Shown: positions 1-37,291 of the stretch, in pieces
How the letters are laid out: each line of letters begins with the position of its first letter
Position numbering within the stretch: position 1 is the stretch's first letter
Assembly: GCA_017882465.1 (NCBI GenBank)
Contig: JADGPN010000010.1
Location: 1 to 37,291 of the forward strand
Reading direction: 5' to 3'
DNA from: Solirubrobacteraceae bacterium
GTDB taxonomy: Bacteria; Actinomycetota; Thermoleophilia; Solirubrobacterales; Solirubrobacteraceae
DNA: 37,291 bases
Program-made: the position numbers and the translations under genes
The notes under the pieces: generated by a model
What the model was told of the DNA's origin: nothing
What the model saw: only the letters and a program-made list of their open reading frames with translations
Databases searched by the model: none

Positions 1-264
1 GATGAAGGCGTAGAACACGATCGCCTCCGTCAACGCGAACCCGAGCCACTGAATCGACGTGATCTCATCACGCATCTCCGGCTGACGAGTCACCGACTCA
101 ATCACCTTCCCGAAGATGAAACCCACTCCGATACCGGGACCGATCGTCCCCAAGCCGGCACCCACACCAAGCGCGATCGCCTTACCCGCCTTACGAGCAA
201 TCGCCTCATTCTCAGGAATCGTGGCGGCGAAATGAACCAGGGACTGCAAAAGGGTGGTGGTCAT
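1..264 (-). CDS. atpE: ATP synthase F0 subunit c (partial, 3' end outside the window)
   Basis: The c-ring subunit carries protons through the membrane sector of F1F0-ATP synthase. Translation from the ATG at 264 gives 88 residues before the window ends. They hold the glycine-rich first helix (about residues 33-50), the polar loop RQPE at 60-63 and the second helix with the proton-binding glutamate E80 in the context GFALTEA. A clear Shine-Dalgarno CCGGAGG lies about ten bases before the ATG. The gene starts 20 bases after atpB, as in other atp operons. Its codons are less GC-rich than those of its neighbours, about 60% G+C over the first 180 bases of the window, with CGT, GGT, ATT and CTT used freely. 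Only the last few residues are missing. The identification is secure. Confidence 0.96.
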   Translation of the reverse strand, partial: MTTTLLQSLVHFAATIPENEAIARKAGKAIALGVGAGLGTIGPGIGVGFIFGKVIESVTRQPEMRDEITSIQWLGFALTEAIVFYAFI

Positions 265-284
265 TGCTTCGTGTTCCTCCGGAT

Positions 285-1196
285 CTAGTGGGCGGCGGCG
301 GTCGCGCCGCCAAAGTAAATCGATGCCAGCGTGGCGAAGATGAATGCCTGCAGCGTCGCGATCAGGACGACTTCGAACATGAAGAAGGCCACGGCGACGA
401 CGAACGTGATCGGCCCCAGCGCGGCTAGGCCAAGCAGGACGACGAGGCCGCCGCCCATGAACAGGATCAGGAGATGGCCGGCCAGGATGTTGGCGAACAG
501 TCGCACGGAGAGCGAGATCAGGCGCACGAACTGCGAGATCACCTCGATCAGGAAGATCCCGGCGTATCCGAGGCCACCGGGGCCCCTCGGGGTCCCGGCC
601 GGGAGCCAGCCCCGGAAATAGCCGACGAAGCCCTTGGCCCGGATCCCCTCGACGTGGTACGCGATCCAGACCACGAACGACAGGATCAGCGTGACCGAGA
701 TGTTGGCGGTGGCGGCGTACAGCGCGAAGCTCGGGATGTGGGCGCCGAAGATGTTGACCTTGTGCTCGGTAGCCGTCGGCAGCGGTAGGTAGCCGATCAT
801 GTTCGAGAACCAGATGAACAGGAACAGGGTTCCGATGAACGAGAACCAGCGCTTGGCCATCTGCTCGTCCATGTTGCCCGCGGTGATGTTGTCCCGCATC
901 AGCTCGTAGGCCGTCTCGACCGCCGTCTGCACCCGGTTGGGGCGCGCGGCCATCTTGCGTGCGACCCAGGTCATCGTGCCGACAGTGAAGACCATCGCCA
1001 GGATCAGGTAGAGAACGGCCTTGTTCAGCGACAGGTCGACGCCTCCGATCTTGATCGACAGCCATGGGTCGAGCTTGAACTCGTTCTGCGGCTGGAAGTC
1101 GTTGTTCTGGCCGGCCGAGCCGAAGATGACGTACAGGAGAATCACCACGGCCAGCAGGCCGACGGCGAACAGGAGCAGCTTGGCGCGGCGGCTCAT
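285..1196 (-). CDS. atpB: ATP synthase F0 subunit a
   Basis: Subunit a forms the two proton half-channels beside the c-ring. The 303-residue protein has an N-terminal membrane segment (about 7-25), a short periplasmic stretch and several further helices. The essential arginine is seen as R232 in SVRLFANILAGH, the family signature in the penultimate helix, with a preceding glutamate-bearing helix (LIEVISQFVRL). The start ATG overlaps the stop of the upstream membrane gene as ATGA, so translation is coupled. Length is at the upper end for the family because of a GTPRGPGG-containing loop near 200-210. Secure call. Confidence 0.97.
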   Translation of the reverse strand: MSRRAKLLLFAVGLLAVVILLYVIFGSAGQNNDFQPQNEFKLDPWLSIKIGGVDLSLNKAVLYLILAMVFTVGTMTWVARKMAARPNRVQTAVETAYELMRDNITAGNMDEQMAKRWFSFIGTLFLFIWFSNMIGYLPLPTATEHKVNIFGAHIPSFALYAATANISVTLILSFVVWIAYHVEGIRAKGFVGYFRGWLPAGTPRGPGGLGYAGIFLIEVISQFVRLISLSVRLFANILAGHLLILFMGGGLVVLLGLAALGPITFVVAVAFFMFEVVLIATLQAFIFATLASIYFGGATAAAH

Positions 1197-1579
1197 GATG
1201 GCTTCGGTCCCTGGTCGAACGTGTTCGGCGCCTGGTCGAACGGGCGCAGGATCATGTTGGTCGTGAAGTAGATCGTGAACAGGGCGATGAACAGGACCGC
1301 CGCCGCGAGTCCCGCCTTGCTCGACACGGTGACGCCGACGATGAAGATCGCCGCGGCCACGAGCCAGCCGCGGCCGATCATGCTCCCGGCCATCAGCCCG
1401 ACGACGGTGCGCGGGTCCTTGCTCGCAGCTGCCCGGCGGTTGGTCGCGATCTGGATCGCCCGTTGGCCGATCCAGGCGGCAGCCGCGGTGATGTAGCCGA
1501 CGATCGGGAGACCGGCGACGAGGAAGATCGGCAGCGCGAGCGCGAGCACGACGAAATCGAAGTAGCGGACGACGACCAT
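1193..1579 (-). CDS. ATP synthase subunit I-like membrane protein
   Basis: This 128-residue protein has three or four hydrophobic segments (about 8-33, 60-80 and 85-108) and a hydrophilic, proline-rich tail. It sits directly before atpB, with which it shares an ATGA overlap. In many bacteria this position holds AtpI, a small helper for c-ring assembly or Mg2+/Ca2+ handling, and in mycobacteria an equivalent gene also precedes atpB. I see no diagnostic motif, so the name rests on position and topology. The start is the ATG at 1579, with GGAG formed by the stop region of the previous small gene. The reading frame stays open further upstream but there overlaps that gene and has no good ribosome site. 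Confidence 0.7.
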   Translation of the reverse strand: MVVVRYFDFVVLALALPIFLVAGLPIVGYITAAAAWIGQRAIQIATNRRAAASKDPRTVVGLMAGSMIGRGWLVAAAIFIVGVTVSSKAGLAAAVLFIALFTIYFTTNMILRPFDQAPNTFDQGPKPS

Positions 1580-1583
1580 CTCC

Positions 1584-1775
1584 TCAGAGGTCCCTATACC
1601 GCTGGTAGATGACGCTGGACGCGACCCCGAGTCCCACCAACGCCCCGAGGGTCGCGGACGGCGCCGGAGCACCGAATCGCGCCACCAGATCGAGACCGGT
1701 TCCGGCACGAGGCGTGATCAAGGCGGCCAGCGGCGCTCCTGCGGCGGGGCCGCCATTGGCTGATCGCTCGCCCAT
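1584..1775 (-). CDS. Small AtpZ/AtpI-like membrane protein, first gene of the atp operon
   Basis: A 63-residue protein with one C-terminal hydrophobic segment (about 38-56) ending in YQRYRDL. AtpZ/AtpI proteins often end in a helix followed by a similar basic tail (for example NVYR), so I compare it to that family, but it is about half the usual length and lacks the first helix. An in-frame TAG lies five codons upstream of the ATG, so the protein cannot be extended with an ATG start. AGAGGA about 11 bases upstream may serve as ribosome site. The stop is four bases before the next gene. It could instead be a remnant. Confidence 0.5.
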   Translation of the reverse strand: MGERSANGGPAAGAPLAALITPRAGTGLDLVARFGAPAPSATLGALVGLGVASSVIYQRYRDL

Positions 1776-1960
1776 CGCTGGGACGGTCCTCTAGAGATCT
1801 GGTTCTGGGCATCTGGACACGGCGCCATGGGCGGAACATTCCGGTTCGAGGGGTTTGGGCCCCGAGCGGACCCCGCAAATCCCTCGCCATGACGGCAATG
1901 CCCAGTCTATCGTTCGACGGCGCAACGCCGCACGCCAAATGGCAGGCAGCCCTCCGCAGA

Positions 1961-2003
1961 GGTCAGGCCGCGACGCGCGGTGAGGTCAGGCCGCGATGCG
2001 CGG
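1961..2003. repeat. 23-bp tandem duplication across the end of the aminoacyl-lipid synthase gene
   Basis: GGTCAGGCCGCGACGCGCGG at 1961-1980 recurs at 1984-2003 with one mismatch, a period of 23 bases. The copy at 1984-2003 encodes the last codons and the TGA stop of the gene ending at 1986. The copy at 1961-1980 lies just beyond and repeats the stop. It looks like a recent local duplication of the 3' end. Confidence 0.85.
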
Positions 2004-3713
2004 CCCGTCGCCCGACGGGAGCTTCTCGGGCCCCGATGCGGCGCGATCGCGGAAGCCGGGCTTGGGCAGATGGCCTTCCGCCCGCATCGCGGCAATGCCC
2101 GCGCGGGGCAGCCCCAGCGCCCCCTCGTAGACCAGATAGCGAGGCTCCCAACGGGGGAAGAACTTGGCGTTGAAGCGGTACAGGCTCTCGATCTGGAAGA
2201 ACGGGTTGGCCAGCGAGGCCAGCTTGCCGAGCAGGCGCTCGGAGGGGCGTTCGGGGCTGTGCAGGTACTTTGCGAAGGCCGCGAAGTTGAGCGACATCTC
2301 CTGCAGACCGCGCTCGCGGAGCAACTCGATCGCGCGCACGACGAGGAACTCGACGAGTCCGTTGGGGGTGCCGGGATCCCGGCGCATGAACGAGAGCGAG
2401 ACGGCCGCGCGCCCGTAGCAGGGCACGAAATGCAGAACGCCTCGCACGGCGCCGTCGGAGTCCCGGGCCACGACCACCAGCGTGTCCCCGGCGTGATCGC
2501 CGCGGATCGAGTCCATCGCCATCGAGAACCCGCGCTCGGGCGCGCCCTCCCGCCCGCGCTCGAGCACGGCCTCGAGCTCGGCCACGGTGCCGGCGTCCAG
2601 ACCGTCCACTTCGTGCAGCTCGGCCTGGTAGCCGGCCTTGGTCAGTCGGCTCACCGACTGCCGGATCTTGCGTATCGCCCGGCCCTCGAGGGAGAACGTG
2701 CCCAGCTCCACGATCGCCTCATCACCGAGGTAGATCGTGTGCAGCCCCATCTGCTGGTAGAGCTCGCACATGGCCTCGCTGGCGCCGACCGCTGCCAGCT
2801 TGAGCCCGCGGGCGTCGGCGAACCGCCGCAGCTCGCGGAGCAGGCCCGGGAGCGAGGATGAGGGGCCGACCGGGTCGCCGGACAGCAGCAGAACGCCGTT
2901 CGCGATCCGGTAGCCGACAAATGCGTGGCCGTCGTGGCTGAAGAGGTAGTGCTTGTCCTCGCGGAGCTTGAAGAACGAGAGCGTGTCCGTGCCGTGGGAG
3001 CGGACCAGCTCGGCCGCCGCGTCCCGTGCCGCCGGGCCGGGCAGCGCCCGGGGGGCGGCCAGCGGCCGAAAGATCACATAGGCCATGGCGAGCAGCGTCC
3101 CCAGGGCGATCAGGTGGACGCTGAGCGGGATCCAGGCGAAGTGGTGGTGCAGCGCGACGTGATCCTGGAAGTGGATCGGACCGCCGCGCCACAGCAGCAG
3201 GTCGCCCGTCTCGCGCGCCACCGTGCCGACCGACGGGCGGCCCTGCGAGGCCCAGGCGGCCACGGCCGCCACCGTCACGCCGATCAACCCCAGCACCGGG
3301 ACGCGCCAGATCGCCGAGCGCAGCGTGATCGGGTCATGGCGGACCTGGAACGAAGAGCGGCTGAACCACAGGATGGCGGCGGCGGTCCAGGTGATCGCCG
3401 CCTCCTCGAAGTCGAGGCCCTTGAGCAGGTCGACGAACCCGAGGGCGAGCATCAGGACCATCGCCGCCTGCCAGGCTCGGCGGCGGCGTTTGGCCAGGTA
3501 GGGAGCGACAAGCAGCAGTGCGGTCCCGGCCGGCAGGGCGAGCGCGTGGAACAGGCGGATCGCCTCGACCGGCTCGAAGTCCAGCAGCAGATGGCCCCGC
3601 CAGCGGATGTTCGGCGTCAGCGCCGAGGCGATGTTGGCCAGCCCGACGATCGCCGCCGCGAGGGCGGCAAAGCGCGGCAGCCAGCTGGATATGCGGGACG
3701 AGGGAGCGCTCAC
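1986..3713 (-). CDS. Phosphatidylglycerol lysyltransferase-like membrane protein (DUF2156, MprF/LysX type)
   Basis: The first half has about six hydrophobic segments. The second half is a soluble GNAT-like DUF2156 domain with FFKLREDKHYLFS, the block around VGDPVG-like LLLSGDPVGPSS, ERGFSMAMDSI and FAAFAKYLHSPERPSERLL. In MprF and LysX proteins this domain moves lysine or alanine from aminoacyl-tRNA to phosphatidylglycerol, lowering the negative charge of the membrane and giving resistance to cationic peptides. The amino acid used cannot be read from sequence. No lysyl-tRNA synthetase domain is fused, unlike mycobacterial LysX. I chose the GTG at 3713 (575 residues), just before the first membrane helix. 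A GTG at 3794 (602 residues) is also possible. Neither has a good ribosome site. The gene follows merR by a short gap and may share its transcript. Confidence 0.85.
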   Translation of the reverse strand: MSAPSSRISSWLPRFAALAAAIVGLANIASALTPNIRWRGHLLLDFEPVEAIRLFHALALPAGTALLLVAPYLAKRRRRAWQAAMVLMLALGFVDLLKGLDFEEAAITWTAAAILWFSRSSFQVRHDPITLRSAIWRVPVLGLIGVTVAAVAAWASQGRPSVGTVARETGDLLLWRGGPIHFQDHVALHHHFAWIPLSVHLIALGTLLAMAYVIFRPLAAPRALPGPAARDAAAELVRSHGTDTLSFFKLREDKHYLFSHDGHAFVGYRIANGVLLLSGDPVGPSSSLPGLLRELRRFADARGLKLAAVGASEAMCELYQQMGLHTIYLGDEAIVELGTFSLEGRAIRKIRQSVSRLTKAGYQAELHEVDGLDAGTVAELEAVLERGREGAPERGFSMAMDSIRGDHAGDTLVVVARDSDGAVRGVLHFVPCYGRAAVSLSFMRRDPGTPNGLVEFLVVRAIELLRERGLQEMSLNFAAFAKYLHSPERPSERLLGKLASLANPFFQIESLYRFNAKFFPRWEPRYLVYEGALGLPRAGIAAMRAEGHLPKPGFRDRAASGPEKLPSGDGPRIAA

Positions 3714-3818
3714 GGAGTACCGAGTGGTCGGAGTAATGTCGCGCGGCTGAAGGCCCGATAGACGGGTATGTCGCGACGCAGTCCGACCGTCCACCTGAAA
3801 CTACCGTACCGCTGCCCC

Positions 3819-4319
3819 CTAGTTACTTCGTTGTCGCTCGCAATCCTGCTCTTCTCGAGCGTCGCGGGCGCCTCGGCGAGGCCATTTCTCCTGGATCCGC
3901 TGGTGGAGCAGGCGCTCGCGGTCGACCAGCTCGGCCTCCAGCTGCTCAAGCTGATGACGGCGCCCGCGGACCAGTTCGAGCTGGCTCGCGATGTGACCGA
4001 GCGCCTCGTCGATGATCCGCCGTCGCTCGGGGGCGCTTCCGGCCTGGGTCCACTCGCGCCGCAGGCCGGCCCGCGCGGCCTCGGCCTCGAGCAGCTTGGA
4101 GAGCTGGTCGAGCGACAGCCCGAGCAGGTCACGGAGCCTGACGATCTCGCGCACGCGATCGACGTCGGCCTCCGTGTAGCAGCGGTGCTTGCCCTGGCCC
4201 CGCTGCACCGATCCCGGAAGCAGGCCGATCTCCTCGTAGTAGCGAATCGTCCGGGGAGTGGTGCCCGTCAGCTCGGCGACCTCGCCGATGCGCAGAGGCT
4301 TCTCCGCGGTGGCGCTCAT
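3819..4319 (-). CDS. MerR-family transcriptional regulator
   Basis: The 166-residue protein begins with a winged helix-turn-helix (about residues 8-45, LRIGEVAELTGTTPRTIRYY) followed by GLLPGSVQRGQGKHRCYTEADV. This is the classical MerR DNA-binding head, and a long coiled coil runs to the end. There is no cysteine set for metal binding, so the effector is probably an organic ligand or the protein works as a simple repressor. The ATG overlaps the stop of the MFS exporter gene (ATGA), with GGGAGG about nine bases upstream, so exporter and regulator are made together. It probably regulates its own operon through the palindrome at 5846-5867. Confidence 0.9.
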   Translation of the reverse strand: MSATAEKPLRIGEVAELTGTTPRTIRYYEEIGLLPGSVQRGQGKHRCYTEADVDRVREIVRLRDLLGLSLDQLSKLLEAEAARAGLRREWTQAGSAPERRRIIDEALGHIASQLELVRGRRHQLEQLEAELVDRERLLHQRIQEKWPRRGARDAREEQDCERQRSN

Positions 4320-5821
4320 GACGCGGCTGCCTCCCCGACGCTCTCGCCCACGAGCCCGCCCTCCTGGTGCGAGGGCCTCGCGGCGGCGACGAATGCTCCC
4401 AGCACCGAGACCGCGGCGAGCGTCCACAAGGCCGCGTGCATGTTGGCGATGAAGGGCTCGAGCTGGGCCGTGGAGATGTGGTTCGCCAGGCCCGAGAAAA
4501 CGCTGAAGAGCACATTCTTCGGCACCGCCGAAGTCACGATCGCGAGCACGAATGCGATCGAGATCACAGCTCCGGTGTTCTGCACCAGCACCCGGGCGCC
4601 GGCGGCGATGCCTCGCCGGTGGGGAGCGACGACGCCCATCATCGCCGCCGTGTTCGGGGAGTTGAACATCCCCGACCCGATGCCGACGATGAACAGGTAG
4701 ATGCCGCTGTCCAGATAGCTCGTCTCACGGCCGAGCGTGGTCATCAGCGCCAGTCCAGCCGCGGTGACCAGCATCCCGAGCACCGCGATCGAGCGCGAGC
4801 CGCGCCGGTCTGCCCAGACGCCCGCGGCCGGCGAGGAGACGAGCATGCCGAGGGCCAGCGGCGCGAGCTTGACGCCGGCCAGGATCGGCGAGTCTCCCTG
4901 CACGCCCTGGAAGTAGAAGACGAACAGGAACATCAGTGCGAACCGCGCCAGCCCGTTGATGAACGCGGCGGCGGCGGCGGCGGAGAAGAGCCGGTTGCGG
5001 AAGATGCTGAGGTCGAGCATCGGAGCCCTGTGGCGGCTCTCGATCACCACGAACGAGGGGAGCATGACCGCCGCGGCGATCAGGCCGCCGATCACCAGCG
5101 GGGAGCTCCAGCCGGAGATCCCGCCCTTGGAGATCCCGAGCACGAGGCCGGTCAGCCCGATCAGGAACGTGATCGTGCCGGCGAAGTCGAACGAGCGGTC
5201 CTCGGAGCGGCCGGTCACCTCGTGCAGCACCACTGCCCCCCACAGGCCGCCGAGCAGACCGAGCGGGACGTTGAACCAGAACACCCAGTGCCACGACAGG
5301 GCCACGAGCGCGCCGCCGAGAACCGGGCCGATCACCAGCCCGACGGCCGCGACCATCGTGTTGGTGCCCATCGCCAAGCCGAGCTGCTCACGCGGGAACG
5401 CGTCGGTGACGATCGCGGCGGCGTTGGCGAACAGGAATGCGCCGCCCATGCCCTGCAGGATGCGCCACAGGATCAGCTGCGTGCCGTTGGCGGCGAACCC
5501 GGCGCCGAGCGAGGCAGCGGCGAACAGCACGAACCCGCCCACGTAGGCCCGCTTGCGGCCGAATTGGTCCGACAGGCGGCCGGCGCTCAGCACGAGCACG
5601 GTGGAGGCGATCATGTACACGAGGATCACCCATACGAGCTCCAGCAGGCTGGTATGCAGGCTCCGCTCGAGGTTGGGGAGCGCGATGATCAGCGTTCCCG
5701 AGTTGATCGTCGCGAGCAGCATGCCGAGGCTGGTGCACGAGAGCGCCCACCATTTGTAGGAGTCCTCGTGTGCGTGGGCCCCGAACCTGCGGGCCGGAAG
5801 CTGCTGCTCGACCGTTGCCAA
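4316..5821 (-). CDS. MFS multidrug exporter, DHA2 (14-helix) family
   Basis: This 501-residue polytopic protein looks like the EmrB/QacA group of drug:proton antiporters. It has LSAGRLSDQFGRKRAYVGG (motif A, loop 2-3) and a GPVLGGALVALSWHWVFWFNVP block (motif C and the helix 5-6 region), with about 14 hydrophobic segments. The start is TTG at 5821, chosen because AGGAGG lies six bases upstream and no ATG fits. The next gene in the operon is the merR regulator, overlapping by four bases, an arrangement typical of ligand-induced efflux. Substrate unknown. Confidence 0.9.
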   Translation of the reverse strand: MATVEQQLPARRFGAHAHEDSYKWWALSCTSLGMLLATINSGTLIIALPNLERSLHTSLLELVWVILVYMIASTVLVLSAGRLSDQFGRKRAYVGGFVLFAAASLGAGFAANGTQLILWRILQGMGGAFLFANAAAIVTDAFPREQLGLAMGTNTMVAAVGLVIGPVLGGALVALSWHWVFWFNVPLGLLGGLWGAVVLHEVTGRSEDRSFDFAGTITFLIGLTGLVLGISKGGISGWSSPLVIGGLIAAAVMLPSFVVIESRHRAPMLDLSIFRNRLFSAAAAAAFINGLARFALMFLFVFYFQGVQGDSPILAGVKLAPLALGMLVSSPAAGVWADRRGSRSIAVLGMLVTAAGLALMTTLGRETSYLDSGIYLFIVGIGSGMFNSPNTAAMMGVVAPHRRGIAAGARVLVQNTGAVISIAFVLAIVTSAVPKNVLFSVFSGLANHISTAQLEPFIANMHAALWTLAAVSVLGAFVAAARPSHQEGGLVGESVGEAAAS

Positions 5822-5845
5822 GACGACCTCCTGCCAACGAACCTG

Positions 5846-5867
5846 ATTCTTACGTAAACGTCAGAAT
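5846..5867 (-). promoter_or_regulatory. Candidate MerR operator over the MFS-merR promoter
   Basis: A 22-base imperfect palindrome, ATTCT-TACGT-AA-ACGTC-AGAAT, matches in 9 of 11 positions between its arms. On the minus strand it contains ACGTTTACGT, two ACGT boxes two bases apart. A TATTCT box on the minus strand (5868-5863) overlaps its edge and would place transcription start just before the TTG start at 5821. As I recall, LiuR-like MerR proteins bind ACGT-type palindromes, so self-regulation by the operon's own MerR is a reasonable inference. No convincing -35 box was found. Confidence 0.5.
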
Positions 5868-5908
5868 AGCACGGTCACGGGCTCGCCACGGATGTGCGCG
5901 GACACGGG

Positions 5909-5934
5909 CAGCAGGTGAGAGGCGTCCCCTGCTG
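5909..5934 (-). terminator. Possible terminator hairpin behind the Ca2+/H+ antiporter gene
   Basis: CAGCAGG (5909-5915) and CCTGCTG (5928-5934) form a perfect seven-pair stem with a 12-base loop, located 24 bases after the antiporter stop and before the exporter promoter. There is no T-run, so intrinsic termination is uncertain. Confidence 0.3.
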
Positions 5935-5957
5935 GTCACGCCGCCCGGTCCGCTCGA

Positions 5958-6995
5958 CTAGGGCTCGAACCACGCGACCGTGGCCAGGATCACGAAGGCG
6001 GCGACCAGGGCCGTGCCTTCGAACACGGTCGCCTCTCCGTCTCCTGTGATCTGCCACACGATGACCGCGGTCCCGAACAGGGCTCCGATGTAGACCGGCG
6101 CCAGGGTGAACGTCAGCGTGGTCGAGGTCAGCAGCGAGACCAGCACCAGCGCCGGGTACAGGAAGGCGGCGATCTGAGCCACGGAGTTCTTGACCACCGA
6201 GATCGCGAGGTCGGCCTGGCCCTTGAACGCGAGCACGACGCCGGCGATGTTCTCCACCGCGTTGCCGGCGATCGCGACGATCACCAGCCCGGCGAACGCC
6301 TGCGAGATCATCAGCGTGGTGATCGTCGGCTCCAGCGCGTGCACGAACCAATCCGAGACGAAGGCCGACGCGGTGGCGGCCACCAGCAGCAGCGTGACGC
6401 TCAGGGACGGTGGCAGGCGCTGCGGCCCGGAGTCCTCTTGCGGCGCCTGCGGCGATCGCAGGTACTGCATCAGCCACGTCACGTAGACCGTGAGCACGGC
6501 GACGGCACCGATCACCGAGATCGTCGTCAGGTGGTGGCTGGCGGCGTCATGGGAGGAGCTCGCCAGCCCGGCCAAGACGATGATGAACGAGGCGGTCAGC
6601 AGCAGGGTCGCGGTGTCGTTGGGCAGCCGCGGGTTGAAGCGCATGATCCCGTCCTTCGTCTGGTGCGCTCCCGCGATGATCACCAGCCCGAGCACCAGCA
6701 GGGCGTTGACCAGGATCGAGCCCAGGATCGCCGTCCGCGCAACCACGACCTGTCCCGCGTCGAGCGCGAACAGGACCACGAAGAACTCCGGCAGGTTGCC
6801 CAGCGTCGAGTGCAGGACGCCCGTCACCGACGGGCCGAAGCGGTAGCTCGCCTGTTCGGTGGCGAACGACACCACCCAGGCCAGGGCGGCCAGCGCCAGC
6901 GTCGCCAGCGCGAACGCGATCTGGTCCGAGATCCCGCCGGCGTAGCGCGCCACCCCGGCCAGCACCGCCAGCACGACGGTGACCGCAAGCGCCAC
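5958..6995 (-). CDS. Calcium/proton exchanger (CaCA/CAX family)
   Basis: This 345-residue integral membrane protein exchanges Ca2+ (or a similar cation) for protons across the cytoplasmic membrane. Two inverted family repeats are visible: alpha-1 with STLGNLPEFFV (about residues 63-73) and alpha-2 with AIAGNAVENIAGVVLAFKG (about 227-245). The glutamates in GNLPE and GNAVE are the expected cation ligands. About ten or eleven hydrophobic segments are present. The start GTG at 6995 is the first good candidate after an in-frame TGA 11 codons upstream, and no clear ribosome site is seen. It is separated by about 100 bases from the wecA-like gene. Confidence 0.9.
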   Translation of the reverse strand: MALAVTVVLAVLAGVARYAGGISDQIAFALATLALAALAWVVSFATEQASYRFGPSVTGVLHSTLGNLPEFFVVLFALDAGQVVVARTAILGSILVNALLVLGLVIIAGAHQTKDGIMRFNPRLPNDTATLLLTASFIIVLAGLASSSHDAASHHLTTISVIGAVAVLTVYVTWLMQYLRSPQAPQEDSGPQRLPPSLSVTLLLVAATASAFVSDWFVHALEPTITTLMISQAFAGLVIVAIAGNAVENIAGVVLAFKGQADLAISVVKNSVAQIAAFLYPALVLVSLLTSTTLTFTLAPVYIGALFGTAVIVWQITGDGEATVFEGTALVAAFVILATVAWFEP

Positions 6996-7099
6996 CCGCT
7001 CGACTCGCCGCAGCCCGGCCAGCGCTCAGCGCCCCGTCATCAGGTCGGCGGTGACGAACGGCCTCGGTGCTTCCAGCTTGGCGACCTGCACGGCCCGGA

Positions 7100-8305
7100 C
7101 TATTCCACCCTTTCGAACTCTCCGGTCTCGTCGACCTGCTCGAACTCGCCCGTCTCCAGGTCTCGTCGTACCCGCGCATCGATCTCGTGCTCACTGGTGT
7201 CCGGGTCGAGCTGACGCAGCTCGCGTGTCCGCAGACCCTTGAACTTGAAGATCTCGAGCACATAGATGAGGTACACGCTGGCCGCCAGCGCCAGCGCGCA
7301 CAGGGCCACCATCACGATCACCCAGCCGAAGTGGTAGTGGTGGGGCCGGCCGTGATCGTGGTAGGGGATGAACCGCAGCGCGATCGCCAGACCCGCCAGC
7401 ATCAGCGTCCAGCCGTACAAGTAGGTGACCGTCTTGCGCTGGCTGAAGCCGATCCGCGCCATTCGATGATGGAAGTGGTTGGCGTCGGCCGACCACGGCT
7501 TGCGGCCGTACTTGAGCCGTTTGGCGACCACGAAGGCGGTGTCGAGGAAGGGCACCGCGAGGATGAACAGCGGCACCACCAAGGCGACCACGGCGGTCGT
7601 CTTCAGTGTGCCCTGGATCGCCACCACGCCCAGCAAGTAGCCCAGCAGGTTGGCGCCGGAGTCGCCCATGAAGATCGAAGCCGGCGGGAAGTTGTGGACC
7701 AGGAAGCCGAGCGCGGCGCCGGCGGTGAGCGCGGCCAGCACCGCCGCCTCGCTTCCCCCGCCCTGCAGGTCGAACGCGATGATCGCGAACGCGATCCCGT
7801 CGATCGCGCACAGCCCGGCCGCGAGCCCGTCCACGCCGTCGGAGAAGTTGACCACATTCATCATCCCCACCAGCCAGATCACCGTCAGCGTCGGCCCCTC
7901 GTGCGGGAACGTGAGCAGGCCGAAAAACGGGACCGTGAGCTCGGTCAGCTTGACGCCGGCCCGCACCGCGATCAGCGCCGCGCCGATCTGCCCCACCAGC
8001 TTCAGCAGCGGCTGCAGGTCCCAGATGTCGTCGATCACGCCCACCAGCGTGATCACCACCCCGCCGAGCACGATCGCCCGCGTGGGTGTGTTGGGGCTCT
8101 CCGGCAGCCAGATGGCCGCCGCGATCAGCACGCCGATCAGGATCGCGATCCCGCCCAGCAGCGGCGTCTCCTTGCTCGCCAGGCCCCGGTCCTTGGGTTT
8201 GTCCACGGCGCCCACGCGGCGCGCCGCCCGGGCCGCGAGCGGCGTCAGCAGCGCGGCGGCGGCCATCGCTACGAGGAAGGCATACACGGCGTCCCAGTAC
8301 CGCAT
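7100..8305 (-). CDS. wecA: Undecaprenyl-phosphate GlcNAc-1-phosphate transferase (WecA/TagO/MraY superfamily)
   Basis: It transfers a sugar-1-phosphate from a UDP-sugar to undecaprenyl phosphate, the first step in building arabinogalactan-, teichoic acid- or O-antigen-like polymers. The 401-residue polytopic protein shows GVIDDIWDL (D92, D93), NVVNFSDGVDG (150-160), MGDSGANLLG (213-222) and the HFHHR motif (277-281), which marks the WecA/TagO branch rather than MraY. The tail after about 330 is hydrophilic and ends in a short duplication, ETGEFEQVD followed by ETGEFERVE, also visible at DNA level near 7105-7160. In mycobacteria the homologue lies directly before atpI, whereas here four genes intervene. 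The exact sugar is not provable from sequence. Confidence 0.9.
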   Translation of the reverse strand: MRYWDAVYAFLVAMAAAALLTPLAARAARRVGAVDKPKDRGLASKETPLLGGIAILIGVLIAAAIWLPESPNTPTRAIVLGGVVITLVGVIDDIWDLQPLLKLVGQIGAALIAVRAGVKLTELTVPFFGLLTFPHEGPTLTVIWLVGMMNVVNFSDGVDGLAAGLCAIDGIAFAIIAFDLQGGGSEAAVLAALTAGAALGFLVHNFPPASIFMGDSGANLLGYLLGVVAIQGTLKTTAVVALVVPLFILAVPFLDTAFVVAKRLKYGRKPWSADANHFHHRMARIGFSQRKTVTYLYGWTLMLAGLAIALRFIPYHDHGRPHHYHFGWVIVMVALCALALAASVYLIYVLEIFKFKGLRTRELRQLDPDTSEHEIDARVRRDLETGEFEQVDETGEFERVE

Positions 8306-8503
8306 GGCGTGCCCGTAGCATGGCAGCCGACAAGGACCGCAGGCCTCCAGCGGTCACGGCGGCCGGGCGATCAATGCCTGCGCGATCCTGGCCACTACGG
8401 CGGGCGGAGCCTCCTCGAGCTGCCGCCGAGGAAGCGCGGGCGCCGCCGGCCCGCGCCCGCCAAGCGCCACCCGGAGCCGCGCGCCGAGGGAGCGCGAACC
8501 CCC

Positions 8504-9796
<1,293 letters not shown>

Positions 9797-9804
9797 TGGG
9801 CGCG

Positions 9805-9810
9805 ACGATA
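9805..9810 (-). promoter_or_regulatory. TATCGT -10 box, leaderless glyA
   Basis: TATCGT on the minus strand lies eight bases before the GTG start of glyA. This would start the mRNA at or next to the start codon and fits the absence of a Shine-Dalgarno sequence. Confidence 0.45.
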
Positions 9811-9845
9811 GCAGCGCCGGAGGCGGCAGACGAGCCTCGACGAGC

Positions 9846-10442
9846 TCAGCCCAGCACGGCTGCGATCTCCTCCTCGGCCACCGCCCCGGCGCGGGCAATC
9901 GACCAGCCCGACCCCTCCTCGTATCCCCGCAGATCGATCACCGTCGACGGGGTTCCCGCCAGCTCACCGCCGTCGATCACCAGGTCCGCCGAGCTGCGCA
10001 GCAGCTCTGGCACATGCTCGACGCGGCGCGGATCGGGCCCGCCGGCGCGGTTGGCGCTCGACTGCAGCACCGGCCACCTGACGCGCGCGAGCCGCTCACT
10101 GCGCGGCACCCGCAGACCCAGCGTCGCGGGGTCCGCGCCGCAGGCCAGTCCGAACCTGGCGCTCGGGTTGGGCAACAGGACGCTGAGCGCCCCCGGCATC
10201 AGGCGCCCGAGCGCGGCCCGCGTGCGCGGCCCCAGCTCCGGCAGGGCCGCGAAGGCCAGCGAGAGGTCGAAGAACATGATCGCCGAGGGCTTGTCGAGCG
10301 GCCTGCGCTTGAGCAGGTAGAGCCGCTCGACGGCGAAGCGATTTTCGGGGTCGCAGGCGATCCCGTACACGGTGTCGGTCGGGAACACCGCCACTCCGCC
10401 GACCGCCAGGCAGCGGTCGAATGCCTCGGAGTCGTCGTCCAT
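9846..10442 (-). CDS. tsaC: L-threonylcarbamoyladenylate synthase (YrdC/Sua5 domain)
   Basis: It makes threonylcarbamoyl-AMP from threonine, bicarbonate and ATP for the t6A37 modification of ANN-decoding tRNAs. The 198-residue protein contains [12 protein letters not shown] (about 20-31), [13 protein letters not shown] (45-57), [10 protein letters not shown] (about 82-91) and the SSANRAGG block (about 127-134) typical of YrdC. Only this domain is present, without a Sua5 C-terminal extension. The start ATG lies 18 bases after the prmC stop. The prfA-prmC-tsaC series joins translation termination with tRNA modification and is very widely conserved. Confidence 0.94.
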
Positions 10443-10460
10443 CTGTGCCCCGGTCGTCGT

Positions 10461-11288
10461 TCACCGGCGCCCGACGAGGACGCGTTCGTGGCCGGCGAGG
10501 TCGCTCAGTCGCTGCACCGAACGGAATCCGGCCGCGCCGAGCAGCTCCGCCACCGCGCCGGCCTGACCGGCGCCGATCTCCAGCCCGACCAACTGCGTTC
10601 CGGCCAGCGTCCTGACGAGGCGGCGGACGACGTCGAGCCCGTCGGGGCCGCCGCCCCAGATCGCGGGCGCCGGCTCGTAGCGCGCGATCTCGGGCGCCAG
10701 CTCGGACCCCGGCTCCACGTACGGGAGGTTGGCCAGCACCGCGTCGTGGACACCGCCGCAGGCCAGCTCGCCCTCGGCGAACCGCACCTCGAGGCCCAGC
10801 CGGGCGGCATTGGCGCGGGCCACCGCCAGCGCATCCGCGCTGATGTCGGTGGCCGACACGTCGAGGTCCGGCCGCTCGTCCTTGAGCGCCAGCGCCACCG
10901 CCCCACTGCCGGTCCCGACGTCCACGACGCGCGCGCCGCGGTCCAGCGACAGCCCGACCTCGACCAGCAGCTCGGTCTCCGGGCGTGGGATCAGCACCCG
11001 CCGGTCCACGGCGAGCGAGATCCGCCGGAACTCCCGGTGGCCGAGGATGTAGGCCACGGGCTCGCGCTCCACCCGCCGGGCGATCAGCGCCTCGAAGGCC
11101 CCGGACTGGGCGTCGTCCAGGCCGGTTCCGGGTGCGGCCAGGTACAGGCCGGTCCGCGTCACCCCGAGCACCTCGGCGAGCAGCAGCTCGGTGTCGAGTC
11201 GCGGCGTGTCGCAGCCGGCGTCCGCGAGCCGCCCGGTCGCGCGGCTCAGCAGCTGGCTGACGGTGGCCGGCGCCGCCGTCTCAGGCAC
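10461..11288 (-). CDS. prmC: Peptide chain release factor N5-glutamine methyltransferase
   Basis: It methylates the glutamine of the GGQ motif in release factors, using S-adenosylmethionine. The start used here is GTG at 11288 (275 residues), inside the end of prfA, with GGAGGAG about eight bases upstream inside prfA. The helical N-terminal domain ends near YILGHREF (about 80-87). IPRPETELLVE follows, then the SAM motif VVDVGTGSGAVAL (about 122-134) and ANLPYVEPG, where the usual NPPY catalytic motif reads NLPY. That change keeps the asparagine, and I think it occurs in other actinobacterial homologues. The overlap with prfA means the enzyme and its substrate are translated together. Confidence 0.95.
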   Translation of the reverse strand: MPETAAPATVSQLLSRATGRLADAGCDTPRLDTELLLAEVLGVTRTGLYLAAPGTGLDDAQSGAFEALIARRVEREPVAYILGHREFRRISLAVDRRVLIPRPETELLVEVGLSLDRGARVVDVGTGSGAVALALKDERPDLDVSATDISADALAVARANAARLGLEVRFAEGELACGGVHDAVLANLPYVEPGSELAPEIARYEPAPAIWGGGPDGLDVVRRLVRTLAGTQLVGLEIGAGQAGAVAELLGAAGFRSVQRLSDLAGHERVLVGRR

Positions 11289-12330
11289 TCGCGCGCTCCT
11301 CCAGCCGCCGGCGCTTCTCGTCATCCTGGAGCGCGGCCGTGAGCTCGTCGAGCTCCCCGATCAGGATCGCGTCGAGGTTGTGCACGAGCAGGTTTATCCG
11401 GTGGTCCTTGACGCGCTTCTCGCCGTAGTTGTAGGTGCGGATCTTCTCCGCCCGCTCGCCGGTGCCCACCTGCGCCTGGCGGCTGGCGGCCAGCTCCGCC
11501 TGCTGCTCGGCCAGCGCCCGCTCGTACAGGCGCGCCCGCAGCACCCGCATCGCGCGCTCGCGGTTCTGCAGCTGGGACTTCTCGTCCTGCATCGAGACGA
11601 CGATCCCCGTCGGCTTGTGCGTGATCCGCACCGCGGAGTCGGTCGTGTTGACCGACTGCCCGCCGGGACCGGAGGAGCGGTAGACGTCGATCTGGAGGTC
11701 GTTCTCGTCCACGTCGACCTCGACGTCCTCGGCCTCGGGGAGCACCGCCACCGTGGCCGTCGAGGTGTGCACCCGTCCCTGGGACTCGGTCTCGGGAACG
11801 CGCTGCACGCGGTGGGTGCCACCCTCGAACTTGAATACCGAGTACGCCCCGTCGCCCTTGATCGCGAACGTGTAGGTGCCGTCACCGACCGACAGCGGCT
11901 CGGTCGTGAATCTCCGCCGCTCGGCGTAGCGCGTGAGCATCCGGAACAGGTCTCGGGCCCACAACCCAGCCTCCTCGCCACCGGCCCCGGAGCGGATCTC
12001 GACGATCACGTTCTTCTCGTCGTTGGGATCGCGCTCGACCATCGCCAGGCGGATCTCCTCCTCCAGCGCTTCCATCTGCCCGCGCGAGGCTTCCAGCATC
12101 TCCCGGAGCTCCGAGTCGTCGCCGTCCTCGGCCAGCAGCTCTCGTGCCCCGGCGGCGTCATCGGCCGCGCGCCGGTACTCGCCGGCCAGCCGGGCGGCGG
12201 GTTCCAGCTCGCTGTAGGCGCGGCTCGCGGCGGTGAACCGGGCCCGGTCGCCGATCACCTCCGGGTCCGAGAGCTCGCTCTCGAGGGCCCCGAAACGCGC
12301 TGCGATCTGCTCTATCAGCTCGTCGATCAT
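11281..12330 (-). CDS. prfA: Peptide chain release factor 1
   Basis: RF1 recognises UAA and UAG and triggers peptidyl-tRNA hydrolysis. The 349-residue protein has the codon-recognition tripeptide region HRVQRVPETESQGRVHTS (PxT read as PET), the catalytic GGQ in SSGPGGQSVNTTDSAVRITH and the usual C-terminal basic region with KIRTYNYGEKRVKDHR. The PxT motif separates it from RF2. No programmed frameshift is present. The start ATG at 12330 has no Shine-Dalgarno but has a TAGACT box nine bases upstream. prmC overlaps the 3' end. Confidence 0.97.
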   Translation of the reverse strand: MIDELIEQIAARFGALESELSDPEVIGDRARFTAASRAYSELEPAARLAGEYRRAADDAAGARELLAEDGDDSELREMLEASRGQMEALEEEIRLAMVERDPNDEKNVIVEIRSGAGGEEAGLWARDLFRMLTRYAERRRFTTEPLSVGDGTYTFAIKGDGAYSVFKFEGGTHRVQRVPETESQGRVHTSTATVAVLPEAEDVEVDVDENDLQIDVYRSSGPGGQSVNTTDSAVRITHKPTGIVVSMQDEKSQLQNRERAMRVLRARLYERALAEQQAELAASRQAQVGTGERAEKIRTYNYGEKRVKDHRINLLVHNLDAILIGELDELTAALQDDEKRRRLEERASA

Positions 12331-12339
12331 CTTGAGCCG

Positions 12340-12345
12340 AGTCTA
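12340..12345 (-). promoter_or_regulatory. TAGACT -10 box before prfA
   Basis: TAGACT on the minus strand ends nine bases before the prfA ATG. It would start a nearly leaderless prfA-prmC-tsaC mRNA just after the hairpin pair at 12350-12406. Confidence 0.4.
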
Positions 12346-12349
12346 TGAC

Positions 12350-12406
12350 CCGCGCGCCGTGGCGCGCGGCCCCTCGATCCCTGAGCCGCGCGCCGCAGCG
12401 CGCGGC
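12350..12406. repeat. Two tandem GC-rich palindromes between csbD and prfA
   Basis: CCGCGCGCC-GT-GGCGCGCGG at 12350-12369 and GCCGCGCGC-CGCA-GCGCGCGGC at 12385-12406 are each near-perfect hairpins with nine-pair stems. They are about 36 bases apart and both are followed by CCCCTCgATCC-like sequence, so they form an imperfect direct repeat. They could end the csbD transcript or be a small REP-like element. No T-run follows on either strand. Confidence 0.7.
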
Positions 12407-12489
12407 CCCTCAATCCGCCCCGGATCGGGCACGCGGCGACGGGACCGGGCGAGCGCTCCACGCGCCCGCCCGGCCGCTTGCGCCCCGCT

Positions 12490-12672
12490 CTACTTGTCGG
12501 GGTTCACGACGTCCTTGATCTTGTCGGCGACGTCGCCGACCTTGTCCTTGACGCTGCCGGCTGCGCGGTCGACGCGACCCTCGTCGCGAAGACTGTCGTT
12601 GTCGGTCAGGTCGCCGGCTGCCTGCTTGACCCGGCCCTTCGCCTCATCAATCTTGCCGTCGGTATCAGCCAT
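12490..12672 (-). CDS. CsbD-family stress protein
   Basis: A 60-residue, highly charged protein without hydrophobic core: GKIDEAKGRVKQAAGDLTDN at 6-25, then repeated AAG..KDKVGD.ADKIKD segments typical of CsbD/YjbJ proteins. These are abundant in general stress and stationary phase, and their molecular role is unsettled. AAAGGAG lies seven bases before the ATG. About 65 bases upstream is a GTTT-N15-GGGTAG element like the promoters of SigB/SigF stress sigma factors, which matches the family's known SigB control in Bacillus. It is the only small stress gene in the housekeeping block. Confidence 0.9.
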   Translation of the reverse strand: MADTDGKIDEAKGRVKQAAGDLTDNDSLRDEGRVDRAAGSVKDKVGDVADKIKDVVNPDK

Positions 12673-12735
12673 GTCGTGGCTCCTTTCGGTTTCGTGACCG
12701 CGGGCGCCCTCGCGAGAGGTCGCCCCGATTAGGGA

Positions 12736-12760
12736 CTACCCGCTGGGCGCGAAGGGAAAC
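12736..12760 (-). promoter_or_regulatory. Stress-sigma (SigB/SigF-type) promoter of csbD
   Basis: On the minus strand GTTT (12760-12757) is followed, after 15 bases, by GGGTAG (12741-12736). Known SigB and SigF promoters read GTTT-N14/15-GGGTA(T). Transcription would begin near 12729, leaving a leader of roughly 55 bases with a good Shine-Dalgarno. Confidence 0.6.
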
Positions 12761-12789
12761 GGCGGGAGGCACGCGGCGAACGGGGCCGC

Positions 12790-13899
12790 TCAGGCCACGA
12801 CTTCGACGCCGACGAGGTCCTCGGGCGAGGCCTCGCCGGGGGTCTCGACCGCGAGCACCGCATCGAGCGCGGCGATGGCCACCGCCAGCTGGTCCAGGTC
12901 CGGCTCCCGGGTGGTGAGCTTCTGGAGCTGCAGCCCCGGATACATGATCGCCTGCACCCAGCGCTTGCGGCGGTTGCGCCCGGCCCATTTGATCACCTCG
13001 AACGAGAGGCCGGCGATCAGCGGCACGCCGAGGATCCTCGTCGCCACCAGCAGGTACCAGGCCGGCAGGCCGATCGGCGCGAACACGAAGATGGCCATGA
13101 TCATCACGATCAGCAGGAAGCTCGTGCCACAGCGCGGGTGCAGGCGCGAGTACAGCTTCGCCCGCTCGGGCGTCAGCTGGTCCTCGGCCTCGTAGCACGA
13201 GATCACCTTGTGCTCGGCCCCGTGGTATTCGAACACCCGCCGCAGGTCGGGAATCCGGGAGAGCAGGAACAGATAGCCGAGGAAGATCCCCGTTCGCAGC
13301 ACGCCCTCGACCGCCCAGAACAGGACCGAGGAGCTGAGCTGGTGCTTGATCAGGCTGGTCAGCCCGACCGGGACGACGAAGAACAGACCCACCGCGAACA
13401 CGACCGCGACCGTCACGGTGCCGGCCCAGGCGCCGCTGGAGATCTCCTCCTCCTCCCCGGGCATCTGCGCGTTGGCGGAGATGCCCAATGCGCGCAGCCC
13501 GATCCCCATCGACTCGGCCAGCGCGACCACGCCGCGAATCACCGGCCAGCGGAAGACCCGCCGCCGCTTGGACCAGGCCACCAGCGGGAACGTCCTGACC
13601 GAGATCTCGCCCCGGGCCTGCTCGTCGGCGGGCTTGCGCACCGCGACGGCCCACGTGGAGACGCCGCGCATCATCACGCCCTCCAGAACGGCCTGCCCGC
13701 CGACCGGCGCGTCCCGCGTCGCGGTCAGGCGACCCTCAGGCTGCCCGTCCGTCGTCGCGGTCAGGCGACGCTCTGGCGGCCCGTCCGCCGTCGCAGTCGG
13801 GCGACCCTCGCCCCCCCCGTTCCGCGTGGCGGAAGGGCGACCCTCAGGCTCCCCCTTCCGCGTGGCGGTCAGGCGTCCGTCCTCGCCGCCGGGCTCCAC
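12790..13899 (-). CDS. DUF1385 membrane protein with an N-terminal 12-residue repeat
   Basis: The family core begins at about residue 66 with VGGQAVLEGVMMRG and continues with EYHGAEHKVISCYEA and LHPRCGTSFLL, all hallmarks of DUF1385. Three to four membrane segments are seen. The function of the family is unknown. It is usually found next to rpmE and prfA, as here. The first 65 residues are unusual: five copies of a 12-residue unit such as GRLTATRKGEPE, rich in Arg, Thr, Gly and Glu. The start is GTG at 13899 with GGAAGAGA just upstream. A start behind the repeats is not obvious, because no ATG or GTG precedes VGGQAV closely. Total 369 residues. Confidence 0.88.
   Translation of the reverse strand: MEPGGEDGRLTATRKGEPEGRPSATRNGGGEGRPTATADGPPERRLTATTDGQPEGRLTATRDAPVGGQAVLEGVMMRGVSTWAVAVRKPADEQARGEISVRTFPLVAWSKRRRVFRWPVIRGVVALAESMGIGLRALGISANAQMPGEEEEISSGAWAGTVTVAVVFAVGLFFVVPVGLTSLIKHQLSSSVLFWAVEGVLRTGIFLGYLFLLSRIPDLRRVFEYHGAEHKVISCYEAEDQLTPERAKLYSRLHPRCGTSFLLIVMIMAIFVFAPIGLPAWYLLVATRILGVPLIAGLSFEVIKWAGRNRRKRWVQAIMYPGLQLQKLTTREPDLDQLAVAIAALDAVLAVETPGEASPEDLVGVEVVA
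13724..13898. repeat. 36-bp coding minisatellite, five units
   Basis: Units start at 13724, 13760, 13796, 13832 and 13868 (the last incomplete), each beginning GTCAGGCGACCCTC or a close variant on the plus strand. The period is exactly 36 bases, so gain or loss of units keeps the DUF1385 frame. A degenerate part-unit is visible just before 13724. The units are diverged by several substitutions each. Confidence 0.9.
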
Positions 13900-13909
13900 T
13901 CTCTTCCGC

Positions 13910-14140
13910 CTACCCGCCCGTGCTCGCGCGAGCGGCGCGCCGGCCCTTGGCCGCCCGCCGCTGGAAGCGCTCGACGCGGCCGCCGGTGTCGACCAGCTTC
14001 TGCCGGCCCGTATAGAACGGATGGCAGGCGGAGCAGATCTCGACGTGGATCTCGGATTGGGTCGAGCGGGTCATGAAGTCGTTGCCGCACGTGCAGGTCA
14101 CGTGGGCGTCGACGTAATCAGGATGAATGTCAGTCTTCAT
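13910..14140 (-). CDS. rpmE: 50S ribosomal protein L31
   Basis: The 76-residue protein has the four zinc ligands C16, C18, C36 and C39 (CTCGN and [10 protein letters not shown]), which identify the zinc-containing C+ form rather than the zinc-free starvation paralogue. The C-terminal part is basic and, after about residue 60, somewhat longer than in E. coli. It starts at ATG 14140, 10 bases after a TAGAAT box and without a Shine-Dalgarno. In related genomes rho often precedes rpmE. Here the upstream gene is a secreted protein instead. Confidence 0.97.
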
Positions 14141-14150
14141 AGGACAGATG

Positions 14151-14156
14151 ATTCTA
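14151..14156 (-). promoter_or_regulatory. TAGAAT -10 box before rpmE
   Basis: TAGAAT on the minus strand, ten bases upstream of the rpmE ATG. It suggests a separate promoter and a leader of only a few bases. No good -35 hexamer is visible at 16-18 bases. Confidence 0.45.
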
Positions 14157-14237
14157 GCGGGGCCTGTCCAGCGCCCCGCCGGGCCGCCGCACGGCCTCTC
14201 GCCGCGCCGTCGAGTGCGGGCAGGACACCCGAGCGCC

Positions 14238-15038
14238 TCACGACCCGGCAGCCCGGCAGCTGGCCTGGAGCCGGTTGTTGGACGGGTTGAAGTCGAGGAT
14301 CCGCTGCGACGGGTCCACGGTCACGACCGGTGCCGTGGCCGAAGTGCAGACCGGGCCCAGGAACGTCTCCGTCCGGGTCTTGTGGGCGCCGAGGCGCGGG
14401 ACGATCCGGCTCACGACCCGACCGCTCGTCGCGAATTGGAGCACGAACGGCCCCGCGGCCGTTGCGCCGCCGTTTCGGATCAGGACCACATAGCTGCTGA
14501 GGTTGGGCTTCCCCGCGACCGGCACGATCGCGATCGATCGCACCGAGAGGTCGGGGCGCAGCTCGGGCTGGAAGCAGCTCGCCGTCGTCCTCGTGTGCGT
14601 GTCCAGCACCCGGCCCTTGGCGCCGACCCAGCGGAACACCACCCGATAGCGGTAGGCGGCGGGGGCAGGAAGGGCGGCCACGGGATGGCTGAGGACCCAT
14701 ACATCGCCGGGACGCTGTCCGAGCGTCGGCTGGTCGAGCGGGGACAACCAGGTGCCGAGATCACCGCCGCGCACCACGGTGAACGGGCCGCTGGACTTGG
14801 TCCGGGTGAGCAGATCGAATCGGACCGACATCTTCTGCGTCCCGGAGACCGGTCGCATGATCGCGGTCACCGACACCGTCCGGCCCACCGGGTCGATGGA
14901 GCGCTGGCACTCGAACCCGCGCAGATGCGAGCGTGGCGGCGTGGTGGCGGCGCGGGCCCCGGATGACGGCGCCGCCGTGGCGGTGCCGGCCAGCCCGACC
15001 GTGCACAGGACTCCGGCGATGGCGGCGAATCGCTTCAT
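14238..15038 (-). CDS. Secreted protein with a C-terminal CARDB-like domain, function unknown
   Basis: The ATG at 15038 opens a typical Sec signal peptide ([20 protein letters not shown], cleavage probably after ATAAP-like residues near 22). The frame upstream is longer but has no such start. The exported part has two beta-rich halves. The C-terminal half begins [12 protein letters not shown], contains [17 protein letters not shown] and ends with [15 protein letters not shown], the pattern of CARDB/adhesion-like immunoglobulin folds in which the ending resembles (E)SNESNN. Six cysteines or fewer could pair outside the cell. No enzyme motif was seen. It stands alone between rpmE and the ETF operon. 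266 residues. Confidence 0.75.
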
Positions 15039-15141
15039 GCCCTCATAACAACTCACTTGGCCGGAAGTTTCCACGTTATGCCGCACACCGGCCAACGGCG
15101 GGCTCAGGCAGGACCCGAGCCCGCGCGCCGCGCCGGCAGCC

Positions 15142-16887
15142 TCAGGTGATCCGGTACAGCGGCCCGTCACCGCCCTCAGGCGGCGTCAGACGCCCGCCCT
15201 TGGCGGTGATCGCGCCACACTGGACGCAGTTGGTGTAGTTGACGATCACGTCGACGGGACCCGTCTCGGGGGCATCCTCGGGGATCTCGTAGACACCGGC
15301 CGGGCACATCCACGTCCACGCCTCGGCGATCTCCCTGGGCACGCGCTTGTGCACGCGAATGTGATTCGGCGCGTCGTCGCGCGTCGAGTTCCCCGAGATG
15401 TAGACCGAGGAGAGCTTGTCGAAGATGTACTTGCCGTCTGGCTTCGGATAGCTGTCCTTCGTCTTCCCGACGAACATCGGCACCGCGTCCCCTCGATGCC
15501 ACTCGAGCCGGCCCCGGGGGACCTTGCCCTTGCTCATGATCGAGGCACCGCTGAGCGGGGCTCCGCGCACGAAGCCCTTCTGGAGCGGCTGGCGGACGTT
15601 GCGCACCTGGTAGAGCTCCTGGCCGATCGAGGACTCCTCGACCGCCTGCTCGTAGGACTCCAGCGACTCGGTGCCCTTCAGCGACTTGTAGATCGCCTCG
15701 GCCGCCAGGATCCCGGACTTGATGCAGTGGTGCACGCCCTTGAGCGCGGCCGCGTCGACCATTCCGCCGGCGTCGCCGACCAGCACCGCGCCGGGCATCG
15801 AGAGCTTCGGCATCGACCAGTAGCCGCCACCCGGAAGCGCCTTCGCCGACCAGGCGACGCGCTCGCCGCCTTCGAGGATGCCCTTGACCAGCGGATGCAG
15901 TTTGAACTGCTGCAGCAGGTCGTGGACCGAGGTGGTGGCATCGGCGTAATCGAGATCGACGACGAAACCGATCGAGACCAGGTCATCGCCGGTCTTCTCT
16001 TCCTTCATCGGATACAGCCACGTGCCGCCCACCTGACCGTACTTCGACGACACCTTCAGCGGCCACGGGCCGAGCGTGTGAATCACCCGGTCGAGCGGCT
16101 TGGGGACCTTCCACACCTCTTTGACCCCGAGCTCCCACACCTGTGGCTCGCGTCCGTCGGCGAGGTCGAACTCCTTGATCGCGGCCCCCGTGAGGTGGCC
16201 CCAGCAACCTTCGGCGAGCACGGTGACGCGGGCCTTGATGTCAGTGCCGGGCTCGAAGTTGCCCAGCGGCTCGCCATCCTTGCCGCGACCCTTGTCGCCG
16301 GAGCGGACGCCGACCACCCTGCCGTCCTCGACGATCAGCTGCGTGGCCGAGGTCTCGGTGAGGATGTAGGCGCCGCCCTCCTCGGCCTTGACTTGCTGGA
16401 AACGCGCCATGGCCGAGACGGAGACGACCTCGTTGCCGTGGTTCTTGAAGTTCGGCACGGCGAACACCGGCACCGGCAGCTTCACCTTGCCGTTCGGGAG
16501 CGCGTAGATCGACTCCTTCTTCACCTCGCCGAAGGCGAAGTGCTCCTGGCGCCAATCCTCCCGGGTCATGTCCGGGAACAGCTCCAGAAGGGGATCCGGC
16601 CGCATCACGGCGCCGGACATGATGTGTCCGCCGCAGGTCTTGGCCTTCTCGATCACCGCAACCGGGACCTCGCCCAGCTGCTCCATCAGCTCGGCGTCGT
16701 CACCGAGCAGCTGCAGCAGCCGGTTCGCGCACGCCAGCCCGGCCGTCCCGCCACCGACGATGGCCACGCCCACCTCGATCAGCTCGTCCTCAGGATCGAG
16801 CTCGCGCTTGATGAACTCCTTGACCGAATCGACCGGCGGCGGATACTCGCTCGGCGCATGCGGGCCACTCCCGTTGGCACCGGACAT
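15142..16887 (-). CDS. Electron transfer flavoprotein:quinone oxidoreductase, one Fe-S cysteine missing
   Basis: It passes electrons from reduced ETF to the membrane quinone pool. The 581-residue protein has the FAD-binding VAIVGGGTAGLACANRL (about 40-56), the substrate-side GGGYWSMPKLSMPGAVLVGDAGG with the second FAD motif, and a C-terminal ferredoxin-like segment. In known ETF-QO that segment binds 4Fe-4S with CPAGVYE plus CxxCxxC. Here C528, C554 and C557 are present, but the fourth position is I560 (NCVQCGAITAKGG). The remainder, PPEGGDGPLY, is conserved. GGAGG lies five bases before the ATG, and a hairpin abuts it. Last gene of etfB-etfA-ETF-QO. Confidence 0.93.
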   Translation of the reverse strand: MSGANGSGPHAPSEYPPPVDSVKEFIKRELDPEDELIEVGVAIVGGGTAGLACANRLLQLLGDDAELMEQLGEVPVAVIEKAKTCGGHIMSGAVMRPDPLLELFPDMTREDWRQEHFAFGEVKKESIYALPNGKVKLPVPVFAVPNFKNHGNEVVSVSAMARFQQVKAEEGGAYILTETSATQLIVEDGRVVGVRSGDKGRGKDGEPLGNFEPGTDIKARVTVLAEGCWGHLTGAAIKEFDLADGREPQVWELGVKEVWKVPKPLDRVIHTLGPWPLKVSSKYGQVGGTWLYPMKEEKTGDDLVSIGFVVDLDYADATTSVHDLLQQFKLHPLVKGILEGGERVAWSAKALPGGGYWSMPKLSMPGAVLVGDAGGMVDAAALKGVHHCIKSGILAAEAIYKSLKGTESLESYEQAVEESSIGQELYQVRNVRQPLQKGFVRGAPLSGASIMSKGKVPRGRLEWHRGDAVPMFVGKTKDSYPKPDGKYIFDKLSSVYISGNSTRDDAPNHIRVHKRVPREIAEAWTWMCPAGVYEIPEDAPETGPVDVIVNYTNCVQCGAITAKGGRLTPPEGGDGPLYRIT

Positions 16888-16896
16888 GGCTACCTC

Positions 16897-16917
16897 CGCG
16901 GGGCTTCCAGCCCCGCG
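16897..16917 (-). promoter_or_regulatory. Hairpin directly before the ETF-QO ribosome site
   Basis: CGCGGGGC and GCCCCGCG form an eight-pair stem with a five-base loop (TGGAA on the minus strand). The 3' arm touches the Shine-Dalgarno GGAGG at 16897-16893. Such a structure may lower or tune translation of the quinone oxidoreductase relative to the two ETF subunits, or protect the mRNA from decay. Confidence 0.5.
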
Positions 16918-16974
16918 TACTGAGACGGCTCTCGGCTTCCGGGCTCGCCGGGCCGTTCGCGCTTCGCACTCACT

Positions 16975-17955
16975 TTAGGAATCCTTCTTGGCCTTCACGG
17001 CCTCGGTCAGCTTGGGCAGGATCTTGTTCAGGTCGCCCACGATCCCGAGGTCGGAGAACTCGAAGATCGGCGCGTTCGCGTCCTTGTTGATCGCGACGAT
17101 GTTCTCCGAGGACTGCATCCCGACCTTGTGCTGGATCGCGCCGGAGATGCCGGCGGCCAGGTACAGCTTCGGCGACACAGTCTTGCCGGTCTGGCCGATC
17201 TGCGCCGCATACGGATACCAGCCGGCATCCACCACGGCGCGGGTGGCCGCCACCGCGCTGTTGCCGCCGAACGCCGCCGCCAGATCCTCGGCCAGCTGGA
17301 AGCCCTCGGCCTTGCCGAGGCCGCGGCCGCCGGCGACGAGGACGTCGGCACCCTCGATGTCGACGTCGGCGCCGCGCTGCTCGCCGCGCGTGACCATCGA
17401 GGCCCTGGTCGACCAGGGCGAGTACTCGAGCTCGACGTCGACGACCTCGGCCGCGCCGCCGCCCGTCGCCTTGACCTCGAACGCATTGATGCGGCCGATG
17501 ATGATCCCAAGGCCCTGGTAGTGCGAGATCGAGATCTTCGAGTCGCCCAGGATCGGGCGCTCGGCCACGAGCTTGCCGTCCTCGGCTCGCACCGTGGTGA
17601 CCTCCATCGTCACGCCGGCCTTCTGGCGCGCGGCCAGGCCGGCGCCGATCTCGAACCCGAGCAAGCCGCCGCCGAACAGCGCGTAGCCGTGCCCGTTCTC
17701 ATCGATCACCTTGGCCATCACGTCGATCACCGGCTGGGCGAGCCCCTCAGGGCCCTTGGCCCGGAACACCTTGGTGGCGCCGTAGTTGCCGAGCGTCTGG
17801 CACAGCTCCTCGGTCAGATCGCCTCCGCCGACGACGACGGCATGACACTGACCGCCAATCTCCGCGGCGCGGGCTGCACCCTCGGAGACGGCGCCGAGCG
17901 AGTTCTTGTTGAGAGCGCCCTCGTAGTGGAGGACGTAGGTCAGAACGTCGGGCAC
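16975..17955 (-). CDS. etfA: Electron transfer flavoprotein, alpha subunit
   Basis: The FAD-carrying subunit of ETF, which takes electrons from acyl-CoA dehydrogenases in the cytoplasm. The 326-residue protein has an adenine-nucleotide alpha-hydrolase-like N-terminal half and the conserved C-terminal FAD domain: VAGGRGLGKAEGFQLAEDLA, VDAGWYPYAAQIGQTGKTV, LYLAAGISGAIQHKVGM and INKDANAPIFEFSDLGIVGD. The start GTG at 17955 directly follows the etfB TAA with no gap, and AGGAAG nine bases upstream lies inside etfB. Subunit levels are therefore probably coupled. Confidence 0.96.
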   Translation of the reverse strand: MPDVLTYVLHYEGALNKNSLGAVSEGAARAAEIGGQCHAVVVGGGDLTEELCQTLGNYGATKVFRAKGPEGLAQPVIDVMAKVIDENGHGYALFGGGLLGFEIGAGLAARQKAGVTMEVTTVRAEDGKLVAERPILGDSKISISHYQGLGIIIGRINAFEVKATGGGAAEVVDVELEYSPWSTRASMVTRGEQRGADVDIEGADVLVAGGRGLGKAEGFQLAEDLAAAFGGNSAVAATRAVVDAGWYPYAAQIGQTGKTVSPKLYLAAGISGAIQHKVGMQSSENIVAINKDANAPIFEFSDLGIVGDLNKILPKLTEAVKAKKDS

Positions 17956-18747
17956 TTAGATCAGCTTCCTTTCGTCGAGCCAGGCGATGATCTTCTCGAC
18001 GGTCTCGCCGGTGTCCTCGTCCTCGATGATCTGGCCGGCGGCCTTGGCGGGCGGCGCCTTGAAGTCGCCGCACTGCACCTGCGATCCCTCGGCGCCCACG
18101 CGGGATGCATCGATCCCGATGTCGCCGGCGGCGACCGTCTCGAGCGGCTTCTTCTTGGCGCCCATGATCGCCTTAAGCGAGGGATAGCGGGGCTCATTGA
18201 TCGCGTCGCCGACGGCGATCACCGCCGGGAACTCGACCTGAACGGTGTCGTAGCCGTACTCGGCCTGGCGCTCGCAGCGGAGCGCGCCGCTGTCGACGTC
18301 CATCTTGATCACCTGTGTGAGCGACGGCATCTGCAGGTAGTCAGCGACCACGGCGCCGATCGTGTAGCACTCGCCGTCATCGGACTGCTGGCCGAGCAGG
18401 ACCAGGTCGGGCTGCTCCTTCGCCAGCGCCTTCGACAGCGCGTAGCCGGTCGCGCCGACGTCGGAGCCGGCGAGAGACCCGTCGGAGAGATGCAGGGAGC
18501 GGTCGGCGCCGAGCGACACTGCCTTGTGCAGCGCCCGGACCGCGGACTCGGGGCCCATGGTCACGGCGACGATCTCGTCCACCTGCACCGCGCCGCCCTC
18601 CCGCAGCTGCATCGCCGCCTCGATGGCGTGGGTGTCGTAGGGGTTGAGGTTCTTCTCCCCTGAGCGGTCCATCCGCCCCGTCGAGGGATCGATGCGCTTC
18701 TCGACGGCGGCGTCCGGGACCTCTTTGACCAGGACGCAAATCTTCAA
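17956..18747 (-). CDS. etfB: Electron transfer flavoprotein, beta subunit
   Basis: It binds AMP and forms the heterodimer with EtfA. The 263-residue protein begins MKICVLVKEVPDA, includes NPYDTHAIEAAMQLRE and, near 120-130, DLVLLGQQSDDGECYTIGA, which matches the group of ETFs that serve acyl-CoA dehydrogenases. The start is TTG at 18747, supported by AGGAGG six bases upstream. Upstream lies a promoter with an overlapping palindrome (18780-18808). It is first gene of the operon. Confidence 0.96.
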   Translation of the reverse strand: MKICVLVKEVPDAAVEKRIDPSTGRMDRSGEKNLNPYDTHAIEAAMQLREGGAVQVDEIVAVTMGPESAVRALHKAVSLGADRSLHLSDGSLAGSDVGATGYALSKALAKEQPDLVLLGQQSDDGECYTIGAVVADYLQMPSLTQVIKMDVDSGALRCERQAEYGYDTVQVEFPAVIAVGDAINEPRYPSLKAIMGAKKKPLETVAAGDIGIDASRVGAEGSQVQCGDFKAPPAKAAGQIIEDEDTGETVEKIIAWLDERKLI

Positions 18748-18779
18748 CAGTGCCTCCTAATTGGGTTTCTGCAGACGTG

Positions 18780-18808
18780 ATTCTAACCGGTTGACTGACG
18801 GGTCAATC
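18780..18808 (-). promoter_or_regulatory. etf operon promoter with palindromic operator
   Basis: On the minus strand TTGACC (18806-18801) and TAGAAT (18785-18780) are separated by 15 bases and would start transcription about 25-30 bases before the etfB start. The inverted repeat TTGAC-N6-GTCAA (18791-18806, extended to seven bases per arm with one mismatch) covers the -35 box. Its shape fits a TetR- or GntR-type repressor of fatty-acid genes. The protein is not identified. Confidence 0.5.
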
Positions 18809-18849
18809 AGGCAATTGCGGACGGCCGCTGCACTCGCGTCCGCGAGTTC

Positions 18850-19257
18850 CTAGCGCCGCACCGCGCCGCGGATGAACTCGATGATGTCCTGCGTGGGGGC
18901 GCCGGGAGTGAACACCTCGGCCACGCCCAGAGCCTTCAGCTCCGGTACGTCGTCTGAGGGAATCGTTCCGCCCACGGTGACGACGACGTCGTCGACTCCC
19001 TGCTCGAGCAGCAGCTCGACGACCCGGGGCACCAGGGTCATGTGCGCGCCGGAGAGGATCGACAGGCCGACCGCATCCGCGTCCTCCTGGATCACCGTCT
19101 CCACGATCTGCTCCGGAGTCTGATGCAGCCCCGTATAGATCACCTCCATCCCCGCATCACGCAACGCCCGCGCGATGATCTTCGCGCCCCGGTCATGACC
19201 ATCCAGACCAGGCTTCGCGACCACAACGCGGATCTTCTTCTCGGGCGGGGAGGACAT
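18850..19257 (-). CDS. Stand-alone cobalamin-binding domain of methylmalonyl-CoA mutase type
   Basis: A 135-residue protein that is a complete B12-binding Rossmann domain: [17 protein letters not shown] (about 14-30) with the axial-ligand motif D19-x-H21-x-x-G24, the SxL element GLSILSG (64-70) and the GGTIP loop (96-100). In two-part mutases such a small subunit works with a separate catalytic chain of the MCM large type, which is not in this window. The meaB gene at 28076-29041, a G-protein chaperone for these mutases, supports the assignment. Methylmalonyl-, ethylmalonyl- or isobutyryl-CoA mutase cannot be told apart from this part alone. No clear ribosome site precedes the ATG. Confidence 0.9.
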
Positions 19258-19441
19258 CGGAGGTGCGCGGGCGCGGACTTCGGACTTGGAGCCCGCACGA
19301 GCCGCGGAATGGTACCGAAGCGAGGGTGGATGAAGCGGCGCCCTCCGGGGTCATGGATTCAGGAGGTAGACCGGATTTGCGACGCACGTGCCGAGGCACA
19401 CTCTGGTCAGCCTGGTGGTGAGCCGGGGCAGGTAGCCCGAG

Positions 19442-20281
19442 CTAGGGGCGCTGACGGCGCTGCCACGGCCGCCGGCGGGCACTCCGGCGCTCGGCCGCCT
19501 GACGGGCACGAGCGGATAGGGCCGCGCTGCCGATCCCGCCCGCGACGGCGGTGCCGAGGAGCGCGACCGCGGTCTTCAGGCGCCGGCCGAGACGCTCGAA
19601 CCGCAGCACCTCCCAGCCTTCCTGGCGCGCGATCCGCGTCAGGGCCTGGTCGGCATTGACCACCACCGGGCGGCCGACTGCGCGCAGCATCGGCAGGTCT
19701 GACTCCGAGTCCGAGTACGCATACGACTCGGCCAGATCGATGCTCTCGCTCTCGGCGAGCTCGGCGATCGCCACCGCCTTACCCGTCCGGTACACGAACT
19801 GCCCGACCGGCCGGCCGGTGTGGACGCCGTCGACGACCTCCGAGAAGCGCGAGCCGATCGCCCCGTCGAACCGCAGCACGTAGGCCAGCAGGTCGGCCAG
19901 TTCCTGCGAGGCGGCCGTGACGATGTAGATGCGCCGGCCGGCGTCCTGGTGCTCGTAGGCGACGGCCAGCATCTGCGGGTAGATCCGGGGCAGCACGCCG
20001 GCCAGCACGTCGGCACCCAGCCGCTCCAGATCGCGCACCCTGACCCCCTCGAGCGAAGCCGAGATCCGGTCGCGGAGCGCCTCGGTGTCGCTGTCGGTCG
20101 AGCCGCGCAACCGGAAGCGGATGTTCGCCCATGCGTCAGCCACCAGCTGGCGGCGGCCCATGAGCCCGGCCCGGTACGCGGCTCGCCCGAACTGGAAGGC
20201 CGACGAGCCCTCCATGAGGGTGCGATCCAAATCGAAGAAGGCGGCTGCCGTGCCGCCGCGGAGCGAAGACTCAGCCCCCAT
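19442..20281 (-). CDS. HAD-IB family phosphatase (SerB-like)
   Basis: The 279-residue protein has the HAD nucleophile FFDLDRT (D17, D19), a helical cap inserted after it, the threonine/serine motif YIVTAASQEL (about 119-128), a conserved lysine in RTGKAVAI (about 168) and the acidic motif YSDSESDLPML (about 188-198). That is the layout of phosphoserine phosphatase-like and lysophospholipid-phosphatase-like IB enzymes. A hydrophobic stretch near the C-terminus (TAVALLGTAVAGGIGSAAL) followed by a very basic tail may anchor it to membrane. The ATG lies within the end of the thiolase gene (11-base overlap). Substrate unknown. Confidence 0.88.
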   Translation of the reverse strand: MGAESSLRGGTAAAFFDLDRTLMEGSSAFQFGRAAYRAGLMGRRQLVADAWANIRFRLRGSTDSDTEALRDRISASLEGVRVRDLERLGADVLAGVLPRIYPQMLAVAYEHQDAGRRIYIVTAASQELADLLAYVLRFDGAIGSRFSEVVDGVHTGRPVGQFVYRTGKAVAIAELAESESIDLAESYAYSDSESDLPMLRAVGRPVVVNADQALTRIARQEGWEVLRFERLGRRLKTAVALLGTAVAGGIGSAALSARARQAAERRSARRRPWQRRQRP

Positions 20282-21455
20282 GAACCTCGACGATCACGGC
20301 GTCGCCCTGGCCACCGCCGGAGCAGATGGCCGCGCAGCCGAGACCGCCGCCGCGACGACGCAGCTCGTACACCAGCGTTCCGAGGATGCGCGCGCCGGAG
20401 GCGCCGATCGGGTGGCCCAGTGCCACCGCTCCCCCGTTGACGTTGACCTTGTCCTCGTCGATACCGAGCATCCGGATCGAATTCAGGGTGACCGACGCAA
20501 AGGCCTCGTTGATCTCCCACAGGTCGATCTCCTCGGCCTTCAGTCCCGCCCGCTCGAGCGCCTTCTTGGCCGCCCGGGCGGGGGTGCGCGCGAGGTAGGC
20601 GAAATCGTCGGCGACCTGCGCCTGGGCGCGAATCGTCGCCAGCGCCGTCTTGCCGTTGCGCTGCGCCCACTCGTCGCTGGCCACCACCACGGCACCACCG
20701 CCGTCGTTGACTCCGGGGGAGTTCCCCGCCGTGTGCGAGCCGTCCTTGACGAAGATCGGCGGCAGCTTCGCCAGCGTCTCGAGACTGGTCTCTCGCCGCG
20801 GGCCCTCGTCGACCTCCACGATCGTGTCGCCCTTCCTGCCCTTGACCGTGACCGGCACGATCTCCTCGAGCAGACGGCCGTCGTCGGTGGCACGGACGGC
20901 GAGCTGATGCGAGCGCAGCGCCCACCGGTCCATATCGGGGCGGGTCAGCTCGAGCTCTGCGGCGACCTCGCTCGCATCCTGGGCCATGTGCTTGCCCGAG
21001 AACGGGTTCGTGAGCCCGTCGTTGATCATCGCGTCGATCGCCTTGCCGTCGCCCATGCGCAGACCGAAGCGGACCTGCTTGAGCAGGTAGGGGGCGTTCG
21101 ACATCGACTCCATGCCGCCGCCGACGCCGACCTCGATGTCGCCGGCCCGGATGGCGGCGTCGAGCAGCCCCGCCGCGCGGATGCCGGACGCGCACACCTT
21201 GTTGATCGTCTCCGAGGACACCTCCTGGGGGATGCCCGCCTTGATCTGCGCCTGGCGCGAGGGGATCTGGCCCTGACCGGCCTGGATCACCTGGCCCATG
21301 ATCACATGGTCGACCTGGTCACCGGACACGTCGGCGCGCTCGAGCGCGGCCTTGATCGCGGTGCCGCCGAGCTCGGTGGCATCGAGCGGGGCTAGCCCGC
21401 CGCCGAGCTTGCCGATCGGCGTTCGGGCGGCGGCGAGGATCACTGTCTTTGGCAT
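20271..21455 (-). CDS. Acetyl-CoA C-acetyltransferase (thiolase)
   Basis: It cleaves or condenses acyl-CoA thioesters in fatty-acid breakdown or acetoacetyl-CoA formation. At 394 residues it is of standard length. The catalytic set is complete: C88 in NKVCASGIRA, H348 in ALGHPIGASGAR and C378 in CSGGGQGDA, nearly the same numbers as in Zoogloea thiolase. The frame is open far upstream on the antisense of pepA, but the product clearly starts at MPKTVILAAARTP (ATG 21455). GGAG lies about ten bases before it and a TAGGAT box at 21502-21497. With ETF and the acyl-CoA dehydrogenase nearby it probably serves beta-oxidation. Confidence 0.95.
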   Translation of the reverse strand: MPKTVILAAARTPIGKLGGGLAPLDATELGGTAIKAALERADVSGDQVDHVIMGQVIQAGQGQIPSRQAQIKAGIPQEVSSETINKVCASGIRAAGLLDAAIRAGDIEVGVGGGMESMSNAPYLLKQVRFGLRMGDGKAIDAMINDGLTNPFSGKHMAQDASEVAAELELTRPDMDRWALRSHQLAVRATDDGRLLEEIVPVTVKGRKGDTIVEVDEGPRRETSLETLAKLPPIFVKDGSHTAGNSPGVNDGGGAVVVASDEWAQRNGKTALATIRAQAQVADDFAYLARTPARAAKKALERAGLKAEEIDLWEINEAFASVTLNSIRMLGIDEDKVNVNGGAVALGHPIGASGARILGTLVYELRRRGGGLGCAAICSGGGQGDAVIVEVHGG

Positions 21456-21550
21456 CAGGGACTGACTCCGTGGTCGGGGGCGCGCAGACGGCGCAAATCC
21501 TAGTGATCGCGGCGATCCCGGCCCGCCGGGACGGGACCGAGCGCCGCTGC

Positions 21551-21556
21551 TAGGGT
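21551..21556 (+). promoter_or_regulatory. TAGGGT -10 box, leaderless pepA
   Basis: TAGGGT lies seven bases before the pepA ATG, and no Shine-Dalgarno is present. The intergenic space to the divergent thiolase is 108 bases. Confidence 0.45.
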
Positions 21557-21563
21557 CGCCGGG

Positions 21564-23003
21564 ATGAAAGCCGACGCCACCACGGAGAGCCCTCTTTCGA
21601 CCGAAGCCGACACGATCGTGGTCGGCATCTTCGAGGGCGAGGACATCGCCCACGACGTGCGCGGAGAGCGGCTGCAGGGACTGCTGCGCTCCGGCGAGGC
21701 GAACCGGGCGTTCAAGCGCCTGGCCGTCACCCATGCCGAGGGACGCAGATGGATCGTCGCCGGACTCGGCGAGCGCGATCGATTCGACTCCGAGAGGGCG
21801 CGCACGATCGCGGCGCTCGCCCACGCTCGAGCTCGCGAGCTCGGAACCGGAACGCTGTGCTGGGAGGTTCCGCATCACCTTGACGAGGCAGCCGCGGGCG
21901 CCCTGGTCGAGGGCACGATCCTGCAGGGCTACCGCTTCGATCGCTACAGGCCGGCGCCGGAGCCCAACGACAAGCGGGCCGCCGAGACGCTCATTCTGAG
22001 CGCGCATCACGACCTCTCGGGGACGGTCGCCGCCGCCGCGGTGATCGCCGGCGCCCAGAACCGGGCCCGCGATCTCGCCAACACCCCCGGCAACGATCTG
22101 ACCCCCGTGGCGCTGGCGGAGTACGCGCAGGCGATGGCCGCGGAGCTCGAGGCGGTCACCGTCGAGGTGCTCGACGAGGCCGCGATCCGCGATCAGGGGA
22201 TGGGCGCATTCGCCGCCGTCGCGCAGGGCTCCGCCCAGGAGGCGCGGCTGATCCGGATCGAGTATGCCGGTGCGACCGCGGACGTCCCGGTCCTGGGGCT
22301 GATCGGCAAGGCCGTCACCTTCGATTCCGGCGGGCTGTCGCTGAAGCCCGCGGCCGGCATGGCGGAGATGAAGTTCGACATGTGCGGTGGCGCGGCCGTG
22401 ATCGAGGCGATCGGAGCCCTCGCTCGCCTCGAGGCCCCGGTGCGCGTCCTCGGCGTGATCGGCGCCACCGAGAATCTGCCCAGCGGCACGGCGATCAAGC
22501 CCGGGGACATCGTCCGGGCGCTCGACGGGACGACGATCGAGGTCAACAACACCGACGCCGAGGGCCGGCTGGTGCTTGCCGATTGCATCGCGTACGCGAT
22601 CCGCGAGGGCGCCGGCCGCCTGGTCGACATCGCCACGCTGACCGGCGGGATCGTGGTCGCCCTCGGCTCTGCCCATGCCGGACTGCTGGCCAACGACGAC
22701 GACCTCGCCGCCCAGGTGCAGGCCGCCGGTGCGAACACCGGAGAGCTTGTGTGGCGCCTGCCCCTTCACCGCGATTACGCCGAGCTGGTCAAGGGCCGCT
22801 ATGCGCAGCTGACCAACCTCACCGAGCGCCGGGAGGCCTCCTCGATCACCGCGGCCGAGTTCCTGCACCATTTCGCGGGCGAGACGCCCTGGGCCCATCT
22901 CGACATCGCCGGAACAGCGTGGAACGGGCGCCGGCCGTATCTCGACAAGGGCGGTACGGGCTTCGGGGTTCGGTTGCTGGTCGAGCTGGCCCGGATCGGC
23001 TGA
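21564..23003 (+). CDS. pepA: Leucyl aminopeptidase (M17 family)
   Basis: A two-metal cytoplasmic aminopeptidase that trims peptides during turnover. The 479-residue protein has the M17 catalytic set in its C-terminal half: K249 and D254 in GKAVTFDSGGLSLKP, D272 in MKFDMCGG, and D331, E333 and R335 in the family signature NTDAEGRLVLAD. The less conserved N-terminal domain (1-160) is about the usual size. Start ATG 21564 is the first in frame, seven bases after a -10-like box. It is divergent from the thiolase and followed by the acyl-CoA dehydrogenase on the same strand after about 65 bases. Confidence 0.95.
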   Translation: MKADATTESPLSTEADTIVVGIFEGEDIAHDVRGERLQGLLRSGEANRAFKRLAVTHAEGRRWIVAGLGERDRFDSERARTIAALAHARARELGTGTLCWEVPHHLDEAAAGALVEGTILQGYRFDRYRPAPEPNDKRAAETLILSAHHDLSGTVAAAAVIAGAQNRARDLANTPGNDLTPVALAEYAQAMAAELEAVTVEVLDEAAIRDQGMGAFAAVAQGSAQEARLIRIEYAGATADVPVLGLIGKAVTFDSGGLSLKPAAGMAEMKFDMCGGAAVIEAIGALARLEAPVRVLGVIGATENLPSGTAIKPGDIVRALDGTTIEVNNTDAEGRLVLADCIAYAIREGAGRLVDIATLTGGIVVALGSAHAGLLANDDDLAAQVQAAGANTGELVWRLPLHRDYAELVKGRYAQLTNLTERREASSITAAEFLHHFAGETPWAHLDIAGTAWNGRRPYLDKGGTGFGVRLLVELARIG

Positions 23004-23067
23004 CCAGATCCGGATCACGCCGAGCGCGGGCACGCGCCCGGCGGCGCCAGCGGTGACAATCCCGAGA

Positions 23068-24243
23068 ATGAACTTCGATCTCGCCGACCATCACCAGCTC
23101 TTGCGACGGACCGTGCGCGACTTCGCCGAACAGGAGGTCGCGCCCGTGGCCGAGGAGCTGGACCGGACCAAGTCGTTTCCCTATGAGATCGTCCGCAAGC
23201 TGGGCGAGCTCGACCTGATGGGCATCCCGTTCCCGGAGCGCTATGGCGGCGCCGGCGGCGACTCGCTCGCGTACTCGATCGCCGTCGAGGAGCTGGCCAG
23301 AGTCGACTCGTCGGTCGCGATCACGCTGTGCGCCCACACCTCGCTGGGAACTCAGCCGATCTACCTGTTCGGTTCCGAGGAACAGAAGCTCGAGTGGATG
23401 CCGCGCCTGTGCCGCGGCGAGCGGCTCGGGGCGTTCGGGCTGACGGAGCCCGAGGCGGGCTCGGACGCCGGCAACACGCAGACCCGGGCGGTGCTCGAGG
23501 ACGGCGAGTGGGTGATCAACGGCACCAAGCAGTTCATCACCAACGCCGGGACCGACATCTCGGGGGTGGTGGTGATCACGGCGGTGACCGGGCAGCAGGA
23601 TCACTCGGCCGCGGCCCGATCCGGCGACAGGCCCGAACGTGAGATCTCCAACCTGCTGGTGGCCAACGGCACCCTCGGTTACGAGCAGGGCGAGCCGTAT
23701 CGGAAGATGGGCTGGAACGCCTCCGACACCCGGCCGCTGATGTTCACCGATTGCCGTGTGCCGGCCGAGAACCTGGTCGGTGCGCGCGGGGCGGGGCTCC
23801 GTCAGTTCTTCCACATCCTCGACGTCGGGCGCATCGGAGTTGCCGCCATGGGCGTCGGCCTCGCTCAGGGCGCTCTCGACCAGGCGCTGGCCTACGCCAA
23901 GGAGCGCCGTGCGTTCGGGAGGCCGATCTCGAAGTTCCATGCCATCCAGGCCAAGCTGGTCGACCTCTCAACTGAGATCGAGGCGACCAGGCTGCTGGTG
24001 CACAAGGCGGCCTGCCTCAAGGACCTGGGCCGCAACTTCACCCTGATCGCCGCCCAGGCCAAGCTGAAGAGCGGCCGCCTCGCGGTGCGCGCGGCGGACG
24101 AGGCCGTGCAGATCCACGGCGGGTACGGCTACATCGAGGAGTACCCCGTGTGCCGCTTCTACCGTGACGCGAAGATCCTCACCATCGGCGAGGGGACCGA
24201 CGAAGTCCAGGAGATCGTCATCGCGCGGGCTCTCGGCGTGTGA
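23068..24243 (+). CDS. Acyl-CoA dehydrogenase
   Basis: An FAD enzyme that introduces the 2,3 double bond in acyl-CoA and hands electrons to ETF. The 391-residue protein shows FGLTEPEAGSDAGNTQTRA (FAD-binding region, about 128-146), YRKMGWNASDTRPLMFTDC, the QTHGG-like QIHGGYGYIEEYPVCRFYRDAK and EGTDEVQE near the C-terminus, whose first glutamate is at the base position seen in medium-chain enzymes. The usual PVER reads PVCR here. I use ATG 23068, which fits family starts. A GTG five codons upstream (23053) is possible. The next gene overlaps at TGATG. Chain-length preference cannot be judged. Confidence 0.94.
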   Translation: MNFDLADHHQLLRRTVRDFAEQEVAPVAEELDRTKSFPYEIVRKLGELDLMGIPFPERYGGAGGDSLAYSIAVEELARVDSSVAITLCAHTSLGTQPIYLFGSEEQKLEWMPRLCRGERLGAFGLTEPEAGSDAGNTQTRAVLEDGEWVINGTKQFITNAGTDISGVVVITAVTGQQDHSAAARSGDRPEREISNLLVANGTLGYEQGEPYRKMGWNASDTRPLMFTDCRVPAENLVGARGAGLRQFFHILDVGRIGVAAMGVGLAQGALDQALAYAKERRAFGRPISKFHAIQAKLVDLSTEIEATRLLVHKAACLKDLGRNFTLIAAQAKLKSGRLAVRAADEAVQIHGGYGYIEEYPVCRFYRDAKILTIGEGTDEVQEIVIARALGV

Positions 24244-24839
24244 TGCGAGCGCCGGTGCGATGGCTGCTGGCGCTCGCGGGGGTCGCCGGCGCGGTCGGCG
24301 CCGGCGCGGGGCCGGATGTCCCGCCGGCGTCTGGCCAGGTGCCCGCTCCCGGACCCCGCCTCGAGGGCAGGTTCGCGATGGCGGGCCGGGTGATCGTCGC
24401 GACGAGGGTGCCGGGCGAGCACACCGGACAGCTGGTGCTCCGAAACTGGACCTTCCTCGCGCCCTGTCCGACCGGCACCTGCATCGACGCGGTCCTGGTG
24501 CGCGCCCGCGCGGGCGCCGCCGATAGGCTCATCCTCCAGCGCCGGCGAACCGGGTACTACGTCGGATCAGGTCGCTTCTACGCCCCGCTGCGGTGCGGGA
24601 AGAGGACCGATCCCCGAGGCGAGCTGGTCCCCTTCACCATCGCCGTCCAGGTGGTCGCGGCCACACACGGCCCCAGAGCCACCGCCACCCGCCTCCGGGC
24701 CTCGTACGCGAATCGTTCGCGTACGAACCGCACGCCGTGCTTCTCCGTGCTGGGGCACGATTCGGCCAGCTATCACGGGCACCTGATCGGGCGGTTGGGC
24801 CCGCTGCTGGACGCCTCGGCCGGGGCCGGGGATCAGTAG
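24243..24839 (+). CDS. Secreted protein of unknown function
   Basis: A 198-residue protein with a signal peptide (RAPVRWLLALAGVAGAVGAG) and an exported beta-rich part that contains paired cysteines: CPTGTC near 77-82, one in PLRCGK and one in TPCFSVLG. I recognise no family. It begins at ATG 24243, overlapping the stop of the acyl-CoA dehydrogenase (TGATG), so it is probably co-translated, although an export protein has no obvious link to the enzyme. Its 3' end overlaps the convergent small membrane gene by seven bases. Confidence 0.7.
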   Translation: MRAPVRWLLALAGVAGAVGAGAGPDVPPASGQVPAPGPRLEGRFAMAGRVIVATRVPGEHTGQLVLRNWTFLAPCPTGTCIDAVLVRARAGAADRLILQRRRTGYYVGSGRFYAPLRCGKRTDPRGELVPFTIAVQVVAATHGPRATATRLRASYANRSRTNRTPCFSVLGHDSASYHGHLIGRLGPLLDASAGAGDQ

Positions 24840-25024
24840 AGCGCGTGCATCAGGGCGATGACCCCGCTGTCCGGGCCGGCACCGGCGGGGACGTTGTTCG
24901 AGCCCGATGTGGCCAGGCTGATCATGATCGCGATCAGCGTGCCCAGCCCCAGCACCAGGCAGATCGCCAGCAGGATCGCCGCCTGCGGGTTCTCGCGCAG
25001 GAGCCTCGCCAGATCACGGTGCAC
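24833..25024 (-). CDS. Small single-pass membrane protein, function unknown
   Basis: The 63-residue product has a basic N-terminus (HRDLARLLRENPQ), one strong membrane helix (about 15-38, AAILLAICLVLGLGTLIAIM) and a short Gly/Ser/Asn-rich tail outside. The GTG start at 25024 is preceded at eight bases by TAAGGT, like the leaderless starts of several neighbours, which supports a real gene despite its size. No family is recognised. It converges with the secreted protein gene and overlaps its last seven bases. Confidence 0.65.
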   Translation of the reverse strand: MHRDLARLLRENPQAAILLAICLVLGLGTLIAIMISLATSGSNNVPAGAGPDSGVIALMHALY

Positions 25025-25032
25025 GGTCCGCG

Positions 25033-25038
25033 ACCTTA
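25033..25038 (-). promoter_or_regulatory. TAAGGT -10 box before the small membrane gene
   Basis: TAAGGT on the minus strand, eight bases before the GTG at 25024, in the 72-base space behind the mau-like operon. Confidence 0.4.
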
Positions 25039-25096
25039 GCGCCTGCGCGCGCCGCTGCGACCCGTCGTCGCCCGCCCCGCGCCGTCACCGCCCGAC

Positions 25097-25573
25097 CTAC
25101 CCCGGAGCCGAGATCCGGAGCGAACCGAGGATGTGATTGAGCGCGGCGAGCCGGGCCCGCCTGACCCCGCGGCCGCCGGACATGACCACGTAGAGGCACA
25201 GGGGGCGCCCTGAGGCGCTGAAGAAGTGCTGCATGCCGAGCTGGCCCGGACGGGGGTGGGCGAGACGGTCGCGGCCGAATCGGGTCGGATCGAGCGGAAG
25301 CGGGATCCGCTTGGACGCGAACAGGCCGGCACCGGCCTCGAGCCCGCGGCCCGTCTCGTACTCGGTCAGGGCCAGGAACACGCCCCCGGCGGGCATCGCC
25401 GCGGTGCTCTCGTCCCCGAACTCGCCGTCGCGCAGCGGCAGCGCGTAGCTCGCCGCATGCAGGGTGGCCACCGTTCCGGTGCGGCGAAACAGGCGCCCGC
25501 TCCAGCCCCGGGGGAGCTGGATCATCAGCCCGTGGGCGTCGAGCTTGACGGCCCCGCCGGTCCCGGCGCTCAC
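25097..25573 (-). CDS. Small soluble protein of the mau-like operon, function unknown
   Basis: This 158-residue protein has no signal peptide or membrane helix. It starts LDAHGLMIQLPRGWSGRLF and contains a motif-like stretch PGQLGMQHFFSASGRPLCLY and LAALNHILGSLRI at the end. The alternating hydrophobic pattern suggests a mixed alpha/beta fold (PsbP/Mog1-like is one guess). The start GTG at 25573 overlaps the stop of the membrane gene before it (GTGA), which also fixes the start, because the same frame is open for another 250 codons of nonsense upstream. Coupled translation suggests it works with the membrane protein. It is the last gene of the operon. Confidence 0.72.
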   Translation of the reverse strand: MSAGTGGAVKLDAHGLMIQLPRGWSGRLFRRTGTVATLHAASYALPLRDGEFGDESTAAMPAGGVFLALTEYETGRGLEAGAGLFASKRIPLPLDPTRFGRDRLAHPRPGQLGMQHFFSASGRPLCLYVVMSGGRGVRRARLAALNHILGSLRISAPG

Positions 25574-26157
25574 GCCAGGCTCCCGATGATCGCCACCGCG
25601 AGGGTCGCACCCATCACCGCCATCCCGGCCCGGGCCACCGGCAGCCGCCAGCGCAGCAGCGACGCGTGCAGGGCGACCAGTTGCTCCGGCCGGCGGACGT
25701 GCGCCGCAGCCAGCAGGCTGAGACCGCGAACGACGCCGAAGCAGCCGAAGACGAGCGCGCCGAGGACGGGATCGCCGGTGAGCAGGGCCGCGATCAGCGC
25801 GACATAGGTCGCCGCGCTCGAGACGATCGTGGTGAAGCCGAGCCCCAGCTGGGCCCCGAAGCCGAACCCGTACACCCAGCCCCGGTACTCGTCCAGCCAG
25901 CGCTCGTCGACCTGGCGCCGGGGACCAGGGATGCGGGCCGGGCCGGCGTCGAGCGCGAGCGCGGCCAGCACGGCCACGGCCAGTGCGGCCAATCGCCCCC
26001 GGGTCCCCAGCGCCGGCAGCGCCAGCGCTCCGACCGCGCCGGCCAGCGCCCCGGCCGCGGCCGCGGCGACGGTGGCTCCGAGCACGAAGGCGATCACCGT
26101 GATCCCCCAGGTGGCATGGCGGCCCCGCTCTCCGAGCGGGGTGATGCTGGCCAGCAT
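25570..26157 (-). CDS. Polytopic membrane protein of the mau-like operon (LysE/CcdA/MauF-like topology)
   Basis: A 195-residue protein with about six hydrophobic segments and the conserved-looking loop RWLDEYRGWVYGFGFGAQLG (about 85-104), followed by two helices ending GCFGVVRGLSLLAAA. MauF of methylamine clusters and CcdA/DsbD are also small six-helix membrane proteins that move reducing power across the membrane, but here only one membrane cysteine (in FGCFG) is present, not a pair. The resemblance is by topology and context only. ATG 26157 starts nine bases behind the micro-ORF. The downstream gene overlaps by four bases. Confidence 0.72.
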   Translation of the reverse strand: MLASITPLGERGRHATWGITVIAFVLGATVAAAAAGALAGAVGALALPALGTRGRLAALAVAVLAALALDAGPARIPGPRRQVDERWLDEYRGWVYGFGFGAQLGLGFTTIVSSAATYVALIAALLTGDPVLGALVFGCFGVVRGLSLLAAAHVRRPEQLVALHASLLRWRLPVARAGMAVMGATLAVAIIGSLA

Positions 26158-26166
26158 CGACTCGCC

Positions 26167-26247
26167 TCAGGGAGACCAAGCCGACCTGATCGCGCCGATC
26201 ACGGCCGCCGTGGAGCCGAGCACGACGAGCACGACGAGCGCGCTCAT
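26167..26247 (-). CDS. 26-residue hydrophobic micro-ORF in the mau-like operon
   Basis: The ATG at 26247 overlaps the stop of the MauD-like gene as ATGA, and 26 codons later TGA ends nine bases before the next ATG. The peptide MSALVVLVVLGSTAAVIGAI plus six residues is one membrane helix with a basic, Trp-containing end. Without it the operon would have an unexplained 86-base gap while all other junctions overlap. It could be a membrane subunit, or serve only to carry ribosomes to the next gene. Confidence 0.55.
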   Translation of the reverse strand: MSALVVLVVLGSTAAVIGAIRSAWSP

Positions 26248-26924
26248 GACCCGGGATAGAGACTCGGATGATCCAGCGTGATGCCCGCCGCGGCCAGCTT
26301 CTCGTCGACCCTCCGGTCACGCCCGCGCACGCTTTCCACGCGTGCCGTGGCCATCCGCTCGTCCTCGATCGCGTCCGTGACCATCGAGGTCAGCTGCGGC
26401 CACGTGGTGGCGACGCCCTCGCCGCGCACGTCGCCGTCGACGAGCACGAAGTACGGCGCGCCCGGGACCTCGTAGTCCTGCCAGGCCTGCGAGGACATCA
26501 CCACCGGGACGTCATCGGGCGCGAGCGAGCGCAGCCGGGATGGGCTCTCGCGCTCTGAGCCGTGGGTCACGATCACGGTCTGGACTCCAGCGGGCAGAGG
26601 CTGATCGCCACCGCGTCCGAGGCTGTCCCAGAAACCCGCGCAGGTCCCGCAACCGCTGGTCAGAAAGGCGAGCAGGGTTGGCCGCGTGGCGCCGCCCTCG
26701 AAGGCCAGCTTGACGAGATCGCCCTCCGGGGTCGCGCCGGCCACCTCCGCGGCCGTGGCCCCGCGAGCCCCCCTCACGGGCGGGGCCACCGCGATCTGTC
26801 CCGCGCTGCCCGGCTCGGCCGGCCCGAGCCGGCGGAGGATCTCGGCGTGACTGCGCAGCAGCCCCGCCACCAGCAGGACGAGCAGCACCAGCAGCACCGT
26901 CTCCACGGCCACCAGCGCGACCAT
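26244..26924 (-). CDS. MauD-like membrane-anchored thioredoxin-fold protein
   Basis: The 226-residue protein has an N-terminal membrane anchor (about 2-21) and a thioredoxin-like domain with the redox motif CGTC in LLAFLTSGCGTCAGFW (about 95-110) and the cis-proline region EVPGAPYFVLVDG (about 168-180). In methylamine clusters MauD has this design and is needed for correct disulfides in the light chain. The domain probably faces outward. The start ATG overlaps the stop of the preceding cysteine-rich protein gene (TGATG). GTG at 26927 is an equal alternative. A C-terminal tail of about 40 residues (RVESVRGRDRR...) goes beyond the usual fold. Confidence 0.82.
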   Translation of the reverse strand: MVALVAVETVLLVLLVLLVAGLLRSHAEILRRLGPAEPGSAGQIAVAPPVRGARGATAAEVAGATPEGDLVKLAFEGGATRPTLLAFLTSGCGTCAGFWDSLGRGGDQPLPAGVQTVIVTHGSERESPSRLRSLAPDDVPVVMSSQAWQDYEVPGAPYFVLVDGDVRGEGVATTWPQLTSMVTDAIEDERMATARVESVRGRDRRVDEKLAAAGITLDHPSLYPGS

Positions 26925-27559
26925 CACGCCCCGCCGCCGCCCGGGAGCGCGACAGCCAGACCCTCGAGGCAGCCTGCCTCGTGCTGGCAGGTGTTGTCGT
27001 CGATCATCTCAGTCGCGTTGCAGCCCAGCCCGCTCACCGTGGCCGGGTGCTGGCAGATCACCAGCCGGCACACCACCTCGGTCGTGGCGGCGACGTGCGT
27101 GTTGCACTGTCCGTAGCGGAATTGGTTGCAGGCCACCCGGCGGTGCCTGCAGTCATGGTTCGCGCACTGGCAGCCACCTGGATAGGCGTGCCCCGGGATC
27201 CGGTTGCAGTCGAGGATGTAGCGAACGCCCTCGGCGTGGCACAACCCGTGGCCCTTGTAGTTGGTGCACTTCCACCACCCGGCCACGTAGGAGCCAGACG
27301 GGCAGACGTTCTTCCCGTGCTCGATCTCGCAGCAGAACGCCGTGTAGCCGTCGGTGCAGCTGGTGCCGGGAGGGCATCGACCGGGCGAAATCACGGCCCA
27401 AGCGGTGCCGGGACGCACCAGGTAACGGACCGGGGCCACCGCGAACGCCGATCCGGCCACGGCAGCCCGGGCCAGGGCGCTGCGCCGCGAGAGCCTGCGG
27501 TCGAGAGCCCCGCCGAGCGAGTCGGCCATCCGCTGCGTGAGGCTCCGGCCCGTCCTCAT
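26924..27559 (-). CDS. Tat-exported 18-cysteine protein resembling methylamine dehydrogenase light chain
   Basis: This 211-residue protein begins with a long twin-arginine leader (RRLSRRSALARAAVAGSAFA, twin Arg at 25-26), ending near TAWA. The mature part has 18 cysteines (62, 68, 76, 77, 86, 98, 107, 118, 130, 132, 137, 144, 152, 164, 169, 180, 191, 197). By eye it follows MauA: CTDGY, FCCE, CPSGSYVAGWWKC, YILDCN, GGCQC. In MauA two tryptophans form the TTQ cofactor. Here W95-W96 stand near the first, but the second site reads RVACNQF with no Trp, and no other Trp is in the mature chain. So a TTQ enzyme is unlikely. Start ATG overlaps the mauE-like stop (ATGA). Confidence 0.8.
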   Translation of the reverse strand: MRTGRSLTQRMADSLGGALDRRLSRRSALARAAVAGSAFAVAPVRYLVRPGTAWAVISPGRCPPGTSCTDGYTAFCCEIEHGKNVCPSGSYVAGWWKCTNYKGHGLCHAEGVRYILDCNRIPGHAYPGGCQCANHDCRHRRVACNQFRYGQCNTHVAATTEVVCRLVICQHPATVSGLGCNATEMIDDNTCQHEAGCLEGLAVALPGGGGA

Positions 27560-28071
27560 TGCGAGCTCCAGGCACTCCAGGCGGCCGGCAGCTCGGTGTA
27601 GGCGATCACGGTCGCGTAGGCCGCGCCGGCGATGCCCGCCAGCAGCGAGGCGGCGAGCACCGGCGGCTGCCCGAGCACCCACGTCAGACCGTGCGGCGGC
27701 CACGCCACGCCCGCCGCAGCGAGCACGGCGAAGGCGGCATTCAACAGCGCGTGCAGGTTCGAGGCCGGCGCCTGTGTGTCGCCGAAGCATCCACACGACG
27801 AGGCGCGCCGGGTGAGCATCAGCGCCACGCCGGAGAGGGCCAGGAAGGTCAGCGCAAGGAGCGCGCAGTTGACCGAGCTGGGCGCCGGCACCACCCACAC
27901 CCCGAGCGCCAGCTCGAGGCTCGCGAACGCGCGCACCGGCACGACGCTCGCCGTCAGACCGGCTCCGGCGAGCGCCACGGCAGCGGTCGACGGCGCGCGC
28001 AGCTTGGCCACTCCCGTCGCGCACAGGACCAGCGCCGCGACCAGGACCGGTGCCGTCAGAGCCTGGGCCAC
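27556..28071 (-). CDS. MauE/DoxX-like redox-associated membrane protein
   Basis: The 171-residue protein has four or five membrane helices, begins with GVAKLRAP after the first helix and has the cysteine motif SSCGCFGD (about 91-98) facing one side, followed by a long helix starting NLHALLNAAF. That is the pattern of MauE, which together with MauD supports disulfide formation of the methylamine dehydrogenase small subunit. The start GTG at 28071 lies four bases behind the meaB stop, so it is read from the same mRNA. It heads a run of overlapping genes (see 25097-27559). Confidence 0.85.
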   Translation of the reverse strand: MAQALTAPVLVAALVLCATGVAKLRAPSTAAVALAGAGLTASVVPVRAFASLELALGVWVVPAPSSVNCALLALTFLALSGVALMLTRRASSCGCFGDTQAPASNLHALLNAAFAVLAAAGVAWPPHGLTWVLGQPPVLAASLLAGIAGAAYATVIAYTELPAAWSAWSSQ

Positions 28072-28075
28072 CGGG

Positions 28076-29041
28076 TCACTCTCTCGCCCTGCTGAGGGCG
28101 GCGCGTTCGAGGATGGTGGCGGCGGCGCTCGCCGGGTCGAGCTCGCGGCTGACGACGCGGTCGAGCAATTCGCTCACCTCGTCGTCCTGCTGCAACGAGG
28201 CGTCGAGCTCGCGACGCATGCGATACGTCGCAATCGCCAGCACCTCGTTCATGAGGTTGCGACGCCGGCGTTCCCTGAGCGTCCCCTCGGCCTCGATGAA
28301 CTCACGATGCTCGGTCAGCTTCTGGTCCAGCTCGTCGACGCCCTCGCCGGTCACCGCATCGGTGCGGACGATCGGCACCTGCCAGCCTTCCCGCGGACCC
28401 AGTGCGAGCACGCCGCGGATCTCCCGGATCATCGTGTCGGTGAGCGGATGGTCGGCCTTGTTGACCACAATCACGTCGGGGATCTCCATGACGCCGGCCT
28501 TGAGCGCCTGGATCGAGTCGCCGGAGCCTGGCATCAGGACCAGAACCACTGTATCCGCGTGATTGATGATGTCGACTTCGGCCTGGCCCACGCCGACCGT
28601 CTCCAGCAGCACCACCTCGCGCCCCGAGGCGTCCATCAGCAGCGCCGCCTGAAGTGCGGCCTCGCTCAGACCGCCGAGTGCGCCGCGGTTGGCCATCGAG
28701 CGTATGAACACGCCGGCGTCGAGAAAGTGTTCGCTGAGCCGGATGCGATCGCCGAGCAGAGCGCCGTGGGTGAAGGGCGAGGAGGGGTCGATCGAGAGCA
28801 CCGCGACGGTGCGCCCGCGCGCCCGCTCGAGTTTCGTGAGCGCCCCCAGCAGGGTCGACTTGCCCACGCCGGGAGGGCCGGTGAAGCCGATCATCGCCGC
28901 CTTGCCGGTGTGGGGGTAGACCTCGCGGACGAGCGCCCAGCCCTCGGGGTCGTCGTTCTCGACCAGCGAGATGGCTCGTGCGAGCGCGCGCTTGTCGCCG
29001 GCCATCAGGCGCTCGAACAGTTGCTGTTCCGGGGGAGCCAT
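28076..29041 (-). CDS. meaB: MeaB/ArgK-family G-protein chaperone of B12-dependent mutase
   Basis: MeaB protects and reloads adenosylcobalamin in methylmalonyl-CoA mutase, using GTP. The 321-residue protein starts at ATG 29041 and has an N-terminal helix domain (RLMAGDKRALARAISLVEN), the P-loop GFTGPPGVGKSTL (52-64), SIDPSSPFTHGALLGDR, ETVGVGQAEVDI (switch region), VVNKAD for guanine and a C-terminal dimerisation helix region. The frame is open upstream over the divergent acyltransferase gene, but nothing family-like lies there. The mutase small subunit is 9 kb away, and no large subunit is in the window. Downstream and four bases away is the mau-like operon. Confidence 0.94.
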   Translation of the reverse strand: MAPPEQQLFERLMAGDKRALARAISLVENDDPEGWALVREVYPHTGKAAMIGFTGPPGVGKSTLLGALTKLERARGRTVAVLSIDPSSPFTHGALLGDRIRLSEHFLDAGVFIRSMANRGALGGLSEAALQAALLMDASGREVVLLETVGVGQAEVDIINHADTVVLVLMPGSGDSIQALKAGVMEIPDVIVVNKADHPLTDTMIREIRGVLALGPREGWQVPIVRTDAVTGEGVDELDQKLTEHREFIEAEGTLRERRRRNLMNEVLAIATYRMRRELDASLQQDDEVSELLDRVVSRELDPASAAATILERAALSRARE

Positions 29042-29145
29042 CGAGCGGGCAATGATGCCAGCCCGGTCCGGCGGCGGGATCGAGGCGGCCCGCGACCTGC
29101 TGTTCCTGTGGGCGCCGGAGGCTGGCTCATCGACGACGCAGCCCA

Positions 29146-29151
29146 TACGAT
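29146..29151 (+). promoter_or_regulatory. TACGAT -10 box before the acyltransferase gene
   Basis: TACGAT lies seven bases before the GTG at 29159. It helps to choose that start in a long open frame and implies a leaderless mRNA divergent from meaB. Confidence 0.4.
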
Positions 29152-29158
29152 CCCGGGC

Positions 29159-29833
29159 GTGCCGATACCGACGTTGCGGCGCCCCGTCACGCCGCCCATT
29201 CTCCGCTCCCCCCCGCCCCCGCTTCGCGGCGGGCCGATCACGTTCCTGCGCTTCGCGTGGTCTCACCACATGTTCCGATGGGGCTACGTGCCGCTGATCG
29301 CGCGCTGGGTGTGGCTGAAGCTGCGCTGGCGCGGTCGCCTGCAAACCGACGGACTGTGCTTCGTCTGCCCCGGCGTCACGTTCGAGATCGGCCGCAACGC
29401 GACCGTCAGGCTCGGCCGCTGGTCCTGGCTCGGTCATGGCACCAAGGTGCGGGCCCACGAAGGCGAGGTCTCGATCGGCGCCAAGTCGGTGCTGGGGCAG
29501 GAATGCACGATCTCCGCCTACCAGCGGGTCGCGATCGGGCGCGAGTGCATCATCGCCGACCGGGTGATGATGATCGACTTCGATCACGGCGTCGTGGAGG
29601 TCGAGCGGCCGATCCGCGAACAGGGGATCTACAAGCGCGACGTCGAGATCGGCCACAACGTCTGGATCGGCTACGCCGCCTGTGTGCTGCGCGGAGTGTC
29701 GGTGGGCAACAACGCCGTGATCGGCACCAGCGCCGTGGTCACGCGGGATGTGCCCGATGACGCGGTGGTGGTCGGCATCCCCGCCCGGGTGATCCGGATC
29801 CGCGCCACGCCGCGCACGTTCCGCTGGGAGTAG
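29159..29833 (+). CDS. Hexapeptide-repeat acyltransferase (LbH/WbbJ type)
   Basis: The C-terminal two thirds form a left-handed beta-helix of the sugar O-acetyltransferase kind: repeated [IV]GxxxxI units such as VSIGAKSVLGQECTISAY, VAIGRECIIADRVMM, VEIGHNVWIGYAACVLRGV and VSVGNNAVIGTSAVVTRDVP. The histidine in DFDHGVV is a candidate catalytic base. The N-terminal 60 residues include a hydrophobic WGYVPLIARWVWLKL helix, perhaps for membrane contact. Such enzymes acetylate cell-surface sugars. The 224-residue start at GTG 29159 is chosen from the -10 box and because upstream codons are antisense to meaB. The stop TAG abuts the convergent GH57 stop without a gap. Confidence 0.85.
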   Translation: MPIPTLRRPVTPPILRSPPPPLRGGPITFLRFAWSHHMFRWGYVPLIARWVWLKLRWRGRLQTDGLCFVCPGVTFEIGRNATVRLGRWSWLGHGTKVRAHEGEVSIGAKSVLGQECTISAYQRVAIGRECIIADRVMMIDFDHGVVEVERPIREQGIYKRDVEIGHNVWIGYAACVLRGVSVGNNAVIGTSAVVTRDVPDDAVVVGIPARVIRIRATPRTFRWE

Positions 29834-31225
29834 TCAATACAGGCGTCCGTAGAGGGTCGGCGCCAGGTGCCGCACGGCGCTGTCTGTGCTGCCGCCGCCT
29901 GACAGCGCCTGCTCCAGCGCCTGCAGGTGCCCTGCCGCCCGCCTCCGCGGGTAGTCGCCGGCCAGGCCACGGGCGGCGAGGAAGGCCCAGTCGCTGGATT
30001 GCAGCGCCAGCAGCTCGCGCACGGCTCGCTCCGGGGCGTCGGTTCCCGCGGCCATCGTCCTCAGCTCGGCCGATCGAGCCTGCCACGCGAGATCGGCCAC
30101 CGCGGGGCCGCTCCAGGTACTCAGATCGCGTCCCTCACCCCAGCTCGTCGTGGGCGCGTGCTCCGGTGCAGGCTCGGGGTTGCGGACGGCGAGCGCGTCG
30201 TCGAGCCCGGTCAGGCCCAGCCCCTGGCGGGCGGACTCCTCGAGCACCTCGCGCAGCCAGTCGACGCCCTCGTACCACCAATGCCCGAGCAGTTCGGTGT
30301 CCAGCGCGCACACACACAGGCCTCCGTCTCGGACGCGCGCGCACACCCGAGCCACAAAGTCGGCGGCGTGCTCGCGCGTCAGCGCCAGCGCCGCCTGGTG
30401 GTCATAGGGCGTGCCGTCGTTGCACCATACGTGATGGTGATGAGCGGTGAGGCGGTGGTAGTCGCGGTAGCCGGGCGCCGACGGATATCCCTGCTCGCTC
30501 CACACCAGCGACATCGTCTGGCGGTCGATCGGCCAGAGGACCGGACCATCGTCGCTGACCAGCGGAGTCAGGTGCCGGGGCGACCCGAGCCCGAACAGGT
30601 CGGTCAGCTCGACGCAGGTCGCTCGGGCTCCCGCCTCCTCGAGCAACGGGTCGAGCCACGACGCGTGGGCGCACTCGGGCAGCCAGAAGCCTCCGGCCCA
30701 GTCGCCGAACCGGCGCCGGTGCGAGGCGATTCCGGTCTGGACCTGCACCGAGGCACCGGCATCGGTGGCCAGCAGTGGAAGCACGGCGTGGGTCGCGGCC
30801 GAGGTCCAGCTCGCGGACGGCGCCAACGCCGCCAGCAGATCGCCGCCGAGCTCCTCGAGCCGGTCCGCCGCGGCGGCGTACTGGGCCGCCGAGCGCTCGA
30901 GCTCCTCGACCAGGCCCGGCTGCCTCGATTCACGGGCGCCGGCGATGTCGCGGCGGTGCGACTCCGGCCTGATCTCACGCAGGAACCGCAGGCAGCGCTC
31001 GAGGGCACGCGGCGCCTCGAGCTGGTCGCACAGCACGGGGGTCAGCGAAAGCGTGATCGGCGCGCGGCCGAGAACCTCGAGCAGGGGCAGATAGCACGTG
31101 GCGATCGCTTCCCATAGCCACTCCTCGCCGAACGGCCACGTCCCGAAGCCCTCGACATAGGGCATGTGCGTATGCAGGACGATGGCCAGCTCGCCCGCGG
31201 GCGCCTTGGCAGCCCGGGTGCTCAC
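29834..31225 (-). CDS. GH57-family glucan branching enzyme-like protein
   Basis: Glycoside hydrolase family 57 proteins of this type form alpha-1,6 branches in glycogen-like glucans. The 463-residue protein has the N-terminal motif IVLHTHMPYVEGFGTWPFGE, the nucleophile motif FWLPEC (Glu about 184) and the acid/base motif ALDTELLGHWWYEG (Asp about 309), so the active site looks complete. The C-terminal helical part is short. I use GTG 31225, which overlaps the methyltransferase stop as GTGA. GTG 31234 is the other option. Coupling with a methyltransferase suggests a methylated glucan as product, but this is inference. Hydrolase activity is a possible alternative. Confidence 0.85.
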   Translation of the reverse strand: MSTRAAKAPAGELAIVLHTHMPYVEGFGTWPFGEEWLWEAIATCYLPLLEVLGRAPITLSLTPVLCDQLEAPRALERCLRFLREIRPESHRRDIAGARESRQPGLVEELERSAAQYAAAADRLEELGGDLLAALAPSASWTSAATHAVLPLLATDAGASVQVQTGIASHRRRFGDWAGGFWLPECAHASWLDPLLEEAGARATCVELTDLFGLGSPRHLTPLVSDDGPVLWPIDRQTMSLVWSEQGYPSAPGYRDYHRLTAHHHHVWCNDGTPYDHQAALALTREHAADFVARVCARVRDGGLCVCALDTELLGHWWYEGVDWLREVLEESARQGLGLTGLDDALAVRNPEPAPEHAPTTSWGEGRDLSTWSGPAVADLAWQARSAELRTMAAGTDAPERAVRELLALQSSDWAFLAARGLAGDYPRRRAAGHLQALEQALSGGGSTDSAVRHLAPTLYGRLY

Positions 31226-31992
31226 GTGCGGCACACGGCCAGGAAGTCGAGCGCAGAGTCCAGGGGCCCGGTTCGGAGAGCGAAGTCGCTGGAGGCGATC
31301 GCCGGGGTGAAGCGGTCGTAGAAGCTGTCGGTGAGACGCAGCCGCTGATGGACCGCATCCCAGCCGAGCTTCAGGCCCAGCTCGTGCACGCGGAGCTTGC
31401 GGGCATGGAAGACCCCCAGCAGCTCGACGCCGGCGAACACCGAACGGCAGAGCTCGTCGTACTCCTCGGCGCGGTATTCCTTGAGGTGCCAGGGATTGTC
31501 GGACTTCACCGCTCCCGGCGGCGCCAGCGTCAGCACATTGGGCGTCGAGATGAAGGCCGTGCCCCCCGGAGACAGGATCGAGCGGAAATGCTCGAGCACC
31601 GCCGTGGGGTCGTGCACGTGCTCAATCGTCTGCAGGAACACGACGGCGTCGTAGGCGGCCTCGCTGCCGTGGGTCTCGACCAGATCGAGCTCAAAGCGGA
31701 GGTTCTGGCGCACGTAGCGGCGGCGGGCGTGCTCATGCGCCTCGGGGTTCGCATCGACGCCGACGACCGAGGCCGCAGACCGCGAGAGCAGCTCGGAGCC
31801 ATAGCCCTCCCCACACGCCATGTCGACCACGCGCAGACTGGCGACCCGCGCCCCGATCCACTCGTAGACCGCCAGATGGCGGCGGTACCAGTAGTTCTCG
31901 GCCGGCACATCCGGGAGCGTGCGCTCGCCCGTCAGCGCGAGCGGCGGCACGCCGCTCGGCTGGTCGCGCTGAACGTGGTCGTTCAATGCCAC
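31222..31992 (-). CDS. Class I SAM-dependent methyltransferase
   Basis: The 256-residue protein contains the SAM-binding motif VVDMACGEGYGSELL (about 56-70), VVGVDANPEAHEHAR, DAVVFLQTIEHVHDP and LSPGGTAFISTPN, the full class I core. It starts with TGERTLPDVPAENYWYRRH, typical of the group found in sugar and polysaccharide clusters. The start GTG 31992 is eight bases after TACCCT (minus strand 32006-32001). The stop overlaps the GH57 start. It is divergent from a second methyltransferase 28 bases away. Confidence 0.85.
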   Translation of the reverse strand: MALNDHVQRDQPSGVPPLALTGERTLPDVPAENYWYRRHLAVYEWIGARVASLRVVDMACGEGYGSELLSRSAASVVGVDANPEAHEHARRRYVRQNLRFELDLVETHGSEAAYDAVVFLQTIEHVHDPTAVLEHFRSILSPGGTAFISTPNVLTLAPPGAVKSDNPWHLKEYRAEEYDELCRSVFAGVELLGVFHARKLRVHELGLKLGWDAVHQRLRLTDSFYDRFTPAIASSDFALRTGPLDSALDFLAVCRT

Positions 31993-32000
31993 AGCAGGAC

Positions 32001-32010
32001 AGGGTATTGT
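32001..32010. promoter_or_regulatory. Back-to-back -10 boxes of two divergent methyltransferase genes
   Basis: AGGGTATTGT reads TACCCT on the minus strand (32006-32001, eight bases before GTG 31992) and TATTGT on the plus strand (32005-32010, ten bases before ATG 32021). The two boxes share the central TA, so one open DNA bubble could serve both leaderless genes. Confidence 0.5.
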
Positions 32011-32020
32011 GCGCCGCGCC

Positions 32021-32947
32021 ATGGAGGCGCTTCGAAGTGCGGACGAGATCCGCGACGTGAACACCAGGTACCACGATGTTGCAGCGTCGAGCTACGACTC
32101 CAAGTGGGGCATCGACTTCGGCGCCATCGGACAGGCGCAGGTGCTCGGCAAGCTCCGCAAGCTTGTCGGGCCCGAACTCGACGAGGGCTACGGGCGCGCG
32201 CTCGAGATCGGCGCCGGCACCGGCTACTTCAGCCTCAACCTGCTTCAGGCCGGCGTGGTGCTCGAGGCCACCTGCACCGACATCTCGCCGGGGATGGTCA
32301 CCACCCTGGGCGCCAACGCCGAGCGTCTGGGCCTCAATGTCAGAACCGCGCGCGCCGACGCCGAGTCACTCCCGTTCCCCGATTCCAGCTTCGACCTCGT
32401 GCTCGGTCACGCGGTGCTTCACCACCTGCCCGATCTGAGGCGGGCATTCGCCGAGTTCCATCGCGTGCTCCGGCCCGGGGGCAGGATCGTGTTCGCCGGC
32501 GAGCCGTCGCGAATCGGAGATCGCCTCGCTGCCGTGCCCAAGCGCAGCGCCACCGCGCTCGCCCCGCTGTGGAGGCGCCTGCTGGGCGCCGCACAGGCGC
32601 CACCGCGAGGAGGCCTCGGCTCAGCCGATCAGGTCGATCACGACCTTGAGCGCTGCGTCGACATCCACGCCTTTGCCCCCAGTGACCTCGGGCGCCTCGC
32701 GCGCCGCGCCGGATTCACCTCCGTGCAGGTGCGCGGCGAGGAGCTGGTCGCGAACTGGTTCGGGTGGTTCAACCGCGCTCTCGAGGGGACGGCCGCCCCC
32801 GACGAGGTGCCGCTGCTCTGGCGGCGCTACGCCTATCACGGCTACCTGCTGCTGCAGCGGCTCGACGAGGGCGTATTCGAGCCGCTGCTGCCACCGGCGA
32901 TCTTCTACAACCTGCTGGTCACGGCCCGCCGTGGCCGCCGGCCGTGA
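32021..32947 (+). CDS. Class I SAM-dependent methyltransferase (Methyltransf_11 type)
   Basis: The 308-residue protein shows motif I ALEIGAGTGYFSLNLLQ (about 60-76), CTDISPGMVTTLG, DAESLPFPDSSFDLVLGHA and LRPGGRIVFAGEP. The N-terminal half is the SAM domain. The C-terminal 120 residues, beginning QVDHDLERCVDIHAFAPSDL, probably shape the substrate pocket and are long for the family. It resembles lipid or polyketide-type methyltransferases, but the substrate is unknown. I choose ATG 32021. GTG 32009 lies inside the -10 box region. The GH57/methyltransferase pair is transcribed away from the same point. Confidence 0.83.
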   Translation: MEALRSADEIRDVNTRYHDVAASSYDSKWGIDFGAIGQAQVLGKLRKLVGPELDEGYGRALEIGAGTGYFSLNLLQAGVVLEATCTDISPGMVTTLGANAERLGLNVRTARADAESLPFPDSSFDLVLGHAVLHHLPDLRRAFAEFHRVLRPGGRIVFAGEPSRIGDRLAAVPKRSATALAPLWRRLLGAAQAPPRGGLGSADQVDHDLERCVDIHAFAPSDLGRLARRAGFTSVQVRGEELVANWFGWFNRALEGTAAPDEVPLLWRRYAYHGYLLLQRLDEGVFEPLLPPAIFYNLLVTARRGRRP

Positions 32948-33111
32948 ATGCCCGACCGCCTGGGCTCCTCTGTTCGAGCACCGCAGCCGCGAAGGACCTC
33001 GGGCGCATCGACGATGCCGTGTCGGTGTGTGGTGCATCCACGGCGCGCGCCGCGCGGCCTGGGACCAGGCGGCGCTGTTCTGGAGCTCGATTCCACGCTG
33101 CCATCGCGCCC

Positions 33112-33117
33112 TAGACT
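33112..33117 (+). promoter_or_regulatory. TAGACT -10 box before the Lon N-domain gene
   Basis: TAGACT, seven bases before the GTG at 33125. The 177 bases between the methyltransferase stop and this start otherwise hold an open frame without family likeness. Confidence 0.45.
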
Positions 33118-33124
33118 GATCAGG

Positions 33125-33751
33125 GTGCCGGACCGGCTGTCGCACGACTTCCCGCTCTTCCCGCTCGGCCTCGTCGCACTCCCGGGAGAGCTGATCCCGC
33201 TCCACATCTTCGAGGAGCGCTACAAGACGATGATGGACGAATGCCTGCGCGAGGAGCGCGAGTTTGGAATCCTGTGGATGTCCGATGACGGTCTCAAGCA
33301 CGTGGGCTGCGCATGCGAGATCGAACGCGTGCTGGAGCGCATGGACGACGGCCGCATGAACCTCCTCACCCGCGGCACGCGACCGTTCCGTGTCGTGCAG
33401 CGCCAGGGTCATCTGGCGTATCCGGCCGGAGTCGTCGAGTTCGTCGAGGACCGCCTTGAGGACCCCGACGCGGCGCTGGCCTCGACCGCGCGCGAGGTCT
33501 ACGGCGACCTGGTGCGCAGGGCGACCGACCAGGAGCCCGATCCCGAGGAGCTCGAGCGTTTGAGCGCCTACGCGATGGCGGCCACCGTCGACTTCGGCCT
33601 CGACGCCAAGCAGGGCCTGCTCGACCTCCGCTCTGAGAATGCGCGGATGCGCCTGGTGACCAGGCTCTTCCGCGCCGCGCTGAAGCGGCTCGACTTCGTC
33701 GACCGAGCCGAGGCGCGGGCCAAGTCCAACGGCAAGGTCAGGTTCGGGTAG
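33125..33751 (+). CDS. Lon protease N-terminal substrate-binding domain protein
   Basis: A 208-residue stand-alone LON domain: FPLFPLGLVALPGELIPLHIFEERY (first strand block, about 9-32), EFGILWMSD, GCACEIERVLERMDDGRMNL and a helical C-terminal half. There is no ATPase or protease domain. Such proteins (YcaP-type, PF02190) are widespread, and their role is unclear. They may present substrates or act in stress. The start GTG 33125 fits family beginnings. An ATG at 32948 would add 59 residues of unlikely composition. It converges with the lipoprotein gene 24 bases away. Confidence 0.88.
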   Translation: MPDRLSHDFPLFPLGLVALPGELIPLHIFEERYKTMMDECLREEREFGILWMSDDGLKHVGCACEIERVLERMDDGRMNLLTRGTRPFRVVQRQGHLAYPAGVVEFVEDRLEDPDAALASTAREVYGDLVRRATDQEPDPEELERLSAYAMAATVDFGLDAKQGLLDLRSENARMRLVTRLFRAALKRLDFVDRAEARAKSNGKVRFG

Positions 33752-33775
33752 GGCACTGCGGGGCGCCGCGGCCCA

Positions 33776-34204
33776 CTAGGACTGCAGGCCGCAGGGTCCC
33801 TGCGCAGCCGCCAGCGCGAACGCTTCGGCCTGCGTGAGCTCCGAGCGCCCGTGGGCCGAGATGTCGCTGAACACGACCGCGCCCTGCTGCAGGCGGACGC
33901 TGTAGGAGAACACGCTCCCGCGGGCACCGCCGAACCGGAGGTTGGACTGGGCATCGCCGGCCAGCCCATCCGCGATCGTCCGGGCCTGGATCAGCAGCGC
34001 ATCGGACAGGGGCTTGGCCGGCCCGCCGTTGCAGCGAATCGTGCCCCCGTCGTTGACGACCAGCGTCAGCTTGGGCCCCTCGCCGGTCCGGGTCAGCGAG
34101 AACAGGTCCGGCGAGGCCACCTGCAGGCCGCAGCCCGCGAGCATGATCACCAGGGCGCAGGCTGCGCCGATGGCGTAGTGGCGGGTCTCAGGTCGCCGGC
34201 GCAC
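33776..34204 (-). CDS. Lipoprotein of unknown function
   Basis: The 142-residue protein has an N-terminal positive region, a hydrophobic segment (AIGAACALVIM) and a lipobox LAGC with the cysteine at about 25, so it is probably lipid-anchored outside the membrane. The mature part includes LTLVVNDGGTIRCNGGPAKP and LRFGGARGSVFSYSVRLQQG and ends in a cysteine-containing PCGLQS. I recognise no family. The start GTG 34204 has no clear ribosome site. It is divergent from uppP. Confidence 0.72.
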   Translation of the reverse strand: MRRRPETRHYAIGAACALVIMLAGCGLQVASPDLFSLTRTGEGPKLTLVVNDGGTIRCNGGPAKPLSDALLIQARTIADGLAGDAQSNLRFGGARGSVFSYSVRLQQGAVVFSDISAHGRSELTQAEAFALAAAQGPCGLQS

Positions 34205-34283
34205 GATGGAGGCATCGTGCCGGATCGGGTGCTCCGGCTGCGCGGGGGCCGCTCGGCTGGGGCCGTGCCGGGGTTCGCGCGGC

Positions 34284-34433
34284 TATCATCTGCGCCGGCT
34301 CGGAAGCCGGCGAGGCTCCTGGCTTTGAGTGCAGACTCCGCATCCTGGACGAGATCCAGGCTGGGGGCGGGGCTGCGTTGAGCTTTCGTTCGATCCGATG
34401 ACGCGCGGCCCACCGCGTTTACCCCCAGCACCC
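34284..34433 (+). promoter_or_regulatory. uppP promoter candidate and structured leader
   Basis: TATCAT at 34284-34289 could be a -10 box. The following leader of about 135 bases contains GCCGGC-TCGGAA-GCCGGC (about 34294-34311) and CCTGGA-CGAGA-TCCAGG (about 34343-34359), two stable hairpins, and then a G-rich run. No known riboswitch class was recognised. Confidence 0.35.
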
Positions 34434-35303
34434 ATGCACGACTTGATCAGTTACTTCCAGGCGATCGTGCTCGGACTTCTCCAGGGAGTGTCCGAGCTGT
34501 TCCCCATCTCGAGCCTCGGCCACGCGGTCGTCGTGCCTCGGCTGCTGGGCTGGAACATCCACCAGAACGATCAGTACTTCCTGTCCTTCCTGGTCGCGGT
34601 GCATCTGGCCACGGCGATCGTCCTGCTCGGGTTCTTCTGGCAGGACTGGAAGCGGATCGTGCTCGGGATCGGCCGCTCCCTGCGCGACCGGGAGATCACC
34701 GACGCGGACGCCAAACTCGGCTGGCTCCTGGTCGTGGGCACGATCCCGGCCGGCATCCTGGGGCTAACGCTGCAGGACCCGCTGCGCAAGCTGTTCGCGT
34801 CTCCCACCTTGGCCGCGTTCTTCATCTTCATCAACGGGCTGATCCTGTTCGGGGCCGAGCGGCTGCGGACCCACGCGCCAGGCGCGCCCGAGGATGAGCC
34901 CGACGAGGACAACCGGATCGCCGATCGCGTCTCGTGGAAGCAGTCAGTGAGCGTCGGCGCCTCGCAGGCGCTGGCTCTGATCCCCGGGATCTCTCGCTCC
35001 GGCGTGACCATGAGCGGCGGCCTTCTGGTCGGCCTCAACAACGAGGACGCCGCCAAGTTCGCCTTCTTGCTCGCCACTCCGATCATTGGCGCCGCCGCGC
35101 TGCTCAAGATCCCCGAGCTGCTCGGTCCTCAGGGCAACGGAGTGCGCAGCCAGGCCTTGGTCGCGGCCATCTGCGCGGCGATCAGCGCGTACCTTTCGAT
35201 CCGTTTCCTGATGCGCTATTTCGAGACCCAGCGACTGACTCCGTTCGCTGTGTACTGCACACTGGTCGGGGCAGCCCTGACAATCGGCTTCATCCTCACC
35301 TGA
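34434..35303 (+). CDS. uppP: Undecaprenyl-diphosphatase (bacitracin resistance, BacA/UppP type)
   Basis: It recycles the lipid carrier undecaprenyl diphosphate to the monophosphate used by MraY and WecA. The 289-residue polytopic protein has the two catalytic regions: GVSELFPISSLGH (E21, S26-S27, H30) and PGISRSGVTM (184-193, R188). A charged loop near 150-165 (EDEPDEDN) is longer than usual. The ATG 34434 fits the family start. The frame is open 35 codons further. No clear ribosome site. The wecA-like gene at 7100 would use its product. Confidence 0.94.
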   Translation: MHDLISYFQAIVLGLLQGVSELFPISSLGHAVVVPRLLGWNIHQNDQYFLSFLVAVHLATAIVLLGFFWQDWKRIVLGIGRSLRDREITDADAKLGWLLVVGTIPAGILGLTLQDPLRKLFASPTLAAFFIFINGLILFGAERLRTHAPGAPEDEPDEDNRIADRVSWKQSVSVGASQALALIPGISRSGVTMSGGLLVGLNNEDAAKFAFLLATPIIGAAALLKIPELLGPQGNGVRSQALVAAICAAISAYLSIRFLMRYFETQRLTPFAVYCTLVGAALTIGFILT

Positions 35304-35327
35304 TCGGCCCAGACGCGGAGACGCTCC

Positions 35328-35576
35328 ATGACCAAGAACCGGCAGCTCATCATCCCCGCCGTGATCCTCGGCATCGTCCTGATCGTGATCGCGATCATCT
35401 ACTGGGTGTCGACCGCGAATGGTCTGCCCAGCTTCTTCCCCGGCCACCAGGCCGGGTCCAGCACCCATCACGTCAAGCACGGAATCGCCGCCTTCCTACT
35501 CGGCATCGCCTGCTTCGTCTTCGCCTGGTTCCAGAGCGGGCCGACGCGGAGCACGGCAGGCACCGCAGCCAAGTGA
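35328..35576 (+). CDS. Small two-helix membrane protein, function unknown
   Basis: An 82-residue protein with helix 1 at about 7-27 (LIIPAVILGIVLIVIAIIYW), a loop with FPGHQAGSSTHHVKHG and helix 2 at about 51-68 (AAFLLGIACFVFAWFQSG), and a polar tail. The loop histidines are notable, but I know no family with them. GGAG is nine bases before the ATG. It lies 24 bases behind uppP and is probably in the same mRNA. Confidence 0.75.
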   Translation: MTKNRQLIIPAVILGIVLIVIAIIYWVSTANGLPSFFPGHQAGSSTHHVKHGIAAFLLGIACFVFAWFQSGPTRSTAGTAAK

Positions 35577-35613
35577 TCGGGCGACGCGGCGCCGGCGCTC
35601 GGCCGGGACCGTG

Positions 35614-37125
35614 TCAGTGGCGCCGAGAGACCTCGGCGCTGACCACGAACGACGCACCGCCGCGGCGAGGATCGCCGCCGCCCGAGAACGCGCCCGAGCG
35701 GTCGCGCTCGACCGCCTGAGCCCCGCCGAAGAACAGGTTGCGGTCTCGGAACCGCCCGATCGCGCGTCCCGCCACCTCGAGCGTCGAGGTGTCGACCCCT
35801 GGCTCGGCGTAGATGACTCCATCCTCGAAGTGGACCCGCGGCGCCTCGATCGCGGGGCCGGCCCGGAGCCCGTCGTCGATCACGTGCACGATCGTCTGCA
35901 GGATCGCCGAGCGGATCCGGTTCGAACCGGCGCTGCCGACCACCAACTCCGCCGCCCCGTCATACAGCACGACCGTGGGCGCCATCATGCTGGGCAGCCT
36001 GCGGCCGGGCGGGAAGCGGTGGAACCCGAGCGGGTTGAGGTCCTGCTCGCCGAGCATGTTGTTGAGGTGGACGCCGGTCCCCGGCACCACCTCGCCTGAG
36101 CACGAGCCGTTCGAGCACGTGACCGAGCATGCCCATCCGTCGCGGTCGATGACCGAGATGTGCGTGGTCGAGCCGAGCGGGCCACCGGCGAGGAAGCGCT
36201 CGCCGAATCCCGGCTCGCTCAGGCCGGCGAGGAAGTCAGGCGTGCGCTCCGCCTGCGCCTGCTCCATCACCTCGACGATGCGCTCGACCGTCGGCGCAGC
36301 CCCGTCGGTCTCGAGCAGCGACAGCGCGTGGGCGATCAGGATTCCCCCGGCCGACGGCGGCGGATTGGTCACCACCTCGCGGCCGCGGTAGGGGACCCGC
36401 ACCGGCTCGCGGTCGATCACCGCGTAGGCCCCGAGGTCCTCCCGGGTGAGCATTCCTCCGCGCCGGGACGTCCAGTCGACGATCTTCTCGGCGATGTCGC
36501 CGGTGTAGAACGGCGCCGCTCCCTCCGCTCCGAGCCGCTCCAGCGCATCGCCCAGCTCGGGCTGGCGCCACACCTCGCCCTCCCGGAGAACGTGCCCGGC
36601 GGGCGCGAACAGGGCCGCGCATTCGGGAGTTGCAGTCACGATGTCGGACAGGATCTCGACCACGTAGGCCTGCTGTGCGCTGAGCGCCACCCCGTCACGG
36701 GCCAGCGCCGCGGCGGGCTGGGCCAGCTCGGACAGCGGCATGCGACCGAAGCGCTCGGCCGCCTCGCACAGGCCGGCCGGGACGCCATAGGCCCCCACTG
36801 AGGCAGCTCCGATGTTGAACACCTGGATCGCGTCGCCGAACGACACGCTGATCGGCACCAGCTCGGCGCGACCCTCGTGACCGGCTCCCCGCCCCGGCGC
36901 CTCGACGAAGAAGTCCAGCAGCGTCGGCGCCTGCTCGGGCGCGACCACCAGCATGTACCCGCCGGCGCCGAGGCCGGTCAGCAGCGGCTCGCACACGAAC
37001 GACGCGAGCATCGCCCCGATCGCCGCATCCACGGCATTACCGCCCTCGCGCAATACCCGTGCCCCGGTCTCAGCCGTCACCGCGTGACCAGCGGCGATGA
37101 CTCCTAGCTCGGGGGCACGCGGCAT
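35614..37125 (-). CDS. Gamma-glutamyltransferase family protein without signal peptide
   Basis: GGT enzymes cleave glutathione and other gamma-glutamyl compounds and mature by self-cleavage before a threonine. The 503-residue protein has GGNAVDAAIGAML (about 28-40), GLGAGGYMLV, TNPPPSAGG, and at the processing point GGPLGSTTHISVIDRDG with T320 as likely nucleophile, followed by PGTGVHLNNM and PSMMAPTVV. Chains of about 319 and 184 residues would result. Most GGTs are exported, but here the N-terminus MPRAPELGVIAAGHAV is not a signal peptide. Start ATG 37125 is supported by TACCGT nine bases upstream. GTG 37134 would lie next to that box. Confidence 0.9.
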   Translation of the reverse strand: MPRAPELGVIAAGHAVTAETGARVLREGGNAVDAAIGAMLASFVCEPLLTGLGAGGYMLVVAPEQAPTLLDFFVEAPGRGAGHEGRAELVPISVSFGDAIQVFNIGAASVGAYGVPAGLCEAAERFGRMPLSELAQPAAALARDGVALSAQQAYVVEILSDIVTATPECAALFAPAGHVLREGEVWRQPELGDALERLGAEGAAPFYTGDIAEKIVDWTSRRGGMLTREDLGAYAVIDREPVRVPYRGREVVTNPPPSAGGILIAHALSLLETDGAAPTVERIVEVMEQAQAERTPDFLAGLSEPGFGERFLAGGPLGSTTHISVIDRDGWACSVTCSNGSCSGEVVPGTGVHLNNMLGEQDLNPLGFHRFPPGRRLPSMMAPTVVLYDGAAELVVGSAGSNRIRSAILQTIVHVIDDGLRAGPAIEAPRVHFEDGVIYAEPGVDTSTLEVAGRAIGRFRDRNLFFGGAQAVERDRSGAFSGGGDPRRGGASFVVSAEVSRRH

Positions 37126-37134
37126 CGGGCCCAC

Positions 37135-37140
37135 ACGGTA
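37135..37140 (-). promoter_or_regulatory. TACCGT -10 box before the GGT-like gene
   Basis: TACCGT on the minus strand, nine bases before ATG 37125, in the 46-base space behind the partial gene at the right edge. Confidence 0.4.
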
Positions 37141-37171
37141 GCGAGCGGCTCGACGGGCCAGTGAAGCCGGG

Positions 37172-37291
37172 TCAGCGCCGGGGGATGAATTCGGGCACGT
37201 CGAGCTCGAGCGGCGATGAGCTGCCCGTCCGCTCGCGAGCCCTCGTCACCCTCGGCTCGCCGCGCGGCTCGCGCAGCGAGGACCGGTCCCG
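37172..37291 (-). CDS. C-terminal end of a protein resembling FtsZ (partial)
   Basis: Thirty-nine codons enter from the right edge and end with TGA at 37172. The text is a charged, low-complexity linker (RTGSSSPLE) closing with LELDVPEFIPRR. Cell-division protein FtsZ ends in such a linker plus a short conserved tail (D-[IV]-P-x-F-[LI]-x-R-R) that binds FtsA, SepF and ZipA, so this is probably the ftsZ 3' end. The GTPase part lies outside, so the call rests on the tail alone. Confidence 0.6.
   Translation of the reverse strand, partial: RDRSSLREPRGEPRVTRARERTGSSSPLELDVPEFIPRR

What the first reader, a model, noticed from the sequence alone, without database searches (positions are those of the whole stretch)
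25097..28071. A mau-like operon without methylamine dehydrogenase heavy chain: dedicated export and disulfide module
Six genes in a row overlap or nearly touch (junctions ATGA, TGATG, ATGA, 9 bases, GTGA): MauE-like, Tat-exported 18-Cys MauA-like protein, MauD-like thioredoxin, 26-aa peptide, six-helix membrane protein and a 158-aa soluble protein. In known mau clusters MauD and MauE are needed to form the light chain's disulfides, while MauB and MauG make the enzyme. The latter two are absent here, as are amicyanin and cytochrome genes. I infer a system whose product is the cysteine-rich exported protein itself, with an unknown role at the cell surface (structural, redox or metal-binding).
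Basis: partly seen in the sequence, partly recalled or inferred. Interest (0 to 1): 0.85.

Follow-up and report, generated by a model that had tools for sequence, protein, structure and literature searches.

The report
Selenium-containing membrane protein hidden in operon
Two neighbouring "genes" in this actinobacterial operon are very probably one membrane protein that carries the rare amino acid selenocysteine, a MauF-type protein that seems to help a cysteine-rich protein mature on its way to the cell surface.

Summary
The gene row is real, but its reading needs a major correction. The "26-aa peptide" and "six-helix membrane protein" are one gene (25570-26247, minus strand). An in-frame TGA (26167-26169) sits where orthologues have Cys (WSP-U/C-G). 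The fused protein is a MauF homologue, so this is a UGA/selenocysteine form of MauF. Of 68 distinct orthologues beside the cysteine-rich gene, 61 have TGA and 7 Cys; no other stop occurs. The codons between TGA and the later ATG are conserved as protein, and hairpins follow the TGA. The window's genome has selA, selB, selD and tRNA-Sec. selA occurs in 39 of 45 TGA genomes tested but 1 of 13 Cys genomes (few independent switches, so a phylogenetic test lacks power).
MauE, a Tat-type Cys-rich protein, MauD, MauF and a fifth protein recur together in Actinomycetota in several gene orders. mauB was found in 0 of 59 such genomes, mauG in 0 of 20. Outside Thermoleophilia the Cys-rich protein is mostly longer, often with cell-wall repeats (LGFP, CWB2). 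A 119-family selenoprotein inventory lists nothing like it. Function is inferred.

The parts
27556..28071 (-). MauE-like membrane protein, 171 aa, with the invariant Cys-Gly-Cys motif
   Evidence: PF07291 39.3 bits over cut-off 27; K19, C89, C91 invariant in 25 aligned homologues; hhalign to proteobacterial MauE 98.2%
26924..27559 (-). Tat-type cysteine-rich protein, 211 aa, 18 Cys; the likely product (substrate) of the module
   Evidence: translation; TAT_signal_seq 16.0 bits against cut-off 16.7, so just below; homologues in the 88 other loci rows, 7 of them duplicates; twin Arg, 14 Cys and an adjacent Trp-Trp pair conserved in at least 90% of 88 aligned rows, duplicates included
26244..26927 (-). 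MauD-like membrane-anchored thioredoxin-like protein with CxxC
   Evidence: TIGR02661 6.8e-06, below cut-off; CxxC invariant in 25; hhalign to MauD 98.4%
25570..26247 (-). MauF homologue, one gene read through an in-frame TGA; replaces the '26-aa peptide' plus 'six-helix membrane protein'
   Evidence: continuous with Cys in orthologues; hhalign to MauF 99.3%, E 5e-20; profile A4 finds Paracoccus mauF at 6.9e-24; model of the read-through protein pLDDT 87.6
26167..26169 (-). in-frame TGA, predicted selenocysteine codon (Sec27), in W-S-P-U-G-E-S
   Evidence: TGA in 61 of 68 distinct loci, Cys (TGT/TGC) in 7, no TAA or TAG
26125..26139 (-). candidate SECIS hairpin: CCGCUC-GGN-GAGCGG, at positions 31-45 counted from the T of the TGA
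   Evidence: all 6 pairs in 44 of 61 TGA rows, 5 in 6 rows, 2-3 in 11 rows; UUC..GAA compensatory change in 6 rows; same position but other bases in a second MauF family, 5 or 6 pairs in 11 of 11 TGA rows
26143..26158 (-). second conserved hairpin GAUGCU-NNNN-AGCAUC; Ser codon AGC
   Evidence: AGC in 61 of 61 TGA rows and 2 of 7 Cys rows; 97.2% of cells paired but no covariation
25097..25573 (-). 158-aa protein of unknown fold, no export signal seen by eye, part of the conserved set
   Evidence: hits in 81 of 89 loci rows; no PDB match at E <= 1 and no convincing Pfam match

Best explanation
Shown by sequence: the locus encodes a five-gene module, MauE - Tat-type Cys-rich protein - MauD - MauF - 158-aa protein. 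Its MauF gene is interrupted by a UGA that is conserved exactly at the redox-active Cys position, in genomes that mostly encode selenocysteine insertion. Inferred: the ribosome reads this UGA as selenocysteine, giving a selenoprotein MauF of about 225 aa. MauE (CGC), MauD (CxxC) and MauF (a single Sec or Cys in the membrane, DsbD_2-like) act as a dedicated membrane-to-outside thiol/disulfide relay. I think it most likely that MauF passes reducing equivalents (or resolves wrong bridges) through a mixed selenosulfide with MauD, while MauE supplies oxidation, so that the Cys-rich protein gets its disulfides right at or after Tat export. The product then stays at the cell surface; in many relatives it is fused to cell-wall repeats.
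For: Cys/Sec pairs: TGA 61, TGT 5, TGC 2 of 68 distinct rows. The Gly codon after the TGA uses all four third bases (35/12/9/5) and the next two residues are conserved, so the stretch between TGA and ATG evolves as protein. selA over cut-off: TGA genomes 5 of 7 and 34 of 38; Cys genomes 0 of 2, 1 of 5 and 0 of 6 with MauF elsewhere. Own genome: selA, selB, selD and tRNA-Sec with anticodon tca. Hairpin at 31-45 in most TGA rows, with compensatory changes, and again with other bases in a second MauF family whose 10 Cys rows keep 0-3 of 6 pairs. MauF homology. Module conservation. Wall repeats.
Against: Six of 45 tested TGA genomes gave no selA (all six are MAGs). In the first set selB was over cut-off in only 4 of 7 TGA genomes and tRNA-Sec was called by ARAGORN in 3 of 7. 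Few independent switches: the tree needs 3 changes and a phylogenetically paired test has no power. Hairpin: 11 of 61 TGA rows (all those with GTC) keep only 2 or 3 of the 6 pairs as drawn, fewer than the 4 that 5 of 7 Cys rows of the same family keep; in the slide control, shifts of +2 and +3 reach a higher covariation score, though far fewer cells pair. AGC is also kept in 2 of 7 Cys rows. The sel genes lie on other contigs of a 757-contig genome. No protein, redox or selenium data exist here; the direction of electron flow is a guess.
Confidence: 0.8

Rival explanations
1. The TGA is a true stop; the 26-aa helix peptide and the six-helix protein are made separately by reinitiation at the ATG 9 bases on, and work as a split MauF.
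For: An ATG follows the TGA after 9 bases in 60 of 61 TGA rows; overlapping starts are used elsewhere in the operon.
Against: TAA and TAG never occur in 61 rows. The three codons between TGA and ATG evolve as protein with a free third base in the Gly codon. Cys replaces the stop in 7 rows plus 6 more genomes. TGA follows selA: 39 of 45 against 1 of 13 (table). One row has CTC instead of that ATG (L017).
Confidence: 0.04
2. The Cys-rich protein is a genuine methylamine- or aralkylamine-dehydrogenase light chain with a TTQ cofactor, pairing with a heavy chain elsewhere.
For: Same partners MauE, MauD, MauF; similar twin-Arg leader; hhalign 94.8% when the leader is included; local CPPGT...W...C likeness.
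Against: mauB 0 of 59 over cut-off; mauG 0 of 20; no PF02975 in the own genome, though that search had no ringing control; only one conserved Trp site, an adjacent WW pair, so no counterpart of the second TTQ Trp (the two TTQ Trp are recalled); mature-region profile probability 3.2%.
Confidence: 0.05
3. The module is a RiPP-like or secreted-peptide maturation pathway: the Cys-rich protein is a precursor that is processed and released rather than a wall protein.
For: MauE/MauD homologues occur in candidate RiPP clusters of Streptomyces without other mau genes (PMC7794033, passages seen). In the 23 Thermoleophilia-type rows the protein is at most 230 aa, so has no room for a wall module.
Against: The product is about 200 aa with 14 conserved Cys and in 56 of 58 other rows is 280 aa or longer; 6 of 10 scanned have LGFP or CWB2 repeats, which fits a lasting surface protein.
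Confidence: 0.08
4. Same selenoprotein MauF, but the relay is purely oxidative (disulfide formation), with MauF as terminal oxidant partner.
For: MauE has been speculated to form disulfides in the light chain (PMC7794033 passage); the only invariant redox residue of MauF is the single Sec/Cys, with no second invariant Cys.
Against: The DsbD-like superfamily (PF13386 matches 15 of 25 members at E <= 1) is known for reduction (recalled, not tested).
Confidence: 0.3

Closest known systems
MauF of the mau cluster of Paracoccus denitrificans and other Proteobacteria
   Same: Profile match over 187 columns (hhalign 99.3%, E 5e-20), the LSTWSPCG-type motif, neighbours mauE, mauD and a Cys-rich light chain with a twin-Arg leader
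   Different: Sec codon in place of the Cys; Actinomycetota; no mauB or mauG found in the genomes tested
MauA, light chain of methylamine dehydrogenase (PF02975)
   Same: Twin-Arg leader, many Cys, CPPGT...W...C stretch
   Different: No Pfam match, no second conserved Trp, mature part not significantly similar, wall repeats in many relatives
DsbD/CcdA superfamily (PF13386, PF02683)
   Same: 15 of 25 members match PF13386 at E <= 1, best 5e-11; 2 match PF02683
   Different: No second invariant Cys; the window member itself is under the cut-off (18.4 of 24.9 bits)
Known prokaryotic selenoproteins (119 families or subfamilies in PMC13188914, Table 1)
   Same: UGA at a redox site with Cys homologues; the list has a rhodanese/DsbD-fusion-like selenoprotein TsoB
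   Different: No MauF, CcdA or methylamine entry in the table as read; TsoB has two Sec in UxxxxU
MauE/MauD-containing candidate RiPP clusters of Streptomyces (PMC7794033)
   Same: MauE and MauD outside methylamine metabolism
   Different: The passages seen name neither MauF nor selenium

Membership tests
Selenoprotein | in-frame UGA with protein-level conservation on both sides | tested here: met
   61 of 68 rows TGA, context W-S-P-U-G conserved
Selenoprotein | Cys in orthologues at the UGA position | tested here: met
   7 loci rows plus 6 genomes
Selenoprotein | bacterial SECIS hairpin just downstream of the UGA | tested here: inconclusive
   favoured: hairpin at 31-45 in two MauF families with different bases and compensatory changes. 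Against: 11 of 61 rows do not form it as drawn, slid structures score higher on covariation. No Rfam or bSECISearch test was run
Selenoprotein | selA, selB, selD and tRNA-Sec in the genome | tested here: met
   all four in G000; incomplete in several related MAGs
Selenoprotein | Sec found in the protein or 75Se label | not testable with these tools
   needs an isolate
MauF | sequence homology over most of the length to mau-cluster MauF | tested here: met
MauF | a part in making methylamine dehydrogenase | not testable with these tools
   mauB was not found
MauA / PF02975 | match to the family model | tested here: not met
   no match for 9 members; single sequence none
MauA / PF02975 | two Trp that form TTQ | tested here: not met
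   only an adjacent WW pair conserved at 90% or more in 88 rows
MauA / PF02975 | MauA fold | tested here: inconclusive
   model pLDDT 45.6
Methylamine dehydrogenase system | heavy chain MauB | tested here: not met
   0 of 59 genomes over cut-off, positive control rings
Methylamine dehydrogenase system | MauG | tested here: not met
   0 of 20 genomes, positive control rings
CcdA/DsbD transmembrane relay | pair of membrane Cys (recalled) | tested here: not met
   one invariant Cys/Sec only among 25

The most novel reading that the evidence does not exclude
MauF is a widespread, unlisted selenoprotein family of Actinomycetota that drives two sister selenium-dependent maturation systems: the one in the window, and a MauE-MauD fusion / Cys-rich protein / long MauF system in the same class. 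The invariant Trp-Trp pair of the wall-displayed Cys-rich domain becomes a new protein-derived redox cofactor, so that these bacteria carry a selenium-matured electron-transfer protein on their surface.
Probability: 0.12. Interest if true: 0.93.

Novelty: new variant of a known kind. Interest (0 to 1): 0.78.

Why it matters
If true, a selenium-dependent step sits in the maturation of a surface protein in many Actinomycetota, including genera with named isolates in the scan: Phycicoccus, Pedococcus, Knoellia, Kineosphaera and Piscicoccus. It would add a multi-helix membrane protein to the selenoproteome. It gives MauF a function beyond methylamine oxidation, with the redox residue pinpointed by natural Cys/Sec swaps. 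And it makes the question of what MauD, MauE and MauF do to a Cys-rich client testable in bacteria without the dehydrogenase.

Tried and rejected
MauA by sequence: Pfam, NCBIfam, PDB phmmer and PDB profile searches gave no MauA-type match for the Cys-rich protein. MauA by structure: the model was too poor to use; a fold search with it was asked for but that library was not available. MauF by structure: Foldseek against PDB gave no match at E <= 0.001; the second aligner was not available. The own-genome PF02975 search had no ringing control, so it shows nothing alone. No relatives of the Cys-rich protein in plasmids or viral contigs. Plain RNA folds of single sequences were not convincing (z -1.90 to +1.51). 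RF01852 hits at gathering score include tRNA-Ser, so only ARAGORN calls with anticodon tca were counted. A split MauF by reinitiation was considered and rejected (see rivals). The 158-aa protein stayed unassigned.

Rows dropped before counts: 7 loci that duplicate genomes already held (L078, L080, L084-L087, L144), judged by equal contig lengths. 14 of 89 loci rows have no MauF beside the cluster: L068, L075, L077, L097, L104, L123 are cut by contig ends (judged from coordinates); L081 shows only MauE and the Cys-rich gene; seven (L100-L103, L114, L120, L134) have the rest of the cluster, of which L100 and L103 also run to or start at a contig end. The genome scan returned 80 relatives, which is also its cap, so more may exist. 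selA was tested in 50 of the 80, chosen to include all five Cys rows not yet tested, all seven clusters without MauF, and 38 TGA rows. The printed list of full-length Cys-rich proteins was cut; lengths were recounted.

Full report
WHAT IS THERE. The junctions described are correct. Pfam confirms MauE; NCBIfam gives a weak MauD and a just-below-threshold Tat signal.

THE PEPTIDE AND THE MEMBRANE PROTEIN ARE ONE GENE. Searching 299 genomes of the same class with the Cys-rich protein gave 9 genomes including the window's own. The eight others hold the same families in the same order (MauE in L013 and L015 only clearly by profile, in L011 cut by the contig end; the fifth gene is weak in L017 by tblastn). 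In two of them (L013 and L015) the membrane protein begins with the 26-aa stretch in one open frame and has Cys, codon TGC, where the window has TGA; the other six have TGA at the same place. A start codon of this frame overlaps the mauD stop in the window and in 42 of 68 distinct rows (the window counted), Cys rows L013 and L015 among them.

SCALE. A scan of the public genome collection with the alignment gave 80 loci, which is also its cap. By my reading of the titles they are Actinomycetota (Solirubrobacterales, Nitriliruptoraceae, Acidimicrobiia, and isolates of Phycicoccus, Pedococcus, Knoellia, Kineosphaera, Piscicoccus, Conexibacter and Aquihabitans) except L134, a MAG titled Thermoanaerobacterales. 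Solirubrobacterales and Conexibacter belong to Thermoleophilia; G160, in the window's genus group, has the contig length of Conexibacter sp. DBS9H8, so I take the window as Thermoleophilia. Over 89 loci rows (80, the 8, and the window; 7 are duplicates) the families were found in: Cys-rich 89, MauE 86, MauD 85, 158-aa 81, membrane 75. Gene order varies: in Nitriliruptoraceae and Intrasporangiaceae rows the Cys-rich gene is last; in many Acidimicrobiia it precedes mauD. So the set travels as a unit while its order changes.

THE UGA. Of 68 distinct membrane-gene rows, 61 have TGA, 5 TGT, 2 TGC, none TAA or TAG. Between the TGA and the later ATG, the Gly codon uses GGC 35, GGT 12, GGG 9, GGA 5; the next residue is Glu in 57 of 61; then Ser in 61 of 61. 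That is protein-coding evolution across the TGA. A Ser codon at +7 is AGC in 61 of 61 TGA rows and in 2 of 7 Cys rows.

HAIRPIN. At positions 31-45 (TGA = 1-3) most TGA rows form CCGCUC-GGN-GAGCGG. Six rows change CUC..GAG to UUC..GAA, a compensatory change; three have the G-U intermediate. Counted over 59 distinct rows with both hairpins, 91.9% of cells pair against 35-50% when the structure is slid; covariation exceeds all 500 shuffles, but sliding by +2 or +3 gives a higher covariation score, so that score alone is not proof. All six pairs form in 44 of 61 rows, five in 6, and only two or three in 11, which are exactly the 11 rows with GTC. Cys rows of this family keep 4, 3 or 2 pairs (5, 1 and 1 rows), so the contrast within the family is modest. 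The first hairpin (12-27) is almost invariant and shows no covariation. Independent support comes from a second MauF family (below): its 11 TGA rows all form 5 or 6 pairs at the same place with different bases, its 10 Cys rows 0 to 3.

MACHINERY. The window's genome has selA, selB and selD over cut-off and a tRNA-Sec with anticodon tca, on other contigs. In the first set of nine: TGA genomes, selA 5 of 7, selB 4 of 7, selD 6 of 7, ARAGORN tRNA-Sec 3 of 7, at least one of the three proteins in 7 of 7; Cys genomes 0 of 2 for all, one of them a single-contig chromosome. In 50 of the 80 scan genomes: selA in 34 of 38 TGA genomes, 1 of 5 Cys genomes, and 0 of 7 whose cluster lacks the membrane gene. 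Six of those seven hold the membrane gene elsewhere, and all six have Cys (TGC or TGT); in the seventh (G306) none was found. Together: TGA 39 of 45, Cys 1 of 13 (Fisher p 2.4e-7; table again). This treats genomes as independent. On the tree the Cys state needs 3 changes, and a test on independent pairs has at most 3 pairs and no power.

IDENTITY. The fused protein is MauF: profile comparison with three MauF proteins from mau clusters gives 99.3%, E 5e-20, over 187 columns with the shared TWSPCG motif, and a profile of 25 members finds Paracoccus mauF at 6.9e-24. 15 of 25 members match DsbD_2 at E <= 1, best 5e-11; the window member is under the cut-off. The read-through protein folds with mean pLDDT 87.6 and the former peptide as helix 1. 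There is no PDB fold match at E <= 0.001. The Sec/Cys is the only invariant Cys, unlike the two-Cys CcdA relay (recalled).

THE EXPORTED PROTEIN. Across 88 rows (duplicates included), twin Arg, 14 Cys and an adjacent Trp-Trp are conserved at 90% or more. With its leader it matches MauA at 94.8%, without it at 3.2%, so the link to MauA is a hint. mauB: 0 of 59 cluster genomes over cut-off, with one sub-threshold partial hit in G311; mauG: 0 of 20; both with a ringing Paracoccus control. The protein is at most 230 aa in 23 Thermoleophilia-type rows and 280 aa or longer in 56 of 58 other rows. Of 10 of these longer proteins scanned, 5 have LGFP repeats (one of them CWB2 as well), 1 has CWB2 alone, 1 has DUF4214, and 3 match nothing. 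LGFP repeats are known from actinobacterial wall proteins (recalled); Pfam names CWB2 a cell-wall binding domain. Hence a surface role.

A SISTER SYSTEM. The MauF profile also hit more distant proteins: 54 of 299 class genomes match in all. In 21 of 21 such loci looked at, the WSP[U/C]G motif is present, 11 with TGA and 10 with Cys. Of 14 neighbourhoods listed, 11 show a MauE-MauD-type fusion and 9 a protein with 10 or 11 Cys and a twin-Arg leader (by eye), next to a MauF-like protein that is mostly longer (430 aa or more) (MauE and thioredoxin domains seen in one). So UGA in MauF is not confined to one system. selA was not tested for this set.

MECHANISM. Shown: gene set, UGA/Cys exchange, link to selA, conserved redox residues (MauE CGC, MauD CxxC, MauF U/C). 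Inferred: translation of UGA as Sec; a relay that sets disulfides in the Cys-rich protein. That MauE and MauD are essential for methylamine metabolism in Paracoccus, with a speculated disulfide role for MauE, was seen only as cited in PMC7794033 (passages). The direction of the relay is a guess; I favour a reducing or isomerising role for MauF.

NOVELTY. PMC13188914, Table 1 (section 7, parts 1 and 2 read) lists 119 families or subfamilies and none is MauF-like. Term searches inside PMC12013277, PMC9312934 and PMC5029168 (passages only) and full-text searches of the open library (listings only) showed no report of a MauF or CcdA-type selenoprotein. NCBIfam release 20 has no model that fits. 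Subscription papers and preprints were not searched.

Noticed in passing
L172-L192 and L193-L208 (class relatives): A second MauF family, 11 of 21 loci looked at with an in-frame TGA at the same Cys position, mostly beside a MauE-MauD fusion and a protein with about 10 Cys (motif ...SWYRCC...DCC...RINGD...GYC...VFC...); a sister system worth its own study.
   Followed up: partly
L100-L103, L114, L120, L134: Clusters without mauF beside them; six of seven genomes hold a Cys mauF elsewhere and none of the seven has selA, as if mauF and the cluster parted where selenocysteine is not used.
   Followed up: partly
L129 (G302): The only Cys-type genome with selA; its mauF context is SPCGESLQ and lies last in the cluster.
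   Followed up: no
L017 / L144: A second copy of the 158-aa gene family lies upstream of MauE, and the Cys-rich protein is the most divergent of the first nine.
   Followed up: no
L076:1982-3103: mauF appears in overlapping repeated pieces, possibly an assembly duplication.
   Followed up: no
G163:C89:9436-9840: A weak MauF-like hit lies on the contig that also holds selA, selB, selD and tRNA-Sec.
   Followed up: no
window 24240-24839 (+): Convergent 199-aa gene, no Pfam match; related ORFs next to the cluster in 14 loci rows.
   Followed up: no
L088-L091, L095, L097, L105: These loci share a further secreted-looking protein (S-layer-homology-like by eye) near the Cys-rich gene.
   Followed up: no
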